Assembly: GCA_019358895.1 (NCBI GenBank)
Contig: JAHHIG010000008.1
Span: forward strand, 1-64,000
Source of the DNA: Tildeniella nuda ZEHNDER 1965/U140
Lineage (GTDB): Bacteria; Cyanobacteriota; Cyanobacteriia; Leptolyngbyales; Leptolyngbyaceae
Length of the DNA stretch: 64,000 bases
Reading direction: 5' to 3'
Part shown: positions 1 through 64,000 of the stretch, piece after piece
How the letters are laid out: the number at the start of each line of letters is the position of its first letter
Position numbering within the stretch: the first letter of the stretch is position 1
Position numbers and translations under genes: made by a program
The notes under the pieces: generated by a model
What the model saw: only the letters and a program-made list of their open reading frames with translations
What the model was told of the DNA's origin: nothing
Databases searched by the model: none

Positions 1-82
1 CGGACGTTTGGTCCGTAAAACCTTGTCGTTCTCGAAAAAATTGAGCAATCATATTGGCGCGATTTGGTACTTTGTGCATCAT
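1..82 (-). CDS. Hypothetical protein, N-terminal fragment cut by window edge
   Basis: A reading frame opens at a doubled ATG (82 and 79) and runs off the left edge. A good Shine-Dalgarno motif, GGGAGG on the minus strand (90-95), lies seven bases upstream, which is the main reason to call it. The visible residues start MMHKVPNRANMIAQFF. It begins 30 bases after the stop of the HEAT-repeat gene on the same strand, so the two are probably co-transcribed. The product cannot be identified from 27 residues. Confidence 0.5.
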   Translation of the reverse strand, partial: MMHKVPNRANMIAQFFRERQGFTDQTS

Positions 83-112
83 TACAATGCCTCCCTTCGC
101 TCCTAACCATTA

Positions 113-652
113 CTATTCACCACTACCGTTATTTGAATCATCGAGTGCTTTGATCAACGCAGAAATAATAGTTTTGTCTCCGCTACTGACCTTACCTAAC
201 GCGTATGCAGCCGCAGAACGGGTTTTACCGTCTGTATCCTTGGCGAGCATTGTCAGCAGCGTTGAGGTAGCAGCACGGTCTTTAATACCAAAATCACCTA
301 GCGCATAAGCAGCATTTGTGCGGACAAGGCGATCGCGATCATCCAAAACTCCAATCAGCTTTGGGACAACTATTTCAGGGTTTCTGCCTACAATGCCTAG
401 GGTATAGGCAGCATTAGCTTTGACATTAGCGTTTGAACTGTTCAATGCCTGAGCAAGACCTGGTACTGCTGGTTGGTCACATTCAATCAGCTTTTGAATA
501 GCAGGGGTATCCAATTGAGAGAGTTGCTCCAGGTAGTGAACGATTTCTGCCTGAGTGCAAGTCTTTGCCCAAACACTAAAAACAGGTAGCAATCCAACTA
601 CTGGAGCAACGACGGTGACAATCAAGACTGTAAGTGCAGAATACTGCTTCAT
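113..652 (-). CDS. Exported HEAT-repeat protein
   Basis: A 179-residue protein with a hydrophobic N-terminal segment (about residues 5-30) that looks like a signal peptide ending near VWA, followed by about three HEAT/PBS-lyase-type helical repeats from residue 65 to the end. The repeats share the pattern R-x-NAAYALG (AAYTLG, AAYALGDFG, AAYALGKV). Such repeats bind other proteins; in cyanobacteria they occur both in phycobilin lyase partners and in unrelated scaffolds. Nothing here points to a bilin lyase, and export argues against it. A partial gene follows 30 bases downstream on the same strand. Role unknown. Confidence 0.75.
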   Translation of the reverse strand: MKQYSALTVLIVTVVAPVVGLLPVFSVWAKTCTQAEIVHYLEQLSQLDTPAIQKLIECDQPAVPGLAQALNSSNANVKANAAYTLGIVGRNPEIVVPKLIGVLDDRDRLVRTNAAYALGDFGIKDRAATSTLLTMLAKDTDGKTRSAAAYALGKVSSGDKTIISALIKALDDSNNGSGE

Positions 653-766
653 GCGGCACCGATTTAACTATTTCAACCACCTATTTCAACCATACAGTTG
701 TCATCATCATCATGAAGCTGCTTGAACTCAAGGGCTACTCGTTAAACAACTTTTTTGTAACCTCTA

Positions 767-1369
767 TTAACAACAGCGCGTCCCTGTACAGCTTCCAGTG
801 ACTTTACGTCGTCGCCTGTTCGTATAACAGCAACACCCTGTGCTTCCTGCATACTGCAATACTTTCAGAGATTCCGTCTTGTGAACTGTATGTGCAAAAA
901 ACCAAGCGTGCAAGTGGTCATCATTAATCGGATCAAGAGATATTGAGCGACGCATAGAAGCTTGAATACTATCGATCAGCTTATTGATCAAATCATCGGA
1001 CAGGCAATCCTCTGTTGATGGAGTTGTTTCATAGCCGTCTTTAACTTGCTCTTCTCGCGAAGGCAATTCGGTATATTGCAGCAACTTTTCGTAAAGAGGC
1101 GCTTGACCGAAACCCACCCAGTAACTTTCGACTGTTTGGTTACATTGATCAGGATGTTCAATCTGATATCCCAATCGGATTCCTCCTAATGCTTGATCGG
1201 GAAAGTTCTGGTTTATCTCTTTCTTTAAGGCTGCTTCTACTTCAAGTAGAAGACTATCCATAACTTCCTCTTGCACAGGTCCGCTTTTCGGTGAGCGCAA
1301 GATTTTCCTTGACAATGAATCAAGACTTGGTGACTGTTCTGGACTTTGATAATTAGGTTTGTCTGGCAT
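767..1369 (-). CDS. Hypothetical protein with a Cys/Arg-rich C-terminal tail
   Basis: A 200-residue soluble protein of no family I recognise. Residues 1-173 are ordinary and acidic. The last 25 residues change sharply in composition: a CCC run, an RRRR run and a terminal CC. The same DNA in another frame (852 down to 742) gives a 36-residue peptide starting MQEAQGVAVIRTGDD and ending GYKKVV, which has far more normal composition. Either the tail is a genuine Cys-rich extension, or a frameshift near 850 has moved the true C-terminus out of frame. I favour the frameshift. There is no adjacent modification enzyme to support a peptide precursor. Confidence 0.55.
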   Translation of the reverse strand: MPDKPNYQSPEQSPSLDSLSRKILRSPKSGPVQEEVMDSLLLEVEAALKKEINQNFPDQALGGIRLGYQIEHPDQCNQTVESYWVGFGQAPLYEKLLQYTELPSREEQVKDGYETTPSTEDCLSDDLINKLIDSIQASMRRSISLDPINDDHLHAWFFAHTVHKTESLKVLQYAGSTGCCCYTNRRRRKVTGSCTGTRCC

Positions 1370-1524
1370 TTTCAGCTTTCCTATAATTCTTATTTCAACT
1401 ATAAGTTTCTCCTTAGAAATCTGTATTACCCACGAGGGTAGTCTTGTTAGCAGACCCGGTTGAAGCGGTGAGAAGGAGTAGGGTGTTGGATGAGAGACTT
1501 CAAAGAACGATCGCGGCTTCTAAC

Positions 1525-1762
1525 CATGAGGCAGTGCCTTTGAGAGAGGCGATAGGGAAAGCAACAAGACGTGAGCAGAGAATTTCGTCCATGATCGTCG
1601 ATCGCACCAGACTCAGAAATCGGGTTTCTCAGCCAGACGCTGTTGCCTTGTACTCGACGCATTCACTAGAAACCCGATTTCTTGGCATCACGCGACACAT
1701 GTTTCAGGTTCAAGGAGCGATCGTTCCGGTTTGAAGCAGCAAAGTTCTGACTTGAAGTGCGA
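1525..1762. repeat. Left direct repeat flanking the first TA pair
   Basis: About 237 bp that reappears in the same orientation at 2638-2873 with scattered substitutions and small indels. It contains an inverted pair, AGAAATCGGGTTTCT near 1617 and AGAAACCCGATTTCT near 1670, belonging to the GAAACC/GGTTTC family seen elsewhere in the window, and it runs into the 21-bp array. The reading frame through it is not supported as coding. Confidence 0.8.
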
Positions 1763-1913
1763 TCGTTCCTATTTCAAATGCGATCGTTCCTACTTGAAAC
1801 AGCAATTTTCCTACTTCAGATGCGATCGTTCCTGCTTTGAGTGCGATCGTTCCAGGTCAAACCAGCAACCTCTGAGCTTTGAGTGCGAGCGTTTGAGTTC
1901 TGGGTGTAAATAG
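1740..1913. repeat. 21-bp tandem repeat array (array 1)
   Basis: About eight degenerate units with a strict 21-base period. Two unit flavours alternate: one carries TGCGATCGTTCC and the other ACAGCAA. Many units therefore hold a GCGATCG core. It lies directly upstream of the first TA pair, and the same array family restarts after that pair's right-hand direct repeat. Confidence 0.8.
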
Positions 1914-2009
1914 TCGCGTGCCAAACCGCAGGTTCGGAGCTTTGAATTGCAAGTTTTGAGATCAGGGGGCGATCGCTTACGATAGGGCTATCTTGAGAAG
2001 CTCAATGCT

Positions 2010-2234
2010 ATGGAAACGATGCGGCAGATTGTGCAGGTGAACAGCGATCGTAAAGTTGAACTAACATTGCCAGACGCAGTGGAACCTGGATTGGTTGAGA
2101 TTGTTGTCGTGTTACAACCATTGCAGCCTTCACAAACACCTGCTGCCCAAAGCATTAACCTCTTTGGCTTCTTGCCCACTCGCATTGATCCGCTTCAGTT
2201 TCAGCGCGAGTTGAGAGATGAATGGCACCAGTAA
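2010..2234 (+). CDS. VapB-like antitoxin
   Basis: A 74-residue protein whose first half resembles the small beta-rich antitoxins that accompany PIN toxins in cyanobacteria (VNSDRKVELTLPDAVEPG), with a C-terminal tail that would wrap the toxin (FQRELRDEWHQ). Its stop overlaps the toxin start by 17 bases, the usual translationally coupled antitoxin-first order. The start is the ATG at 2010; an in-frame ATG at 2019 is an alternative. The pair lies between two long direct repeats. The family call rests on context as much as on sequence. Confidence 0.7.
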   Translation: METMRQIVQVNSDRKVELTLPDAVEPGLVEIVVVLQPLQPSQTPAAQSINLFGFLPTRIDPLQFQRELRDEWHQ

Positions 2235-2616
2235 CCGTTATCTGTTCGACACCAACATCTTCATTTACTACTTCAACGGGGAAGCCGCCGTTCAGTCAAT
2301 CATCGGTGAAGTCTTGGCAGGGCAAGCGACCGGATGCTACTGTCCGGTCAGTTGGGCAGAATTGCTCTGTTATCTTGCCCTGACAGAAACAGAAGCCAAC
2401 CAAATTCGATCCTTTCTGCGTTTGTTCACCAGTGTTCTTCTCAGTGAGCAGGTGCTCGATCGTGCAGCTTACATCCGGCGTAGTCGTCGCATTGCTTTAC
2501 CAGATGCTCTCATTGCAGCCTGTGCCGTCGAAAGCAACAGCGTTTTGGTTACTCGCAACAGTCGAGACTTCCAGAATATTGTCGATCTCAGCCTTCTCAA
2601 TCCCTTTGCTCTGTAA
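2218..2616 (+). CDS. VapC-like PIN-domain toxin
   Basis: A 132-residue PIN-domain protein, the normal length for a VapC/FitB-type toxic RNase. The acidic site is visible: D11 in FDTNIFIY, E48 in WAELL, D96 in LPDALIAA, and N114/D117 in TRNSRDF. The asparagine variant of the last motif is usual in this subgroup. Members cut tRNA or other RNA using bound magnesium, and the antitoxin blocks the site. The gene starts inside the antitoxin gene, so expression should be coupled. Unlike the PIN genes at 56.1 and 61.5 kb, it looks intact. Confidence 0.85.
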   Translation: MNGTSNRYLFDTNIFIYYFNGEAAVQSIIGEVLAGQATGCYCPVSWAELLCYLALTETEANQIRSFLRLFTSVLLSEQVLDRAAYIRRSRRIALPDALIAACAVESNSVLVTRNSRDFQNIVDLSLLNPFAL

Positions 2617-2637
2617 GCAACCATTGAGATGTCGATG

Positions 2638-2873
2638 CATGAGGCAGTGCCTTTGAAGGAGACGATACTACAAGCAACAAGACTTGAGCAGAGAATTTCG
2701 TCTATTATCGTCGATCGCGCCAGACTCAGAAATCGGGTTTCTCAGCCAGACGCTGTTGCCTTATCCGCATCGCATTCACCAGAAACCCGATTTCTTGGCA
2801 TCACGCGACACATGTTTCAGGTTCAAAGAGCGATCGTTCCGGTTTGAAACAGCAAAGTTCTGCCTTGAAGTGC
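2638..2873. repeat. Right direct repeat flanking the first TA pair
   Basis: Second copy of the 1525-1762 repeat, same orientation, offset about 1113 bases. It starts 21 bases after the toxin stop. It keeps the GAAATCGGG/CCCGATTTC inverted pair and again runs into a 21-bp array. Confidence 0.8.
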
Positions 2874-2874
2874 G

Positions 2875-2916
2875 TTCGCGCAGCGTTCCGTTCGCATCGC
2901 GTTCCGCAGGAAAGGA
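2875..2916 (+). mobile_element. 42-bp micro-insert in GATCG, copy 1
   Basis: The normal unit reads AAGTGCGATCGTTCCGG. Here 42 bases starting TTCGCGCAGCGTTCC and ending CGCAGGAAAGGA lie exactly between TGCG and ATCGTTCCGG. Removing them restores the unit. Because 42 is twice the 21-base period, the array stays in register. Confidence 0.75.
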
Positions 2917-2937
2917 ATCGTTCCGGTTTCAAGTGCG

Positions 2938-2979
2938 TTCGCGCAGCGTTCCGTTCGCATCGCGTTCCGCAGGAAAGGA
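2938..2979 (+). mobile_element. 42-bp micro-insert in GATCG, copy 2
   Basis: Identical to copy 1, in the next unit and at the same G/ATCG point. Identity to copy 1 means either that the enlarged unit was recently duplicated or that two insertions occurred. Duplication is the simpler reading. Confidence 0.75.
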
Positions 2980-3339
2980 ATCGTTCCGGTTTGAAACAGC
3001 AAAGTTCTGACTTGAAGTGCGATCGTTCCGGCTTGAAACAGCAACTTTCCTACTTTAGATACAATCGTTCGAGGTCAGAGTGCGATCGTTCCTACTTCAG
3101 ATGCGATCGCTCCTATTTCAAACAGCAACCTTTCTACTTCAAGTGCGATCGTTCTGATTTGAAATGCGATCGTTTCTGCTTGAAACAGCAAACTTCGAGC
3201 TTTGAGTGCGATCGTTCCGGTTTGAAACAGCAAAGTTCCTACTTAAAACAGCAAGCTTCGAGCTTTGAGGTGCAAGCTTCGAGTGTTGAGGGTAAATCGT
3301 TTAAGTTTAGAGGGCGATTTTGTCCCCCTACTCAGGTTC

Positions 3340-4770
3340 TCACCAGGCAACGGGGACAAAATCGATGCCTGATCCAAAGCGCTTGCCAGGGGACACTTTC
3401 ACGAGTTGAATGCCGACATTGCGATCGCCCGATGGCAAAAACCGCACTGGTTCTGATGCCCCTGTTGCCACAAAAGCGGGTGATGCAAGTGCTTGCTGCA
3501 CGCCTGCACGAGTGGGATCACGGGCGATCGCGGCAGCGAGTGCTTTCGTTGCATCATAGGCAGTGGCAGTGCGCCAGTTCACATCGCCACCCCACAGTTG
3601 GCGCGATTGCCTTGGAAAGGAGGACTTAAGATTGCCGTCAATATGCCACGGCACTGCCAGCACCATTCCTTCTGCTGGTTGTCCACCAACCTCTAAGGTT
3701 TTCGGTGCATAGACATCATCCCCTCCTAAAAGGCTCAGGCGACGTTGATTAACCTGCACGACCTGAAGTGCCTGGTCGAGCGTGCCTGTATTTGCGGCTA
3801 GCATCAGCAGTTTGTCGTCTTGCTTGAGCGCCTGGTCAACTGCCTGTGCCGCGCTGAAAGTGGGAGCCGACAGATCAAATTCATCGGATACTTGCCCACC
3901 CGAAAGGGCGATCGCCGTGACAAATTCTGCCTTCAACGACTGGCTGTAAGCACTTTGAGAGTTGAAAAACACGGCTGCTTTTTTCTGCTGCAAGCGTTTG
4001 ACGGCATAGTCTGCCAGCGCTCTGGCGGCAACATAGTCGCTCGGCACCGTCCGAAAGGTGTACTTGCCGAAACCAGACAGTTTTACAGTGGAGCTAATGG
4101 GTGAAATGCTCACCAACCCACCCGCGTTATAGACGCTTCCCGCTGCCAAGGTGACATCACTGGCATAATGACCCACCACGCCCAAAACATCAGGATTTTG
4201 TACCAATGCATTCGCAATTTGTTTCGCTATATCAGGGTTGTTGTCGTCATTGGTGATGACAACCTTGAGTGGAACCGACTGACTCCCGATCGCGCCGTTC
4301 AGTTCTTGCTGCGCCTGAGCCACCCCGCGCAAAATTTCTAAGCTGCCGTTGGGATCACTGCCAAGGGGTACGGCTACCGCGATCGCATAAGAACGGTTGT
4401 TACCGATACGAGCATTATTCAAGTAAATCAATGTTTCGGGTGCATTGCGCGCCGCTTGCAGGGCTGATTCAAACCGTGCAGTCGCTTCACTGTATTGCTT
4501 CGCAGCCATCGCCCTTACACCTGCCTGTTTCGCCAGTGCAAAGGCGGGCTTATCAGTTTTGATTTCGTTCGAAGCTAAGTTACGTTCGCCCTGACTGATG
4601 CGATCCTCAATAGACACAGCTTCCCTGGGCACCTGAGGCTCCTTGCTTGCAAACTGAGGCTCAAGCTTGACACCTGCTTTTGGCATGAACCACCAAAACC
4701 CAGCGCCCAATAACCCAACTGTGAGCAGGAGTGCCAACACTAGCGCTGGAGTTTCATTTTTCTGCGACAT
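3340..4770 (-). CDS. ABC-type substrate-binding protein (Leu/Ile/Val receptor family)
   Basis: About 476 residues from the chosen ATG at 4770; in-frame ATGs at 4785 and 4806 exist, and the last overlaps the end of bioF. One N-terminal membrane segment (LVLALLLTVGLLGAGFWWF) is followed by a short helical, TPR-like stretch, then a periplasmic-binding fold of the receptor family, recognisable in the NDDNNPDIAKQIANAL and GVVGHYASDVTLAAG segments. With no clear cleavage site it is probably membrane-anchored on the periplasmic side. No permease or ATPase gene is adjacent, so the ligand and any transport role are unknown. Confidence 0.75.
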   Translation of the reverse strand: MSQKNETPALVLALLLTVGLLGAGFWWFMPKAGVKLEPQFASKEPQVPREAVSIEDRISQGERNLASNEIKTDKPAFALAKQAGVRAMAAKQYSEATARFESALQAARNAPETLIYLNNARIGNNRSYAIAVAVPLGSDPNGSLEILRGVAQAQQELNGAIGSQSVPLKVVITNDDNNPDIAKQIANALVQNPDVLGVVGHYASDVTLAAGSVYNAGGLVSISPISSTVKLSGFGKYTFRTVPSDYVAARALADYAVKRLQQKKAAVFFNSQSAYSQSLKAEFVTAIALSGGQVSDEFDLSAPTFSAAQAVDQALKQDDKLLMLAANTGTLDQALQVVQVNQRRLSLLGGDDVYAPKTLEVGGQPAEGMVLAVPWHIDGNLKSSFPRQSRQLWGGDVNWRTATAYDATKALAAAIARDPTRAGVQQALASPAFVATGASEPVRFLPSGDRNVGIQLVKVSPGKRFGSGIDFVPVAW

Positions 4771-4789
4771 AAGCGATCCAGGCATCGAT

Positions 4790-5980
4790 TCAAATAAGGG
4801 TAACATTATCGCTCAGAGCTGTGATGAACGGGTCGATGTGAGTCTTGTCGTGGGTTGCCATGAGGGTCAGGCGAAGACGGCTAGTTGGTACGGTGGGTGG
4901 GCGGATGGCTGGTGCAAAAAAGCCCGCTTGTCGTAAAGCTGTCGCCAGATGAAGCGCGATCGCAGGACTGCCAACCTGCAAACTTAGAATAGGAGACTCG
5001 GACGGTAGGAGTTTGAGGTCTACATTTGGGCTGGCTACAAACTTCTGGGTTAATGCCTGCTTGAGTGCCGTGACGTTTTGCCAAAGTTGGGTACGGCGTT
5101 GCGGTTCTTGTTGGGCGATCGCGATCGCTGTCAGTGCAGCGGCAGTATCGGCTGGAGAGAGCGCTGTCGTGTAAATCCAGCCAGCCGATCGGTTTCGCAG
5201 GTAATCGATGAGCGTTGCTGAACCCGCGACATAGCCGCCCAGACTGCCCAACGCCTTGCTAAGCGTGCCTACCTGAATGAGGGTGCTGCCCGTGCAGCCG
5301 AAGTGTTCGACACAGCCTGCACCTGTTCCCCCTAAAACGCCTGTAGCGTGTGCCTCATCCACCAGCAGCATGGCATCAAACGTCTCTGCTAAGGCTAAAA
5401 GTTCGGGCAATGGACACAGGTCGCCATCCATACTGAACACGCTGTCAGTCAGTAGCAAACAGCGACGGTAGCGATCGCGGTGCTGTTCCAAATGCTGTTG
5501 CAACTCTGCGGCATCACAATGCGCGTACTTTAGAACCGTCGCACCGCTCAAAATAGCACCATTCACAAGGCTGGAGTGATTGTATTGGTCGGACAAGATG
5601 AGATCACGTTTGCCCACCAGAGCGCTGACCGTCCCCAAATTGGCAAGATAGCCAGAGCTAAACACCAGCGCGTCTTCGGTTTGCTTCAATGCCGCGATCG
5701 CCCGTTCCAACTGCTGGTGAATGTCTCGATGCCCACTGACTAACCGTGAGCCTGTGCTGCCCGTGCCGTACTTCTGTGTAGCGGCGATCGCGGCTTGAAT
5801 TAAGCGATCGTCCCCAGCCAAACCCAAATAGTCGTTACTGGCAAAGTTGATGACGCGTTGCCCATCCATCTCGACCACCGCACCAGCACGTCCCTGAATC
5901 GTTTGCACCGATCGATACCAGCCTGCCCGATGAATCGTCGCAAGAGCATCATCGATCCAGGCGTAGGGGTTGGTGGTCAT
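4790..5980 (-). CDS. bioF: 8-amino-7-oxononanoate synthase
   Basis: A 396-residue PLP enzyme of the alpha-oxoamine synthase family, the expected length for BioF. It condenses pimeloyl thioester with alanine in the first ring-forming stage of biotin synthesis. Visible marks are FASNDYLGL near residue 46, [13 protein letters not shown] (about 71-83), [13 protein letters not shown], and the PLP lysine in [13 protein letters not shown]. The related enzymes KBL and ALAS are possible, but the cyanobacterial BioF pattern fits best. No other bio gene is visible nearby. Confidence 0.88.
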
Positions 5981-5984
5981 GGGG

Positions 5985-6070
5985 GAGGAGGCAGGGGGCA
6001 GAAGGCAGGAGGCAGGGGAGGCAGAGGGAGCAGGGGAGGCAAGAGGGAGCAGGGGAGGCAGAGGGCAGGA
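5985..6070. repeat. Purine-rich short tandem repeat
   Basis: A G/A-rich stretch built from imperfect copies of GGCAGGAGGCA and GGGGAGGCA, upstream of bioF and leading into the inverted-repeat copy at 6071. Related or inverted versions recur at 8444-8590, inside recJ, at 30.5-30.8 kb and at 36.7 kb. Non-coding. Confidence 0.75.
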
Positions 6071-6173
<103 letters not shown>

Positions 6174-6174
6174 C

Positions 6175-6546
6175 CTAAAACTCAATACCTGTCTGACGCA
6201 TGTAGCTGAGCAGCCAACTGGCGATCGTCGCTCGTCGTGTTTTACGGGGCACTAGCTCGTTGACTTTATACCCTTGGAACCCCAGTTTCTCTTTCAGTAG
6301 CTGTTTGTCCTCGGCTGGAATCGATCGCGTTAGTTTCACTGTTGCCGGACGGCTGGCAATGAAATCGGGCGGTTCAGGATAGGCGGCTTGCCATTCGGGT
6401 GCAACGGCAGCCGTGTTCCAGCGATCGTCTGCGTCAAGGCGGTAGCCGAGATGGTGCCACACCAGTTGATTGACCGTCGCATCCTCCAGCGTTTCATTGA
6501 GAATTGCCCAGATTGTTTCAGTCGTTAGCGGCGGAAGGTCAACCAT
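6175..6546 (-). CDS. DUF1823 family protein
   Basis: A 123-residue protein from the ATG at 6546. A longer frame opens at 6624, but the family-like sequence begins MVDLPPLTTETIWAIL. It matches the cyanobacterial and plastid DUF1823 family as I remember it (IWAILNE, VWHHLGYRLD, PRKTRRATIASWLLSYM). Function unknown; soluble, no membrane segment. It is divergent from the GH13 gene, and both lie inside the 103-bp inverted repeat. Confidence 0.75.
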   Translation of the reverse strand: MVDLPPLTTETIWAILNETLEDATVNQLVWHHLGYRLDADDRWNTAAVAPEWQAAYPEPPDFIASRPATVKLTRSIPAEDKQLLKEKLGFQGYKVNELVPRKTRRATIASWLLSYMRQTGIEF

Positions 6547-6673
6547 CAGCGTTGTTCGTGTCAGACGTAGGAAGCAATCAATATTATGCCCTTTGCAAGA
6601 TGCGGCTCTGTTCCTGTGGGTCACAGAATACTCCCAATTATTAGTTTTTGCAGCCGTAGCTTAGAGGAGTGTT

Positions 6674-8335
6674 ATGACAAGTTCTATTGAGTTCAGCTTA
6701 TTTGCACCCTACAACAATGAAGCTGCGTTGATTGGCTCCTTTTCTGACTGGAACGCGATCGCGATGACGAAGGGTAAGGATGGCTCCTTTCGAGTCAATG
6801 TTGATCTGGAAGACGGGGTTCATCAATACAAATTTCGAGTGCGCTCCAAAAGCTGGTTTTTTGAACCGGATCAATGGGTGGATGTGACCGATCCGTACGC
6901 GACAGATATCGATGGCACCAGCAGCGAGGAGAACGGCATTGTTCGCATTAAAGGCGGTGAGCGCATCGTTGACACCTATGTTTGGAAACATGACAAGAAT
7001 CCCCTACCCGCTGACCACGAATTAGTAATTTACGAGCTTCACGTCGCCGACTTTTCGGGCGGTGAGAATGACAAGAAGGCGCGGGGACAGTACAAGCATG
7101 TAGTTGAGAAGCTGGATTATTTATGTGAGTTGGGCATTAACGCGATCGAACTTATGCCCATTAAGGAATATCCTGGCAGCTACAGTTGGGGCTATAATCC
7201 ACGTCACTTCTTTGCCTCCGAAACCAGCTACGGTGCCAGTAGAGACTTAAAGAAGCTCGTTGATGCATGTCACGCCAGAGGCATTCGCATTCTCATGGAT
7301 GGCATCTACAACCATTCCGAAGCCTCCTGTCCGCTGACCCAGATTGATCACGACTATTGGTATCACCACGAACCCCGCGATCCCGACAACAACTGGGGAC
7401 CAGAGTTCAACTACGAACACTACGACGAAAACCTGAAAACGTACCCTGCGCGGCGCTTTTCTGGCGATGCCGTGCGCTACTGGGTGGAGGAATACCACAT
7501 TGACGGCATTCGCTTTGATGCCGCACGCCAGATTGCCAACTACGACTTCATGCACTGGATTGTGGGAGAAGCGAAACAGAGCGCTGGTGACAAGCCTTTT
7601 TATACCGTAGCGGAACACATCCCCGAAGCCACCAGCATTACGAATGTGGATGGTCCAATGGATGGCTGCTGGCACGACAGCTTTTACCATTGCATCCTGG
7701 AGCACATCTGTGGAGACACGTTTGACCTTGAGCGGCTGAAAGATGTGCTGGATGCCAAGCGTCAGGGCTTTATGGGCGCAACGAATATCGTGAATTACCT
7801 GACCAACCATGATCACAATCACGTCATGGCTGAATTAGGCGATCGCGAAATTTTGGGTGAGGAAGCCTTTCGTCGCGTGAAGCTCGGCGTTGCCCTACTC
7901 ATGACCGCAATGGGTGTGCCGCTGATCTGGATGGGCGAAGAATTTGGCGAATACAAGTACAAGACGATCGACCAAGCAAAAATTGACTGGAGGCTGCTAG
8001 ATGGCGATTTGAACAAAGGGTTGTTGGAGTCCTACAAGGGCTTGATCAATCTGCGGAAGGAAAACCACGCGCTCTACACCGAAAATATTGAGTTTTTCCA
8101 CGAAAACCCAGAGGGTAAAGTGCTTGCCTACACCCGCTGGAACGATGAAGGCTCTCGTGTCGTGGTCGTTGCTAATTTCTCTGACCAGTTTTTGGGCGGT
8201 TATGAAGTGGCTGACCTTCCCGCAGATGGCACCTGGCACGAGTGGACAGGTAACTATGATGTCGAGGTCAGCGATCGTCGTCTAGCGATCGACCTTGGTC
8301 CGTTTGAAGCCAAAGTCTTGGTCTGGCAGGCATAA
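6674..8335 (+). CDS. GH13 alpha-amylase family enzyme with CBM48-like N-terminus
   Basis: 553 residues with a strong ribosome site (GAGGAG) before the ATG. Residues 1-95 look like the early-set/CBM48 glycogen-binding domain; the GH13 barrel follows. The conserved regions are present: DGIYNHSE from D209, GIRFDAAR with nucleophile D282, the acid/base E314 in AEHIPE, and TNHD with D380. A C-terminal all-beta domain ends the protein. It acts on alpha-glucans, so glycogen metabolism is the likely setting. The exact reaction (branching-like, trehalohydrolase-like or amylase) cannot be fixed from sequence alone. No signal peptide, so cytoplasmic. Confidence 0.85.
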   Translation: MTSSIEFSLFAPYNNEAALIGSFSDWNAIAMTKGKDGSFRVNVDLEDGVHQYKFRVRSKSWFFEPDQWVDVTDPYATDIDGTSSEENGIVRIKGGERIVDTYVWKHDKNPLPADHELVIYELHVADFSGGENDKKARGQYKHVVEKLDYLCELGINAIELMPIKEYPGSYSWGYNPRHFFASETSYGASRDLKKLVDACHARGIRILMDGIYNHSEASCPLTQIDHDYWYHHEPRDPDNNWGPEFNYEHYDENLKTYPARRFSGDAVRYWVEEYHIDGIRFDAARQIANYDFMHWIVGEAKQSAGDKPFYTVAEHIPEATSITNVDGPMDGCWHDSFYHCILEHICGDTFDLERLKDVLDAKRQGFMGATNIVNYLTNHDHNHVMAELGDREILGEEAFRRVKLGVALLMTAMGVPLIWMGEEFGEYKYKTIDQAKIDWRLLDGDLNKGLLESYKGLINLRKENHALYTENIEFFHENPEGKVLAYTRWNDEGSRVVVVANFSDQFLGGYEVADLPADGTWHEWTGNYDVEVSDRRLAIDLGPFEAKVLVWQA

Positions 8336-8340
8336 GTGTT

Positions 8341-8443
8341 AGCGGTCAGCAGTTAGCGGTCAGCGGTCAGCTTTCTTCCAAACGCCAACCCCCCTTAGCC
8401 TTAAGAAGCGTTCCGATAGCAAGACGTTACAACCCTTTTCGCC
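8341..8443 (-). repeat. Right arm of the 103-bp inverted repeat
   Basis: Inverted match of 6071-6173, beginning five bases after the GH13 stop with GGTCAGC-type heptamers and ending TTTTCGCC. The arm spacing is 2,167 bases and contains two whole genes. Confidence 0.9.
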
Positions 8444-8590
8444 TTCTGCCCTCCGCCTCCTGCCTTCTGCCTCCTGCCCTCCGCCTCCTGCCCTCTGCCC
8501 TCTGCCTCCTCTGCCCCCTCTGCCTCCCCTGCCCCCTCCTGTCCCCTCTGCCTCCCCTGCCCCCTCTGCTCCCTCTGCCTCCTGCCTCTT
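8444..8590. repeat. Pyrimidine-rich short tandem repeat
   Basis: Imperfect CTGCCTCC/CTGCCCCC units, essentially the inverse of 5985-6070, extending the inverted symmetry beyond the 103-bp arms. It fills the gap before rpsO. No gene is seen. Confidence 0.75.
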
Positions 8591-8695
8591 TCTCACAGTT
8601 CTTTGTGGCGACTGAACAAACTTGACCAATCAACGAAACGGCTATGGTAAGATCAGTGACTGCGACTCTATATCAACCAGGAAGACGTACGAGAC

Positions 8696-8965
8696 ATGCC
8701 TCTGCTGCAACAGCGTAAACAAGAACTGATTTCCGACTACCAGGTTCATGAAACCGATACTGGCTCTTCGGATGTCCAGGTTGCTATGCTGACCGAGCGT
8801 ATCAACCGCCTCAGCGAACACCTCAAGACCAACAAAAAAGACCATGCGTCCCGTAAAGGGCTGCTGCGCATGATTGGCTTGAGAAAGAGCCTTTTGTCCT
8901 ACATTCAAAAGCAGGATAATGCTCGTTACCGGGCGCTCATCACACGGTTGGGTATTCGCGGCTAA
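8696..8965 (+). CDS. rpsO: 30S ribosomal protein S15
   Basis: 89 residues, the standard S15 length, with family hallmarks DTGSSDVQVAMLTERI, LSEHLKTNKKDHASRKGL and the ending YRALITRLGIRG. S15 binds the central domain of 16S rRNA early in small-subunit assembly. It is followed 33 bases later by pam68 on the same strand, an arrangement I recall from other cyanobacteria. Start at ATG 8696. Confidence 0.97.
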   Translation: MPLLQQRKQELISDYQVHETDTGSSDVQVAMLTERINRLSEHLKTNKKDHASRKGLLRMIGLRKSLLSYIQKQDNARYRALITRLGIRG

Positions 8966-8998
8966 CCGATTCGCAGCTAAACAAGGGCAGGTTTGTCT

Positions 8999-9523
8999 AT
9001 GACTGCGAAGAAGAAAAAAGCTCAGAATAACGCTGCTTCCACTCATGGAGAGGGAGCAGAGCCATCTCGGCTACCCTTTGAACCCGCTCAAGCGAGTCGC
9101 AAGCCAGCCAAGCAAGCTCCTCCAAGTAATCAAAGTGCGGTAGCGAAGAGCGTGGCATCGCCAGCTAAGGCTATAGATAAGCGATCGAATGCCTCGCCCA
9201 TCCCCGAAGTCGTTAACCGCCGTATGGTCAGTCGGGCGGCGAAATTTTGTGGTGTTCCGACCGTTTGTGCGCTGCTTACCTTTGTGGTTAGCTATGTTGC
9301 CATTGCAAACGACTTATTCAAACCGCCTACAGTGGCTGTGCTTCTGGTCAGTCTGGGCTTTTTTGGTTTGGGTGTGCTGGGGTTGAGCTACGGTCCTCTC
9401 TCTGCCTCCTGGGATGAAGAGCGGGTAGGGAGTTGGTTAGGCTGGGATGAATTCAAGCTCAACTTTGGGCGACTGCGAGACTCCTGGAGGGCTGCTAAAG
9501 ATGAGTCTCCCCCTTCTACCTGA
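8999..9523 (+). CDS. pam68: PAM68-family photosystem II assembly protein
   Basis: 174 residues from ATG 8999, chosen over a TTG two codons earlier because an AAGGGCAGG ribosome site sits at the right distance. The first 75 residues are a charged, Pro/Ala-rich cytoplasmic tail. Two membrane helices follow (about 85-105 and 112-132), then the conserved LSYGPLSASWDEERVGSWLG and FKLNFGRL. In cyanobacteria and plants PAM68 assists early PSII assembly, including CP47. Probably co-transcribed with rpsO. Confidence 0.88.
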   Translation: MTAKKKKAQNNAASTHGEGAEPSRLPFEPAQASRKPAKQAPPSNQSAVAKSVASPAKAIDKRSNASPIPEVVNRRMVSRAAKFCGVPTVCALLTFVVSYVAIANDLFKPPTVAVLLVSLGFFGLGVLGLSYGPLSASWDEERVGSWLGWDEFKLNFGRLRDSWRAAKDESPPST

Positions 9524-9646
9524 ACCAGACCGCAACAGAGCGATCGGATGGCTGGCTCATGCCAATGATGCGTTTGGTTACGTTTGACAGGCGCGATCGT
9601 CCAAACTTTCGTCCTCCTCTATTCACTCAGCAGCAGGGATACACCC

Positions 9647-10708
9647 ATGATTGTCGTTATGAAGATTGGCGCTCCAGAAGCCGAAATTACCCGGCTCACT
9701 GAGGAGTTCTCTAGCTGGAATCTGAATTCAGAGAAGATTGTTGGGAAGCACAAGGTCGTCATCGGTCTGGTGGGCGATACGGTTGATATGGATCCGCTCC
9801 AGATTCAGGAAGCCAGCCCCTGGATTGAGCAAGTCCTGCGAGTCGAGAAGCCGTACAAGCGTACCAGTCGGGAATATCGTCATGGCGAAGCGAGTGAAGT
9901 GATTGTGCCCACGCCCAATGGCGCGATCGCTTTCGGTGAAGGTCATCCCCTCGTTGTTGTGGCGGGTCCCTGCTCAGTTGAAGATGAAGCTATGATCGTC
10001 GAGACGGCACGTCGAGTGAAAGCCGCAGGCGCACAGTTTTTACGTGGCGGCGCATTCAAACCGCGCACATCACCCTATGCGTTTCAGGGACATGGCGAAA
10101 GTGCGCTCGGTTTATTGGCTGCGGCACGGGAAGCGACTGGTTTGGGCATTATTACCGAACTGATGGATGCAGCGGATCTAGAGCTGGTGGGAGGTGTTGC
10201 TGATGTCATCCAGATTGGTGCCCGCAATATGCACAATTTCTCGCTGCTGAAGAAGGTCGGCGCTCAAGATAAACCTGTTTTACTGAAGCGCGGCATGTCA
10301 GCCACGATCGAAGAATGGCTCATGGCAGCAGAATATATTCTTGCAGCCGGAAACCCGAATGTGATCTTGTGTGAGCGGGGTATTCGCACGTTTGACAATA
10401 AGTACGCACGGAACACACTGGATTTGTCGGTCATCCCAGTACTCCGATCGCTCACTCACCTGCCGATCATGATTGATCCCAGCCACGGCACCGGACGATC
10501 GGAATATGTGCCGTCGATGGCAATGGCGGCGATCGCGGCAGGCACTGATTCGCTGATGATTGAAGTTCACCCAAACCCGAAGAAAGCGTTGTCTGACGGA
10601 CCGCAATCGCTTACACCAGAGCGATTCGATCGCCTCATGCAAGAACTTTCGGTGATTGGTAAAGCAACCGGACGCTGGTTTGCCGAACCCGTAGCAGTGA
10701 GCGTCTAA
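9647..10708 (+). CDS. aroF: 3-deoxy-7-phosphoheptulonate (DAHP) synthase
   Basis: 353 residues from ATG 9647, which follows a CAGCAGGGA ribosome site; the frame is open upstream but unsupported. Residues 1-70 form the ferredoxin-like regulatory domain (MIVVMKIGAPEAEITRL). The type I-beta barrel then carries VVVAGPCSVED, QFLRGGAFKPRTSPYAFQG, KRGMSATIEEWL, ILCERGIRTFD and IDPSHGTGRSE. The enzyme joins PEP and erythrose-4-phosphate at the entry to the shikimate pathway. It stands alone here; no other aro gene is near. Confidence 0.93.
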   Translation: MIVVMKIGAPEAEITRLTEEFSSWNLNSEKIVGKHKVVIGLVGDTVDMDPLQIQEASPWIEQVLRVEKPYKRTSREYRHGEASEVIVPTPNGAIAFGEGHPLVVVAGPCSVEDEAMIVETARRVKAAGAQFLRGGAFKPRTSPYAFQGHGESALGLLAAAREATGLGIITELMDAADLELVGGVADVIQIGARNMHNFSLLKKVGAQDKPVLLKRGMSATIEEWLMAAEYILAAGNPNVILCERGIRTFDNKYARNTLDLSVIPVLRSLTHLPIMIDPSHGTGRSEYVPSMAMAAIAAGTDSLMIEVHPNPKKALSDGPQSLTPERFDRLMQELSVIGKATGRWFAEPVAVSV

Positions 10709-10822
10709 TCCACATTGGCGATCGAGTTGACGTTCGATCGGCGATCGATACGTTTCATGCAGTCAATTTCTGACCGTGCTGGGTTACAGTCATAAAGCAA
10801 CACTTTTGTTCACTTTTTGCCT

Positions 10823-11164
10823 GTGGATTACCAAACAGCGCGGAGTTTGTTAGTCAATCAAGGGATGGCGACAGCACAAAATCCAGATGCACTACTCACT
10901 CGCCTGATGCAGGGACAGCCTCCCATTCCTGGACAGGTGACATCGATTTTGCTGGCGCTGAAGGTTGTCTTCGAGTCATTGCGAGAAAGTCCTGAGTTTG
11001 AGCGAGACTTGGCGTGTGCTCTGCACCTTTTAGCAAGTGACAGTCGGCAAGAGTTTGAAAACGGTCAGCGAGTCGGAGTTGACTGGCCCCCGCTGCTGGA
11101 TGAAGACCTGAGTCGCATTGCCGCAGCCGTAAGAAGTATTTTTGTCGGAACGTGGCAGGGGTAG
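10823..11164 (+). CDS. Conserved cyanobacterial hypothetical protein
   Basis: About 113 residues, starting at GTG 10823 or at the TTG two codons earlier; no ATG is suitable. The sequence (RLMQGQPPIPGQVTSILLALKVV, a later WPPLLDEDL, ending FVGTWQG) matches small cyanobacterial proteins that databases sometimes label dethiobiotin synthetase. It lacks the P-loop and length of BioD, so that label is not credible here. Soluble and helical. Role unknown. Confidence 0.65.
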   Translation: MDYQTARSLLVNQGMATAQNPDALLTRLMQGQPPIPGQVTSILLALKVVFESLRESPEFERDLACALHLLASDSRQEFENGQRVGVDWPPLLDEDLSRIAAAVRSIFVGTWQG

Positions 11165-11248
11165 TCAAGCGTTATTAGTTGTTGGTTGTTAGTTTTTAGG
11201 AAAGGCTTTAAAAAAGCTAAGCGACTTAGAACTCACAACTTTCTCCCT

Positions 11249-11944
11249 TCATCGATTGCGTAGTTCGGCTTCTAGCTTTGGTAGGTCGTCTCTTAGAAAA
11301 ACGGTAATTTTGCCCGTGTAGGCAAAGCCGTTTGGCTGTCGGGCAACTTCGAGCCAGTAGGCATAGCGATCGCCCTCGCGGACTTCTCCTTGCAGCGCTG
11401 CCAGCAGGGGCGCATCACGATTGACTGCCTGGTCAAGGGTTTTCTGTGTGGGATAGGCGTAGAGCGTTTTTGCCTGAGCATAATCCTGGTAAACAGTGGG
11501 TCCGTAGATAACGCGCAGGGATTCTTGCAGGCGATCGCGACTCACGCCATTTTGCAGATCGAAAAACGAGGTTTCTTCGGTGCGAATGATGCCACCCGTT
11601 GCCCCCGATGAAGCTCTGCCAACTTGCAACAGGGATGCCGAAAACGTGAAGCGTTGAGCAGGCGTGTCACTTTTACGTACCAGCAGCTTTTCGCCACGAA
11701 CAGGGCGCAGCGTCGGGTTTGCTTGAATCCAAACCACTGCCTCGTCAGGCGTTTGTCCCGGTAATGCCTGAACACGTCCTGCAAGCAGGCTGAGTACAAC
11801 GCTCAATCCCAAAGTGGAAAGCTGTCGAGCAAAGCGCTTTTTCTGAGGCACTAAGTGTTGAGTTTGAAGTGTACGAGGGAAAAGCCTCTGCCCTGGTTTC
11901 CATGCCTTTAGCCGATCGAGCATCACCGCAAGTCTGTCGTCCAT
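11249..11944 (-). CDS. Hypothetical exported or membrane-anchored protein
   Basis: 231 residues. A basic N-terminal region is followed by one hydrophobic segment at about 43-60 (LSTLGLSVVLSLLAG), then a soluble domain of about 170 residues rich in beta-strand-like stretches (FTFSASLLQVG, YAYWLEVARQPNG, GKITVFLRDDLPKLE). If the true start is internal, the segment would be a signal peptide. It fits a cyanobacteria-restricted family whose name I cannot give. It follows recJ on the same strand after about 86 bases. Confidence 0.6.
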   Translation of the reverse strand: MDDRLAVMLDRLKAWKPGQRLFPRTLQTQHLVPQKKRFARQLSTLGLSVVLSLLAGRVQALPGQTPDEAVVWIQANPTLRPVRGEKLLVRKSDTPAQRFTFSASLLQVGRASSGATGGIIRTEETSFFDLQNGVSRDRLQESLRVIYGPTVYQDYAQAKTLYAYPTQKTLDQAVNRDAPLLAALQGEVREGDRYAYWLEVARQPNGFAYTGKITVFLRDDLPKLEAELRNR

Positions 11945-12030
11945 TGTCCCTGCTTTAATGTCTAGAGTTAAGTCATCTTGCCATCACTTTCGACGTTTGG
12001 CACTGCAACGTTTTAACTATTCACCGACGA

Positions 12031-14568
12031 TTAACTTTCACCGACGATCGTTTGAGCGGCGATCGCCTGCATGGTTGCCAGAGGCAGTTGATAAAAATAG
12101 TGGCGACGAAAGTGTTCTTCGTTGACCGCGATCGCAAACTGCTCCACGGCTGCCGTCAGCTCATCTGTGTGCAACTGAAGCGGCTCCTGCCACGTCATTT
12201 GAAACGCATGGTCGGCATGGCGGACAGTAAAGCCCAGGTACGCCAATGTTTGGCAGCCTAGTTTCAGGGGGCGATCGCCAATGCCTAACTTATCTAACAA
12301 CTGTGTGCGAGTAGCAGCTTGCCCTGTGCGGCTCAGGTATTTGGCAATGCCGACCAGTTGTTGCCAAAGTTCGTGTGGGTCAATGTAAGCTGGCATCGGG
12401 TACGCGATCGCCAGCGATCGTTGCTCCTGCACCGCACGACGAAACCACACCTGCAAATCAGCCCAGCTTGTCGGGCACTGGCGGAGGATAAGAGGTGAGG
12501 AGAGAGAAGAGAGGGGTGAGGAGTAGGCAGTAGGAGCAGTCTCTGCGTCTCTGCGTCTCTGCGGTTCCTCGTCTTCCGCCATAGCATCACCCAAGCCTCG
12601 CCAATCAAGCATCCACGTCCCCGCAAGACTAGATGCAGACTGCGACGTTGCCTCACAAGGACGCACAGCAATGAGGCGGACTTCGTAGCGTTTCTGGTAG
12701 GCATTGAAATCCAGCTCGACGATCGCGTCACACCTGCCCTTCGGCACCTCATCTTGATAATGCTCCCACCAGAGACCCGGAAAGCCCTGCTCAGTCGAAT
12801 CATCCCAAAGCTCAAATTCAGTTTTGATATAACGGACTTTGCCACCCTTCCAGTCTTTAATGTTCTCATTCCGCACCCGTTCAAACCAGCAATTCTGAAG
12901 AAACAGCTTAGGCACTGGATTACCCATTCCACAAGGTTCCAACAGCTTCAACGCCTGAAACAGCTCTTTTCCCAGAGTGGCTACTGTTACCGTTAAATCA
13001 GCTTTCACTGCTGGATGCGCCAGTTCACCCAATTGCCGCGCCTGCTGATTAAGCGCCTCTGTAAAAAGCGAAATGTTGTCCACAGGCAAACTTAACCCTG
13101 CTGCGTAGGGATGCCCACCAAAGCGATGCAGCAAATGCGCCTGATCTTTTACCAGTTGGTAGAGGTCGATGTGGTTGACCGATCGCGCTGAACCACGAGC
13201 GAGAGGGGAAGCAAGGGAGGCAGGGGAAGCAAGGGAGGCAGGGGAAGCAAAGGGAGCAGGGGAAGCAATGAGGGCAGGAGGACTGGTGACTTCTAAGTGT
13301 TGCTCCTGACCGCTGACCGCTGACTGCTGACCGCTGACCGCTGACTGCTGACCGCTGACCGCTAACTCCGTATTCAGCAAAATCGTCGGTCGCCCATACT
13401 CCTGAGCAATTTGCCCTGCAACCAGCCCCAAAACGCCAATTTGCCACTGTTCATCGGCGAGCACGATAACGCTGGTAGTAGAGAGGTCGATTTGAGTGAG
13501 TCGGGCTTTGACTTGCTGCACCACTTCTTTTTGCAGTGCCTTGCGGCGGGTATTTGCCAGTTCCGTTGCTTCTGCGAGGTGATTGCAGAGGGTGACATCC
13601 TGACTGGTGAGCAGTTCGACGCAGAAGTGGGCATCTCCCTGAATGCGACTGACGGCGTTAATGCGCGGACCGAGACCAAAGGAAATATCAGTGGGTCGAT
13701 CGCCGCTGCGTTTACACAATGCCAGTAGCCTAGAAAGCCCTGGTCGCGTTGCTGTTACCGGATCTGCCTGCTTTTGCAATTGTTCAATACCGCGTTGTGC
13801 GAGATAGCGGCAGTCACCTTTGAGTTCCACCAGATCGGCAATGAGACCGATCGCCACCAAATCGAGCAATGCCTCCAGCGGTTTTTGCGGCACTGCTGGC
13901 AGCGTTTCGTACAGTGCCTCCACCAGTTTGTAAGCGACCGCTACACCAGAAAGGGTTGCTAAAGGATGGTCAGCAGCCAATGCGCGAGGATTAATGATGG
14001 CAGTGACGGGCGGACGCGTTTCTGGCAATGTATGGTGATCGGTCACAATCACATCCATACCCAAGCTGCGAGCGTACTCAATTTCGGTCAGATTAGTGCT
14101 GCCTGTATCGCACGTCACGATTAAGCGACAACCCTTGGCATGAAGTGTCTCAATGCCCTGTTGTGACAGTCCGTGTGATTCGGTCAGACGATTGGGTATG
14201 TAGTAAAATAGCGTTTGCTGCGGGACAAAAAATTGCCCTAACCCATCCCACAGCACTGCCGTTGCCGTTACGCCATCGGCATCAAAATCACCCCAAATAG
14301 CGATCGTCTCCTCGTGCCTGCGTGCCTGCTGCAACCGCTCTACTGCCCACTGCATCTCCTGCCCAAACGCAAAAGGGCTGGCAGGTTGATAATAGTCAGC
14401 CTTGAGAAAACTCGCCAATGTTTCCCGGTCTTGGATACCGCGTTGCCACAGTAGCTGAGCCACGTACGGCTCAGGCAGTGTTGGCGTATATGGGTCTACA
14501 GCCTGCACAAACCACTCTGGCAGAGCGACGATCGGTTGGATTTGCCAGGAGACGGCAGCATCAGGCAT
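12031..14568 (-). CDS. recJ: Single-stranded-DNA-specific exonuclease RecJ, with in-frame repeat insertions
   Basis: 845 residues from ATG 14568; upstream in-frame sequence is only GGGAGT repeat. DHH motifs show a 5'-3' ssDNA exonuclease: IWGDFDADGVTATAVLWDGL, VTDHHTLPE, and DHHA1-type GGHPYAAGLSLP. RecJ acts in recombination and mismatch repair. Two stretches look foreign: repeats of AVSGQQS followed by ASPASL units (nt about 13204-13366), and RRRDAET plus a Ser/Pro-rich run (nt about 12485-12572). Both are translations of intergenic repeats found elsewhere in the window. Neither breaks the frame, and both fall between conserved blocks. Confidence 0.93.
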   Translation of the reverse strand: MPDAAVSWQIQPIVALPEWFVQAVDPYTPTLPEPYVAQLLWQRGIQDRETLASFLKADYYQPASPFAFGQEMQWAVERLQQARRHEETIAIWGDFDADGVTATAVLWDGLGQFFVPQQTLFYYIPNRLTESHGLSQQGIETLHAKGCRLIVTCDTGSTNLTEIEYARSLGMDVIVTDHHTLPETRPPVTAIINPRALAADHPLATLSGVAVAYKLVEALYETLPAVPQKPLEALLDLVAIGLIADLVELKGDCRYLAQRGIEQLQKQADPVTATRPGLSRLLALCKRSGDRPTDISFGLGPRINAVSRIQGDAHFCVELLTSQDVTLCNHLAEATELANTRRKALQKEVVQQVKARLTQIDLSTTSVIVLADEQWQIGVLGLVAGQIAQEYGRPTILLNTELAVSGQQSAVSGQQSAVSGQEQHLEVTSPPALIASPAPFASPASLASPASLASPLARGSARSVNHIDLYQLVKDQAHLLHRFGGHPYAAGLSLPVDNISLFTEALNQQARQLGELAHPAVKADLTVTVATLGKELFQALKLLEPCGMGNPVPKLFLQNCWFERVRNENIKDWKGGKVRYIKTEFELWDDSTEQGFPGLWWEHYQDEVPKGRCDAIVELDFNAYQKRYEVRLIAVRPCEATSQSASSLAGTWMLDWRGLGDAMAEDEEPQRRRDAETAPTAYSSPLSSLSSPLILRQCPTSWADLQVWFRRAVQEQRSLAIAYPMPAYIDPHELWQQLVGIAKYLSRTGQAATRTQLLDKLGIGDRPLKLGCQTLAYLGFTVRHADHAFQMTWQEPLQLHTDELTAAVEQFAIAVNEEHFRRHYFYQLPLATMQAIAAQTIVGES
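12485..12572. repeat. Repeat insertion in recJ (distal)
   Basis: Contains CTCTGCGT nine-mer-type copies (three in a row) plus GAGGAGAGAG-type purine sequence, translated in frame within recJ as RRRDAET and a Ser/Leu/Pro run. A matching GAGACGCAGAGGCGCAGAG tract lies in purL at 47.59 kb. Confidence 0.7.
13204..13366. repeat. Repeat insertion in recJ (proximal)
   Basis: GCAAGGGAGGCAGGGGAA-type purine repeats followed by GCTGACC and GCTGACT heptamers, the same pairing of repeat types as at 5985-6173 but here inside a coding region. The total leaves the reading frame open, adding roughly 50 residues. Confidence 0.75.
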
Positions 14569-14640
14569 GGGAGTGGGGAGTGGGGAGTGGGGAGTGGGGA
14601 GTGGAGAGTCGGGAGTCGGGAGTCGGGAGTAGGGGAAGTT
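14569..14640. repeat. GGGAGTG/GGGAGTC heptamer array in the recJ leader
   Basis: About eight consecutive seven-base units (GGGAGTG, then GGGAGTC) immediately upstream of the recJ start. The inverse, CCACTCC, recurs inside purL (48.07-48.12 kb) and before purL (46.11-46.13 kb). Confidence 0.8.
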
Positions 14641-14690
14641 TTTCTTCTGACTCCTTCTAACAACTAACAACCAACAACGTTTCAACTCAA

Positions 14691-16580
14691 TCACGTTTCT
14701 TTCCTTAGTGCAGAGGTATCCCATGCACGATCGACATCCTGAGTCATTTCCTCATCGTCTGCTTGCAGCACGCGTTCAAGATCTCGCCTGAGCTGCTGCG
14801 ATCGTGCCAACCGGACGGTATCGTCTTTCAGGTTTGCCATCTCCCAGAGGGCTTCCTCATCATGCTCTTTAAAGATGCGGGTAGAGCGATGCGCTTTATA
14901 AGCACGAATCCCCAGGAGTTTGAGGGTTTCTTCTCCCATTGCTAGTGCAGAGTCAAAGGTTTCGCGCTGTACCACTTCTACGCCGCGTTGAATGAACTCA
15001 TAGGCATGACGGCGATCGATCGCACGTGCCAAGATCTTCAGATGAGGGAAGTGCTTCTGCACAAGTTCAACGATGTGGAGCGATCGTTCGCGATCGTCAA
15101 TCGCAACCACAAAAAGCCTTGCCTGTCGTGCCCCAGCGGCATGAAGCAAATCAATTCGGGATGCATCCCCGTAAAAAACCTTAAAGCCAAAGCGGCGCAG
15201 CAGATCGATTTGAGTGGGGCTGTGATCCAGGACGGTCGCGTTAAAGCCGTTGGCAATCAGCAACCGACCCACAATTTGCCCAAAGCGCCCAAAGCCAGCG
15301 ATGATGACAGGGTTCTCGTTGTCATCAATTTCATCGGCTTCTTCTTCGATTTCGGCAGCGATAAAGCGCGGTTGAATGAGCCGATCGTTGATGATCATAA
15401 TCAACGGGGTCAGTGCCATTGAAAGCGCTACTGCTACGACCAACGGTCCCGCTACATCGTCAGTAAGCACCTTATTTTGAGTCGCAAAGGAGAACAGCAC
15501 GAAGCCAAACTCGCCGCCTTGTGCCAGCGCGCAGCCAAACAGTAAACTTTGACTCAGATCCAGCCGAAAGATCCTCCCCAGACCGACCAGAACGGTGAAT
15601 TTGACGATCGCCAACGCAAGCACCAAACCCAAAATCAACAACGGTTGCTGCATGAGCAAATTAAAGTTGATACTGGCTCCCACCGAGATAAAGAAGAGTC
15701 CCAGCAGCAAACCCTTAAAGGGTTCGATATCGCTTTCCAACTCGTGACGATACTCGTTCTCCGCCAGCACCACCCCTGCTACAAAGGTGCCCAGTGCAGG
15801 CGACAGACCCACCTGCTGCATCGCCAGTGCAATACCAACCACTAGCAGCAACGCCATAGCTGTAAAAATCTCTCGCTGCTGCGTTTTGGCAATGATGCGA
15901 AAGATGGGACGCGTGAGAAACTGTCCCCCCAAAATGATGCCGCCCACAGTGCCGATAACCAGCAGCGCTTGTTGCCATGCGGGTAACGCTGCGCTCTGAG
16001 CTTCCGCTTCTGCCGCTACAAAGATAAGGTCACTGCTTGCCATTGCCGAGGCGATCGGCATCGCCAGCAGCGGCAAGAATGCCAGGATGGGGATCACAGC
16101 AATATCTTGAAACAGCAGCACCGAAAAGGCAGACTGTCCGGCTTGCGTTTTCGTTAACCCTTTTTCGTTCAGGGTTTGCAGAACGATCGCCGTTGACGAC
16201 TGTGCCAGAATCAAACCCACTGCCAGTGCCGTTTGCCAGGGGAGTTTTGCCAGGAGACCGATCGCCGCTATCACTAGCGCTGTCACCAACACTTGCAAGC
16301 CACCTAAGCCCAAAATCGGAACACGCAAGCGCCAGAGCAGTGAGGGTTGCAGTTCCAAGCCCACCAAAAACAGCATCATGACCACGCCAAATTCAGCGAA
16401 GTGCATGACATCCTCGCCTTCGCCACCACCGACAAACTTTAAGGCAAAGGGACCAATAATTACGCCTGCAATCAGGTAGCCCAGCACGGAACCGAGTCCC
16501 AAGCGTTTGGCGATCGGCACCGATGCCACCGCCGCTACCAGATACACAAACGCCTGAAAGAAGAAACCCTCGTTATGCAT
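14691..16580 (-). CDS. CPA2-family cation:proton antiporter with RCK domain (Kef-type)
   Basis: 629 residues. About twelve membrane segments fill residues 5-400 (GLGSVLGYLIAGVIIGPFAL near the start, ALAQGGEFGFVLFSFA later). The Rossmann RCK/TrkA-N domain follows with GFGRFGQIVGRLL near residue 425. A short charged tail ends the protein. It should exchange K+ or Na+ for H+ under nucleotide control. The upstream flavoprotein gene overlaps it by eight bases, as in KefFC/KefGB systems, which supports a Kef-type assignment. It could serve potassium or pH balance at either the plasma or thylakoid membrane. Confidence 0.88.
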   Translation of the reverse strand: MHNEGFFFQAFVYLVAAVASVPIAKRLGLGSVLGYLIAGVIIGPFALKFVGGGEGEDVMHFAEFGVVMMLFLVGLELQPSLLWRLRVPILGLGGLQVLVTALVIAAIGLLAKLPWQTALAVGLILAQSSTAIVLQTLNEKGLTKTQAGQSAFSVLLFQDIAVIPILAFLPLLAMPIASAMASSDLIFVAAEAEAQSAALPAWQQALLVIGTVGGIILGGQFLTRPIFRIIAKTQQREIFTAMALLLVVGIALAMQQVGLSPALGTFVAGVVLAENEYRHELESDIEPFKGLLLGLFFISVGASINFNLLMQQPLLILGLVLALAIVKFTVLVGLGRIFRLDLSQSLLFGCALAQGGEFGFVLFSFATQNKVLTDDVAGPLVVAVALSMALTPLIMIINDRLIQPRFIAAEIEEEADEIDDNENPVIIAGFGRFGQIVGRLLIANGFNATVLDHSPTQIDLLRRFGFKVFYGDASRIDLLHAAGARQARLFVVAIDDRERSLHIVELVQKHFPHLKILARAIDRRHAYEFIQRGVEVVQRETFDSALAMGEETLKLLGIRAYKAHRSTRIFKEHDEEALWEMANLKDDTVRLARSQQLRRDLERVLQADDEEMTQDVDRAWDTSALRKET

Positions 16581-17223
16581 GGTGTGGTACCTCCGGCAGT
16601 TTCAGCACTCGATCGAGGTTGAGATTCCAGTGATTCACTTGCCGTAACTGCTCCCAATGAATGGTGTCGTCACGCAGCGCCGTGATGATAGCGCGGTAGT
16701 CGGCTGCATGTTGGTCAATTTGATGGCGTTCTTGCAGGCTATGAGTGCCCTGCACCACAAAGGGCGGCAGATACTCCATCCCGCAGAGACGCGCTGTTTG
16801 CTCAAACGGTACCAGCAGTTCCCGAATCGTAAAGCGGTTATAGCCTTCCTGACAGTAGGCTTTCTTGTCACCACCCGTCGTAATCGCAGTGAGAAACTTT
16901 TTACCTTGTAGTGCCGTACCGCCCTCCCCGTAGGCGAAGCCATGTTCTAGCACCAGATCCTGCCACTCCTTGAGAATCGCTGGACTGCTGTACCAGTAAA
17001 ACGGATGATGAAAAACGATGATATCGTGCGCCAGGAGAAGGTCTTGCTCTGCTTTAACGTTGATCTGAAAGTTGGGGTAGACCTCATACAAGTCGTGGAT
17101 CAGCACAGACTCCAACCCTTGCACAGCCTGAATCAGCCGTCGGTTCACCCGTGACTTTTCCAGGGCTGGATGAGCAAACAAAATCAATATCTGATTGGGC
17201 ACGATCGGGTTGAGATTATTCAT
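16573..17223 (-). CDS. NAD(P)H-dependent flavoprotein, KefF/KefG-like ancillary subunit
   Basis: 216 residues with the flavodoxin-like NQO fold: ILILFAHPALEKSRVNRRL at the N-terminus and HHPFYWYSSPAILKEWQD in the middle, the classic FMN quinone-reductase signature. The stop overlaps the antiporter start, so the two are translationally coupled. In enterobacteria such subunits are needed for full Kef activity and may sense quinone or electrophile stress. The same role is inferred here. Confidence 0.85.
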   Translation of the reverse strand: MNNLNPIVPNQILILFAHPALEKSRVNRRLIQAVQGLESVLIHDLYEVYPNFQINVKAEQDLLLAHDIIVFHHPFYWYSSPAILKEWQDLVLEHGFAYGEGGTALQGKKFLTAITTGGDKKAYCQEGYNRFTIRELLVPFEQTARLCGMEYLPPFVVQGTHSLQERHQIDQHAADYRAIITALRDDTIHWEQLRQVNHWNLNLDRVLKLPEVPHHA

Positions 17224-17454
17224 GACGGCAGCAGCGTAGTCAGGTGACTGAATCGTTGTGTGGACTGTCAGTAAGCAAGGCTAAGAGATTCGCTAGTGAC
17301 ACTCATCCTACGATTTTTCACGAATTTTCTGCTGATCCTTTATTAAGGGCACATGTTTTGCGTACCACTTTTTGGTTGACGGGATAGCTATGCTCCATAA
17401 AGCTTCACTGAGTCTGGCATCAGCCTCTTTGACGAATCAGCTCTCAGCAGAGGC

Positions 17455-19077
17455 TTAAGCTTTCCGAAGCGTCCAAAACGGCACCTTTTGCGTGACTTCC
17501 AGGCTGGCTCCTTGAATCCATTTCTGAACAAACAAGTAGTCTTTATTTTGCCAGAGGGGAATGAACGGCACATCTTGGGCAAGCAAATCCTGAAGCTCAG
17601 CGAAGAGTTGTTTGCGCGTGGTAGGGTTTTGGGCTTTACGACTCTGGTCAATCAGTTGGTTGGCGCGATCGCTATAGTAAAACGATCCCTGTAGCGCACT
17701 TGAGCCTTCGGTACAACCAGCGGCAGCAGAGCCTTGCGTGCATTCTAGAAACGGCTGTATGTAGTTGTCAGAATCGAGAAAATCGGGTGTCCAATCTAGC
17801 AAAAACATGGGGTAAACGCCCTTGTCCAGATTCTTGTAGGCTGTCGTCGATTCAATACTTTTGAGGTCAATCTGCATCAGTCCACCAAGCCGTTTCTTTG
17901 CAGCAGCTCGTAAAGTAATAGCAGCAAGTTGATCATTAATGACATTCGATCGATACCAGAACTCAACCTTGAGTGGCTTGGTGGCGGAGTAACCTGCTTT
18001 GGTGAGAAACGCAGTAGCTTTGGCGCGATCGCTATCGCCGTAAGGGTTTTTAAAGACAGGCTTTTGTTCTGCCAGCGTCGTGGGGATCAGGCTATAAAGC
18101 GGATCAATTTGTCCTAGAAAAATGCGGCTTTGTAGCAGTGGACGATCCATGACGGCGGCGATCGCCTGTCGCACTTCAAGCTGATCCAGCGGTGGCGATT
18201 TGAGATTGAGCGTCAGATAATCAATCCCGCTGCCCGCTTGCTCAAACACCTGCCAACCACCTGTCGCCGCGCCTTGCTGTAAATTTCGCACCTGATCCAA
18301 CGCAAGGCTCTGGTACGCGACATCAACTGCGCCTGTACGGAAAGCATTGTACAGATTTGCCGGACTGGAGAAGAACTGAATATCAACGCCTTTGTTCGCA
18401 GGCTTTTTACCCCAGTACTGCTCAAAGGCATCGAACCGCAGCAAATCGGTGCCGTAGGTCACGAGCTTGTAAGGTCCAGTCCCCACCAATGTCTCTGGTT
18501 TGAACGAGCCTGGTTTAATTTCGTACGCTTGAGGCGATACAGCGCACGCACCTGAGAACGCCAACAGAGACGGAAAGGCTGCAAAGGGCTTTTTCAGCGT
18601 AATGGTCAACTCATCGTCAGTCGTGGGCTTAACGGTATCCACCAAGCTTGACAGTAGAGATGACGGCGCACCTCCGTTTTGAATGAAGCGCTCCAGAGAA
18701 AACGCCATTGCTTTCGCGTTAAAGGGGGTGCCATCGTGAAACACAACGCCCTGTCGCAAAGGCATCGTATACGTTAAACCGTTCGCGCTGACCGTTGGTA
18801 ACGCCGTTGCCAGTTGAGGTTCTAGCTCAGTGGTGCCAAGTTTATAGGTGTAGAGGCGATCGCTCAGGTTATAGAGCAAACTGCTGGGAAACGTACCGTA
18901 GGCATCTGCCGGATCAAGCGTGTTGATGGTAGCGGTCGTGCCGAGTGTAATGCGTCCACTGCCACTGGTTGGCGATTGCAAGACGGGCGTGGAACGCTGA
19001 CAACTGATTGCCAGCAAGCAACAAAGACAGAACAGAACTAGAGAATGCGTTGCAAAGCGCCATCGAGTGTCAGGCAT
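17455..19077 (-). CDS. Family 5 solute-binding lipoprotein (oligopeptide/nickel type)
   Basis: 540 residues. The N-terminus has a signal with a lipobox-like LAISC, making C26 the likely lipidated residue. The rest matches SBP_bac_5: LGTTATINTLDPADAYG at the start of the mature domain, MPLRQGVVFHDGTPFNAKAM, then VGTGPYKLV. Such proteins capture peptides or other solutes for ABC importers. No permease or ATPase gene is within the window, so it is an orphan receptor. Ligand unknown. Confidence 0.88.
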   Translation of the reverse strand: MPDTRWRFATHSLVLFCLCCLLAISCQRSTPVLQSPTSGSGRITLGTTATINTLDPADAYGTFPSSLLYNLSDRLYTYKLGTTELEPQLATALPTVSANGLTYTMPLRQGVVFHDGTPFNAKAMAFSLERFIQNGGAPSSLLSSLVDTVKPTTDDELTITLKKPFAAFPSLLAFSGACAVSPQAYEIKPGSFKPETLVGTGPYKLVTYGTDLLRFDAFEQYWGKKPANKGVDIQFFSSPANLYNAFRTGAVDVAYQSLALDQVRNLQQGAATGGWQVFEQAGSGIDYLTLNLKSPPLDQLEVRQAIAAVMDRPLLQSRIFLGQIDPLYSLIPTTLAEQKPVFKNPYGDSDRAKATAFLTKAGYSATKPLKVEFWYRSNVINDQLAAITLRAAAKKRLGGLMQIDLKSIESTTAYKNLDKGVYPMFLLDWTPDFLDSDNYIQPFLECTQGSAAAGCTEGSSALQGSFYYSDRANQLIDQSRKAQNPTTRKQLFAELQDLLAQDVPFIPLWQNKDYLFVQKWIQGASLEVTQKVPFWTLRKA

Positions 19078-19299
19078 TAGAGAACCAACTCATCCTGGTC
19101 AATGCGAGAGAGCATTCTATTCTATCGGTGTTCTGGTACAGAAACCGGGTTTCTCTATGGGAAGATATCGCTGCGTCTCAAGGTGATATAGCGGTTCTCG
19201 GTTGAGTGCGGCAAAGTTCTGAGGTTTTAAAGCAAAAGGCAGGAGGAAAACTGTGCCCCTCCTGCCCTCTGCCTTCTGCCCTCTGCCTTGTCAGACCGC
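19078..19299. repeat. Intergenic stretch with a GAAACC palindrome and short repeats
   Basis: No gene seen. At about 19139-19154 there is AGAAACCGGGTTTCTCT, a solitary member of the palindromic family paired elsewhere. From about 19255 the sequence is CTGCCCTCTGCCTT-type repeat leading to the stop of the next gene. Confidence 0.6.
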
Positions 19300-20007
19300 T
19301 CAGACTTCTGACATCGATCGCCGCTTTGCCTCATAAAAGCGACAGGCAGCGGCACCAAGACCATACAGAATCGCCGCGTTACCCGCACTACCCACGGCTG
19401 CTCCTAAGACAGGCACTAATTCAACAACGCTCAGTCCCACTTTAACCGCTTCGGAGCCTCCCATCGACAAGCCCCACAGTGTCAGCACCTCACCACGCCG
19501 TGTAGGGTCGATCGACGAAAAGCCGTAGATCGTCGCAATGCGATAGATCATCTCAGCCTGTAGTGCCGCGATCGCGCCAAAGTCAACGGCAAACAGCATC
19601 AGCGCGAGGGGCGGAATAAAGTTTGTTGCTAACCCGATCCCAGCCGCTTTCCAGGCTGTGTCTGCAATGACTCGCTGCGCCAGCTCATCATCACGATCGA
19701 GCGGATACTTCAGTCGCAATTCTGCCACATCACGCTGAACGGCATCGACATCCACTTGCCCCAACGCTGCCATCAGCCAGCTCACACCAGGAACCTTAGT
19801 TGCAAATTTGATGAATGGGCTTGTAGCGATCGGTGTCACGACTTTACCAACCGTCTCTGTCCCTTGCGCCACAAAGTGATGCAACGAGTTCCCAAACGTT
19901 TCTCCCGCAGCTGTCGAAGCATCCTTTAGTGTATCGGCGATCGCCTGCGACGTTTGTCGCGCCATACCAAGGAAGACGTTGAAACCGTCGTTATCGTGAG
20001 TAGCCAT
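19300..20007 (-). CDS. EcsC-like protein, function unknown
   Basis: About 235 residues from ATG 20007 (MATHDNDGFNVFLGM); a longer frame from 20148 adds an unsupported 47 residues. Two hydrophobic, Gly/Ala-rich segments lie in the second half (about 138-158 and 190-215) around conserved-looking GEVLTLWGLSMGGSEAVKVG. The layout resembles EcsC-family proteins, which are poorly characterised and membrane-associated. I am not certain of the family. Confidence 0.55.
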   Translation of the reverse strand: MATHDNDGFNVFLGMARQTSQAIADTLKDASTAAGETFGNSLHHFVAQGTETVGKVVTPIATSPFIKFATKVPGVSWLMAALGQVDVDAVQRDVAELRLKYPLDRDDELAQRVIADTAWKAAGIGLATNFIPPLALMLFAVDFGAIAALQAEMIYRIATIYGFSSIDPTRRGEVLTLWGLSMGGSEAVKVGLSVVELVPVLGAAVGSAGNAAILYGLGAAACRFYEAKRRSMSEV

Positions 20008-20207
20008 GACTGAACTGTCGCTCTCTAAAGTGGACACATCTCTACTGTAGGGAGCGATCGCCCGCGTTGCGTCTGTCCTGCGGTAGTGGGAACCGCCTGC
20101 TAAAGGTAGGAAATACCGCTGCTCCCAATAGCCACAGCGTGGCTTCAAACGTAACTGTTATTCAAGCATGACACTGTTTCATCGATGATGCCCTCTAGAC
20201 AACAACC

Positions 20208-20612
20208 AACCAACGTAGGGTGGGCAAAGCCTTGCGTGCCCACGCACGATAACTCCCAGCAATGGGCACACACAAGCCCTTTTGCCCCTCCTACGACGAC
20301 TTTTGCAAACCAACCAACGTAGGGTGGGCAAAGCCTTGCGTACCCACGCACGATGACTCCCAGCAATGGGCACAGACAAGCCCTTTTGCTCATCCTACGA
20401 CGACTTTTGCAAACCAACCAACGTAGGGTGGTCAAAGCCTTGCGTGCCCACGCACGATGACTCCCAGCAATGGACACAGACAAGCCCTTTTGCTCATCCT
20501 ACGACGACTTTTGCAAACCAACCAAAGTACGGTGGGCAAAGCCTTGCAAGCCCACGCACGATGACCCACAGCAATGGGCACAGACAAGCCCTTTTGCTCA
20601 TCCTACGGCTAC
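20208..20612. repeat. Tandem repeat, four copies of exactly 104 bp
   Basis: The marker GTAGGGTGGG (variant GTACGGTGGG in the last copy) falls at 20215, 20319, 20423 and 20527, spacing 104 each time. Each unit contains complementary segments, for example GTGGGCAAAGCCTTGC next to GCCCACGC and TTGCTCATCC near the end. The copies differ by only a few bases, so the expansion is recent. The array ends about 75 bases before the ATPase start. Confidence 0.92.
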
Positions 20613-20685
20613 GTTGTTCGTGAACAAAATGCGATACCCTCTGAAGCATGAACGATGATAAGCGTAGTTCGTTCTAACGTTGGTC

Positions 20686-22002
20686 ATGGCTGAATCACTG
20701 CTTACCGAGTTTCAAACCGCATACCGCAACCTCGAACTGGGACCACTGCTCGATCAAAAAGATCTGGATCGGTTTCGGGTGGACTACAGCGGCAACATCC
20801 TTGCGGAACTGGAACAACTAATTGAGGATAGCGACACGGCTGACAGTAAGGTGATTTTTTCGGGGCACCGGGGCTGCGGTAAATCGACGCTGTTAGCGAC
20901 CCTGAGCCGGAGTCCTGTGCTGAACGATCGCTATGTAGTTGTGATGTTTTCCATCGCGGATACGGTCGAAAACTCTGATATTGACCATGTGAACATTCTG
21001 TTTGCGATCGCGGTGAAGCTCATGCGGTTTGCCGAAACAAGCCAGCCGCCGATTCCCATCTCTCAAGCGACTCAGGACGCGCTGTATCGGTGGTTTGCCG
21101 AACAAACTCAAACCGATGTGAAAGAAGTCAAAGGAGAGGCATCCTTCGGCTTGAATTTACTCAAACTGATTGAACTCAAACTGCTCACCAATGCGAGTAC
21201 ACGCAAAGAAATCAAGCAGAAGTTTGAACGCAACGCCTCGGAACTGGTGGGGCAACTGAATACGATCGCGGCAACCATTCGGACAGCGGCAAAGAAAGAG
21301 ACGATCGTCGTCATCATTGATGACCTGGATAAGCTCGACTTAGCGGTGGTCAAGCCCATCTTCAAAGACAACATCAAAGCACTGTGTCTACCGGGGTTTC
21401 ATATCATCTATACGATTCCAATCGCGGCACTGCGGGATAAGGAAATCCTGCCCATGATTCAGTCAGAGATGAACGATCGCATCATCCGGATGCCCGTGCT
21501 GAAGCTGCTGCCGAAAGAAGAGGTACACCAGCCCAATGCCCCACTCAACCCAGAGGTTTTAGACATCTTGTGTGCCATTCTGCATAAGCGCATTCCTGCC
21601 CATTTACTCGATCGACAGGTTGCTGAAAGGCTCGTTTTTTATAGCGGTGGCGTATTGCGAGAGCTGATGAGAATTGCGACCGGATGCTGTCGGCTGTGTC
21701 TGCTGCAAATTCGGCGGGAGAGCCGAGACAACACGGTCGAGCGTCAGGACATCACAATCAAGCCAGCGATTCTGGATGAAGCCGTCAACAACCTCCGCAA
21801 TGATTTTGCCTTGCAGTTGGGCAAAGCCGATTACGGTATTTTGCAAGCAGTCTACAACGAGTTAATGCCCGATGACCCCACTCAGAAAGAGTTTCTAGAC
21901 TTGTTGCATGGGCTGCACGTGCTGGAGTACCGCAACCGCAAAGCCTGGTATGACGTGCATCCGATCGTCGTTGAGTTGTTGAGCGATCGGGGGTTGATTT
22001 AA
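20686..22002 (+). CDS. P-loop ATPase, partner of the downstream TPR protein
   Basis: 438 residues from ATG 20686. After about 60 residues comes Walker A, GHRGCGKST, with Walker B VVIIDDLDKLD near residue 210, then arginine-containing segments and a winged-helix-like C-terminus (FLDLLHGLHVLEYRN, VHPIVVELL). The arrangement suggests an AAA/STAND-type ATPase of the ORC/MalT branch. From memory, close relatives recur in filamentous cyanobacteria beside a TPR protein like the one here; the function is undescribed to my knowledge. A 323-base repeat-rich gap separates the two genes on the same strand. Confidence 0.75.
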   Translation: MAESLLTEFQTAYRNLELGPLLDQKDLDRFRVDYSGNILAELEQLIEDSDTADSKVIFSGHRGCGKSTLLATLSRSPVLNDRYVVVMFSIADTVENSDIDHVNILFAIAVKLMRFAETSQPPIPISQATQDALYRWFAEQTQTDVKEVKGEASFGLNLLKLIELKLLTNASTRKEIKQKFERNASELVGQLNTIAATIRTAAKKETIVVIIDDLDKLDLAVVKPIFKDNIKALCLPGFHIIYTIPIAALRDKEILPMIQSEMNDRIIRMPVLKLLPKEEVHQPNAPLNPEVLDILCAILHKRIPAHLLDRQVAERLVFYSGGVLRELMRIATGCCRLCLLQIRRESRDNTVERQDITIKPAILDEAVNNLRNDFALQLGKADYGILQAVYNELMPDDPTQKEFLDLLHGLHVLEYRNRKAWYDVHPIVVELLSDRGLI

Positions 22003-22029
22003 ATGACAAAACGATCGCATGTGTATATC

Positions 22030-22310
22030 GAGCTTCGTTGGCAAATCTTACCGGGGGACTTCCCCCCGTGCCCCCGCTACGTGGGGTCCTAACTCCCCCA
22101 CACCCCTCGAACAAGAGTGTTGAGGTGGGTAGCAATAATTAATTTACACGATACGGCAGAACACAATCTCTATGCTCCTCTGCAATGCGAAGCGCTCTTC
22201 CACTTCTTACTAATAACCCCTTTTGGAGGGGGTTCGGGGGACGCAACCGTCCCCTGAATTCGGGGGGTTTGGGGGGCTGCCCCCCAAGGATCGGATACGT
22301 GGGACTTGTG
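22030..22310. repeat. G/C-rich palindromic intergenic repeat
   Basis: Between the ATPase and the TPR gene. It has self-complementary runs, for example CGGGGGACTTCCCCCCG near 22051 and GGGGGGCTGCCCCCC near 22271, plus several GGGGGTT/AACCCCC blocks. These would form strong hairpins in RNA and could terminate or attenuate readthrough between the two genes. No open frame of note. Confidence 0.65.
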
Positions 22311-22382
22311 TCTACACGGTAGCTTTTGAAAGAGGAGATCAGAGGGGAGCAAGCGTCTAGCAACGGCAAGGAAGGTCAATTC

Positions 22383-24125
22383 ATGTCCACCGCAAACCGG
22401 GTAGACCCCGATCAGCAAAACGAGGATGCTTACGAAGAGTTGATCGTCAGCATAGAAGCGGGTGAAGGCACCTTGAGCCTGCTGCTTGCTGTCTGCGATG
22501 ATAGCCGCCTGCGCGACGAGATTATCAGCCGCTACGAAGCCGAACTCGCTCCCGACATCCGCCACTATCATCTACCCATCCTTCGCGGCGAGCCCAGCCT
22601 CACACAGACGATTAGAAATAAGGTGCAGGAAGACGAGTATCTTCGCAATGGTGGTAGAGCAGTTGTCACCATCACCGGAGCTGAGCAACTCTTCTTCCTC
22701 AAGCTGGGCGAAGAGCGCTCCGAGCAGGAAATCTTCTTCGGCTACCTCCAGTGGACGCGGGAAGCACTGCGCGACTTTCACTTTCCCATTGTCCTCTGGG
22801 TGACACACCAGCTTTTGGCACAACTTGCCCGCCATGCCCCCGACTTCTGGAGCTGGCGTAAAGGGGTGTTTCGCTTCACCTCTAAAAAAACAGGTGCCGT
22901 ACGAAGCAGCGAGATTGAAGCAATCCGTCCTGTCCTAGAAGGGTTTGACTTACCCACTGACGATGATTATCTGCTGCCCCTGGAAGATTTGAAGGCGCTG
23001 ATTGCTCAGACGGAAGCACGACAGCCCAAAGACCCGCTGCTGGCAACGCTATATAGCCAGATGGGAGAAGTCTACTTTAATCGGTTGAAACGAGGCGAGG
23101 CACAGGATTATCAGCAGGAAGCGGCGCAGGCAGTTGACTACTTTCGCAGAGCCGCTGATTTGCAAACACAGCTTGGTCAGGAAACCGATCTGGCAAACAG
23201 CTTGAACTGGCTAGGTAGGCTTTATGACAACCAGGGACGTTACAGCGAAGCCGAACTACTGTACGTGCAGGCGCTGGAAATGAGAAAGCGACTGCTAGGT
23301 GAAGACCATTCCGATGTGGCAAACAGTCTTAACAATTTAGCACTACTTTATCGTACTCAGGGGCGATACAGCGAGGCAGAACCGCTGTCCCTGCAAGCAC
23401 TCGAAATGGACAAACATCTGGTGGGTGAGGAACATCCTGATGTGGCAATCGGTCTCAACAACCTAGCATCCCTCTATCAATCGCAGGGACGTATCAGTGA
23501 GGCAGAGCCGTTGTATGTGCAGGCGCTGGAAATGAGAAAGCGACTGCTAAGTGACGCTCATCCTGATGTGGCACAAAGTCTCAATAACTTAGCAGTGCTC
23601 TACACATCTCAGGGACGATATAGCGAAGCCGAACCGCTGCACATGCAAGCGCTAGCAACGAGGAAACGCCTGCTGGGTGAGGAACATCCCGATGTGGCAA
23701 CTGATCTTAACAACTTAGCAATGCTTTATACGTCGCAGGGACGTTACAGCGAAGCCGAACTCTTTTACGTGCAGGCGCTGGACATGGATAAACGCCTGCT
23801 AGGTGAAGACCATCCGGTTGTAGCAACTCGCCTCAACAACTTGGCGTATCTCTACACATTGCAGGGGCGGTATAGCGAAGCCGAACTCTTTTACGTGCAG
23901 GCGCTGGAGATGAGTAAACACCTGATGGGTGAAGACCATCCCAATGTGGCAACTAATCTCAACAACCTAGCAAAACTCTACACATCTCAGGAGCAATACA
24001 GCGAAGCCGAACCGCTTTACGTGCAGGCGCTAGACATTGTAGAGCGGCAACTAGGGGCAACCCATCCCAGTACAGTAAGAATTCGTGAAAACCTTGAGGG
24101 GTTGCGATCGATCATGCAGCAATAG
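22383..24125 (+). CDS. Pseudo-NTPase domain fused to kinesin-light-chain-type TPRs
   Basis: 580 residues from ATG 22383, which has an AAGGAAGG ribosome site. Residues 15-210 look like an NTPase fold without a Walker A: LLLAVCDDS sits where the P-loop would be, VVTITGAEQLFFL resembles strand 3, and FPIVLWVTHQLLAQL then DFWSWRKGVFRF follow. After a linker TPR come seven 42-residue repeats of the NNLALLY-QGRYSEAEPLY-QALEM-LLGEDHPD type. KLC-type TPRs bind peptides or proteins. The likely reading is a sensor or scaffold working with the upstream ATPase. Function unknown. Confidence 0.75.
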   Translation: MSTANRVDPDQQNEDAYEELIVSIEAGEGTLSLLLAVCDDSRLRDEIISRYEAELAPDIRHYHLPILRGEPSLTQTIRNKVQEDEYLRNGGRAVVTITGAEQLFFLKLGEERSEQEIFFGYLQWTREALRDFHFPIVLWVTHQLLAQLARHAPDFWSWRKGVFRFTSKKTGAVRSSEIEAIRPVLEGFDLPTDDDYLLPLEDLKALIAQTEARQPKDPLLATLYSQMGEVYFNRLKRGEAQDYQQEAAQAVDYFRRAADLQTQLGQETDLANSLNWLGRLYDNQGRYSEAELLYVQALEMRKRLLGEDHSDVANSLNNLALLYRTQGRYSEAEPLSLQALEMDKHLVGEEHPDVAIGLNNLASLYQSQGRISEAEPLYVQALEMRKRLLSDAHPDVAQSLNNLAVLYTSQGRYSEAEPLHMQALATRKRLLGEEHPDVATDLNNLAMLYTSQGRYSEAELFYVQALDMDKRLLGEDHPVVATRLNNLAYLYTLQGRYSEAELFYVQALEMSKHLMGEDHPNVATNLNNLAKLYTSQEQYSEAEPLYVQALDIVERQLGATHPSTVRIRENLEGLRSIMQQ

Positions 24126-24133
24126 ACCCAGCC

Positions 24134-24250
24134 TCCAGAAACCGGGTTTCTCTACGAAGTGCTGCGATCGCCCCTTCAAGATATATCCAAAAACCCGGTT
24201 TCTCTTATCCTCCCCAACGAGCCTTTGATCCTCGTCGATGAGACTTTATT
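24134..24250. repeat. Left direct repeat flanking the second TA pair
   Basis: About 117 bp repeated at 24976-25091 in the same orientation. It contains AGAAACCGGGTTTCTCT and an inverted AAACCCGGTTTCTCT about 55 bases on, then AACGAGCCTTT and CTCGTCGATGAGACTTTA, shared with the right copy. It begins nine bases after the TPR gene's stop. Confidence 0.85.
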
Positions 24251-24296
24251 ATATGAATAGAGCATGAATAGAGAAGCGCATTAGCAGGTTTAGTGT

Positions 24297-24551
24297 ATGC
24301 GATCGATCAAAGGCACTGTGCAAAACGGGGTGATTCACCCCACTGAACCCATCGAAGGACACGATGGGCAGCAGGTCGTGATTACGTTCGTGGAAGAGGA
24401 AACAGAAAGCCCTCAACCGATCGACGACTCATCCTGGAACGACTTGATGACATTTATTGATGCACATGCTGTCGATACCGGGATTGAAGACTTAGCCCAC
24501 CAGCATGACCACTACATTCATGGCACACCCAAGCGAGAACCGTATCCTTGA
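24297..24551 (+). CDS. Antitoxin of a PIN-toxin pair
   Basis: 84 residues. The N-terminal beta-strand pattern RSIKGTVQNGVIHPTEPIEG resembles small DUF104-type antitoxins; the C-terminus HQHDHYIHGTPKR matches the end of the decayed antitoxin at 56.0 kb (INHDHYLYGAPK), so the two pairs are related. The stop overlaps the toxin start in TTGA. It should neutralise the toxin and repress its own promoter; no operator is evident by eye. Confidence 0.75.
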   Translation: MRSIKGTVQNGVIHPTEPIEGHDGQQVVITFVEEETESPQPIDDSSWNDLMTFIDAHAVDTGIEDLAHQHDHYIHGTPKREPYP

Positions 24552-24955
24552 AGCGAATCTTTGTTGATGCTGTTGCCTGGATTGCGTTGCTAAACAGCCG
24601 AGATTCGTTGCATCAAACCGCGAAGCAACTCATGATGAGCTTTCAACAACAAAACGTCTCTCTGGTGACAACCGAGTTTGTACTGCTGGAAGTTGCTGAT
24701 GCCTTATCAAGTCCCGCGAGTCGCGAAGTGACTGTTGCATACGTTAAGCGCCTTCGAGTTCTTAACAGATTAGAAATCATTCCTGTTAGTCAAACGCTAC
24801 TCTTTGAAGGCTGGACACTCTACAGCCAACGCCCTGATAAAGAGTGGGGACTCACCGATTGCATTAGTTTTGTCGTCATGTCGCAGCAGCAGCTTACTCA
24901 GGCATTCACGTCCGATCGCCACTTTAAGCAGGCAGGGTTTGCCAACTTGCTGTAG
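24548..24955 (+). CDS. PIN-domain toxin, intact
   Basis: 135 residues, TTG start inside the antitoxin stop. The four acidic positions are D7 (FVDAVAWIALL), E43 or E48 in the TTEFVLLEV segment, D104 (LTDCISF) and D123 (TSDRHF). It aligns without gaps to residue 122 with the toxin at 56.1 kb; that protein has a 14-residue insertion exactly at the D123 codon. Predicted magnesium-dependent RNase. The pair lies between 117-bp direct repeats. Confidence 0.85.
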   Translation: MKRIFVDAVAWIALLNSRDSLHQTAKQLMMSFQQQNVSLVTTEFVLLEVADALSSPASREVTVAYVKRLRVLNRLEIIPVSQTLLFEGWTLYSQRPDKEWGLTDCISFVVMSQQQLTQAFTSDRHFKQAGFANLL

Positions 24956-24975
24956 CTCTTTTCTACTCCACCGTA

Positions 24976-25091
24976 TCCAGAAATCGGGTTTCTCCACGAA
25001 GTGATGCGATCGACCCTCCAAGTTGCGTCCAGAAACCCGGTTTCTTTGATTCTCGCCAACGAGCCTTTCATCCTCGTCGATGAGACTTTAC
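24976..25091. repeat. Right direct repeat flanking the second TA pair
   Basis: Second copy of 24134-24250, same orientation, with about 80-85% identity by eye. It begins 21 bases after the toxin stop, the same spacing seen at the first TA pair, and leads into another 21-bp array, as the first pair's right repeat also does. Confidence 0.85.
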
Positions 25092-25104
25092 TACTCGCGC
25101 ACGA

Positions 25105-25440
25105 ACCTTAGAGTATCGTCGTCCATGCTCAGAGTATCGTCGTCCATGCTCAGAGTATCGTCGTCCATGCTCAGAGTATCGTGCGTGAACCTCAGAACAT
25201 CATCATCCATGCTCAGAGTATCGTCATCCATGCTCAGAGTATCGTCGTCCATGCTCAGAGTATCGTGCGTGAACCTCAGAGTATCGTGCGTGAACCTCAG
25301 AGTATCGTCGTCCATGCTCAGAGTATCGTCGTCCATGCTCAGAACATCATCGACGAACCTCCGGAGCATCACGCGTGAACCTCAGAGCATCACCCACCAA
25401 CCTCGGAGCATCGCACACGAACCTCAGAGTATCAGGCGCA
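25105..25440. repeat. 21-bp tandem repeat array (array 3)
   Basis: About sixteen units of 21 bases, consensus CTCAGAGTATCGTCGTCCATG, with the last third of the unit switching between CGTCCATG and GCGTGAAC types. It is unrelated in sequence to arrays 1 and 2 but has the same period. All frames are open through much of it, giving meaningless repetitive peptides. Confidence 0.9.
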
Positions 25441-25490
25441 ACCCTTCGATCGCCCTTATCGATACAAGAGGCTCAGTGCTCGAGAGTGAT

Positions 25491-26084
25491 TTACTGCGTT
25501 GCTTCATCGATCGCGCCTGTCTGAGGCTGACCTTTGAAGAAGAAGCGCCACAGCTTGTAAGCGGCAAACAGCAGCACAACGACGACCACAATCCCTGTTA
25601 AAGCGGGTAACGTCAGCGCCAGCACTGATAGCCCAACCGAGGCAACAAGCTCGATCGTCGAAAGAATGGGATTCGTCAAGCCGCCGGATGTGGCAGTCGA
25701 GCCAATGCGTAACACGTTGAGCAGTCCCTTCGTCAAGCCAGCCGCACCACCACCCGCGATCGCCGCTAACGTCCATTGCGCCAACGGACTCATATCCGGC
25801 GCTGTAGCAGCAGTTACCACTGTTCCCGCAACAATGGCTAACGGTGTCGCAACCGTGTCGAGCAGATGATCAAACCAGGGAATGTAGTAGCCTGCAATCT
25901 CTAAGCTGCTGGCAACCGCAAACGCGATTAGTGCATGATCCGTGCCAACCCATGCCACATTCGTGGGCAAGTCTAGATGCCCGACGATCGCCGCTGCACT
26001 CACTAGCAGTAACGGTACAAAGACCCTGAAGCCACAGGCAGCACTCAAGCTTACGCCCAGCAGCAAACTGATGAAAGTATCCAA
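25491..26084 (-). CDS. DUF4126 family membrane protein
   Basis: 197 residues with about six hydrophobic segments. The conserved-looking pieces are SAACGFRVFVPLL near the N-terminus, IPWFDHLLDTVATPLAIVAG in the middle and GGGAAGLTKGLLNVLR. These match the DUF4126 family as I know it. Plasma-membrane or thylakoid location; function unknown. The ATG at 26084 is well placed. Confidence 0.8.
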   Translation of the reverse strand: MDTFISLLLGVSLSAACGFRVFVPLLLVSAAAIVGHLDLPTNVAWVGTDHALIAFAVASSLEIAGYYIPWFDHLLDTVATPLAIVAGTVVTAATAPDMSPLAQWTLAAIAGGGAAGLTKGLLNVLRIGSTATSGGLTNPILSTIELVASVGLSVLALTLPALTGIVVVVVLLFAAYKLWRFFFKGQPQTGAIDEATQ

Positions 26085-26369
26085 GCGCGTCTCCCTCTCA
26101 TTACGTCCGTTCTAGCTGCCTTGATGCCAGCCGATGCAGCTATTGTGACAAATTTCTTGCTAGTGGAGAGCAGGCTGAAGAACAGATCACTCTTACGTAA
26201 CGCCAATGTGGTGAGCAACCATTGGACGAGTACTGAAGGATACAATTTGGCTATAGCTCCTGAGTTGGTAAGCTAATCGCATGACAAGTTGTATGGGCAA
26301 CGCTATGCAACTGACATCTCAGCACCCAGATTTTGCAACTTGAAGGCACATTAGCTCAGGTACACAGTC

Positions 26370-26636
26370 ATGAATTTTTATACCGTTGTTTTGAGACAGA
26401 GTGCCGGGTATTGGGTTTCGTTGTGCCTGGAAAATGGCATTGTTGGTCAAGGCATAACCCAGGACGCAGCGATCGAAAAGCTGCAAGCGGCGATTGAATC
26501 GTTGCAAGCGGTTGATGAAGCTGAAGTCAGCGTGCCTCAGTCACCCGTTGCAATCAATGAACTGCATGAATTTCTGACTATAGAGGCAAAGGAACCAACG
26601 TCAGAGGTTTATGAATTCAGGGCAGTGTATGCCTAA
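26370..26636 (+). CDS. hicB: HicB-family antitoxin
   Basis: 88 residues with the HicB partial RNase H-like fold: GYWVSLCLENGIVGQGITQDAAIEKLQAAIESL corresponds to the usual ExxGyxaxxPelpGcxsqGxT-EAlxNlxEAI pattern (quoted as a pattern, not a sequence run). The hicA start lies inside its last codons. HicB binds HicA and usually represses the operon. The order hicB-hicA is one of the two common ones. Confidence 0.8.
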   Translation: MNFYTVVLRQSAGYWVSLCLENGIVGQGITQDAAIEKLQAAIESLQAVDEAEVSVPQSPVAINELHEFLTIEAKEPTSEVYEFRAVYA

Positions 26637-26868
26637 AAATATTCCCTCTCTCAAACCGAAGCAGTTAATCAAACTCTTGGAACAGGGAGGTTGCAGCTTT
26701 TATCGAGAAGGGAAAGGAGATCATTGCTTGTATAAACGTACTGCTGGCGACACGCTTCGGGTAGTACCAATCGATATGGGAGCAAGAGAAATGTCGCCTG
26801 CTTACGTTTTGCGCATCTTTAGGCAATTTAGCTTCACAGATGCGGAAATAGAAACGCTTCTGGGGTAA
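26629..26868 (+). CDS. hicA: HicA-family mRNA interferase toxin
   Basis: 79 residues from ATG 26629, overlapping the hicB end by eight bases; a frame open from 26611 is less likely. The dsRBD-like HicA pattern is clear: LKPKQLIKLLEQGGCSFYRE, then the catalytic-type histidine in GKGDHCLYKR, then TLRVVPIDMG and LRIFRQFSF. The usual GSHHHF motif is GDHCLYKR here, keeping one His. Looks intact. Confidence 0.82.
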   Translation: MPKNIPSLKPKQLIKLLEQGGCSFYREGKGDHCLYKRTAGDTLRVVPIDMGAREMSPAYVLRIFRQFSFTDAEIETLLG

Positions 26869-26890
26869 AAGAGTGTTTGCTCGCTTCCAC

Positions 26891-28024
26891 TTAACTGGTT
26901 AGCGTTTTCGTGATGTTTCTCGGTCGATCGACATCCAGCCCACGCTGCACCGCGATCGTGTATGCCAGCAATTGCAGCGGCACCACGGTGAGAAACGGCG
27001 AAAGCAGTTCGTCGATCGCAGGCACAGTGATTGAGTGGTCGAACTCAGCGCGATCGGATGGCTCAGTCACATTCGTAATGCCAATTAACGGCGCTCCATT
27101 AGACTTTGCTTTCTGTGCATTGGTGAGCATTGATGCATAAACACTGCCAGCAGGCGCGATCGCAATCACTGGCACCTTCGCATCTAACAGCGCGATCGGT
27201 CCGTGCATAAACTCACCGCCTGCGTAGCCCTCCGCATGGATGTAGGTCGTTTCTTTGAGCTTGAGTGCGCCTTCCAGCGCGATCGCTCGACTAATACCGC
27301 GACCGATGACGATGCAATCGTTCACGTCTGCAAAAGTTTGGGCAATGACCTGAATCAATTCGCGCTGCTGTTTGAGGATGGCTTCGATCTGATCAGGCAA
27401 CGATCGCAACGCGGCGATCGTGTCTCCCAACTGTTGCGCTGACAGAGGTTGTGCTGAGACCTGACGACGAACGGCAAACTCTAACGCCAGACAGTAAAAG
27501 ACAACCAGTTGAGCGATAAAAGTCTTCGTTGCGGCAACTCCAATTTCCGTGCCAGCAAACGTCAGAAGAGTGTAATCCACTGCCTTTGTCAGCGAACTTT
27601 CCGGCTGGTTTGTGATGCCGAGCAACCAGGATGGCAACGAGCCTTCTGCTTGCGATCGACGAGTTGTTGCTACTGCGATCGCGGCTAACGTATCCGCCGT
27701 TTCGCCCGATTGAGTCACGGCGATCGTCAGCGTGTTTGCGGTCAACGGAAACGGTGCAGAGACAAATTCGGATGCCGATCGGACTCTGGTGGGAATGCCC
27801 GCCAACTGCTCCAACCAGTACTGCGCAACCAGACTCGCATGACGACTGGTACCACACGCCACAATCTGGATCTCTGCCACACTAGCAAAGAGCGCGTCCG
27901 GCAACATAAAGTTAAATGGACTGGATTGCAAGGCAGTCTCCTGATTGCCGTCCCAATCCGGTTTGAGATACGCTGCCAAGCATCGACGCACCACCTCTGG
28001 CTGCTCGTAGATTTCCTTCAGCAT
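26891..28024 (-). CDS. GlmS-like double-SIS protein lacking the glutaminase domain
   Basis: 377 residues from ATG 28024 (MLKEIYEQPEVVRRCL); an upstream in-frame ATG at 28078 adds 18 unsupported residues. It begins exactly where the isomerase part of GlmS begins and ends with the GlmS-type tail DVDRPRNITKTLTS. Two SIS domains are visible (CGTSRHAS, TQSGETADTL; then IVIGRGISRAIALEGALKLKE and EFMHGPIALL). Without the N-terminal Cys domain it cannot release ammonia from glutamine. It may work as an isomerase/deaminase on aminosugar phosphates, or use free ammonia. Confidence 0.82.
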   Translation of the reverse strand: MLKEIYEQPEVVRRCLAAYLKPDWDGNQETALQSSPFNFMLPDALFASVAEIQIVACGTSRHASLVAQYWLEQLAGIPTRVRSASEFVSAPFPLTANTLTIAVTQSGETADTLAAIAVATTRRSQAEGSLPSWLLGITNQPESSLTKAVDYTLLTFAGTEIGVAATKTFIAQLVVFYCLALEFAVRRQVSAQPLSAQQLGDTIAALRSLPDQIEAILKQQRELIQVIAQTFADVNDCIVIGRGISRAIALEGALKLKETTYIHAEGYAGGEFMHGPIALLDAKVPVIAIAPAGSVYASMLTNAQKAKSNGAPLIGITNVTEPSDRAEFDHSITVPAIDELLSPFLTVVPLQLLAYTIAVQRGLDVDRPRNITKTLTS

Positions 28025-28171
28025 GAAGTGAGCACCTTGTCGATCGTGCGGGTCAGCGCTTTGAAATGGTTCGTGCACTCAACTATTCTGAAACAGCGCC
28101 ATCACTATACCGTAACGAATTGCTAGGAAGCACTGCTGCAACCATTTGAATAAGATGGGCGATCGCTGATG

Positions 28172-28759
28172 TTATAGTTTTCCTGCGAGAATCTGCATAG
28201 CTATTAACTGTAAAGCTGGAAAGGTAGGAGATTCAATCAAAGCTTCTCCTGCAAAAACAGACTCATCGTAGCGACCTTCGTTCAACTGACAGATTGTTAC
28301 CCTTCCTTCTAGCGGGTCAACAATCCAGTATTCAGGAATCTCTAAAACGCTGTATTCACTATACTTAGCGCGGTAGTCTGCCGATTTTGTAGACTCGCTC
28401 ACCACTTCTACAACCAGTAACGGTGGCGGTTCATTGAGATTAATCACGGCTTCACGATCTGCCATTCCGTCCCATTGATCGCGCAATAGCACGGTTACAT
28501 CAGGAATACGTGACGTATCCCACCGTCCCCCACGAGGAGAGCGCACACCAATTCGCATATCTTTAGCCGTCCACGGCAATCCCGTTCGGCTAATTTCATC
28601 TTTAAATTGGTCGTTGAGAAATTCTGCAATCGCTCCATGCTTCCCTGTCCCCAAACTCATCGGGCGCAGTTCCCCATCAACGAGTTCATAACGAGTGTCT
28701 GTACCATCGTCATAGGCGAGGTATGCCTCAAAGGTGAGCTTTTGGATAGCGGTTGTCAT
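28172..28759 (-). CDS. Uma2-family (DUF820) putative nuclease
   Basis: 195 residues from ATG 28759 ([16 protein letters not shown]), the typical Uma2 opening. The PD-(D/E)XK-like core is visible: [34 protein letters not shown], and [13 protein letters not shown]. This family is massively expanded in cyanobacteria and its cellular role is unknown. A second, divergent member is at 44.8 kb. Confidence 0.85.
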
Positions 28760-28891
28760 TGCGGTTAGCCTAGTCATTCCAACCAATGCCACAGCTTCTG
28801 TCAAAGCAGGCTGGGGTGCTCCTATTTTAGTGCGATCGCATTTAGTACGATCGTCACGTACCATCGCAACCGAATTACCTCTGTTTCATGC

Positions 28892-30082
28892 TCAAGCCTT
28901 CACCGCGTCGGCAAAGCGGATTTTGAGGTAGTCGTCTTCCATCTTTGCTCCTGCAGGTTCCAGCGCGGCTAATGCCTGTGGCAGCACTAGGTTACGGCGA
29001 TGATTGCCAATGCGAATGTTTAGCTCATCGCCGGATTTGCTCAGTTCGATTTGGTGTTTCTCAATGCCAGGTAGATAGACCTCAAGACTGTACTGCTGTT
29101 TGTCTTGCACCACTCGCAGCGTCGTTTCTTTGTAATAAACCTGGGCAGGATCTTCGTTGTTGGGATACAGGGTATCTTTGAGGCGATCGAGCGCTGCCAA
29201 TCCACACATCTCTTCGGAATAGAGCGGCACTTCTTTGATGGGCAGTGGCGAGAAGTTTTCGTGGATTTCGCGGCGATACTGCTGCTGCTGCTCCTTCCAG
29301 CGCAGGAAGAATGGGTCAGAAACCGAATCAGGAAGAATACGGTTTGCTACGACCATATCGGTTGCCACGTTATACAGGCTCAGATAGGCATGGGCACGGA
29401 GCGATTCTTTGATCACCATTTTTTCGGGGTTCATCACTAAACGCACCGACGTTGTGGTGGCATCGGTCAGCACTTTCTCTAGCGCTTCAATTTGCTCATA
29501 GAACTCGTAAGGCGCGTCCATTACTTCTTTGTCAGGGAGGGAGAACCCTGCGATCGGTCGAAAAAACGGCTCCACCAGCGGACGCAAGGCAACCGAAATT
29601 CCCTGAAACGGTTTGTAGAACTTCCGCATATACCAACCGCCCACTTCAGGCAGGCTCAACAGCCGTAATGCCGTCCCTGTAGGCGCAGAGTCGATGATCA
29701 GCACATCGTATTCGCCTTCGTCATAGTGGCGCTTCATCCGCACCAAGCCGAAAATCTCGTCCATGCCAGGGAGGATTGCCAGTTCTTCTGCCTGTACACC
29801 GTCCATGCCACGTGCCTGCAAGACCTGTGTGATGTAGCGCTTCACGGCTCCCCAATTGCCTTCCAGTTCCTTTAACGCATCCAGCTCGGCTCCCCACAAG
29901 TTAGGGCGCACCAGCTTAGGATCGTGTCCCAGTTCCAGGTCAAAACTGTCTGCCAGGGAGTGAGCGGGGTCGGTGCTGAGAACGAGAGTGCGGTAGCCCA
30001 GTTCAGCACAGCGCAGTCCAGTCGCCGCCGCAACGGAGGTTTTGCCCACGCCTCCCTTGCCCGTCATCAAAATTACGCGCAT
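28892..30082 (-). CDS. ArsA/GET3-family ATPase with Hsp20-like C-terminal domain
   Basis: 396 residues. The deviant P-loop GKGGVGKTS is at residues 8-16, followed by [13 protein letters not shown] (switch I-like) and [14 protein letters not shown]. About residues 322-396 resemble an alpha-crystallin fold ([19 protein letters not shown], then DDYLKIRFA). GET3/ArsA proteins bind tail-anchored proteins or metalloids as dimers. The metalloid cysteines of ArsA are not seen in the expected cluster, so a chaperone-like role is more plausible. No ars genes nearby. Confidence 0.85.
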
Positions 30083-30124
30083 GGCGATCGAACCTTTGCT
30101 GAGAATTGTTTACGTTCTTTTACT

Positions 30125-30511
30125 TTATCGAGTTTTCAGCAGAAAGTGCTGCTTCAGCACATCCAGACGCGAACAATGCCAGTAGTCGATATGAGAGGCG
30201 ATCATGCCATCTGCATTAAGGGTGAGGTCGCTCCAACCAGGAATGGTGATGCGAGGGTTCCAGGGAAGCGGCGTGTTCCAACTCAATGTCCAGTCAGTGC
30301 GAATGGTGTTGTCAGACTGTTGGATGCTGTGCAAATCCATTTTGCAGTGACGAAACCAGGTCTGGACGAAGGCGATCGTCTTTTTGTAGCGATCGACCCC
30401 CCGAAACTCGCTCGTCGGATCTTTGAAATACACATCCTCAGCGTAGATGCTGTACGTCTGGTCGATCGGAAAGCGCTGGTAGTCGTCTTTGAGAATCTGG
30501 AGAATGTCCAT
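30125..30511 (-). CDS. DUF2358 family protein
   Basis: 128 residues from ATG 30511 (MDILQILKDDYQRFP); upstream frame is only translated repeat. It has the SnoaL/NTF2-like look of DUF2358: YSIYAEDVYFKDPTSEFRG and KMDLHSIQQSDNTIRTDW, then LNADGMIASHIDYW. Found in cyanobacteria and plastids, function unknown. It follows the ArsA-type gene on the same strand at the 3' side and may be its upstream operon partner (gap about 42 bases). Confidence 0.8.
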   Translation of the reverse strand: MDILQILKDDYQRFPIDQTYSIYAEDVYFKDPTSEFRGVDRYKKTIAFVQTWFRHCKMDLHSIQQSDNTIRTDWTLSWNTPLPWNPRITIPGWSDLTLNADGMIASHIDYWHCSRLDVLKQHFLLKTR

Positions 30512-30760
30512 GAGGGAAATGGGGCAGAGGGAGCGAGGGGAGCAGAAGGAGCGAGGGGAGCAGAGCAAGAGTTTTGCGTAGCGCTTCGTGCTGCTGAACC
30601 GTTAGGTACGCTTCACGTTTCTTCGATGCCAAAAGCTTTATGCTAGAGAACTTTGAGTGCTGAATTGCCTTTTCTGCCTCCTCTGCCCCCTGCCTCCTCT
30701 GCCCCCTGCCTCCTCTGCCCCCTGCCTCCTCTGCCCCCCGCCTCCCCTGCCCTTACTTCC
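30512..30760. repeat. Short-repeat-rich intergenic region
   Basis: Purine tract GGGGAGCAGAAGGAGCGA from 30512, then a unique-looking stretch, then CTGCCCCCTGCCTCCT units from about 30675 to 30755. Both repeat types recur elsewhere in the window. No gene seen. Confidence 0.75.
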
Positions 30761-30767
30761 ACGACCT

Positions 30768-31151
30768 CTAATCGTCATACCGCATCAGCTTGCGATAAAA
30801 CGACTGCGAAAAGTCTGCGAGGCGAACGCGGTTGAAGTTCATGATCACCTCGATGAGAAAATCGATGAACTCAAAGTTCGCCATCATGAGTTCGTAGCTC
30901 AGTTCTGAGTTGCCGTCAAACTGAATGCGGCAACGGGTTAAGTCAGCGGGCAACGTTGAGACATTCCAGGTGGCAATAAAGGGGATACTCTCACCGCCCT
31001 CGATTTTGCGTTGCCCTTCTAACGCCCCTTTTTGGTAAAGGCTAATTGCCAGGGGCAGTTGCGATCGCTTGCCTGCCTGTGGGTAATAGGGTACATAAAC
31101 GCCGACGTGCTGATTGGCAGCGGGTTGAAGTTTGTCGATGGACATGCTCAA
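30768..31151 (-). CDS. Conserved hypothetical protein
   Basis: 127 residues, start ATG 31151 (MSMSIDKLQPAANQ; the second Met at 31145 is possible). The C-terminal half is distinctive: IQFDGNSELSYELMMANFEFIDFLIEVI followed by ADFSQSFYRKLMRYDD (two pieces). It fits a small cyanobacteria-only family seen near photosynthesis and housekeeping genes, but I cannot name it. Soluble. Confidence 0.65.
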   Translation of the reverse strand: MSMSIDKLQPAANQHVGVYVPYYPQAGKRSQLPLAISLYQKGALEGQRKIEGGESIPFIATWNVSTLPADLTRCRIQFDGNSELSYELMMANFEFIDFLIEVIMNFNRVRLADFSQSFYRKLMRYDD

Positions 31152-31521
31152 TCTTCCTAAAGTGCGGTCAAGTTGGAAGTTCGTTAGAGTAACGGATGAA
31201 GGCGGCTCACAGAAGCCGGAGAGTTAAGGTCTATCACAGGTTGCGTTGAGTCAATGCCTCACAGCGATCGCTAGCGCAGTTCAGTGCTCATAGCCGTAGT
31301 ATGCCCTAAAAAAACGGGCAGTAACGCACAAACAGTGTGTAAGACGGCTTACCCTGATGACGCGCCAGTGAAACACTACCGTTGCTAGCGGTTAAGCGTT
31401 TGATCGATTTGTGAGGCTCATCCCAAGAAGTTGTCCTCAAAATACTCTATAGTTAATGGCTTGTATTCCTCACGCGATCGCCCTATTGTGATTTCAGCGC
31501 GGACTAAACGTTAAACAATTT
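31152..31521. other. Intergenic region, divergent promoters expected
   Basis: 370 bases between the divergent hypothetical gene and the radical SAM gene. I see no open frame or strong hairpin. It should hold promoters for both sides, but no box is clear enough to call. Confidence 0.4.
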
Positions 31522-32496
31522 ATGGCACCTCTGGCTGCAAATTACTATCTAACTTACCGATGTAACGCTCGGTGTCATTTCTGCGACATTTGGGCACTAG
31601 AGCCGAAAAAAGAAGCGGATTTTGACACCATTCGTCGCAATTTAGCCGATTTAAGGCGACTCAATGTCAGATACGTAGACTTCACAGGCGGAGAGCCACT
31701 GTTGCGATCGGACGTTGGGCAAATCTATGCTGAGGCAAAGCAGCAAGGGTTTGTCACCAGCATGACAACGAACACCATTCTTTACCCTAAACGGGCGAAA
31801 GAAATCCAGGGTCTGGTCGATTTTCTAAACTTCTCACTGGATGGTGCCGATGCTGAAACGCACGACCAATCTAGAGGCGTGAAGATTTTTGATACGTTGG
31901 TTGAGTCGGTAAAGATCGCTCATTCGTTGGGCGAACATCCGGTTTTAAACCATACGGTGACCGCTCAGAATTACCACCGCATTGGCGAAGTGGCAGAGCT
32001 GGGGCAACAACTAGAAGCGCGAGTTTGGCTGAATCCAGCGTTTACGGCTCACAGTCACTACAACTCGAAGAAAAATCCAACCCCAGATCTGGTGGTGGCG
32101 ATCGAGGCGGCGGCTAAACAGTACAGTAATGTGGGCTACAACAAAGCAGCACTTGCTTTTATTGAAGCAGGCGGCAACGATACGAGCAAGCCACGCTGTA
32201 AAGCGGTCGATGCAGTGATTGCCATTTCGCCCAATGACGAATTGCTATTGCCCTGCTATCACTTTGCTCAAACGGGCTTGCCGATTAACGGTCAGCTTTA
32301 CGACCTGTATAAACAGTCTGAAGTCGTGGAAGAGTATCGGCAATCTCAAGGTAAGCTATCCGTGTGTGAAGGCTGCACGGTTTGGTGTTACCTGATCCCG
32401 AGCTTCTTCAAAGGTTTAGACAAATATTGGTGGTTGAATCAAGTAACTTATGCCGGAGAGTTCCTGGCCCGAAAACGATTCTTACAGCGAGCATGA
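31522..32496 (+). CDS. Radical SAM protein
   Basis: 324 residues. The CxxxCxxC cluster motif is C14-C18-C21 (YRCNARCHFC), with FTGGEPLLR for SAM binding. A C-terminal auxiliary cysteine set is present (PRCKAV, LPCYHF, VCEGCTVWC), as in SPASM/twitch proteins. It overlaps mgdA by 47 bases, so the two are tightly coupled. A role in glycolipid or membrane-lipid modification is a fair inference from that coupling only. The substrate is unknown. Confidence 0.85.
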   Translation: MAPLAANYYLTYRCNARCHFCDIWALEPKKEADFDTIRRNLADLRRLNVRYVDFTGGEPLLRSDVGQIYAEAKQQGFVTSMTTNTILYPKRAKEIQGLVDFLNFSLDGADAETHDQSRGVKIFDTLVESVKIAHSLGEHPVLNHTVTAQNYHRIGEVAELGQQLEARVWLNPAFTAHSHYNSKKNPTPDLVVAIEAAAKQYSNVGYNKAALAFIEAGGNDTSKPRCKAVDAVIAISPNDELLLPCYHFAQTGLPINGQLYDLYKQSEVVEEYRQSQGKLSVCEGCTVWCYLIPSFFKGLDKYWWLNQVTYAGEFLARKRFLQRA

Positions 32497-33925
32497 GCCG
32501 CTTGGCTCGTTGTTTGGTGATCTATCTGATCAACCGGAAGCAGAGAGTGCATCGAGTGAGCCTTATAGAGGCGACAACCGACGACGACGGGCGGCGATCG
32601 CGCTCGTTGTTATCTGGAGCGGTACGATCTCGCTACATTTTGTTGCCTGGGGCTATTGGGTCGTCGTTGGTCTAACGACGCTGATGGGCATCCAGGCAGC
32701 GAGGATTCTGTTGTCACGTCCGCTGTCTGCGCCCGCACCGTTGTCGGAAGCAGCGGGCGATCGCTTTCCATTGGTATCGATTCTAGTGGCGGCGAAAAAC
32801 GAAGAGTCGGTCATTGACAGGCTAGTCAAAACGCTTTGTGAGTTAGATTATCCGTCCAGTTGCTGTGAGCTTTGGGTCATCGACGACAATAGTACGGACG
32901 CAACCCCGACTCGCTTGCAGCAACTGGCGCAGAAGTACGAACAGCTACGGGTGTTTTATCGCCCAGCCAATGCAGGCGGTGGCAAATCGGGCGCGCTCAA
33001 CCAGGTCTTGCCGCTGACGAAGGGAGAAATCATCGCCGTGTTTGACGCGGATGCCCAGGTGTCGCAAGATATGCTGCGACGGGTTTTGCCGCTCTTCCAG
33101 CGTGAGGAATTGGGTGCTGTTCAAGTGCGGAAGGCAGTGTCTAACGCTTCAGAGAATGGTTGGACTCAGGGTCAGGTCGCTGAGATGGCGTTGGATTCGT
33201 TTTACCAGCGGCAGCGGATCGCGATCGGTGGCATTGGTGAACTGCGCGGCAATGGTCAGTTTGTCCGTCGTGAAGCGCTGGAGGGTTGCGGCGGCTGGAA
33301 CGAAGCAACCATTACGGATGACCTGGATCTCACATTTCGTCTGCATCTCGATCAGTGGGATGTCGATTTTATGGCGCTGCCTGCCGTCGAAGAAGAGGGT
33401 GTTACGCAGGCGATCGCGCTCTGGCATCAGCGCAGTCGTTGGGCTGAAGGTGGCTACCAGCGCTATCTCGACTATTGGCGACCGATTTTGCAAAACCGGA
33501 TGGGTACTCGCAAGACGATCGACCTGCTCATGTTTTGGGTCATTCAGTATCTGCTGCCCACAGCGATCGTGCCCGATCTTTTGATGTCAGCCTTGCGTAA
33601 TCGTCCGCTGCTGGTCAGTCCATTGACGACATTAACCCTTGCTCTGTCGGTCTTAGGCACCGTTGCTGGCTTGCGGCAAATTCGATCGCAGACAAACACA
33701 AGTCGACAGGCAGGACTGGCGCAAGACGGGAAGTATCCGCCGAAACGAGTTGAGCCAAATCTGCAGCTTGCCTCATTCCTGCGGCTGTTGCTCCATACTC
33801 TTTTTGGCACAGTCTACATGTTCCACTGGCTTCCAGTTGTAGCTGTGACAACCGCGCGCCTCTCCATTCGTCCTAAGCGTTTGAAATGGGTGAAGACGAT
33901 TCATCAGGGAGAGGCTAAAGGCTAA
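32450..33925 (+). CDS. mgdA: Monoglucosyldiacylglycerol synthase (GT2)
   Basis: 491 residues. The whole length resembles Synechocystis Sll1377 as I remember it, including the N-terminus MPESSWPENDSYSEHEPL, which fixes the start inside the radical SAM gene. GT2 features: LVAAKNEESVIDRL, VIDDNSTDATP, VFDADAQVS, TDDLDLTFRLH and the acceptor motif HQRSRWAEGGYQRYLDY. Membrane helices flank the catalytic domain (two N-terminal, about three C-terminal). It transfers glucose from UDP-glucose to diacylglycerol, the first step of cyanobacterial galactolipid synthesis for thylakoids. Confidence 0.93.
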   Translation: MPESSWPENDSYSEHEPLGSLFGDLSDQPEAESASSEPYRGDNRRRRAAIALVVIWSGTISLHFVAWGYWVVVGLTTLMGIQAARILLSRPLSAPAPLSEAAGDRFPLVSILVAAKNEESVIDRLVKTLCELDYPSSCCELWVIDDNSTDATPTRLQQLAQKYEQLRVFYRPANAGGGKSGALNQVLPLTKGEIIAVFDADAQVSQDMLRRVLPLFQREELGAVQVRKAVSNASENGWTQGQVAEMALDSFYQRQRIAIGGIGELRGNGQFVRREALEGCGGWNEATITDDLDLTFRLHLDQWDVDFMALPAVEEEGVTQAIALWHQRSRWAEGGYQRYLDYWRPILQNRMGTRKTIDLLMFWVIQYLLPTAIVPDLLMSALRNRPLLVSPLTTLTLALSVLGTVAGLRQIRSQTNTSRQAGLAQDGKYPPKRVEPNLQLASFLRLLLHTLFGTVYMFHWLPVVAVTTARLSIRPKRLKWVKTIHQGEAKG

Positions 33926-33972
33926 AAAGTTTTGAGTGAGGACGGAGGCTTCGCAACCGAGAGTTCAGGCGA

Positions 33973-34075
33973 TTAGTGCGTAAGCTTGGCTTTGAAACTC
34001 ATTGATGCATCATCAGGAAACGACGTAAGCAACGAATCAATTGCAGTCAAATAGTCTTCCACGCCTGCTGATAGT
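33973..34075 (-). pseudogene. Possible C-terminal remnant of an unknown gene
   Basis: Minus-strand frame ending VEDYLTAIDSLLTSFPDD and then ASMSFKAKLTH before a stop at 33973. The upstream part of the frame (34076-34308) is the antisense of the receiver remnant and is not coding. The short piece looks like a natural protein end but is too short to identify. Confidence 0.3.
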
Positions 34076-34084
34076 GGTGATATA

Positions 34085-34366
34085 GGAGCCGATGACTTTA
34101 TTCGGAAACCGATCGATCTCGATCGCTTACTGTACCGAATCCAAACAATCCTACAGCCCAAAAATTTAACTGATTCACCAAGACCGGATACTTTACAACT
34201 AGAAGCACTAAGGCAGCGGCACCGCATTTTGAAACGCAACAATGCGTCCGCCGTAGTCGAAAAGCTCATAATGAACGTGAACGATCGCTGTTTTAATAGC
34301 AGCCACAAAAAAGGAACAGACGATCGCCTGTTCCTAACAGAAATAAACGTGTTGTCTGGAGACTAG
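34085..34366 (+). pseudogene. Remnant of a response-regulator receiver domain
   Basis: The plus-strand frame reads GADDFIRKPIDLDRLLYRI, the signature end of a CheY-like receiver (the conserved Lys-Pro pair), followed by a coiled linker-like stretch RQRHRILKRN, and stops at 34366. Everything before GADD is missing: the frame is closed by a TAG at 34052 and there is no phosphorylation-site aspartate. Its end runs through the petA terminator and overlaps the petA stop codon. This is most likely a gene fragment left by deletion. Confidence 0.7.
34306..34334 (-). terminator. Rho-independent terminator after petA
   Basis: On the minus strand, a perfect seven-base stem GGAACAG/CTGTTCC with an eight-base loop is followed by a run of at least six T. 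It lies 29 bases after the petA stop and would end the petC-petA transcript. Confidence 0.85.
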
Positions 34367-35361
34367 AAATTCATCTCAGCTTCCTGCACACGCTCAACTT
34401 GCTTCTTCTTCAGGACGAGCAAGATTTGAGATAAAACAACGATGCCGAAGAATGCTAGTAGACCCTTCACGCGATCGGGGTTCTGCAAGACGATTTCGGT
34501 ATCTGCCTGACCAAAGCCACCCACGTTTGGATTCACGGTCAGTGCATCACCCGCCTTCACTTCTTGACCTTCTGAAATAATCAGGTCAGGACCCGCAGGA
34601 ATTGTATCAACAACCGTCTTGCCATCTGCCATCTGAATAGTGACCTCATAGCCACCATCTTCTGGTTTTGTTACCTGGCTCACGGTGCCCGCCTCAGAAG
34701 CGTTGTAAACCGCATTGTTGCTCTTTTCACCATTGGGATAGATCTGCCCGCGACCGCGATTGCCACCGACATGAACCGCATACTTACCGAAGCGCAAAGA
34801 TTTATCTGTCTTGGGGTCAGGGGCAAGCACAGGGAAGACGATTTCCTGATACTGCTCTCCAGGCAGCGGACCAATCACGACGATATTTTCTTTATCTTCG
34901 CTGTAGGGCTGGAAATAGAGGTCTTGAACCTTCTCCTTCATTTCCTCAGGAATGCGGTCTTCGGGTGCGATCTTAAAGCCTTTGGGCAACATCAGCACAG
35001 CACCAACGTTCAAGGGTCCTTTATCGCCACCACCCACAACTTGCTGCACGGTTTGGTCGTAAGGAATTTTGACGACTGCTTCAAACACAGAATCGGGCAG
35101 AACGGACTGAGGCACTTCTACTTCGGTCGGTTTGGCTGCCAGATGACAGTTGGCGCAAACGATGCGTCCTGTTGCCTCACGAGGGTTTTCGTAAGCCTGC
35201 TGGGCAAAGATGGGGTAAGCCGAGGCAGTTTGTGGCAGAGCCAGACTACCTGTGAGGAAGACCGCGATCGCCAACATTGCCAGCACAACGGACTTACACA
35301 GCCTAGAAGCGGGTATTAATCTCTCTAAAAGAATCTTTTTCATCTGTAACGATCGTGTCAT
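34363..35361 (-). CDS. petA: Cytochrome f
   Basis: About 332 residues from ATG 35361; ATGs at 35391 and 35343 are alternatives and none has a clear ribosome site. A long signal peptide ends at ASA, so the mature protein starts [14 protein letters not shown], whose Tyr is the axial haem ligand. CANCH is the haem c site. The C-terminal membrane anchor is [17 protein letters not shown]. Cytochrome f passes electrons from the Rieske protein to plastocyanin or cytochrome c6. It follows petC by about 97 bases and ends in a clear terminator. Confidence 0.97.
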
Positions 35362-35457
35362 GAGCAAAGGACAATCAGCAGCAACGGACAATCAGCAAAC
35401 GATTCACTCTTTAAGCGCACCAGATCTCTAAGCGCACCCGATCCAAACGCACCCAGT

Positions 35458-35997
35458 TTAAGCCCACCAGGGGTCTTCACCAGTGCGGAAATCAGTCTCA
35501 GTCCAGGCAGTAAAGCTCACCTTGTCATCGACAACCGCTGCATGTGCTAATGCCAATGACAGCGGTGCTGGACCCCGTACCACCTTACCGTTGCTATCGT
35601 ACTGAGAGCCATGACAGGGGCATTTGAACTTGTTCTCAGCCGCGTTCCAGGGCACAACGCAACCCAGATGCGTACAGACTGCATTGATCCCGAAGTCAGC
35701 CAGTGCTTTGTCTTCTTTGATCACAATGTAGGTTGGATCGCCTTTAAGCCCTTGAGACAGGACATGGTCGCCAGCAGCATGGCTGGCAATAAAAGCACTG
35801 ACTAGAATGTCATTACCCAGTGCATCTTTGGCAGTGGCACCGCCGCCACCAGTACCACTCGACGGTGGAATGAAGTACTTCACTACCGGGTAAAGGGCAC
35901 CTAGCGCCGTACCAGTGACAGCACCGAATGTTAAAAGATTCATGAATTGGCGGCGACCAATATCGGGGACATCTGAAGATCCAGAAATTTGTGTCAT
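35458..35997 (-). CDS. petC: Rieske iron-sulfur protein of cytochrome b6f
   Basis: 179 residues, standard length. It has one N-terminal membrane helix (about 20-42) after a twin-arginine pair ([12 protein letters not shown]), then a Gly-rich hinge. The 2Fe-2S ligands are C108 and H110 in CTHLGC and C126 and H129 in CPCHGS; C113 and C128 form the disulfide. It takes electrons from plastoquinol and passes them to cytochrome f. First gene of petC-petA, with DUF3067 divergent upstream. Confidence 0.97.
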
Positions 35998-36337
35998 GAC
36001 TGCGTATAGTTCTGTTAAGAAAGGGCGTTGGCAAGGCTGAGTAAACGCTTAAAGAGTTGAGCGTTCGCTGAGCGCTGCGCTCGAGTGGATTCAGATGCCT
36101 GCCCCTCTTGCAGACACTGCTCACTCAACACTGCAATAATCGTCTCACAGAGCGGCTGATCGCTTCTCTGAGGAAGTCACTAAGATTATTACATTTCTTG
36201 ACGCTAGCATCATAGTTGGGATGATTGTTGGTCTTATACGAAATGTTAACGATCGCAGAAGAGTCCTTTAACACCCCTTGCAGAGTGTGGCGCAACTTGT
36301 GAATCTGAGAGCAATCATGTGGTGGAATGGCAGCGCT

Positions 36338-36655
36338 ATGACCGGAAGTGATTTACGTCAGATCTTGTTAGACAAGTGGGGACGCTCCTACGACATCCAG
36401 CTACGGCGAACCCAAGGCAAAATTTTTTTTCTGATCATGTGGAAGTATCTGGAGCAGGTATCTTTCCCCTTAACCGAGGCTGAGTACATGGAGCATCTGA
36501 ATGAAGTCGCTAAGCACCTGCAAGCGTGGGGCAGTGTAGAGCAAGTACACACGTCGATCCAGCAAACGCGCGATCGTCCACGACTTGGCAAGGCAGTCAG
36601 CATTCCCCTCGAACTGGGTGAACGAGGCTCTGAGTGGTTACTGGAAGATTTTTAG
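36338..36655 (+). CDS. DUF3067 family protein
   Basis: 105 residues from ATG 36338 (MTGSDLRQILLDKWGRSYD), where the family sequence begins; a frame open from 36278 is not supported. Conserved pieces include QLRRTQGKIFFLIMWKYLEQ and SFPLTEAEYMEHL. The family is confined to cyanobacteria and plastids, function unknown. Its divergence from petC is suggestive of a photosynthetic role, no more. Confidence 0.82.
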   Translation: MTGSDLRQILLDKWGRSYDIQLRRTQGKIFFLIMWKYLEQVSFPLTEAEYMEHLNEVAKHLQAWGSVEQVHTSIQQTRDRPRLGKAVSIPLELGERGSEWLLEDF

Positions 36656-36775
36656 GCAGAAGGCAGAAGGCAGGAGGCAGAAGGCAGAAGGCAGGGGGCA
36701 GGAGGCAGAAGGTAGAAGGCAGGGAAAAGCTGGTAGCTGATGGCTGATAGCTGACCGCTGATAGCGTTACCCTAT
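36654..36775. repeat. GGCAGAA/GGCAGGA repeats and AGCTGAT heptamers
   Basis: Begins at the DUF3067 stop codon: about ten AGGCAGAAGGCAGGA-type units, then TAGCTGA/CCGCTGA heptamers up to the histidine kinase start. The same two repeat types in the same order occur at 5985-6173. Confidence 0.85.
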
Positions 36776-36779
36776 TGCT

Positions 36780-38336
36780 ATGTTTCAAACCACTCGTCGT
36801 CGGCTTGCACTTTGGTATACAACGGTGACCGCAGTACTGCTGCTGCTGTTTGCCAGTGGTTTTTATCTGTACGTGCGCGAAACGTTGATTGAGCGCATTG
36901 ATGACACGCTGAATCATGTGGTGGAGGTGGTTGGACGATCGCTCGTCATTGAACCGACCAACCCACATTCTGAAGGTGGGGCACTGCGGGTTAACGTTGA
37001 AGCCAGTTTTCGTGATAGTGCAGCTACGGGCGAAGACGACCACATTGATTTGGAATGGTTCAGCCCAACTGGAAATCTGCTCTGGTCTACGTTGTCAGAG
37101 CCGCTGAATGTACCGCTGAACTTTGATAGTCAGGGTGAGACTGTGCGCATGGTCAGAGGAGACAGCGGTAACCTGGGGGCGATCGTCCCTGACCTAGAAA
37201 CAGGGAACCGTAAAAACCTGATGACAGCAGACTCAGCGCTAACAACTAACAGCCAAAAACTAACCACGACCTCTTCCGATTCGCTCATTTTGCGGCAGGT
37301 AACGCAACGCATAGAGGTTGGTCGGCAGGTTTTAGGCTATTTACGGGTGAGTCATCCCTGGTTTGAAGTCACCAAGCCTGTGCGCCAATTGGTGTTCGAT
37401 CTAATTTTGGGGATTGGGCTGATGGTCGCGGCAGTGGCAGCGATCGGCTGGTTTCTGTCAGGTTTGGCAATGGAACCTGTCCGCGAATCGTATCAGCGGC
37501 TAAAACAGTTTACGGCGGATGCTTCTCACGAGTTACGCAGCCCGATCGCCATCATTCAAACGAACGTTCAAGTTGCACTGGCAGATCCTGATCCAGACGC
37601 ATACACCCAGCAACAGCACCTTAAAGTGGTCGAACGGCTGACCAGGCGCTTGGGACGGTTAGTCGATGATTTGCTCTTTTTGGCGCGGCAAGACAGCGGT
37701 ATTGTTCAGTCTCGCCGCGTGAGTGTGCCGTTGGATGGGCTATTGAGGGATGTGATTGAAGAACAGCAGATGCTGGCAGAAGAAAAGGGCATTCAGCTTG
37801 TGTTTAGCCTGATGGAACCGCTTGCCAAAAATACTGCAAACATCCCAACATCCTCTAGCTCCTCTAGCTTATTGGAGAGCGATTCGTCAGGAGCCAGATC
37901 AGGAGCTGCACAAGCCAGCGCTACGATCGTACCCACTCAAGCACCGCCTCAGGAGACCTGGAGTACCCTACACGCCGATCGTGACCAGTTAGCACGTCTC
38001 TTTACCAACCTGCTGGGCAATGCGCTGCAATACACGCCGTCTGGAGGTAAAGTTACGGTTGCTTTGCAGCAATTGAAGCGATCGGGTAACTACTTTCTTC
38101 AAAGCACTGTAAGCGATACGGGGATCGGCATCCCGGCGGAAGCGCTACCGCGTTTATTTGATCGCTTTTATCGCGTTGATCTTGCCCGCACTCAAGCCTC
38201 TGTTACTGGGTCAGGTTTGGGATTAGCCATTGCCCAGGCGATCGTCGAAAACCATCGCGGTACCATTCACATCGACAGCCTTCTCGCGCAAGGCACAACT
38301 GTGACGGTGACATTACCGCAACGAGAGGATGGATAA
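36780..38336 (+). CDS. Sensor histidine kinase
   Basis: 518 residues. One membrane helix at 11-30, a periplasmic domain to about 205, a second helix (LILGIGLMVAAVAAIGWFL), then the dimerisation box FTADASHELRSPI with phospho-acceptor H250, and an ATPase domain (NLLGNALQYTPSGG, DTGIGIPAEAL, GSGLGLAIAQAI). Two low-complexity stretches look inserted: a Thr/Ser run near residues 145-165, which translates a CTAACAACTAAC-type intergenic repeat, and a Ser-rich loop near 357-385 in the ATPase domain. No response regulator gene is adjacent. Signal unknown. Confidence 0.9.
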   Translation: MFQTTRRRLALWYTTVTAVLLLLFASGFYLYVRETLIERIDDTLNHVVEVVGRSLVIEPTNPHSEGGALRVNVEASFRDSAATGEDDHIDLEWFSPTGNLLWSTLSEPLNVPLNFDSQGETVRMVRGDSGNLGAIVPDLETGNRKNLMTADSALTTNSQKLTTTSSDSLILRQVTQRIEVGRQVLGYLRVSHPWFEVTKPVRQLVFDLILGIGLMVAAVAAIGWFLSGLAMEPVRESYQRLKQFTADASHELRSPIAIIQTNVQVALADPDPDAYTQQQHLKVVERLTRRLGRLVDDLLFLARQDSGIVQSRRVSVPLDGLLRDVIEEQQMLAEEKGIQLVFSLMEPLAKNTANIPTSSSSSSLLESDSSGARSGAAQASATIVPTQAPPQETWSTLHADRDQLARLFTNLLGNALQYTPSGGKVTVALQQLKRSGNYFLQSTVSDTGIGIPAEALPRLFDRFYRVDLARTQASVTGSGLGLAIAQAIVENHRGTIHIDSLLAQGTTVTVTLPQREDG

Positions 38337-38352
38337 GGTCATCGATACCTGC

Positions 38353-39372
38353 TTATCCGTCGTAGCCTGGAATGACATGATGCTTGACTTCTTCATAGGC
38401 AGTCAGTTGGAGTTTAAGAAATTGATTCTGGTCTTCGATCGCTTTCAATTCTTCCAGCTTCTGCATGATGGCACGGGTGAAGTTGCTGGCATCGGGCAAT
38501 TGGTCGGCAATCCAGGAGGTTTCCATCTCAATTTCAATCATTTGTAAGGCTCGGCGGTATTCCCGCACAAGACGCTGATTGTTGGTAATTTGCTGCTTCA
38601 AAATCGTGACCGCACCCGTTGTTCTAAAAATGCGGGGTGCATAAAGCTGCTGATCGACATCGACCATTTTTTGCTTCAGATCATCCAGTCGATCGATCAA
38701 ACCCTGATTGGACTTGCACTCATGATTAATTTCATCCAGGCGATGCTCAATTTTGAGTTTTTGCGCTAGCAGCCGTTGATCGCCAGCTAAGCGGGTACCT
38801 TCCCGTCCGTATTCCAGAGAGGGGTTCGTCAGTTGGGCGATGTTCGTCACCTTCAGATATGCCAGCACGCCCAGCGCTGTCGCCACAGAAACGAGGAACA
38901 CATTGACCCCGCTGAAAAAAGAACCCACCAGCAATCCCAGCACGATCGTGCTCAGTGTTAACGTGAGATGGCTAGAACTGGGTACAGGTTTAGGCAGCAC
39001 GTAGCGCTTACCCGTGGTGTGATTATTGACAGCCACCAATTTTTTCATCAGGTAGCCCTGCATGGTGTACAGCACCGATACCACGTCGCCGTAATGCACT
39101 GGGAGAGGGTCTGCTTTACCAGGGATGGAAAACTGAAGCTGTTTAAGGTTGCGATCGGGCGTTGTAATTTGCAACGTGTAATGCCGCTTGTGAAGGCTGG
39201 GCAGCTTGTGGCTCAAAAACAGCAGCGTTTCGTTAACAGAGGAATGCTTGGAAAGCTTGCCATGCACGATGCCATAGCGGTGCTGACACGCAGTACAAGT
39301 GACCTGTGGGGCTGTGTTGTTGAGATCCGCGATCGGTCGAGAGCAGGTGGGGCAATAAAGCGACAGTTTCAT
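38353..39372 (-). CDS. Zinc-ribbon, membrane and coiled-coil protein
   Basis: 339 residues. An N-terminal zinc ribbon has C7-C10 and C26-C29 (YCPTC, TCTAC). A beta-rich middle is followed by two close membrane segments (about 138-178: LSTIVLGLLVGSFFSG, LVSVATALGVLAYL), then about 150 residues of charged helix likely to form coiled coil. The topology suggests a membrane-tethered scaffold with both ends in the cytoplasm. I cannot name a family. Convergent with the kinase gene, 16 bases between stops. Confidence 0.65.
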   Translation of the reverse strand: MKLSLYCPTCSRPIADLNNTAPQVTCTACQHRYGIVHGKLSKHSSVNETLLFLSHKLPSLHKRHYTLQITTPDRNLKQLQFSIPGKADPLPVHYGDVVSVLYTMQGYLMKKLVAVNNHTTGKRYVLPKPVPSSSHLTLTLSTIVLGLLVGSFFSGVNVFLVSVATALGVLAYLKVTNIAQLTNPSLEYGREGTRLAGDQRLLAQKLKIEHRLDEINHECKSNQGLIDRLDDLKQKMVDVDQQLYAPRIFRTTGAVTILKQQITNNQRLVREYRRALQMIEIEMETSWIADQLPDASNFTRAIMQKLEELKAIEDQNQFLKLQLTAYEEVKHHVIPGYDG

Positions 39373-39872
39373 TGAATCAAAAGGTCAGTGACAACTGGTC
39401 TAAGCGCCCTCAGATTTCCCTGAAACACGCAATTTGTAGCAGCGATAGCTCAAACTCTGGAAGCGACGGTAAGCGTATGCGTTAACAGGAACAGTCAACA
39501 GAAAGAACAATTTGAAGCGAATCCAAACTTTTTGAAAGAGAAAAAGGAGAAGCGAAAATTGCTGAGGTTTACTTTCGTCACTCCATCTTAGACCGTGATG
39601 CGATCGCCTGGAAGCTAGTGTAATGTCGTCTTAACGATCGTCTCTATCTAAAGGCTTAGCTGGGTTGAAAACGAATTTAACGCTTGTGATAGAGATATAG
39701 CTGTAATCTTTTGCAATAATATGCGGTTGCTTTGTGTAACATCGGCGACTAAAAAGACTTGAAGTTCATGAATGAGCTTCAAACCATCTATCAGAAAAAA
39801 CACCCTTACGGAAAGAGTCAACTTTTTCTGTCGCTCTGTTGCCAAAAATGCTGTTGAAGAGAGGACGATGCA
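39373..39872. other. 500-base intergenic region without a recognised gene
   Basis: Between two divergent genes. A-rich around 39520-39560 and 39780-39840. No frame with a plausible start, no clear tandem repeat, and no hairpin followed by T. Promoters for both neighbours must lie here. Confidence 0.4.
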
Positions 39873-40727
39873 ATGCCGATCGCAATTAGAGACGATGTTG
39901 TTTATATCATGTTGAAAAAAATCCAGGATGGCGATCGTGCTCCTGGACCCGATCCAATTAGTTTTAGTGCATCTGACTTTACAGGTATTGCCCTCTCTCC
40001 AGCCGATTTTTTGGGTCACCTAGATTATTTAAATCAGAAGGCATACATCAACGCCGAATTTAGCGGCAATGCCTATGGTAATCAGGATGATGTTCCTAAT
40101 GTCATTAACTCTAAAGAAGTTGATTTCCGTATTGCCAATACTTACGGAGCACCCGATGGTCCACTGCCCCACTTGATTACGTTTAAGAAAGCAGAGTTAA
40201 CTGAGAAAGGTCACAAAATGCTAGAAGACATGGAAAAGAATCCTCCCGAATCGATGAAGCAAGGTTCTACTGTTCCGATCGCCACTAAAGATACGCCTTT
40301 TCTTGAAAAGGTGATGGTCAAAGGTGAATTGTCTGATCTTTATGATGCACGAGATATTACAGAAGTTGTGTTCCGCACAATGCGTGACATGATGCCGAAT
40401 GAGACCGTCGATCGTGTTGCTGGCGAACTTCAAAAAGAGATGGAACCAACCACAGAAAAGGCACTTCAAAATGAAATTGAAGACCTGTGGCAAGATACAA
40501 ATCCCGTCGTGCGTTTTATCAGTCGCGTCAGGCAACCGCTCAAGATCAAAGACGACACGTTCTTGTTTCGTATTAAGCAGGAAGCCGGGTTGCAGAACAC
40601 TGTCGATCCAGAAATTGCGGTTAAGGCGGTATTCTCTGCAACCAAAGATGAGTTGTCAGACGATCGCATTCAGGAGATCAGAAGTTTTCTACCTGGTACA
40701 ATTCAACGCCTTTGGCAAGAGGCTTAA
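39873..40727 (+). CDS. DUF2267-like domain protein
   Basis: 284 residues. The C-terminal half (about 135-284) holds a DUF2267-like pattern twice: DARDITEVVFRTMRDMMPNE with VAGELQKEM, then FLFRIKQEAGL, EIAVKAVFSATKDELSDD and EIRSFLPGTIQRLW. The N-terminal 130 residues (FSASDFTGIALSPADFLGHL, LTEKGHKMLEDM) look like a small regulatory helix-rich domain and have no clear assignment. Soluble. DUF2267 proteins are often stress-associated, but no function is established here. Confidence 0.65.
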   Translation: MPIAIRDDVVYIMLKKIQDGDRAPGPDPISFSASDFTGIALSPADFLGHLDYLNQKAYINAEFSGNAYGNQDDVPNVINSKEVDFRIANTYGAPDGPLPHLITFKKAELTEKGHKMLEDMEKNPPESMKQGSTVPIATKDTPFLEKVMVKGELSDLYDARDITEVVFRTMRDMMPNETVDRVAGELQKEMEPTTEKALQNEIEDLWQDTNPVVRFISRVRQPLKIKDDTFLFRIKQEAGLQNTVDPEIAVKAVFSATKDELSDDRIQEIRSFLPGTIQRLWQEA

Positions 40728-40914
40728 GGAAATGTAGCTCCCAAAATTGGTGGGCTGACATCTCACTGAAAAGTGATGCTTCGGAACTCTCTGTTGTGGA
40801 AGATCGTCTAGAATTATATCGTCTAAAAGTACGTAGCTGTTGGCACACGATTGCTAACAGCTACGACTTAGGTTAACGAGCAATTGGTCTTTTATTCAAG
40901 AGGTCACTGTAAGA

Positions 40915-41403
40915 GTGAAGAAGCTGCACAACATGGAAATCGAGTTAAGGTTAGCAACTGCACTTTGCAGTAGTTTGCTGACACTTGGTGCGATCGCTGC
41001 TCCACTTGTGGAAAAGGCAACCGCGCAAACTCGTCCCTCTGCCCCAGTCGTTAATCCGCCATTACCCAGTCAGCAACAGCCTCCTATTGCCACACTTACG
41101 CCGAATAATGGTGTAGTTGGTGTCAAACTAATCAATAAAACGGGCGCAGAAATTGTGTATCAAGTGATTGGTGATACTCGCTTGCGAACATTGGGCGGAC
41201 GATCGCAAGTAGCACTGCAAGATCTAAAAACGCCTGTTAGCTTAAGCTTTTATCGACGCGATCGCGGGTTTCTTCTGGTTAGTCCACAGGTTCCTACAAC
41301 AGCCGCAAACACGATCGAACTGACGCTGACGGAAACAACCGATTTTGCGATTGACAAAACTGCGCTCACCATTGAGTCAAACGGCGAAGTCTACCTTAAT
41401 TAG
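40915..41403 (+). CDS. Exported hypothetical protein
   Basis: 162 residues from GTG 40915, or 156 from ATG 40933; both precede the same signal-like segment (LATALCSSLLTLGAIAAPL) ending near ATAQ. A Pro-rich linker (about 42-62) leads to a compact beta-rich domain of about 95 residues (GVKLINKTGAEIVYQVIGD, VSLSFYRRDRGFLLVSPQ). Probably periplasmic. Family not recognised. Confidence 0.65.
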   Translation: MKKLHNMEIELRLATALCSSLLTLGAIAAPLVEKATAQTRPSAPVVNPPLPSQQQPPIATLTPNNGVVGVKLINKTGAEIVYQVIGDTRLRTLGGRSQVALQDLKTPVSLSFYRRDRGFLLVSPQVPTTAANTIELTLTETTDFAIDKTALTIESNGEVYLN

Positions 41404-41424
41404 CAGTAAGAGGTTGTTTGAAAA

Positions 41425-41580
41425 GTGTCTGGCGGTTAAAACCGCGACTACGTAAACAAAGTCCGCCTGCGCGGACTACCAAAACGTGAAGGCTTGGGAA
41501 CCTGCGAAGGCAGGTTTTGTCCGTCTCTAAGGATGTTAGGCATAGCGTTCTCTAAGGATGTTAGGCATAGCGTTCCTACA
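41425..41580. repeat. Palindromic dispersed repeat plus a 26-bp tandem duplication
   Basis: Contains AGTCCGCctgcGCGGACT (41460-41477) and AACCTGCgaagGCAGGTT (41499-41516), two perfect small hairpins typical of dispersed cyanobacterial intergenic elements, then two copies of TAAGGATGTTAGGCATAGCG about 26 bases apart. It lies between convergent genes and may aid termination. No gene. Confidence 0.75.
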
Positions 41581-41591
41581 AACGCAACTGA

Positions 41592-41882
41592 TTAATCTGC
41601 ATTCACAATCTTGGGCACTTTGAAGAAATCGCCATCACGATCGGGTGCAGCATCCAGCATTGCCTCTCGCTCAGCGTTCGGTTGCAGTATGTCAGTACGA
41701 GCAACATTACTCACGTCGATCGCGCGCGTTGTTGGCTCGACCCCACTGACATCCAGTTCATTTAGTTGTTCAAAATAGCCCAGAATATCGCCAAGCTGCG
41801 TTGTTAGCATTTCCTCTTCTTCAGTCGTCAATGCAAGTCTGGCAAGATGAGCGACTTTGTGAACCTGTTCACGATCGAGCAT
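41592..41882 (-). CDS. gatC: Glutamyl-tRNA(Gln) amidotransferase subunit C
   Basis: 96 residues, normal length. Family hallmarks: VHKVAHLARLALTTEEEE, TTQLGDILGYFEQLNELD, GVEPTTRA and the ending DGDFFKVPKIV. GatC links GatA and GatB in the complex that converts Glu-tRNA(Gln) to Gln-tRNA(Gln). The other subunits are not in the window. TTAGTTG heptamers precede it. Confidence 0.95.
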   Translation of the reverse strand: MLDREQVHKVAHLARLALTTEEEEMLTTQLGDILGYFEQLNELDVSGVEPTTRAIDVSNVARTDILQPNAEREAMLDAAPDRDGDFFKVPKIVNAD

Positions 41883-42032
41883 GGATAGTTGTTAGCAATT
41901 AGTTGTTAGTTGTTAGCTTAAATCACCAATCATCAGAAGGCATTAAGCCTGTTCGATGTCGTTTAAAGTAGAAAGCATCAGTACTGCTGGTTCATCGTTG
42001 CTAACAACTAAAAACCAATCACTCAAAACTTT

Positions 42033-42554
42033 TCAAAAGTAGACATCAATCTGCGATCGTCCAGTGGTTTTCAGCCAGTTCTGCGCCTCAATGTAATTGT
42101 TGGGTGCAACGCGAATTGCACGTTTCCAGTATTCTGCGGCTTGCTGGTAGAACGCTTCTGCCTCATCGTCGTTGCCTGCTTCTTTTGCCATTTCACCCTT
42201 GTAGTGAAAAATGACCGCTACGTTGTTGAGCGCTTGCGGCAGTCTGGGATTCTGTTCTAGCGCTTGATGGTAGTAGTCTAATGCGCGATCGTGTTCACCG
42301 TTACTGGCATGAATTAAGCCGATGTTGTAGAGGATATAGCTGCGATCGTAATCGTCATCCTCCAATTTCAGCGCTTCGTAGTAGTTGTCCAGCGCTTCGG
42401 CATACTCCCCATCACCCTGAGCAGACATCCCGTCGCGGTAATAAGCAAACGCTTCTTTCTCTTTCTTGGTGGCAGGCAGAATCTTCAGAATGATGTCTGC
42501 CATGACGGTAAAGCTTTTATCAATGAAATTGTCGTTGCGTTGAGATCTTGGCAT
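42033..42554 (-). CDS. ycf3: Photosystem I assembly protein Ycf3
   Basis: 173 residues, the usual length, starting [15 protein letters not shown] as in other cyanobacterial and plastid copies. Three TPR motifs are visible ([60 protein letters not shown]) and the end is [14 protein letters not shown]. Ycf3 is a thylakoid-bound chaperone required for PSI assembly. Confidence 0.96.
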
Positions 42555-42719
42555 AGACCGCAGATGGTTGTGAGGGGAGCAGAAAAGTTGGGACAGGTTC
42601 TTTCAACTGCCTATTAGTTTAGCGCCCATTGGGAACGGTCGTGCAGACGATCGCCAGCAGATTTTTTAGGCACGATCGCGGGAACAAGCAGCACAACAGC
42701 AGTATTACCGAAATTTCTG

Positions 42720-42735
42720 TGTGATAGCAGTCACC
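42720..42735. promoter_or_regulatory. Candidate CRP-type (SYCRP1-like) binding site
   Basis: TGTGATAGCAGTCACC matches TGTGA-N6-TCACA except for the last base. It lies in the gap between ycf3 and the PAS protein, about 165 bases upstream of ycf3 and 385 upstream of the PAS gene. A single 9-of-10 match in a long intergenic region can arise by chance. Confidence 0.4.
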
Positions 42736-43044
42736 CAAATGAGTGAGTCCAGTCAGGCTGACGTGTTAAATGCGTCACACGTTTAGAAGCCTATATTCAC
42801 AACGTAGAACGGTTTTTATCACTCACGAAAGCAAGGAGAGCGCCCATAGTAGAACTCAGGGTATCTACCTAAATCGAGTGTTCACTGGTCTGAAACAGCG
42901 GACATAGAGCCGTTTATTACGTGAAACTACTGAAGCGTTGGCAGCCAATGCCTTACGAGTTTTTACTGAACGTAGCAATCGTTCCACTAGCCGCTCTGTC
43001 TCGATCGTTCGTTATGCACACTGACGCACACTCGCTCGCATCAA

Positions 43045-43079
43045 AGCCAGGGCTTCGGCTACCACACCACGCCCTGGCT
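43045..43079 (+). promoter_or_regulatory. Hairpin in the leader of the PAS-domain gene
   Basis: Perfect nine-base arms AGCCAGGGC and GCCCTGGCT around a 17-base loop, ending 39 bases before the PAS gene start. There is no T-run, so it is not a standard terminator; it could be a leader structure or a relic repeat. Confidence 0.45.
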
Positions 43080-43118
43080 GACTCCACCGTTTCATACAAC
43101 TTGAGGAGCTAACATCTC

Positions 43119-43751
43119 ATGGTAGACACAAATGACCCAGCGGGGGTTCGGTACGGACAGTTTATCGACCTGCCGCTAGAGCCGATCGCTCTCAAGCCTC
43201 GCCATCTCCTCAGCAAGCGCGATTATGCCCATGCAGACATCATTCATCTGTCTGCCTTTATTCGAGACAATCCCAATCCCATTCTGGTGTTTAGCCCGGA
43301 TGGTGCTGTGGTGAAGACGAACCCTGCGGCTGTGCGGTTATTGAAACGGCTCCAAAGAGATGCACTGGCGCTCTTACCAGCAGAACATCCACAAATTGTG
43401 ACGGCTTGTTTGGCAGATCAACGGAAGGAGCACACGATCGAAGTGATGATCAACAATATGTATCTGGCACTGACCTATCGATCGCTGCCTGCGTTCAAGA
43501 TTGTGTATCTGTATGCGATCGAGCTAACAGACTATCGGCAAGCAGAGGCAGAACTGCTGCAAATTGCATCTAAGACGATCGACCTGGCAAAACAAGCTGT
43601 GTTGCAACTCCAGGCGTTTCGCAAAACCCTTCCACAACCAACCGTTGCAGCAGCACCTCAAGCGACAGTACCGAAACAGGTACTCTTGAACGACATATTT
43701 GTCTCAATGGACGGCTGCATGTTTGCGTCGGCAGTGGGAGGTGAGGAGTAA
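43119..43751 (+). CDS. PAS-domain protein, no output domain
   Basis: 210 residues. Residues about 42-145 look like a PAS fold: LSAFIRDNPNPILVFSPDG, VVKTNPAAVRLLKRL, and FKIVYLYAIELTDYRQAEAE, the classic end of a PAS domain. A helical, Gln/Ala-rich tail (about 146-210) may mediate dimerisation. No kinase, cyclase or HTH is fused. A ribosome site (TTGAGGAG) stands ten bases before ATG 43119. It could be a stand-alone sensor partner; ligand unknown. Confidence 0.7.
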   Translation: MVDTNDPAGVRYGQFIDLPLEPIALKPRHLLSKRDYAHADIIHLSAFIRDNPNPILVFSPDGAVVKTNPAAVRLLKRLQRDALALLPAEHPQIVTACLADQRKEHTIEVMINNMYLALTYRSLPAFKIVYLYAIELTDYRQAEAELLQIASKTIDLAKQAVLQLQAFRKTLPQPTVAAAPQATVPKQVLLNDIFVSMDGCMFASAVGGEE

Positions 43752-43887
43752 GCGGTGAGGGATAAGGAGTGAAGCGTTGATAGGCTGGTGAATAGTCCTC
43801 ACTCTGTAGTCAGTCTGGCATTCAACATCAGGAAGATGCGATCGAGTTCCGTGATACCTGCCAACGCAGCTTCCTGTTCTGGGTTCA

Positions 43888-43960
43888 ATGTAGATCCCCG
43901 ACTTCTTTGGTCAGTCTTGCTGTAATTTGCTAAATCTGATTCAGAAGTCGGGGATCTGGT
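43888..43960. repeat. Inverted repeat, GATCCCCGACTTCT family
   Basis: GATCCCCGACTTCT at about 43891 pairs perfectly with AGAAGTCGGGGATC at about 43945 across a 40-base loop. Long perfect arms like these are typical of dispersed palindromic elements in cyanobacteria. It sits downstream of the PAS gene. Confidence 0.8.
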
Positions 43961-44009
43961 AGAAATGACAGTTACTCAATACCTTTTGGTTACGCACACT
44001 CAGCAATCG

Positions 44010-44170
44010 TTCTGCATCGCCTGACATTGCCAATGCGATCGGTCACATTCGTTCTGCATCGCCTGACATTGCCATTGTGATGCCTCACAATCAAATTGCA
44101 TCGCCTCACAATCCTTCTGCATCAAGTCACAATGCTTCTGCGTCACCTCACACTGCGTTTGTAGTGCAAC
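44010..44170. repeat. 21-bp tandem repeat array (array 4)
   Basis: Seven to eight degenerate units of exactly 21 bases, consensus TTCTGCATCGCCTCACAATGC, starting at 44010, 44031, 44052, 44073, 44094, 44115 and 44136. It shares the period, but not the sequence, of arrays 1-3. Non-coding. Confidence 0.85.
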
Positions 44171-44313
44171 GTAATGTAGCTTTGTCCGTCAACGAATCGT
44201 TTACCCATAAACTAAGGGTGGAGCTAGTAGAGTTGTCGATGGCGTAGCCTTTTGAGCTAACGAGTTCTACCGCTCCGTCATGCTGCACTTGTATGCTTGA
44301 GCAGGAGCTTGTT

Positions 44314-44796
44314 ATGGTACATGCATCGCCGCCCCCCTCGATTACGCCGCGTCAAATGAATTTGCTTCGCATCGTCGCCGCTATGGCTTGGTCTGATGGG
44401 CATCTTGCCGCTGAAGAGGTGGATGTGATGCTCGATCGCCTGAGCCGCGTCTTTGCCACCAATACCGAGCAGCAACAGGCACTACAGCACGAACTACGCG
44501 ATTATTTGATGCAGCGCCTTCCCCTTAGCGAACTGGTGTCACGGCTACAAAGCGATGCTGAGCGCGTACTTGTCTTGCACTTGGGCTATGAAGTCATTCG
44601 CTGTAGTGCCCGCACACCCGGTGAAGACACCATCAATGCAGAAGAAGCCGCTGCCTATCAAACCCTCGTGCAGCTTTTAGGACTATCGCCTGAGGTCGTG
44701 CAGCAGGTTGAGTCCGCCGTTGCATCTGAGTCAACGCCGATCGAAGGACTAGCAGCTTTGCTCACCCGCACGCTCGAAAATTTTGTGCACCAGTAG
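44314..44796 (+). CDS. TerB-like protein
   Basis: 160 residues from ATG 44314, which follows a CAGGAG ribosome site six bases away; the frame is open from 44293. All-helical, with the TerB-type opening LLRIVAAMAWSDGHLAAEEVD and a later GEDTINAEEAAAYQTLVQLLGL. These acidic helices resemble the tellurite-resistance TerB/DjlA metal-binding fold. In cyanobacteria such proteins are common and uncharacterised. A Uma2 gene follows after 19 bases, probably in the same transcript. Confidence 0.7.
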   Translation: MVHASPPPSITPRQMNLLRIVAAMAWSDGHLAAEEVDVMLDRLSRVFATNTEQQQALQHELRDYLMQRLPLSELVSRLQSDAERVLVLHLGYEVIRCSARTPGEDTINAEEAAAYQTLVQLLGLSPEVVQQVESAVASESTPIEGLAALLTRTLENFVHQ

Positions 44797-44815
44797 ATGT
44801 AGCAACAAGAGGGAA

Positions 44816-45472
44816 ATGGCAAAAGCACCGAAGTCCAGCGAACAGCGGATTGTACTGGAGAAGATTGGCTGGCAGCAGTTTGAAACCATCCTGGCGGAGA
44901 TGGGCACAGAACGATCGACGCGCTTCACGTTCGATCGCGGTCGCTTGGAAATGATGACACCGTTAGACGAACATGAACGGTGCCACAAGCTGATCGAATC
45001 CTTGATTCTTGTGCTGGTGGATGAAATGCAGCTACCCGTCGAAGGCTACAAAGCGCCCACATTGCTGCGTTCTGACTTAAAGTTGGCGATCGAGCCAGAA
45101 ACGGGCTATTACATCCAGCATGAGGCTGATGTTCACGGCAAAAGAGCGATCGACCTCACAGTTGATCCGCCACCCGACTTGATTCTGGATGTTTCTTTGA
45201 GTGCAGGCACAGCAAATCGCTTGTCAATTTACGCTGCGTTGGGTGTGGCTGAAGTATGGCGCTATGTCAGCCAACCGGGAGATGATTTTTTTAAGGGAAA
45301 CTTGCAAATTTATGGCTTAGACGGCGATCGCTACGTTGAATCCGTTACTGGGTTCGCGTTTCCCTTTCTACCTGCGGGTCGGATTCTGCAATTTATTGAC
45401 GAGAGCGATGCGTTGGGCTTAATGACAGCATTGCGATCGCTGCGCGAATGGCTGCAAAGTGTCCATGATTGA
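44816..45472 (+). CDS. Uma2-family (DUF820) putative nuclease
   Basis: 218 residues from ATG 44816 (ribosome site AGAGGG). Uma2 features: FTFDRGRLEMMTPLDEHE, DLTVDPPPDLILDVSL, IYAALGVAEVWRYV and FLPAGRILQFI. The usual catalytic Glu after the PDL strand is Asp here (DLILDV), a conservative change that may alter activity. It is divergent from the copy at 28.2 kb. Role unknown. Confidence 0.83.
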   Translation: MAKAPKSSEQRIVLEKIGWQQFETILAEMGTERSTRFTFDRGRLEMMTPLDEHERCHKLIESLILVLVDEMQLPVEGYKAPTLLRSDLKLAIEPETGYYIQHEADVHGKRAIDLTVDPPPDLILDVSLSAGTANRLSIYAALGVAEVWRYVSQPGDDFFKGNLQIYGLDGDRYVESVTGFAFPFLPAGRILQFIDESDALGLMTALRSLREWLQSVHD

Positions 45473-45504
45473 GACAGGAGAAGGTAAAAGGTGTGATGGC
45501 AGTC

Positions 45505-45560
45505 AAGCGGTCAGCGGTCAGCGGTCGGAGAAAAGCTGATAGCTGATAGCTGATAGCTAA
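45505..45560. repeat. GGTCAGC and TAGCTGA heptamers
   Basis: Three GCGGTCA-type units then three TAGCTGA units between the Uma2 and VOC genes. Same heptamer families as at 6144-6173 and 36740-36770. Confidence 0.8.
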
Positions 45561-45625
45561 TCCAAACAATGTGTGGCTATTTTTTAACGAACCCTCAGCG
45601 GTATCCAACTCATGGAGATGAAACG

Positions 45626-46033
45626 ATGAACTCTGCAACCAAATTTCTCTCGACAACCAAATTTCTCAGCGCGGTGCCTGTGCTGCCAGCGGTTGACATT
45701 GCTGCCACGATCGCGTTCTACGAACAGCAGCTCGGCTTCACGACCGATTTTCAGTACGACGATTATGCGGGTTTGCGGCGTGGTGGCGCTCAACTTCACC
45801 TGTGGCAGTGTGGCGATCGACAAATTGCCGAAAACACAAGCTGTCGCATCAACGTTAGCGGCATCACGCAGCTTTACGAGGAATATCAAACGCAGGCGGT
45901 GATTCATCCCAACGGTGAGCTTGCAACAAAACCCTGGGGCATGATCGAGTTCACCGTTTTAGATCTAAACGGTAACTGTGTCGTCTTTGCAGAACTCCCT
46001 GCCACTGCCAATCGCCGCGATCGTACCGATTAG
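45626..46033 (+). CDS. VOC-family (glyoxalase/bleomycin-resistance-like) protein
   Basis: 135 residues from ATG 45626, supported by GGAGATG upstream. One VOC module pair: VPVLPAVDIAATIAFYEQQLGF and then YAGLRRGGAQLHLW, with WGMIEFTVLDLNGNCVVFAE at the C-terminus. It resembles bleomycin-binding homologues that act as dimers; substrate unknown. A small in-gene duplication gives TKFLSTTKFLSA at residues 5-16. Confidence 0.8.
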   Translation: MNSATKFLSTTKFLSAVPVLPAVDIAATIAFYEQQLGFTTDFQYDDYAGLRRGGAQLHLWQCGDRQIAENTSCRINVSGITQLYEEYQTQAVIHPNGELATKPWGMIEFTVLDLNGNCVVFAELPATANRRDRTD

Positions 46034-46054
46034 TGATGCAACGAAATGGGTTAG

Positions 46055-46135
46055 AAGCGGTCAGCTATCAGCCGTCAGCTATCAGCTTTTTAGCCTTTAG
46101 CCTTCATCCTTCATCCCCCACTCCCCACTCCCGAC
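46055..46135. repeat. AGCTATC/CCACTCC heptamer tracts before purL
   Basis: TCAGCTATCAGC-type units followed by CCCCACTCCCCACTCCC. The CCACTCC tract also occurs inside purL about 2 kb downstream. The purL promoter must lie between here and 46188. Confidence 0.75.
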
Positions 46136-46187
46136 TAAAGCTGAAAGATCGGTACAATAAAGCCTGTTCTCCTGGCGTGATTCTGCT

Positions 46188-48599
46188 ATGGCTGCTCCGT
46201 TCTCTGCTGAAGACATTGCCGCAGAAGGCATCAAGCCAGAGGAGTACGAAGAAATTGTGCGTCGTCTGGGTCGTCATCCCAACAAAGCTGAGTTGGGTAT
46301 GTTCGGCGTGATGTGGTCGGAGCACTGCTGCTACAAGAATTCGCGTCCGTTGCTGAAGCAGTTTCCTACCGAGGGCGATCGCATTCTGGTCGGTCCTGGT
46401 GAGAATGCAGGCGTGGTGGATCTGGGCAATGGGCTGCACCTGGCGTTCAAAATTGAGTCGCATAACCATCCCTCGGCGGTAGAACCGTTTCAAGGTGCGG
46501 CAACGGGTGTGGGCGGCATCTTGCGCGATATTTTTACGATGGGGGCACGTCCGATCGCGCTGCTTAACTCTCTCCGCTTTGGTTCATTAGAAGATGCCCG
46601 GACTCGTCGCTTGTTTAGTGGTGTCGTTTCTGGCATCGCTCACTACGGCAACTGTGTTGGTGTGCCTACTGTTGGCGGCGAGATTTATTTCGATCGTGCC
46701 TACTCCGACAATCCCCTGGTCAATGTGATGGCGTTGGGCTTGATGGAAACGCCAGAGATTGTGAAATCGGGCGCAAAAGGCATTGGTAATCCTGTCCTTT
46801 ATGTCGGTTCCACCACGGGACGCGATGGCATGGGTGGAGCCAGTTTCGCCAGCGCGGAGTTGAGTGATGCGTCGATGGACGATCGCCCCGCTGTGCAAGT
46901 CGGTGATCCCTTTCTCGAAAAATCTCTGATTGAAGCGTGTCTGGAAGCATTCAAAACGGGCGCAGTTGTGGCAGCTCAAGATATGGGCGCGGCTGGAATT
47001 ACCTGCTCCACATCCGAAATGGCAGCAAAAGGTGGCGTGGGCATTGAATTTGATCTCGATCGGATTCCAGTACGCGAAACCGGGATGGTGCCGTATGAAT
47101 ACCTGCTCTCCGAATCTCAGGAGCGGATGCTGTTCGTCGCACACAAGGGACGCGAACAAGAATTGATCGATATCTTTGAGCGCTGGGGACTTCATGCGGT
47201 GGTGGCTGGGACGGTGATTACGGAGCCGATCGTTCGCATTCTGTTCAAGGGCGAAATTGCTGCCGAAGTGCCTGCGACTGCGTTATCCGACAATACGCCC
47301 ATCTATCATCACAACCTGCTGGCAGAACCACCCGAATATGCGCGCGAGGCTTGGGCATGGTCGTCCGACAGTCTCCCTCCTTGCACCCCTGAAGGCATCG
47401 AGATTCGAGGTGTGCGACAAACGTGGAATGATATTCTGCTGCAACTGCTGGCAAGCCCGACGATCGCCTCTAAACGCTGGGTCTACCGTCAATATGATCA
47501 TCAGGTGCAAAATAACACTGTGATGCTTCCGGGTGGGGCGGATGCGGCGATCGTGCGGATACGTCCTGTAGGGGTGGAGCAACCGCTGAGACGCAGAGGC
47601 GCAGAGGAAAATGCAGACTTTATCCTTAATTCTTTATCCGTTCAAACTGGCGTGGCTGCTACGGTTGACTGCAATCCTCGTTACGTTTACTTGCATCCCT
47701 ATGAAGGGGCAAAGGCGGCTGTGGCAGAAGCGGCGCGTAATCTGAGCTGTGTGGGTGCCGAGCCGATCGCCGTCACCGATAATTTGAACTTTGGCAGTCC
47801 CGAAAAGCCGATCGGCTACTGGCAGCTAGCAGAGGCTTGTCGAGGCTTAGCAGAGGCTTGCAGGGAATTCAGCACTCCCGTCACGGGTGGCAACGTCTCG
47901 CTTTACAACGAAACGCTGGACGCAGATGGCAAACCCCAACCCATCTATCCCACGCCTGTGGTCGGCATGGTGGGGCTGATTCCCGATCTAACCAAAATCT
48001 GTGGTCAGGGCTGGCAGTCCGAAGGCGACCTTATTTACCTGCTTGGAGCATTGGTAGAGAGTTCCGAGCCAAGTGCCTCCCACTCCCCACTCCCCACTCC
48101 CCACTCCCCACTCCTCTCTCTAGGCGGCTCTGAATACCTGGCAGTCCTACACGATACGATCGCAGGCATCCCTCCCATCATCGATTTTGATCTGGAGCGT
48201 CGGGTACAGTCAGCATGTCGTGAGGGCATCCGGCAAGGTTGGATTCGGTCTGCCCATGATTGTGCTGAAGGTGGACTGGCAGTAGCTTTGGCAGAGTGCT
48301 GCTTAAGTGGTGAGCATGGTGCAACGATCGCTCTACCAAACTCGGTATCTCGCTTTGATCATCTACTGTTTGCCGAAGGTAGTGCGCAAATTGTTGTGTC
48401 GATCGCGCCTGGTGTTCAAGCCGCTTGGGAAGCTTATCTGAATCAGCAGTTCTCAGAATGGCGTGAGATTGGTCGTGTCACGGCTCAAAAGTCGGCTTTG
48501 CAAATTGGTACGAAAGCACATCCATTATTGATCAATATCGCTTGCGAGGATATGGACGATCGCTGGCACCACGCGATCGAGCGTCAATTGACCCAATAG
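46188..48599 (+). CDS. purL: Phosphoribosylformylglycinamidine synthase, large subunit, with in-frame repeats
   Basis: 803 residues, the size of PurL in PurLQS systems. Motifs: [56 protein letters not shown], and a second copy of the fold with VSCDNLNF-like [14 protein letters not shown] and [16 protein letters not shown]. It uses ATP and ammonia from PurQ to convert FGAR to FGAM in purine synthesis. Two stretches appear inserted: [12 protein letters not shown] (nt 47578-47606) and a Ser/Pro/His run (nt 48066-48118). Both translate local repeats without breaking frame. purF follows 174 bases on. Confidence 0.95.
47578..47606. repeat. GAGACGCAGAGGCGCAGAG repeat inside purL
   Basis: Short GACGCAGAG-type repeat translated as RRRGAEE. 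Its counterpart in recJ is translated as RRRDAET from the same strand sense relative to the gene. Confidence 0.65.
48066..48118. repeat. CCACTCC heptamer array inside purL
   Basis: About six consecutive seven-base CCCACTC units, translated as [12 protein letters not shown]. This is the complement of the array in the recJ leader (14569-14640). Confidence 0.85.
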
Positions 48600-48773
48600 A
48601 CAGACCATTGACGCTTATTTTCATCGCTCCTCTGTTTGGAGCTGAGCGCGCGCTTCATAATTGTTACGATGTAATCGTCAGTTAATGAGAAGATTAAATA
48701 AATATTAAGTAATTGCCTGAGTCTCGTTACTTGACCCTTTTTTACCCATCCCAATCAGGAGCTGAACTGTAGC

Positions 48774-50300
48774 ATGATCTCCGACCAACCCTTACCTGTT
48801 GACCAGCCCCTTGCTCAGTCTGCTCCGCTTTTGGCAGAGTCAACCGCTTCAGACAAGCCAGAAGAAGCCTGTGGTGTTTTTGGGGTGTATGCCCCGCAGG
48901 AAGATGTTGCCAAACTGACTTACTTTGGGCTATATGCCCTCCAGCATCGCGGGCAGGAATCGGCTGGTATTGCAACTTTTGATGGCGATCGCGTCCACCT
49001 GCATAAAGAAATGGGGTTGGTTTCACAGGTATTCAGCGAACCTGTTTTGACCAAGCTGACTGGGACGATGGCGATCGGGCATACCCGCTACTCCACCACA
49101 GGTTCCAGTCGTGTGGTCAATGCTCAGCCTGCCGTGGTGGAAACCCGTCTGGGGTATCTGGCGCTGGCGCACAATGGCAACCTGGTAAATGCGCCTGCTT
49201 TGCGGGAAGACTTGACCGAGAGCAACGTCACGTTTCTTACCACGACTGATTCAGAGATGATTGCGTTGGCGATCGCTGAAGAGGTAAACAATGGCAAAGG
49301 CTGGCTGGAAGGTGCCATCAGTGCGCTGCATCGTTGCCAGGGAGCGTTTAGTTTGACGATCGGCACCCCTACAGGTCTGATGGGCATCCGCGATCCTAAC
49401 GGCATTCGTCCGCTTGTTATCGGTACGCTACCTCAAACGACTTCAACTGAGCCATTGCGCTACGTACTGGCATCCGAAACCTGTGCTCTAGACATCATCA
49501 GCGCCGAGTATGTGCGCGATGTGGAACCGGGTGAACTGGTCTGGATTACAGAAGACGGTCTGGCATCGTTTCATTGGACGAGGGAAACTACGCCTAAGCT
49601 CTGCATTTTTGAGATGATTTATTTTGCGCGTCCCGATAGCGTCATGCAAAACGAAAGCCTGTACAGCTATCGGCTGCGGATTGGTCGTCGGTTGGCGATC
49701 GAGTCTCCCATTGATGCCGATATTGTGATTGCGGTGCCAGATTCAGGCATTCCAGCGGCGATCGGCTACTCCCAGGCATCTGGTATCCCCTACGCAGAAG
49801 GGCTGATCAAAAACCGCTACGTGGGTCGCACGTTCATTCAACCGACCCAAACCATGCGCGAATCGGGCATCAAAATGAAGCTCAATCCGCTGAAAGACGT
49901 GCTGGCTGGTAAGCGCGTGATTATTGTGGATGATTCGATCGTGCGCGGCACCACCAGTCGCAAAATTGTCAAAGCGTTACGTGATGCTGGAGCCACCGAG
50001 GTACACATGCGCGTTTCCTCACCGCCCGTTACCCATCCCTGCTTCTATGGCATCGACACCGATAGCCAGGATCAACTCATTGCCGCTACCAAATCTGTGG
50101 TTGAAATAGCCGACCAAATCGGGGTCGATTCTCTCAGCTACCTGTCCTGGCAAGGCATGTTAGACGAAACACGCCACGATTCCAATCACTTCTGTTCTGC
50201 TTGCTTCACAGGCAACTATCCCGTCCCGGTGCCCGAACCCGTGAAGCGATCGAAGCTAAAGCTAGAGGCGATCGCGTTAGAACCCGTAACAACAAGCTAA
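48774..50300 (+). CDS. purF: Amidophosphoribosyltransferase
   Basis: 508 residues. A 32-residue propeptide precedes the catalytic C33 in EEACGVFGVYAP, the Bacillus-type arrangement that is cleaved. Further marks: QHRGQESAGIATFDG, TRYSTTG, the PRPP loop VIIVDDSIVRGTTS, and a C-terminal CSACFTGNYPVPVPE, part of the 4Fe-4S cysteine set. It makes phosphoribosylamine, the committed step of purine synthesis. With purL just upstream it forms a purine cluster. Confidence 0.97.
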   Translation: MISDQPLPVDQPLAQSAPLLAESTASDKPEEACGVFGVYAPQEDVAKLTYFGLYALQHRGQESAGIATFDGDRVHLHKEMGLVSQVFSEPVLTKLTGTMAIGHTRYSTTGSSRVVNAQPAVVETRLGYLALAHNGNLVNAPALREDLTESNVTFLTTTDSEMIALAIAEEVNNGKGWLEGAISALHRCQGAFSLTIGTPTGLMGIRDPNGIRPLVIGTLPQTTSTEPLRYVLASETCALDIISAEYVRDVEPGELVWITEDGLASFHWTRETTPKLCIFEMIYFARPDSVMQNESLYSYRLRIGRRLAIESPIDADIVIAVPDSGIPAAIGYSQASGIPYAEGLIKNRYVGRTFIQPTQTMRESGIKMKLNPLKDVLAGKRVIIVDDSIVRGTTSRKIVKALRDAGATEVHMRVSSPPVTHPCFYGIDTDSQDQLIAATKSVVEIADQIGVDSLSYLSWQGMLDETRHDSNHFCSACFTGNYPVPVPEPVKRSKLKLEAIALEPVTTS

Positions 50301-50307
50301 CGGTGAA

Positions 50308-50374
50308 AGAAACCGGGTTTCTTCTCGGTATGTGATCGAGAACTCGTGCTTCAGGGCAGAAACCCGGTTTTTTG
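50308..50374. terminator. GAAACC/GGTTTC inverted pair between convergent genes
   Basis: AGAAACCGGGTTTCTTCTC near 50309 and GCAGAAACCCGGTTTTTTG near 50354. Each half is itself a short palindrome and the two are mutually complementary. T-rich ends on both strands and the convergent genes (purF, PilT-like) suggest it works as a two-way terminator. Confidence 0.55.
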
Positions 50375-50380
50375 AGCGCT

Positions 50381-51883
50381 CTAAGTCATCTGATGATTGA
50401 AGTAGTCTGATGTCGTCAACCCCGATCGACTGGAGCGGCGCGTATAGTTCTTCAGCATGTAGTTCAGGTCGTCTGGAAAGAGCGAGGCGGTGAGTGCATC
50501 GTGAGGCGTAATGACACCACCTTCATACAGATCAAACAGTGCCTGGTTGAGGGTTTGACTACCGTCTTTGCCTTCTTCCATAAGTTGGTGAATCTCTTCG
50601 ATCGCACCCTTCTGGAGATAGTCTCGAATCGTGTCGGTGTTGAGCATAATTTCTAGAGCTGCCGTACGTCCACCATGCACCGTCGGCACCAATGCCTGAG
50701 CAATCACGGCACGGAGGGCATCGACAATTTGAATCCGCACCGTTTCTTGTTCTTCAGGCGTGTAGAAGTTGAGCAAGCGCTTAAAGGCATTGACAGAGCC
50801 TTTGGTGTGCAGGGTGCCCAGTACCAGGTGCCCGGTAAGAGACGCACGAATCGCGGTATCGACCGTTTCGCGATCGCGCATTTCACCGATCAGAATGATA
50901 TCTGGGTCTTGCCGGAGTGCTCCCCGCAACGCATCTTTAAATTCCTGAGTGTGCAGTCCAACCTCTCGTTGAGTCACAAGCGATTGGTTAGAAGTGTGCA
51001 CATACTCAATCGGGTCTTCGATCGTGACAATTTTGCGAGGCAGCGTTTCATTTACGTGCCGCAGCATGGCAGCCAGCGAGGTCGATTTACCAGAGTTGAC
51101 CGAACCCGTGACTAAAATTAACCCCTGCCGTTCCTCTGCCAGCACGCCCAAAATATCGGGTAAGCCCAGCTTACGGAGGGTGGGCACGTCCAGCGAAATC
51201 AACCGCAGCACCATCGCACCGCCCATAATCGACTGCGAACAATTGACCCGGCACCGCACCATGCCTTCGTAGAGAATGGCAGTATCCAGTTCCTGCCGCA
51301 ACCGAAACTGCTCCTGTTGTGCGCTCGACAGTACTTCCTGCAAAAATTCTTCAAACTGCCGCGCTGTGATTTTGCCGTAGGTCTCCTGCTTGACCATCTT
51401 GCCTTGTATTCTGAAGCGCACAGGCTCACCCACCTGTAGGTGGATATCAGACGCTCGTTGCTTGCACGCATCTTCAACCATCACCTGCACAGTGCCCTGC
51501 CGTTGCACCTCCCGATTCGGACCATCCAGCGCGATCGCGTTGAGGCTCATTGCCTCCGTTCCTTGCGCGGTGGGACCGCAGTTAACGCGACCCTGCATGA
51601 AGCCCGGAATTCGCACATCCACATCGAGTTTGCGAACCTCCAGGTAGTGCTTGAGTTGCTGAGGCGTGAGCACTTCCTGGAGATAATGCCGAAACTGTTC
51701 TGGTGTCAGCGGCGAGAGATGATCCTGCGGCAGAAGTTTGCCGCTCATGCGATAAAAAGGTGGACGACCGGGCTGAAGATACACCGCTGTTGCACCACGA
51801 TCGTAAGCGTCTTGAATGACAAACCGGATCGATGTACTCGCGTCAGGTTTTGATCCGGTAGCAGCAGCGTTAGTAGCGGTCAT
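50381..51883 (-). CDS. PilT-like secretion ATPase with duplicated N-terminal domain
   Basis: 500 residues, longer than classical PilT (about 345-370). The PAS-like N-domain occurs twice: residues about 20-115 (VIQDAYDRGATAVYLQPGR) and again about 130-230 (MVEDACKQRASDIHLQVGE). The second is followed by the ATPase core. Walker A is GSVNSGKST rather than the usual GPTGSGKST; ASP-box TIEDPIEYVH, Walker B DPDIILIGEMRD and HLVLGTLHTKG are normal. It should power pilus retraction or a related motor. No pil gene adjoins. Confidence 0.85.
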   Translation of the reverse strand: MTATNAAATGSKPDASTSIRFVIQDAYDRGATAVYLQPGRPPFYRMSGKLLPQDHLSPLTPEQFRHYLQEVLTPQQLKHYLEVRKLDVDVRIPGFMQGRVNCGPTAQGTEAMSLNAIALDGPNREVQRQGTVQVMVEDACKQRASDIHLQVGEPVRFRIQGKMVKQETYGKITARQFEEFLQEVLSSAQQEQFRLRQELDTAILYEGMVRCRVNCSQSIMGGAMVLRLISLDVPTLRKLGLPDILGVLAEERQGLILVTGSVNSGKSTSLAAMLRHVNETLPRKIVTIEDPIEYVHTSNQSLVTQREVGLHTQEFKDALRGALRQDPDIILIGEMRDRETVDTAIRASLTGHLVLGTLHTKGSVNAFKRLLNFYTPEEQETVRIQIVDALRAVIAQALVPTVHGGRTAALEIMLNTDTIRDYLQKGAIEEIHQLMEEGKDGSQTLNQALFDLYEGGVITPHDALTASLFPDDLNYMLKNYTRRSSRSGLTTSDYFNHQMT

Positions 51884-52485
51884 AACAAGTGGCTTCCAAA
51901 ACGAGGAGAAAGTGAGCGTGAATCCCAGGAATGACGACCTAAAACTTATATCAACAGATTCGAGCGCGAGTGGTTGAACGATAGCATTGAGCTGACAATT
52001 TTAGAGAGCGTCTTGAGAAGAAAGTACAGGCAGGCATCATCGTGCTGAACACTGCCTGAGAGAAATTGAGCCATTGAATGCCTAATCACCAAGTTTTAGC
52101 TCAGCTCCGATCGCGGATTATCGCCTCAATGAACGGATGTTGCTGCTCAAAAGCAGCGATGAGTACCATTATTTAACCGGACTCGTAAGCATTTTCGCAA
52201 CTGAAGAGTGATGAACTCAGCCCTCTCTCGTCATAAGTGAATGCGTTCAGAAAAGGTGTCTACATCCAACAGGTCTAAAATTTGAACGAATGTGCCCTTG
52301 CAGTTTAATCTACCCTGCATCGGTAGATCACTATCACATAAGCTTTAGTAAAGTTTGATGAAAGTTTCATCAAGAATTGCTGGCGATTTTTTCGACCGTT
52401 TGACGCTGCTTTTGCTCACAAGCTCAAAGATTTTGGCGTTTAGAGTCCCGTGGATTGAGGCGAGCTTAGGGCAGCAACAGTTCGG
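51884..52485. other. 600-base intergenic region without a recognised gene
   Basis: Between the PilT-like gene and ispF (both minus). No convincing frame, no tandem repeat, no clear hairpin with a T-run. It is less repeat-loaded than most gaps in this window. It must contain the promoter of the PilT-like gene. Confidence 0.4.
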
Positions 52486-52980
52486 CTAATCCTTCGCGTT
52501 CTTATCGACTAACAGCACCACTGCGTAGGCTGAAATGCCTTCTTCGCGTCCGGTTGCATCAAGCTTTTCATTAGTCGTTGCTTTGATGCCGACTTGATCG
52601 GGCTGCAAATTGAGAGCTGTCGAGAGCCGATCGCGCATTGCCTGAATGTGTGGCTTCAACTTGGGGCGTTCTGCCACAACCACTGAATCGATATTGCCAA
52701 TCTTCCAGCCCTTGCTCTGGATCAGGCGATCGACCTGTTCTAACAATGCCACGCTGTCTGCCCCTTCCCACTGTGGATCGGTGGGTGGAAAATAGTGACC
52801 AATATCCCCCAAGCTAAGTGCCCCCAACATGGCATCCATAATGGCATGAGTGAGCACATCAGCATCACTGTGCCCCAGCAGTCCCAGTTCATGCTCAATT
52901 TTCACCCCTCCTAAAATGAGCGGACGATCGCTCACCAGTCGATGGATATCATACCCGTTGCCAATCCGAATGTTCGTCAT
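52486..52980 (-). CDS. ispF: 2-C-methyl-D-erythritol 2,4-cyclodiphosphate synthase
   Basis: 164 residues from ATG 52980 ([16 protein letters not shown]); the frame is open to 53049 but that part is repeat. Zinc ligands are in GYDIHRL and [17 protein letters not shown]. Other family marks are [17 protein letters not shown] and [19 protein letters not shown]. It closes the cyclodiphosphate ring in the MEP isoprenoid pathway. Confidence 0.96.
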
Positions 52981-53024
52981 CAGCCTACAGCGCTCAACGT
53001 TCCGATTATAGGCTGATGGTAGTA

Positions 53025-53084
53025 ATTGGCAGCTATCGGCAGTCAGCAATCAGCCATCAGCTATCGGCAGTCAGCAATCAGCTA
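53025..53084. repeat. CAGTCAG/CATCAGC heptamer tract
   Basis: Seven-base CAGTCAG/CAATCAG/CTATCGG units between ispF and the insertion sequence. The IS left end abuts the tract, so the element probably inserted into or next to it. Confidence 0.7.
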
Positions 53085-54026
53085 TATAGAACCCATTTGA
53101 GATCTCAGGAAGTGGGTGCAAGCCGCTTCAGCATTAGCCTGGCAAAGCAGAGGTTGATTTTAGTTTCTGCATGAGCTAGCGTTCGCTCAAAGTTCTTCAC
53201 CAAGCTTTTACAACGCTCCATCCAAGCATTAGATCGTTCGATGACCCATCTCGCCACTGCTGGGACAAAGCCCGCTTTGCCTTGCGCTGCCTTCTCTTGT
53301 TTCGAGGGCTTGGTCGAAAGCTCAAACCTAATTTTCGTCATGATCTGAGGACAAGCCCGCTCCAAGGCTGCAATCAAACCATCAATGTGATCACCGTGGT
53401 CTAGGAGGATCGTCGTCTTAGGAAGATCAACGGATTTTGCCTTGAAATAAGCGATGTTGAGCGTGAGAATCTCAACCAAGCCCACATCATCGGAAACACT
53501 GGCTTGGGTACAGTGAGTGAAAAAGGGAAAGCCAAGCGTATCCACGGCTAAATGTCGTTTAAGTCCATTGGTGGCGTTGTAGAAACAAAAGCCCTTCGAG
53601 TCCACACTCGCATTGCAAGGATTCTTCACCGCTTGGGAGTCAATGATGATCAACGTCGTCCACTGGGGCTTTTTTTGCACCTGCTCCCGCACTTGTCCAT
53701 GTAAGATGTGCATGAGCTGCTCAATCGCGCTGGCACTGCGCCACTGCTTGTAGTGCCCATAGACCGTCGGGTAGGGCGGCAAGTCTTGAGGTAAATCTTC
53801 CCAGTTACACCCATGCTTCAGTTGATAAAGGATGCCATCAAGCAGCTCCCGCTTCGTCCAATTACAGGGTCGTGTTCGCTTCTTCTGCGGTAGTATTTGC
53901 GGCAACAGGGGTTCAAGGATTGACCATTCGGCATCGGTGAGACTGCTGGAATATGCCAGCACGTTTAGATGAGCGAGTGTAGGTGCCCTCTCTCACCATG
54001 AGAAAAGATGTCAAACGGGTTCTATA
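53085..54026 (-). mobile_element. IS5-family insertion sequence
   Basis: 942 bp bounded by inverted ends TATAGAACCCATTTGAGATC (left) and, read inward from the right, TATAGAACCCGTTTGACATC: 18 of the first 20 bases match. It contains one transposase gene. No clear longer target duplication is seen; a TA duplication, common in this family, cannot be separated from the terminal TATA. Confidence 0.85.
53105..53962 (-). CDS. IS5-family transposase
   Basis: 285 residues, one uninterrupted frame. N-terminal DUF4096-type domain (LTDAEWSILEPLLP, LDGILYQLKHGCNWEDLP, VYGHYKQW), then the DDE core: D in IIIDSQAVK, D in ILLDHGDHIDG, E in WVIERSNAWMERCKSL. Length and motifs suggest an active enzyme. The gene is divergent in codon flavour from neighbours only slightly, if at all. 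Confidence 0.93.
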   Translation of the reverse strand: MLAYSSSLTDAEWSILEPLLPQILPQKKRTRPCNWTKRELLDGILYQLKHGCNWEDLPQDLPPYPTVYGHYKQWRSASAIEQLMHILHGQVREQVQKKPQWTTLIIIDSQAVKNPCNASVDSKGFCFYNATNGLKRHLAVDTLGFPFFTHCTQASVSDDVGLVEILTLNIAYFKAKSVDLPKTTILLDHGDHIDGLIAALERACPQIMTKIRFELSTKPSKQEKAAQGKAGFVPAVARWVIERSNAWMERCKSLVKNFERTLAHAETKINLCFARLMLKRLAPTS

Positions 54027-54077
54027 CAATGAATCACCCCTGCCGAGAGGGGGTAGTTATACTGAGTCTGTCTTTTC

Positions 54078-54241
54078 AACTGCCCAGTCTGGGATCTTAT
54101 GCAGAAACCTATCCGCCTAACTACCCAATCTCGGATCTTATACAGAGTGCTGTCTGCCCAGCTACCCAGTCTGGGATCTTAGACTGCGGAATTTCAGCCT
54201 AATTACTCGAATCAGGGGTCTTAGACAGACTCCGTCTGTCT
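54078..54241. repeat. Tandem repeat, four copies of 41 bp
   Basis: Units start at 54078, 54119, 54160 and 54201, each exactly 41 bases, with the core CCAGTCTGGGATCTTA best kept in the first three and degraded in the fourth. It starts about 50 bases right of the IS end. Similar to the long tandem repeats reported from filamentous cyanobacteria, but not of a class I can name. Confidence 0.85.
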
Positions 54242-54289
54242 AAACAATAGTTGTGTCGCAAGGCTATCGGTGAGGGCAGTAGCTTGCAG

Positions 54290-54727
54290 CTATCTGTTCT
54301 GCATTCGAGTCAGTGTTTGAATATCTTGAGCCACTTCTGCAATAGTAGTTTTAGAAAGTTCCGCTTCCAAGGCTTGCTGTGCTTTAGTCGTTGTTCTGCT
54401 TAAAACTTGTTGAATATTGCGCCCCACAAAGCAATTTTTGTCTGGTGGGGTTCGGTGCATCTCAAAAATGTTGGGTTCTTCAACCACCTGAAAAACCTCA
54501 AGCAGTGTAATCTGGTTCGCTGGCTTTGCCAGAGTTGCCCCACCTCCATAGCCCAGTTGCGATGAGGTAATGCCTGCTTCAGCTAACGTCGATAAAATCC
54601 TCCGAATCACCGTTGGATTGGTACTGGCACTGCTGGCAAGTTGTTCTGAACGAACAGCCTTACCCTCGTTCACTGCCAACGCAGCTAAGATATGAACCGC
54701 AACTGCAAACCGAGTACTGGTAGGCAA
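54290..54727 (-). CDS. Rrf2-family transcriptional regulator
   Basis: About 145 residues, starting at TTG 54727 (GGGGAGAG upstream at the right distance), giving MPTSTRFAVAVHIL, the standard Rrf2 opening. The winged-helix runs through SSASTNPTVIRRILSTLAEAG and the wing is GYGGGATLAKPA. A single cysteine (NCFVG) is present where Fe-S Rrf2 members have three, so it is more likely a YwnA/NsrR-like non-cluster or thiol sensor. It lies directly downstream of a GST gene, and both promoters carry similar inverted repeats. Confidence 0.85.
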   Translation of the reverse strand: MPTSTRFAVAVHILAALAVNEGKAVRSEQLASSASTNPTVIRRILSTLAEAGITSSQLGYGGGATLAKPANQITLLEVFQVVEEPNIFEMHRTPPDKNCFVGRNIQQVLSRTTTKAQQALEAELSKTTIAEVAQDIQTLTRMQNR

Positions 54728-54746
54728 AGCAACTCTCCCCAAAAAC

Positions 54747-54788
54747 TAAATTGTGTAGCTGTGTTTGCTACATACTCTACACAATTTA
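54747..54788. promoter_or_regulatory. Candidate Rrf2 operator at the regulator promoter
   Basis: Perfect 12-base arms TAAATTGTGTAG (54747-54758) and CTACACAATTTA (54777-54788) around an 18-base spacer, which itself holds GCTACA. It lies 20 bases upstream of the regulator start, between it and the GST stop, and would allow autoregulation. Confidence 0.65.
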
Positions 54789-54802
54789 GCTTATCCTTTG
54801 AG

Positions 54803-55444
54803 TTAAGCGGCGTTACGGAAAGGAGTAAAGTCGGGCAGTTCTAGAGGCACAGTTACTCCTTTTTGCACCGCAGGACGAGCCGCAATCCGATCAAACCAAT
54901 TCTTCAGATTTGGATAAGCATCGATCGCAAAGCCCTGATGAGTCGAACACCACAGCCAGCCGAAATGAGCAATATCTACGATTGAGTATTCATCCAGAAA
55001 GTATTCACGCTCTGTCAGTAGTGTCTCCAACACCGTAGTCAGACGATCTCCTTCTTTCAAGTAACGTGCAACTGCATAGGTCGGTTTTTCTGGAGCAAAC
55101 AGGCTGAAGTGTGCTCTCTGACCGAACATTGCACCAATGGATGCCGCTTGGAAAAAGAGCAATTGAACCCCTTTCCATCGTTGCTGTGCGTCTGTTGGAA
55201 AAAGTTTTCCAGTTTTCTCAGCTAAGTAAAGCAAGATCGCATTGGATTCATAGAGGGTGTAACCCGTTTCGTGGTCAACGATGACTGGAACTTTTGCATT
55301 AGGGTTGAGTGTTGTGAATTCTGGGCTGAATTGCTCTCCTTCCCAGATATTAATAATCTTGCTTTCATAAAGAAGTCCCAACTCTTCCAGCGCGATGCTG
55401 ATTTTGTGAGGATTGGGAGAACCATGAGCGTAGAGTGTAATCAT
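54803..55444 (-). CDS. Glutathione S-transferase
   Basis: 213 residues from ATG 55444 (GAGGA seven bases upstream); an ATG at 55459 overlaps that ribosome site. Thioredoxin-like N-domain: YAHGSPNPHKISIALEELGL, NPNAKVPVIVDHETGYTLYES with the cis-Pro and ES glutathione-binding pair. The helical C-domain contains YFLDEYSIVDIAHFGWLW. It resembles YfcG/Ure2-like bacterial GSTs. Probably co-regulated with the Rrf2 gene downstream. Confidence 0.88.
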   Translation of the reverse strand: MITLYAHGSPNPHKISIALEELGLLYESKIINIWEGEQFSPEFTTLNPNAKVPVIVDHETGYTLYESNAILLYLAEKTGKLFPTDAQQRWKGVQLLFFQAASIGAMFGQRAHFSLFAPEKPTYAVARYLKEGDRLTTVLETLLTEREYFLDEYSIVDIAHFGWLWCSTHQGFAIDAYPNLKNWFDRIAARPAVQKGVTVPLELPDFTPFRNAA

Positions 55445-55462
55445 CGTGTATGTCCTCATTCA

Positions 55463-55483
55463 AACTGTGTAGCCAACATAGTT
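55463..55483. promoter_or_regulatory. Candidate Rrf2 operator at the GST promoter
   Basis: AACTGTGTAG, one spacer base, CAACATAGTT: an imperfect palindrome whose left arm closely matches the AATTGTGTAG arm at 54749-54758. It sits 19 bases upstream of the GST start. Confidence 0.5.
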
Positions 55484-55557
55484 ACAATTCAACCATGCAT
55501 CATCAGTCTGTCAAGCCGTCTGTTATCAGAGAAGTCTGAGAGAGTAAGATGTAGACT

Positions 55558-55656
55558 GTGCAAGCGATTGCGGCACAACAACCCGATTGGAGCGGACTGC
55601 TGTCAGCTTTGGGTGAGGATGCAAAAATACTCGCAGCCGCTCAATCGGAACGTTAA
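55558..55656 (+). pseudogene. Possible C-terminal remnant of an unknown gene
   Basis: A 32-codon frame from GTG 55558 (AIAAQQPDWSGLLSALGEDA, then KILAAAQSER, stop) with natural protein composition but directly preceded by an in-frame TAG and no ribosome site. It looks like the tail of a lost gene. Weak evidence. Confidence 0.25.
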
Positions 55657-55804
55657 GCACGATCGCTCCACAAATTAACCCAACACCACCTTTCACTCAC
55701 CCTCTTGACCATTTCTGCGATTCCAGCAAACTCCAGACCAGCTTTGAAAGTGCTGAAGCGATTTTTTACAATAAGTACAGCAGAGACACGAGGCGCAAAA
55801 TCAG

Positions 55805-56087
55805 ATGAGTGTCAAAGAACAGTTGCTTGACGAGATTGAACATGCACCCGATGCAATGCTTGAGGAAATCTTCGATTTTTGCCTTTTCCTCAAACAACGA
55901 ACGGCAGCCGACGAAAGCAGAAACATCTGCTGCCTCAGTCCCACACAACAATGGCATTCTGGATCTGTTAAAACGAGTTGAAGCAATTCAGGCTCAAGTT
56001 CCCCCTGAAGAATGGGATAACCTTCCCCATGGCGGTTCCATCAATCACGATCACTACCTCTACGGTGCGCCCAAAGTTGAGGAATGA
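55805..56087 (+). pseudogene. Frameshifted antitoxin of the third PIN pair
   Basis: From ATG 55805 the frame reads MSVKEQLLDEIEHAPDAMLE and on to FDFCLFLKQRTA, a typical antitoxin start (DUF2281-like), but it stops at 55981. The expected C-terminus (PPEEWDNLPHGGSINHDHYL, then YGAPKVEE, stop at 56087) is in another frame and matches the intact antitoxin at 24.3-24.5 kb (HQHDHYIHGTPK). The shift lies between about 55890 and 55925. The C-terminal frame still overlaps the toxin start by four bases. Confidence 0.8.
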
Positions 56088-56536
56088 AAATCGTCTTTGC
56101 CGATACCGGATACTGGATTGCACTGCTCGATCCGCAAGATACCCTGCACCAAAAAGCTGAGAATCTCAGTCTCTCGCTAACTCAGGCGAAAATCTGCACC
56201 AGTGAAATGGTACTGACGGAAGTCCTCAATCATTTTTCTAAGCGCGGTTCTTTCCTCAGACAGGTTGCGATCGGTTTAATTCAAAGCGTTCAGGACAGCT
56301 CTACGATCGAGATGGTTCCGCAAACCAGTGAACTCTTTCAAGCTGCTTTCGATCTCTATAGCCAACGCCTGGACCAATCGTGGAGCCATACCGATTGCGT
56401 CTCTTTTTGCATCATGCAGCAGCAGAACATTCAAGAAGCACTTGCTTACGTTAGCGAAGCTCTCCGTTCGCGCAGCGTTTCGCAGGAAAGGAATCGTCAT
56501 TTTGAACAAGCAGGTTTCATCGCTCTCCTGCGGTAG
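56084..56536 (+). CDS. PIN-domain toxin with a 14-residue insertion at the fourth catalytic Asp
   Basis: 150 residues, a paralogue of the toxin at 24548-24955 and gaplessly alignable to residue 122. D7, E41/E46 and D104 are kept. At residue 123, where the paralogue has D123 in TSDRHF, this protein has V-SEALRSRSVSQER-N before RHFEQAGF. The extra 42 bases are the same kind of insert seen in the upstream array at 2.9 kb. Excising them gives AYDRHFEQ with the Asp restored. The toxin is probably inactive; its antitoxin is also broken. Confidence 0.85.
   Translation: MKIVFADTGYWIALLDPQDTLHQKAENLSLSLTQAKICTSEMVLTEVLNHFSKRGSFLRQVAIGLIQSVQDSSTIEMVPQTSELFQAAFDLYSQRLDQSWSHTDCVSFCIMQQQNIQEALAYVSEALRSRSVSQERNRHFEQAGFIALLR
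56451..56492 (+). mobile_element. 42-bp micro-insert in a PIN toxin gene
   Basis: Starts TTAGCGAAGCTC and ends CGCAGGAAAGGA, inserted exactly between TTACG and ATCGTCATTT. Same length, same final twelve bases and same G/ATCG insertion point as the copies at 2875 and 2938. The first ten or so bases differ. Confidence 0.85.
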
Positions 56537-56783
56537 TTACCTGGGGACGAACAGCAACTATCTTTGCTGTTGATGCGTTACAAGAATGCTTGTGGCTTGT
56601 GGTGAGGAAGACACAGATAGGTGATCCACTCCCTGTCAAACTGCGATCGCTGCGCGTCTGCCCTCGACCTGAATAAAGCAGAGACAATCTGGCATGTCAG
56701 CAGTATCCTCCGTGCCATTTTCAATGTTTGAAGGACTGTAAGATCAGGGGGTGCAACAACCTGCGTTAACCGAATCATCTACC

Positions 56784-57293
56784 ATGTTGAAACGTTTGAT
56801 TGCCTTTCTCTCTATAACCACACTGATTGTTCCCATGTCGTTGAAACATTCAGCCATTGCAAAGGCAGAGGATTCTGTTTGCTTTTTGCGAATGCAAGAC
56901 GGTCGATCGCTTGATTTGAGAAAGCTGTGTGGCAAAGCCTCTCCATCAGCAACGATGATGCGGGCAGAGTCCTCTGCTAGGGCGCAATCGTCACCTGGCA
57001 GCGCTCGACAGTCGATCAATCAAGCCGAAAATGAGTTAGATGATGAAACTCAAACGCCTCCTGCCAGCAATCCAGCAGCTCCCGCAACGATTCAAACCCC
57101 TACAACGCCTCAGCCAGGGGTTCAAGCGACTCCTGAGGCAACGCCCCCTGGTTCTGCTGTGCCTGGATCGCAACCGATCGCCCCAGCCCAGACAACGCCC
57201 AAACCCGCGGCTGTTCCAGTGCAGCGCGGCGCGACTCCGAGTGCAATTCCAGCAAACGCGTTACCACGAGACCCGAACGAAGAAGTCCGCTAG
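56784..57293 (+). CDS. Exported Pro-rich hypothetical protein
   Basis: 169 residues from ATG 56784. Signal peptide about 1-28 (LKRLIAFLSITTLIVPMSL). After it a short CFLRMQDGRSLDLRKLC motif: two Cys bracketing a DGRxxDL core, which I know from many small secreted cyanobacterial proteins. The remaining 110 residues are Pro/Ala/Thr/Gln-rich and probably disordered, ending RDPNEEVR. Envelope or extracellular; function unknown. Confidence 0.65.
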   Translation: MLKRLIAFLSITTLIVPMSLKHSAIAKAEDSVCFLRMQDGRSLDLRKLCGKASPSATMMRAESSARAQSSPGSARQSINQAENELDDETQTPPASNPAAPATIQTPTTPQPGVQATPEATPPGSAVPGSQPIAPAQTTPKPAAVPVQRGATPSAIPANALPRDPNEEVR

Positions 57294-57708
57294 ATGTCTC
57301 GTACAGGGTAAACACAGAATTTTCATCAGCCAGATCAGTGAATTTGCTGAAACGTAGCAGTCACTACACATTTTAAGCTTTTAGCACAGTATTTTCAGAT
57401 AGCACTTGCAATTTGTTGCAGTCATACGGAACGCGCTGCTTAGCGCTTCAATGGGCTAACGCTTCCAGGCTTGGCACGGTGAAGTAAATCTAATGACAGC
57501 GTTCCGCCTGCCAGTTGGCTTACAGCAGTCCTACGTAACTCACTAAGGATTGACACACCCCTCTTGTTGGAGTTCAAACTCCTCCAGGTTCTGTTGTGCA
57601 GACCTGCCGATCGCGGCTCTGCATCTAGCTGGCACGTTCGCAACTTTCGTGATTAGCGCACTCGTTCGATTCATTTCTGTTCATTCATTTGGCTGAGGAG
57701 CACCTATC
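57294..57708. other. Intergenic region before the oxidase cluster
   Basis: About 415 bases. GCGCTGCTTAGCGC and GCTTCAATGGGCTAACGCTTCC give weak local palindromes around 57435-57470. No frame looks coding. Confidence 0.4.
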
Positions 57709-57786
57709 GTGAACGATCCATTTGGGCAATTAGATTACGCTGAAATTAGCTCTCTCGCTCAACACTTCACTGAGATCATCGTTTGA
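57709..57786 (+). CDS. Possible 25-residue peptide upstream of the oxidase gene
   Basis: GTG 57709 is preceded by a good GAGGAG ribosome site nine bases upstream and opens a 25-codon frame (MNDPFGQLDYAEISSLAQHF, then TEIIV, stop). It lies 316 bases before the oxidase start. It may be a leader peptide, an independent small protein, or the truncated start of a lost gene. Only the ribosome site supports it. Confidence 0.35.
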   Translation: MNDPFGQLDYAEISSLAQHFTEIIV

Positions 57787-58102
57787 TGACAATCGCTTGA
57801 GAAAGCGACGTTGGAGAGAGCGATTTTTACGATCGACCCTCATACAAGCAACAGAGGCTCGATCGTCCAGCATTCGGTCATCAGTTTGCAAGCGAACCGC
57901 AGAGAGTTCAACACGTTTTTGTCCTGAACCATCTCAGGGGTTTTGCTTTAGCTCAAGTTTTCGACTGCCTACATCCGTGGTTTGCAGAGTCATTTCTGCA
58001 TGATCGTACGGTCAGCTTTTAATGTGCAGATTTCCAGTGGAAGTCTTCACTCAGTTTGTGCTGTCTTTTTGTACTGTTTTTGACCTTGATAAGGGAGGCA
58101 TT

Positions 58103-59647
58103 GTGAAACGTAGAGATTTCATTACGAGAGTGGCAGCGGCTGGTGGATCGACCTACGCCGTGATGAAGGCGCTAGACCTGATGGGGGAAACCGCCTCCGC
58201 CCAAACAGGACCGCTCAACCTGCGACCAGCGTCCGATCGCAGTCGCGTTGTGATCCTTGGAGCCGGACTGGCAGGCATGACGGCTGCCTACGAACTCCGC
58301 AAAGCTGGCTATCGCTGCACAATTTTAGAAGCGCGGAATAGACCTGGAGGACGCTGCTGGACAGTGCGTGGTGGTGATCAGATTGTTGAAACAACTGGTA
58401 CAGTGCAGACTGCTCAGTTTGCCAAGGGAGAATACTTCAACGCCGGACCGGCGCGCATTCCCCAGCACCACATCACCATTCAATACTGCCGCGAGTTGGG
58501 CGTGCCGCTGCAAGTCTTTGCCAACCTCAACTACGAGCAGTACTACTACAACGAAGGCGTTCCAGGTGGTTTGGCGGGTCAAAAAGTCCGTGCCCGTCAA
58601 GCCAAGGCAGATGCTCGTGGCTATGTTTCGGAGTTGCTGGCAAAAGCCACTTCCCAGGATCGTCTGGATGCTCAACTGACTGAAGACGACAAAACACGCC
58701 TGGTTGACTTCCTGAGAACCTACGGTGGACTTGACCCGGATTTGTTCTACCGAGGCAATACTCGACGCGGTTACGATGCGGCGCGGCAGGGAGCAGCAGA
58801 CAATCCTGGGCAGATCAACAGTCCTTTCTCCTTGAGTGCGCTGATCAACCTGGGCTTTGCTGGCTACGAATCTTTTGAGCAAGGGTATGACCAGCAGATG
58901 CTGATGTTTCAGCCGATCGGCGGGATCGATCGGATTGCTACTACACTGGCGAAAAAAGTTGGCACGATCAATTACGGTGCAGTGGTGACTGAGATTCGCA
59001 AGACCCAAAATGGGGTTCGCGTTGTTTACACTGACCAGGGTAGCGCCAAGGAAATTCAAGCAGATTTCTGCATTTGCACGATCCCGCTATCGGTACTTCG
59101 CACCATTCCGTCTGACTTCTCCCCCGATATGCAGCAAGCAATTGCTGGGGTTGACTACGCTGTCACTGGCAAAAGTGCCCTGCAATTCAATCGCCGTTTT
59201 TGGGAAGAAGACGAAAACATTATGGGTGGGATCACCAGCACCAATATTGGGCTGGCAACGATCTGGTATCCCTCCTACAACTATCTGTCTCAACGGGGTG
59301 TGGTCGTGGGCTACTACAACTTTGGGGCAGTAGCAGCGGAGTTTGGCGCACTCAGTCCAGACGCGCGAGTGCAACGGGCGATCGAGTTGGGCAGTCGCAT
59401 TCACCCGCAATATCGATCGCACTACGAAACAGGTGCCTCGCTCTTCTGGCCCCAAATTCCATACAACCTGGGCGGCTGGGCGACCTACACGACAGCAAGC
59501 CGACAGCAGTTCTACCCCCGTCTCAACCAGCCAGACGGCAATATCTTCCTCTGCGGTGAACACCTGAGCTACCTCACGGGCTGGATGGCAGGAGCGTTTG
59601 AGTCTGCCCGACTTGTGGCGCAGCAGATCAACCAACGCAACGGCTAG
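58103..59647 (+). CDS. Tat-exported flavin amine/L-amino-acid oxidase
   Basis: 514 residues from GTG 58103, preceded by AAGGGAGG; the longer frame from 58022 would bury the signal. The N-terminus KRRDFITRVAAAGG is a twin-arginine signal, cleaved near TASA. FAD fold: VVILGAGLAGMTAAYELRKAG and EARNRPGGRCWTVRGG; C-terminal FLCGEHLSYLTGWMAGAFES. The family includes L-amino-acid and monoamine oxidases that release imino product, ammonia and hydrogen peroxide. The next gene is an exported RidA, which would hydrolyse such imines. Confidence 0.88.
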   Translation: MKRRDFITRVAAAGGSTYAVMKALDLMGETASAQTGPLNLRPASDRSRVVILGAGLAGMTAAYELRKAGYRCTILEARNRPGGRCWTVRGGDQIVETTGTVQTAQFAKGEYFNAGPARIPQHHITIQYCRELGVPLQVFANLNYEQYYYNEGVPGGLAGQKVRARQAKADARGYVSELLAKATSQDRLDAQLTEDDKTRLVDFLRTYGGLDPDLFYRGNTRRGYDAARQGAADNPGQINSPFSLSALINLGFAGYESFEQGYDQQMLMFQPIGGIDRIATTLAKKVGTINYGAVVTEIRKTQNGVRVVYTDQGSAKEIQADFCICTIPLSVLRTIPSDFSPDMQQAIAGVDYAVTGKSALQFNRRFWEEDENIMGGITSTNIGLATIWYPSYNYLSQRGVVVGYYNFGAVAAEFGALSPDARVQRAIELGSRIHPQYRSHYETGASLFWPQIPYNLGGWATYTTASRQQFYPRLNQPDGNIFLCGEHLSYLTGWMAGAFESARLVAQQINQRNG

Positions 59648-59752
59648 ACCTGAGACCCGCTTCAGGTTCATCAACTCTCAGGGTGCATCGACTTCAACAT
59701 GTAATTTCAATTCACTCAGCACACAACATACTGAACGCAACAGGAGAAAATT

Positions 59753-60325
59753 ATGAGCAAGCATTTCACTCAGTTCTTTCAACAACGGCTCTTCAAGTGG
59801 AGGCGCTGGCTCGTTATTGCACTTTGCAGTCTTTTCGTAATCGGAGCAACTGCGATCGCCGCTCAAGCCTATGAGGGAACCAAAGCGCCCCGACAGGTTA
59901 AATTTACCCTTTCGGCAAGCCCAGCAGCGACGATCGCTCGCGGGGTTGCCTTTCCTAAAAATGTTGGCTTTTACTTCACCAGCGGCACCGTTCCCCCTGC
60001 GGTCAATCTGGATGCGCCAGCCACCAGCCGAGAACGCTTTGGCGATACCTATACACAAGCGAAAGGCACCCTCGAGCAGATTGAGAGTTTGCTCAAGGAA
60101 GAAGGTCTGAGCCTGAAGGATGTGGCTTTTCTCATCTGCTACTTAGTGCCCGATCCGGCGCTCAACGGTCAAGTAGACTATCAGGGCTGGTTTAGAGCCT
60201 ACGGCGAATTCTTCAGTAACGAAGCGAACCCAGTGAAAACGGCGCGATCGACGGTCGGTGTCCAGAGTCTTGTCAACGCTGGCTGGCTAGTAGAAATTGA
60301 GGCGATCGCGGTCTATCCTCGCTAA
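59753..60325 (+). CDS. RidA-family protein with an export signal
   Basis: 190 residues. RidA proteins are normally cytosolic and about 130 residues; this one begins with a basic segment and hydrophobic helix (WLVIALCSLFVIGATAIAAQA), a signal peptide or anchor. The RidA core follows: FTSGTVPPAV, FGDTYTQAKGTLEQIESLL, LKDVAFLICYL, and a C-terminal ARSTVGVQSL with the substrate-binding Arg and VEIEAIAVYPR with the Glu. It lies 105 bases after the oxidase gene with an AGGAG site. It probably deaminates imines in the periplasm. Confidence 0.85.
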   Translation: MSKHFTQFFQQRLFKWRRWLVIALCSLFVIGATAIAAQAYEGTKAPRQVKFTLSASPAATIARGVAFPKNVGFYFTSGTVPPAVNLDAPATSRERFGDTYTQAKGTLEQIESLLKEEGLSLKDVAFLICYLVPDPALNGQVDYQGWFRAYGEFFSNEANPVKTARSTVGVQSLVNAGWLVEIEAIAVYPR

Positions 60326-60344
60326 GTATTGCGACTCGTCCCAT

Positions 60345-60503
60345 CGCCTGCTCCCGTCGAAGCTATGGCTATAGCCGTATGGGCTAGGACGGGGTGCAGG
60401 GGTGGAACCCCCTTCGGCTTGAGCGCTGTGCGTCTGAGCGCTCACGTCGAAGCTCACGTCTCCTTTGATCCCAATGTCCTAAGCTCTGTGACGACAGCTA
60501 TGT
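60345..60503. repeat. Dispersed repeat, left copy of an inverted pair
   Basis: Contains GGGGTGCAGGGGTGGAACCCCC and, at 60466-60503, ATCCCAATGTCCTAAGC with CGACAGCTAT. The end portion is inverted relative to 61728-61762 (ACAGCTATCGCC, TTAGGACATTGGGAT). The two copies bracket the broken TA genes. Confidence 0.65.
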
Positions 60504-60562
60504 AAACTTGAGCCAAGAACCTTCTCGACAATCAATCATTGTTGGTGACGGTTGCAACAGTG

Positions 60563-60790
60563 CTACACGTTCCGTTCGTTATGAAGGGTACTTGGGCTGA
60601 TGCAGCCGTTGTCCATTTTTAAACGACTTCTTGTCAGTGTAATCAGGCTGGCTAACTTGAGATCGCTCGTCAACAAGAGTGCCTTGAGAGACTGGGCTGT
60701 GGCTGCAATAATCGCATCAGGCAATTTCAGACGGTGCTGTTTACGAAGAGCGATCGCCACGCCCTTAATCGATTCATCAATCACACCCAT
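60563..60790 (-). pseudogene. C-terminal half of a PIN-domain toxin
   Basis: 75 codons containing only the second half of a PIN domain: KLPDAIIAATAQ with the third acidic residue and LLLTSDLKL with the fourth. The N-terminal DTN motif and the Glu motif are absent, while the start still overlaps the antitoxin stop. This suggests an internal deletion joined the first codons to the second half. Probably inactive. Confidence 0.7.
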
Positions 60791-60996
60791 TCATTTCGGC
60801 TTTGCTGTTGATAGTCCAGCGGATCGACGGTAAGTTGAATCACACCTGCGTAGGCAGCCAAGGTGGATGTTGTATCCTGCTGTTGATGGGTTGCCAGGAT
60901 TTTTTCGATCGCCTGCCAATCCTCATAATCAATTAGAACCGCAACCGGGCGCATCGATTCATCAGTGACAATTTGCTTCTTAATCGGCTTCATCAT
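60781..60996 (-). CDS. Antitoxin of a truncated PIN pair
   Basis: 71 residues, start ATG 60996 or 60993. The pattern RPVAVLIDYEDWQAIEKIL resembles Phd/YefM-like antitoxins, and LDYQQQSRNEWV is a typical toxin-binding tail. It overlaps the truncated toxin gene by ten bases. Appears intact although its toxin is not. Confidence 0.65.
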   Translation of the reverse strand: MMKPIKKQIVTDESMRPVAVLIDYEDWQAIEKILATHQQQDTTSTLAAYAGVIQLTVDPLDYQQQSRNEWV

Positions 60997-61023
60997 TGCT
61001 TCGTGTGTTGAGCGTCACATTAA

Positions 61024-61382
61024 TCAGGCAAACGAATCAGGGGATAGCTGGAAGAAGGATGCTAGTGCTTGAGTCTGATGTTCTGTCAGTTGGCTTTTGT
61101 GATTCAAAACGTCTAGAACAACAGACTCACTGCCGAAAATGAAGACTAAAGCATCGGGTTGAAGATTAGACTCTTCCATCAGGCTTTGAGCAACTCGGTG
61201 CCTTTCAGCATGGGCATTGGTTCATGTTGTTCTTCGTAGTCATAAACCAGCATTCCCAGTACTTTCAGGTAATCACGATCGTCCTGAGTGAGCTGACTCC
61301 GATCTAAGATCAAATGAATTTGAGCCTGGGTTGCATTGAACTCAGCATCATTTGTAATGGGACGCGGTGGAACTATATTCAT
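61024..61382 (-). pseudogene. Frameshifted HigA-like antitoxin
   Basis: From ATG 61382 the frame gives MNIVPPRPITNDAEFNAT and YEEQHEPMPMLKGTELL, the N-terminal part of HigA-type antitoxins, then stops at 61179. The missing HTH continues in another frame: SLMEESNLQPDALVFIFGSE and VVLDVLNHKSQLTEHQTQAL, then ASFFQLSPDSFA, stop at 61024. Both halves are collinear, and a one-base shift near 61190 joins them. No HigB toxin is visible next to it. Confidence 0.75.
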
Positions 61383-61466
61383 AACGACTAATGACACGCA
61401 TCCAGCCTCCATGTTCAGTTTTACATTGATTGCTTTAATATCGCCATCAGCTTCAACCTTTCAATT

Positions 61467-61700
61467 TCAACTCACCAGGTGAACCCAAGGTAGGCGCGAT
61501 CGCACAGTATTGAACAGTCGGCGATTCTCTTCGAGACGGCATAGCCGAACGCCTGTCCAAAACTCAGTCTCTAACCGCTCAGCCAAAGCAAGATAGTAGA
61601 CCTGTCGGGGAATAAGAAGCAAGTGAGCCAATGCGACCTTGCCAGTCTCGTTTCCTACAGCGTTTCTCAGATGAATAAGCCACAGTGAGCGAACCAGCCA
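61467..61700 (-). pseudogene. C-terminal remnant of a PIN toxin with a 24-bp insert
   Basis: A minus-strand frame without a usable start reads YYLALAERLETEFWTG, then VRLCRLEEN, then RRLFNTVRSRLPWVHLVS. The flanks match the end of VapC-type toxins (the usual run is LALAE-L-FWTGDRRLFN-LPWV). Removing 24 bases restores WTGDRRLFN with the fourth catalytic Asp. No PIN N-terminus is found upstream (stop codon about 61700-61715). Confidence 0.65.
61526..61549 (-). mobile_element. 24-bp micro-insert in a PIN toxin remnant
   Basis: On the minus strand, TTCGGCTATGCC through TCGAAGAGA lies exactly between ACAGGCG and ATCGCCGAC; the restored site is GGCGATCGCC. It starts TTCG and ends GA like the 42-bp inserts and uses the same G/ATCG position, but is shorter and diverged. 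Confidence 0.7.
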
Positions 61701-61727
61701 AGGGCATATGCGTCAACGGCTGTAGGT

Positions 61728-61825
61728 ACAGCTATCGCCATAAAAGTTAGGACATTGGGATTAAAGGGGGTATGGGGGCTTCGCCTCTGTACCCCGTCTT
61801 AACCCATGTGACTGTAGCTATATAG
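61728..61825. repeat. Dispersed repeat, right copy of an inverted pair
   Basis: ACAGCTATCGCCATAAAAG and TTAGGACATTGGGATTAAAG, followed by GGGGGTATGGGGGCTTCGCC and a complementary GTACCCCG. Related in inverted orientation to 60466-60503. No gene. Confidence 0.6.
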
Positions 61826-61950
61826 TTTCAAGGCTGATGGGGACGCAAACGAACCTAACTTGGTCTCTGTGTGGCTGATCAGAAGATAGGCTTTACAATG
61901 AAGACCTCGCAGTCACTTGTTCACGCTAGTAATCGGCAAAGGAAGCGCTA

Positions 61951-62136
61951 ATGATTAATCCTGAAACCCTGCAAGAGCGGATTGCCCTGATTCAAGACAA
62001 GCGTAAATCGCTGGTGCAATTGCTGGAGCAGCCAGACTTGGGCACGCTGCGAATTGATGTCAACCAGGCGATCGAAGAGATTGACGATTTGTTGGATGAG
62101 TTCAAGCAAACGTTTCCTGGTTCACAGCCTGTCTAG
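61951..62136 (+). CDS. Small conserved coiled-coil protein
   Basis: 61 residues with an AAAGGAAG ribosome site before ATG 61951. Entirely helical and heptad-like (LQERIALIQDKRKSLVQLLE, VNQAIEEIDDLLDEFKQTF). The clear ribosome site and normal composition support a real gene. Function unknown. Confidence 0.6.
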   Translation: MINPETLQERIALIQDKRKSLVQLLEQPDLGTLRIDVNQAIEEIDDLLDEFKQTFPGSQPV

Positions 62137-62301
62137 ACAAGGTTCTGATGTGCTGGTGCGAAGCGGCTTCATAAGTGGGCGATCGCAGTCTTCCAGCAAT
62201 TGATGGCGATCGTTTAGTGCAACAAGGCGGAAGTTCGGCAACTGTAGGGCAAGCATCTCGCCTGCCCTACGGAAGGGTAGCTAGATTTACGCCACACACT
62301 A

Positions 62302-62700
62302 CTAGCTGCTTTTTTCTCGCTGCCCAAGCTGTCTGACCATTGCAATCAAATCTGAAGTTGCCGTATCTTTTTTGCAAAAGGCATCAATTTTTGCTGTCTG
62401 GATCATCACTTCAGTTTGGGGGTCATCTAATGACGAATAAGCAAGAATTTGAATCTGCGGATTGGTGCTTTTGATCTGAGTGGAAGCGCTTAACCCGTCC
62501 ATAACAGGCATCTGGAGATCCAGAATAATCACATCTGGATGCTGCTGTTTCACCAGATCGATCGCTTCTTGCCCGTTGCTTGCTAAGCCAATCAGCTCGA
62601 TGTCATCCTGGCTCCGCAGCGCAAGACTAAGGCTGAGTCGAGTCAGTTCGTGATCGTCGACGATCAAAACACGAATAGCGGAGCGTTCATAGGTCAACAT
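62302..62700 (-). CDS. Receiver-only response regulator
   Basis: 132 residues, one CheY-like domain of the NarL/FixJ type: acidic pair D15-D16 in VLIVDDHELTR, phosphorylation site D61 in VIILDLQMPVMDG, and Lys in FCKKDTATSDL. No HTH follows, so output must be by protein contact. There is no adjacent kinase; the nearest is the orphan kinase at 37 kb. Confidence 0.9.
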   Translation of the reverse strand: MLTYERSAIRVLIVDDHELTRLSLSLALRSQDDIELIGLASNGQEAIDLVKQQHPDVIILDLQMPVMDGLSASTQIKSTNPQIQILAYSSLDDPQTEVMIQTAKIDAFCKKDTATSDLIAMVRQLGQREKSS

Positions 62701-63130
62701 CCTAACCCTACTGAGTTACTAAACAATGCGTTTATCACCTCGACTTTAGTATTAGCGAATACTAACCGCCTCTATCATCCGAGTTAGAACTTCGCTCACA
62801 GAGTTGAATCGGGTACAAAAAATGATCTGAAGCGCCTTACATTCAGTCTTGTTACTACGTTTAGAGCCAGCAATTTCTAGGTGCAGACGTGTAGCGGTAA
62901 TCGAGCAGCCGTGGGCAAAGCACATGAGATATGCGGTAAAGCTTTGATAGTAGCTTGACCAGCCGATGTCTTTTCGCACCACAACACATGGCAGACTGTA
63001 CGGCGACCAAGAGGAGTCAGAGGGACTTCTGGCTCCTATTTGAGGGCTAGCATTGGTTGAATCGTGTGAATTAACTGAGTTGTGTAAAGGCTAAGTGCGG
63101 CGTTTGCGATCGCTGACCACGGTCACTCGA
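62701..63130. other. Intergenic region without a supported gene
   Basis: 430 bases between two minus-strand genes. A 76-codon frame at 62752-62982 has no ribosome site and odd composition (Cys/Ser/Arg-rich) and is not called. The regulator's promoter should lie here. Confidence 0.4.
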
Positions 63131-64000
63131 TCAACGAATCCAATCTTTGAGTAGCGCTTGGCGGCGCGGGTGCCTGAGTTTCCGCATGGCTTTTGCTTGA
63201 ATCTGACGCACCCGTTCTCGTGAAAGTTGATACAGCTCGCCGATTTCAGTCAGGGTGTAGTGCTGTCCGTCTTCTAGCCCAAACCGCAGTTTGATGATGT
63301 CGCGTTCCCGATCGCTGAGATGATCCAAGACTGAGTTGAGGCGATCGCACAGCAGCTTGTGATCTAAACAATCATTTGGCGCAACATTATCGGCATCTTC
63401 AATCAGTTGCATGAGTTCCGTATCTTCTTCACGCCCAACCCACGCGTGCAGCGAAAGGGTGCCCTGGCTCACATCCAGCACTTGCTCTAGCTTGTCTTCA
63501 TCGATTTCCAGCGCCGCTGCCAGTTCAGCTTTGGTCGGCTTGCGTCCGAGTGCCTGAGAGAGCGTTTGGCGAGCTTTGCGAACCTGGTTCAGTTTCTCGA
63601 CCATGTGGACGGGCAGGCGTACCGTGCGGGACTGAGAGGCGATCGCACGGGTGATACCCTGACGAATCCACCAGTAGGCGTAGGTCGAGAACTTATAGCC
63701 ACGTTCATAGTCAAACTTTTCGGCGGCACGCATGAGTCCCATCGCGCCTTCCTGAATCAAATCCAGAAACGGCACACCTCGGTTGAGGTATTTTTTGGCG
63801 ATCGAGACAACCAGGCGTAAATTCGCCCGCACTAATTTACGTTTTGCCTGTTCGCCGCGATCGCCACCCTTCACAATTTCTCGTGCCAGCTCAATTTCTT
63901 GTGCTTGGGTTAGCAGGGGGTAGCGTGCCATTTCGCGTAAAAATAGCCCGACTGAATCATCGGTTAGACCAAGACGTTCAGCTTTGGTTGGTTTGTACGG
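63131..64000 (-). CDS. RpoD/SigA-family sigma factor (group 2 type), N-terminus outside window
   Basis: The frame continues to the right edge, so an internal Met at 63931 is not the start; upstream residues read [20 protein letters not shown]. Region 2 is complete: [58 protein letters not shown]. Region 3 has [14 protein letters not shown], and region 4 has [20 protein letters not shown] with [13 protein letters not shown] at the end. The absence of a visible acidic region 1 fits group 2 (SigB-SigE), but more of the N-terminus would be needed. Confidence 0.92.

Follow-up and report, generated by a model that had tools for sequence, protein, structure and literature searches.

In the sections that Kaur et al. 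2021 (PMC8195603) devote to them, the nSTAND2 conflict systems appear as two-gene operons in which one gene encodes an intact STAND protein and the other an eroded one fused to variable modules, and a toroidal hetero-multimer is proposed for them. In the passages on the iSTAND and iSTAND2 MoxR-vWA ternary systems (PMC7159879, PMC8195603), the inactive STAND protein is the proposed sensor and is driven by an active ATPase. The BrxB/BrxF iSTAND of BREX is presented, in the relevant part of PMC12839542, as a compact inactive STAND/ORC-Cdc6 domain within the defence complex.

We describe here a pair of genes from the cyanobacterium Tildeniella nuda ZEHNDER 1965/U140, located in a 64,000-nt stretch at the start of contig JAHHIG010000008.1 (referred to below as the window). 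One encodes a P-loop ATPase, the other a partner protein with a degenerate ATPase-like N-terminus and a TPR array (Table 1). No publication on this pair was found in the open literature, supplements aside. Our preferred reading, to which we give a probability of about 0.55, is that the two proteins form a single hetero-oligomeric switch, driven by ATP and divided between two polypeptides, with the pseudo-ATPase as adaptor and the repeats as sensor.

Table 1. Features of the gene pair in the window
Feature	Position	Strand	Basis
ATPase gene, 438 aa	20686..22002	+	ORF from ATG 20686 to stop 22002, motifs, KAP_NTPase match, AlphaFold2 model, structural matches
Walker A GHRGCGKST, residues 60-68	20863..20889	+	motif reading
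Walker B VVIIDDLDKLD, residues 208-218	21307..21339	+	motif reading
Intergenic stretch, 380 nt	22003..22382		repeat matches, comparison with relatives
Partner gene, 580 aa, predicted pseudo-AAA+ N-terminus and KLC-type TPR array	22383..24125	+	ORF from ATG 22383, Pfam, AlphaFold2, structural matches
Predicted pseudo-AAA+ domain, lacking Walker A, roughly residues 1-222	22383..23048	+	AlphaFold2, structural matches, conservation
KLC-type TPR array, eight 42-aa units	23118..24122	+	Pfam, 126-nt direct repeats, unit starts

Judged by its motifs and predicted structure, the first protein is a STAND/ORC-Cdc6-like P-loop ATPase with its motifs intact. A sequence-only reading of the locus had called it an intact P-loop ATPase, and both Walker motifs are indeed present, together with YTIP at residue 242, SGGVLREL at 320 and WYDVHP at 421. 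Across 20 aligned family members, Walker A residues G60, H61, G63, G65, K66, S67 and T68 are invariant, as is D215 of Walker B, D212 being nearly so. The layout comprises N-terminal helices, the NTPase core, a helical region and a C-terminal winged-helix-like end. The AlphaFold2 model (pLDDT 87.1, pTM 0.85) has as its top structural match the ORC/Cdc6 structure 7jgr_G (Z 17.3), with further matches to the archaeal ATPase 2qen (Z 16.5 over 307 residues), NRC4 (Z 15.1), CED-4 (Z 14.7) and SSO1545 (2fna, Z 14.2); the alignments to the latter four span residues 14-438 of the model. The arrangement that characterizes STAND proteins, a P-loop core and then helical and winged-helix regions, is found in the model, while the C-terminal superstructure repeats usual in these proteins are absent, the winged-helix-like part closing the 438-residue polypeptide; repeats are carried by the partner.

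At the sequence level, KAP_NTPase (PF07693) is the sole Pfam family above its own cut-off for the ATPase (27.1 vs 20 bits), over profile positions 4-165 of 293. The STAND models fall below theirs (NACHT 17.9/26.7, NB-ARC 14.7/23.5, nSTAND6 13/27.7 bits). In many KAP members the P-loop domain is interrupted by transmembrane segments; by a simple hydropathy calculation, the highest 19-residue value in the window ATPase, 1.48, is not suggestive of such a segment. A sequence search for solved relatives (best E 8.6e-5) returned mostly short P-loop matches to unrelated ATPases, along with a small number that were longer but weak.

The N-terminal ~220 aa of the partner are predicted to adopt an AAA+ fold without Walker A. 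Pfam gives no match to residues 1-220 at E <= 1. When the N-terminal 268 aa were modelled with AlphaFold2 (pLDDT 89.7, pTM 0.87), the best 50 VIA-align 2 rows were all AAA+ proteins (50/50, Z 10.0-12.0), headed by TnsC (7ufi, Z 12.0, 156 residues aligned at 3.9 A), with NSF D2 reaching Z 11.0 and ORC 10.4. Foldseek matches are also AAA+, but with low TM-scores (query TM 0.30-0.38, best E 3.3e-5). A sequence search for solved relatives of the partner returned no AAA+ protein, its weak matches falling mostly on the TPR end (best E 0.0017). None of the 62 N-termini in the alignment (from 59 partners and 3 solo proteins) has a Walker A pattern; they share a signature of C38 (61 members), G99 (59), R126 (59), D154 (59) and W158 (60). 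The sequence-only reading had supposed an NTPase-like N-terminus lacking Walker A and had named a structure prediction without NTPase fold as refuting it; model and alignment both bear it out. It had also called the partner a dead homologue of the ATPase. The shared predicted fold stands, but homology in sequence was rejected: when the profiles of the two families were compared with each other, neither E value (0.11 and 0.22) reached significance, and the likeness is one of fold alone. R159, considered as a general arginine finger, was dropped: it is kept in 39/47 short proteins but in 1/15 long ones. Alignments for the structure work were thinned at 92% identity, which left 40 of 81 partners and 30 of 76 ATPases, the latter then minus two incomplete ones.

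The C-terminal part of the partner had been read as seven kinesin-light-chain TPRs. Seven is also the number of stretches matched by TPR_10 (TPR_12 matches with E 3.3e-100), whereas the unit starts give eight, at residues 246, 288, 330, 372, 414, 456, 498 and 540, with a divergent first unit and a last unit that lacks one residue. Above cut-off, the window partner has solely TPR and TPR-like repeat matches. Between the two genes, the intergenic stretch contrasts with spacings of 0, -20 and -1 nt (touching or overlapping) in three relatives. Because two of its parts (179-294 and 69-125) are found again at five further genomic sites, this stretch is probably a late, repeat-rich insertion.

How regularly do the two genes occur together? 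The T. nuda genome holds five ATPase/partner pairs. Across 58 genomes, 29/31 strong partner matches and 29/31 strong ATPase matches, the strong clade, are adjacent and on one strand; eleven ATPase rows (second gene pieces or weak matches) were left out of this pairing count, one of them (G052:C10) lying ~1.1 kb from a weak partner match counted as unpaired. Among related public loci, of which three also belong to the 58-genome set, the ATPase adjoins the partner in 75/80, mostly overlapping it. In the other five public loci no intact ATPase adjoins the partner: a remnant persists in L204 and L223, L157 lies near a contig start, and L151 and L161 have none. Long-class loci, 20 picked by hand, are paired in 19 cases, with gaps up to about 0.8 kb. 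The spacing has a median of 0 nt in the fetched regions and is -11 nt in 53/81 loci.

In the wider family, 60/74 ATPase genes have a partner next to them, in a hand tally of the fetched regions that includes 40 of the 78 listed weak ATPase regions, excludes two fragment matches (L100, L101) and counts as paired L096, where an antisense ORF overlies the partner. A six-frame search of the fetched stretch revealed no partner domain for ten of the 14 unpaired genes (L106, L112, L115, L117, L118, L119, L124, L127, L133 and L143; the contig of L119 ends 0.6 kb downstream), and the others are accounted for by contig ends (L099, L105, L109) or a broken gene (L101). Weak partner matches lie beside an ATPase in 19/48 cases. 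The remaining 29/48 have no listed ATPase alongside, so the two parts can occur apart, and seven genomes with such unpaired matches have no ATPase match at all. The neighbourhood survey proposed in the sequence-only reading found genes that only rarely part company in the strong clade and are less strictly joined in the wider family. Frequent separation, which that reading had named as refuting it, is not what the survey shows. The usual proximity of the two genes in relatives suggests a single sensing machine, comparable to those at work in bacterial immunity and signalling, with a job that is putative.

The two families also diverge in step. Over 72 pairs, ATPase and partner distances correlate with a Mantel r of 0.87 (0/999 permutations as high), a value that includes shared species history and from which short or weakly scoring pairs and public loci were left out; the closest ATPase neighbour is among the three closest partner neighbours in 50/72 pairs, no more. 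Partner relatives carry TPRs, nSTAND1 or WD40, and a scan of 41 partner-domain proteins (three of them solo) found nSTAND1 in 15 and TPR_12 in 35. Two loci encode two ATPases each, one of which is TIR-fused, and the partner there contains the pseudo-AAA+ domain twice, an arrangement that hints at one-to-one pairing; both belong to one lineage, their TIR-ATPases being 51% identical. An apparent fused N-terminal domain on another ATPase (G056:C54, open frame 1072) was dropped, the locus giving a 437-aa ORF with stops upstream.

From the genes with their motifs and predicted folds, from their pairing and correlated divergence, and from the architectures of relatives, all of them observed, we infer a physical complex and its stoichiometry, ligand sensing and a signalling or immune role. 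In the proposed switch, the ATPase would presumably bind and hydrolyse ATP, and the pseudo-AAA+ subunit, which has no usual ATP-binding loop, would pack beside it like the inactive subunits in ORC-type rings. The TPR array on this subunit would recognize a ligand, whose binding would alter the nucleotide state of the ATPase and its assembly; once assembled, the complex would set off an output. For the window pair this output is probably a protein that the TPRs recruit, since the pair encodes no effector recognized by Pfam. Relatives have a visible output or second switch: TIR on the ATPase, nSTAND1 on the partner. More tentatively, such pairs may constitute a cyanobacterial split NLR family, in which a sensorless STAND/ORC-type ATPase is matched one-to-one with a pseudo-AAA+ adaptor bearing swappable TPR, WD40 or nSTAND1 modules, effectors such as TIR possibly sit on the ATPase, and activation proceeds by active/inactive AAA+ pairing and not by homo-oligomerisation.

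The pair could be an immune receptor of split NLR type, sensing phage or another invader and leading to cell death or dormancy, a reading that we place somewhat below even odds. It is favoured by the TIR, nSTAND1 and WD40 domains of relatives, by the several paralogues per genome and by the occurrence of the ATPase in 43/52 larger genomes vs 0/6 genomes < 3.5 Mb. A plasmid copy in Acaryochloris is flanked by two tyrosine recombinase genes, with a NACHT gene and HicAB close by, and PMC7159879 and PMC8195603 assign the described kin systems to conflict. Against it, PADLOC defence profiles yield TPR, TIR or weak P-loop matches only, plasmid and phage searches gave no match to the window ATPase, and the four window neighbours scanned with Pfam are EcsC, SBP_bac_5, a PIN gene and an unmatched small ORF. 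Nostocales near relatives, moreover, are often at one chromosomal site: at least two of four marker genes, putatively ndhC, ndhK, rubredoxin and ycf48 by their sequences, lie near the pair in 25/81 loci. Hypervariability of the TPRs, which would have pointed to an immune receptor, was not found, the best-match unit identity being 0.860 vs a mean of 0.875 for the N-terminus (373 pairs); in Nostocales near relatives the TPR units diverge about as fast as the N-terminus. Between the window and Stenomitos ULC18, identity is 64-81% in the TPR units compared with 85% in the N-terminus, on which we base no argument. A defence role is plausible for the branch with TIR, nSTAND1 and the plasmid copy and weaker for that of the window, because of the missing effector, the stable chromosomal site in many Nostocales and the absence of hypervariable repeats there. 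The defence or signalling role suggested in the sequence-only reading therefore draws on the relatives (TIR-ATPase, nSTAND1 partners, plasmid copy near a NACHT gene) and not on the window pair.

The recurrent Nostocales site, the unremarkable TPR evolution and a window pair without recognized effector are also what would be expected of a housekeeping or stress signalling switch, or of a dedicated chaperone or remodelling machine, vertically inherited in filamentous cyanobacteria and binding a host protein through its TPRs. Consistent with this, no third gene is clearly tied to the pair across genera among 51 loci; nine protein families are common to at least four groups there, and six of these reflect Nostocales synteny. 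The other three are an ABC-transporter-like protein, a membrane sensor-like protein and a small protein. We hold this reading to be somewhat less probable than that of an immune receptor; multi-copy families present in only part of a genus or family would be unusual for housekeeping, as would TIR and nSTAND1 relatives. Quite improbable is a KAP-family NTPase beside an unrelated neighbour, the AAA+ likeness reflecting a common alpha/beta arrangement and the adjacency simple operon conservation: the sole Pfam match, a relative annotated 'KAP family NTPase', the lack of sequence similarity between the families and the low Foldseek scores speak for it, but the uniformly AAA+ structural rows for the partner, the doubling of ATPases and pseudo-domains in step and the correlated divergence speak against it.

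If the split switch is right, a recurrent and often multi-copy module of larger-genome cyanobacteria becomes interpretable, gene one as the switch and gene two as the sensor adaptor, and active/inactive STAND pairing is extended to TPR, WD40 and nSTAND1 architectures. Whether the stoichiometry is set by inactive AAA+ subunits could be tested directly on the two-ATPase loci with two pseudo-domains. A pseudo-AAA+ family without Pfam model is defined, whose signature residues C, G, R, D and W are open to mutation.

By analogy, the pair appears akin to the described iSTAND and nSTAND2 conflict systems rather than a demonstrated member of them. Like nSTAND2 systems, it consists of adjacent intact and eroded STAND-type genes. 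According to the relevant section of PMC8195603, however, the eroded nSTAND2 protein most commonly carries GT4 or HEPN, whereas the cyanobacterial partners carry TPR, nSTAND1 or WD40; neither GT4 nor HEPN is found among the above-cut-off Pfam matches of the window partner or, among the 25 of 171 families listed, in the 41 relatives. The nSTAND2 profile PF20702 has no match at E <= 1 in either window protein; it is silent throughout the Tildeniella genome, but also in 14 control genomes. The iSTAND ternary systems include MoxR and vWA genes. None of the four window neighbours scanned is a MoxR, vWA or BREX gene, whereas at a related locus (L251) a 674-aa ATPase of the window family, with an N-terminal extension, follows MoxR-like and CoxE-type vWA genes. 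BrxB/BrxF differ from the window pair in their neighbours and in having no TPR array. With NLR/STAND receptors, the pair shares repeats as sensor and an ATPase that aligns to NRC4 and CED-4 from residues 17-22 to 436-438; it differs in that switch and sensor are on separate polypeptides, the sensor being joined to the predicted pseudo-AAA+ domain. ORC/Cdc6 complexes, rings in which active AAA+ subunits stand together with inactive ones, provide the best structural match of the window ATPase and are without a TPR sensor.

Both genes described in the sequence-only reading, an intact P-loop ATPase followed by an NTPase-like protein lacking a Walker A and carrying seven kinesin-light-chain (KLC) TPRs, are present as open reading frames. 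In the ATPase, Walker A and Walker B are both intact, YTIP resembles a sensor motif, and the C-terminal part carries WYDVHP. Its Pfam placement is loose: KAP_NTPase scores above the cut-off, AAA_16 and others below. The partner includes seven KLC-type TPR units by Pfam TPR_10 and eight by unit starts, while its N-terminal 220 residues gave no Pfam match at E ≤ 1.

Features of the window and of two related loci
Feature	Position	Description
Direct repeat	20204-20615	intergenic, just 5′ of the ATPase gene; three copies, 104-nt spacing
ATPase	20686-22002 (+)	ATG at 20686; 438 aa
Partner	22383-24125 (+)	ATG at 22383; 580 aa
118-nt repeat	24134-24251; 24976-25093	two intergenic copies, 86% identical, on either side of the PIN-domain gene and its preceding small ORF
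Small ORF and PIN-domain gene	24297-24955	the small ORF comes first; range spans both
Tandem array	25080-25450	long, 21-nt unit; mechanical ORFs open in both directions
Small ORFs	26370-26868	two, overlapping; presumably a HicB-HicA-like toxin-antitoxin pair
Solo protein	L013:3125-5803 (G000:C35:177124-179802)	892 aa, related pseudo-AAA+ N-terminus; adjacent ATPase not found
Long-class locus	L251:469-4609	MoxR-like AAA+, CoxE-type vWA, 674-aa ATPase of the window family with ~240-aa N-terminal extension

Structures were predicted with AlphaFold2 from alignments of the window proteins with sequences from related loci. The model of the partner N-terminal domain is confident (pLDDT 89.7, pTM 0.87) and all 50 matches listed by VIA-align 2 are AAA+ proteins, among them TnsC (7ufi, Z 12.0, 3.9 Å over 156 residues), NSF D2 (Z at most 11.0) and ORC (at most 10.4). 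Foldseek again retrieved AAA+ proteins (best E 3.3e-5) with query TM-scores of just 0.30-0.38, so that the match covers the core and not the entire model. None of 62 aligned partner N-termini has a Walker A pattern. The P-loop position holds a Cys, the next residue being in most cases Asp, Asn or Ser, and C38 (61/62), G99 (59), R126 (59), D154 (59) and W158 (60) are kept. The ATPase (pLDDT 87.1) is predicted to be STAND/ORC-like over almost its full length, resembling an ORC/Cdc6 structure chain (Z 17.3), the archaeal ATPase 2qen (16.5, 307 residues), NRC4 (15.1), CED-4 (14.7) and SSO1545 (14.2). Profile-profile comparison did not relate the two families by sequence (E 0.11 and 0.22). The earlier term "dead homologue" therefore rests on the common fold, a predicted AAA+ without Walker A, and does not extend to sequence.

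The window's genome includes four further ATPase paralogues, each before a partner-like protein. Among 58 relatives, the two genes are adjacent on the same strand for 29 of 31 strong partner matches and 29 of 31 strong ATPase matches; 19 of 48 weak partner matches have an adjacent ATPase. In fetched regions, the partner comes next in 60 of 74 ATPase genes (hand tally). In public records (the best 80 of 250 relatives, three duplicating loci of the 58-genome set), an ATPase lies directly upstream in 75 of 80. The sources of these 80 are cyanobacterial save one MAG labelled Gracilibacteria. This Candidatus Gracilibacteria-labelled contig (L152) bears a typical cyanobacterial pair and is probably misbinned. 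Spacing has a median of 0 nt in fetched regions, and an 11-nt overlap occurs in 53 of 81 public loci; the 380-nt gap in the window is atypical and consists partly of dispersed repeats. Distances within the two families are correlated (72 pairs, Mantel r 0.87, 0/999 permutations as high) and the nearest ATPase neighbour falls within the three nearest partner neighbours for 50 of 72. Since common species history is included, this correlation of sequence distances shows co-inheritance, not binding. Ten fetched ATPases are solitary and many partner-like proteins are unpaired, so the parts are separable and both families can also exist apart. Several relatives have partner-like matches with no neighbouring ATPase, and some of these genomes gave no ATPase match at all.

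Of the readings considered, a heteromeric AAA+ switch has the best support: an active ATPase would stand beside an inactive pseudo-AAA+ subunit bearing the sensor. In 41 scanned partner-domain proteins (38 partners, three solo), TPR_12 occurs in 35 and nSTAND1 in 15, and a 1883-aa partner in the window's own genome has 20 WD40 stretches. The strongest hint of one-to-one contact is the joint doubling of ATPases and pseudo-domains in one lineage. On a Calothrix plasmid, a 434-aa ATPase precedes a 697-aa ATPase-TIR fusion (TIR_2, E 1.5e-33) and a 1300-aa partner with two pseudo-AAA+ domains and nSTAND1. In a set of 152 ATPase and 146 partner ORFs, this was the sole locus with two ATPases and had the sole partner with two such domains. 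Searching 386 cyanobacterial genomes with the TIR-ATPase identified one more locus of this kind (51% identical), which likewise combines two ATPases, TIR and two pseudo-domains. The remaining 19 long-class loci picked have one ATPase apiece. In 18 of them a partner with one pseudo-domain lies within ~0.8 kb, although two of these partner ORFs measure just 158 and 160 aa. L251 is the exception: it lacks a partner, and its row of MoxR-like, CoxE-type vWA and extended ATPase genes is possibly a ternary-type system whose third component would be an active STAND.

The window pair probably acts through an external output. Its partner protein has two distant plasmid matches (Calothrix and Acaryochloris) and one viral-contig match; the Acaryochloris pair is flanked by two recombinase genes, with NACHT and HicAB genes nearby. 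Several observations speak against a simple defence reading. The Pfam scan recognised no effector on the window pair, and searches for plasmid or phage matches to the window ATPase found none. In 25 of 81 loci, two or more of four marker genes (taken to be ndhC, ndhK, rubredoxin and ycf48) stand upstream of the pair. Partner length at that site varies (439-866 aa, contig-end loci aside), yet in close relatives the divergence of matched TPR units is similar to that of the partner N-terminus. On the viral-classed 188-kb contig (L225, IMGVR_UViG_3300035684_000001), a partner N-terminus lies close to the end, and no ATPase was found within the retrieved stretch.

Published kin include the iSTAND/iSTAND2 ternary systems (PMC7159879, PMC8195603) and BREX iSTAND (PMC12839542); repeat conservation in fungal NLRs (PMC4986451) and STAND sensors diversified by DGR (PMC10907252) have also been described. 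Excerpts of these accounts contain no description of the TPR/nSTAND1/WD40 pair, and the nSTAND2 profile is silent in the window's genome, as it equally is in control genomes; for these reasons nSTAND2 membership is not claimed. We file the pair as a variant of the published active/inactive STAND theme: in nSTAND2 (PMC8195603), an active STAND likewise adjoins an eroded one, to which variable modules are fused.
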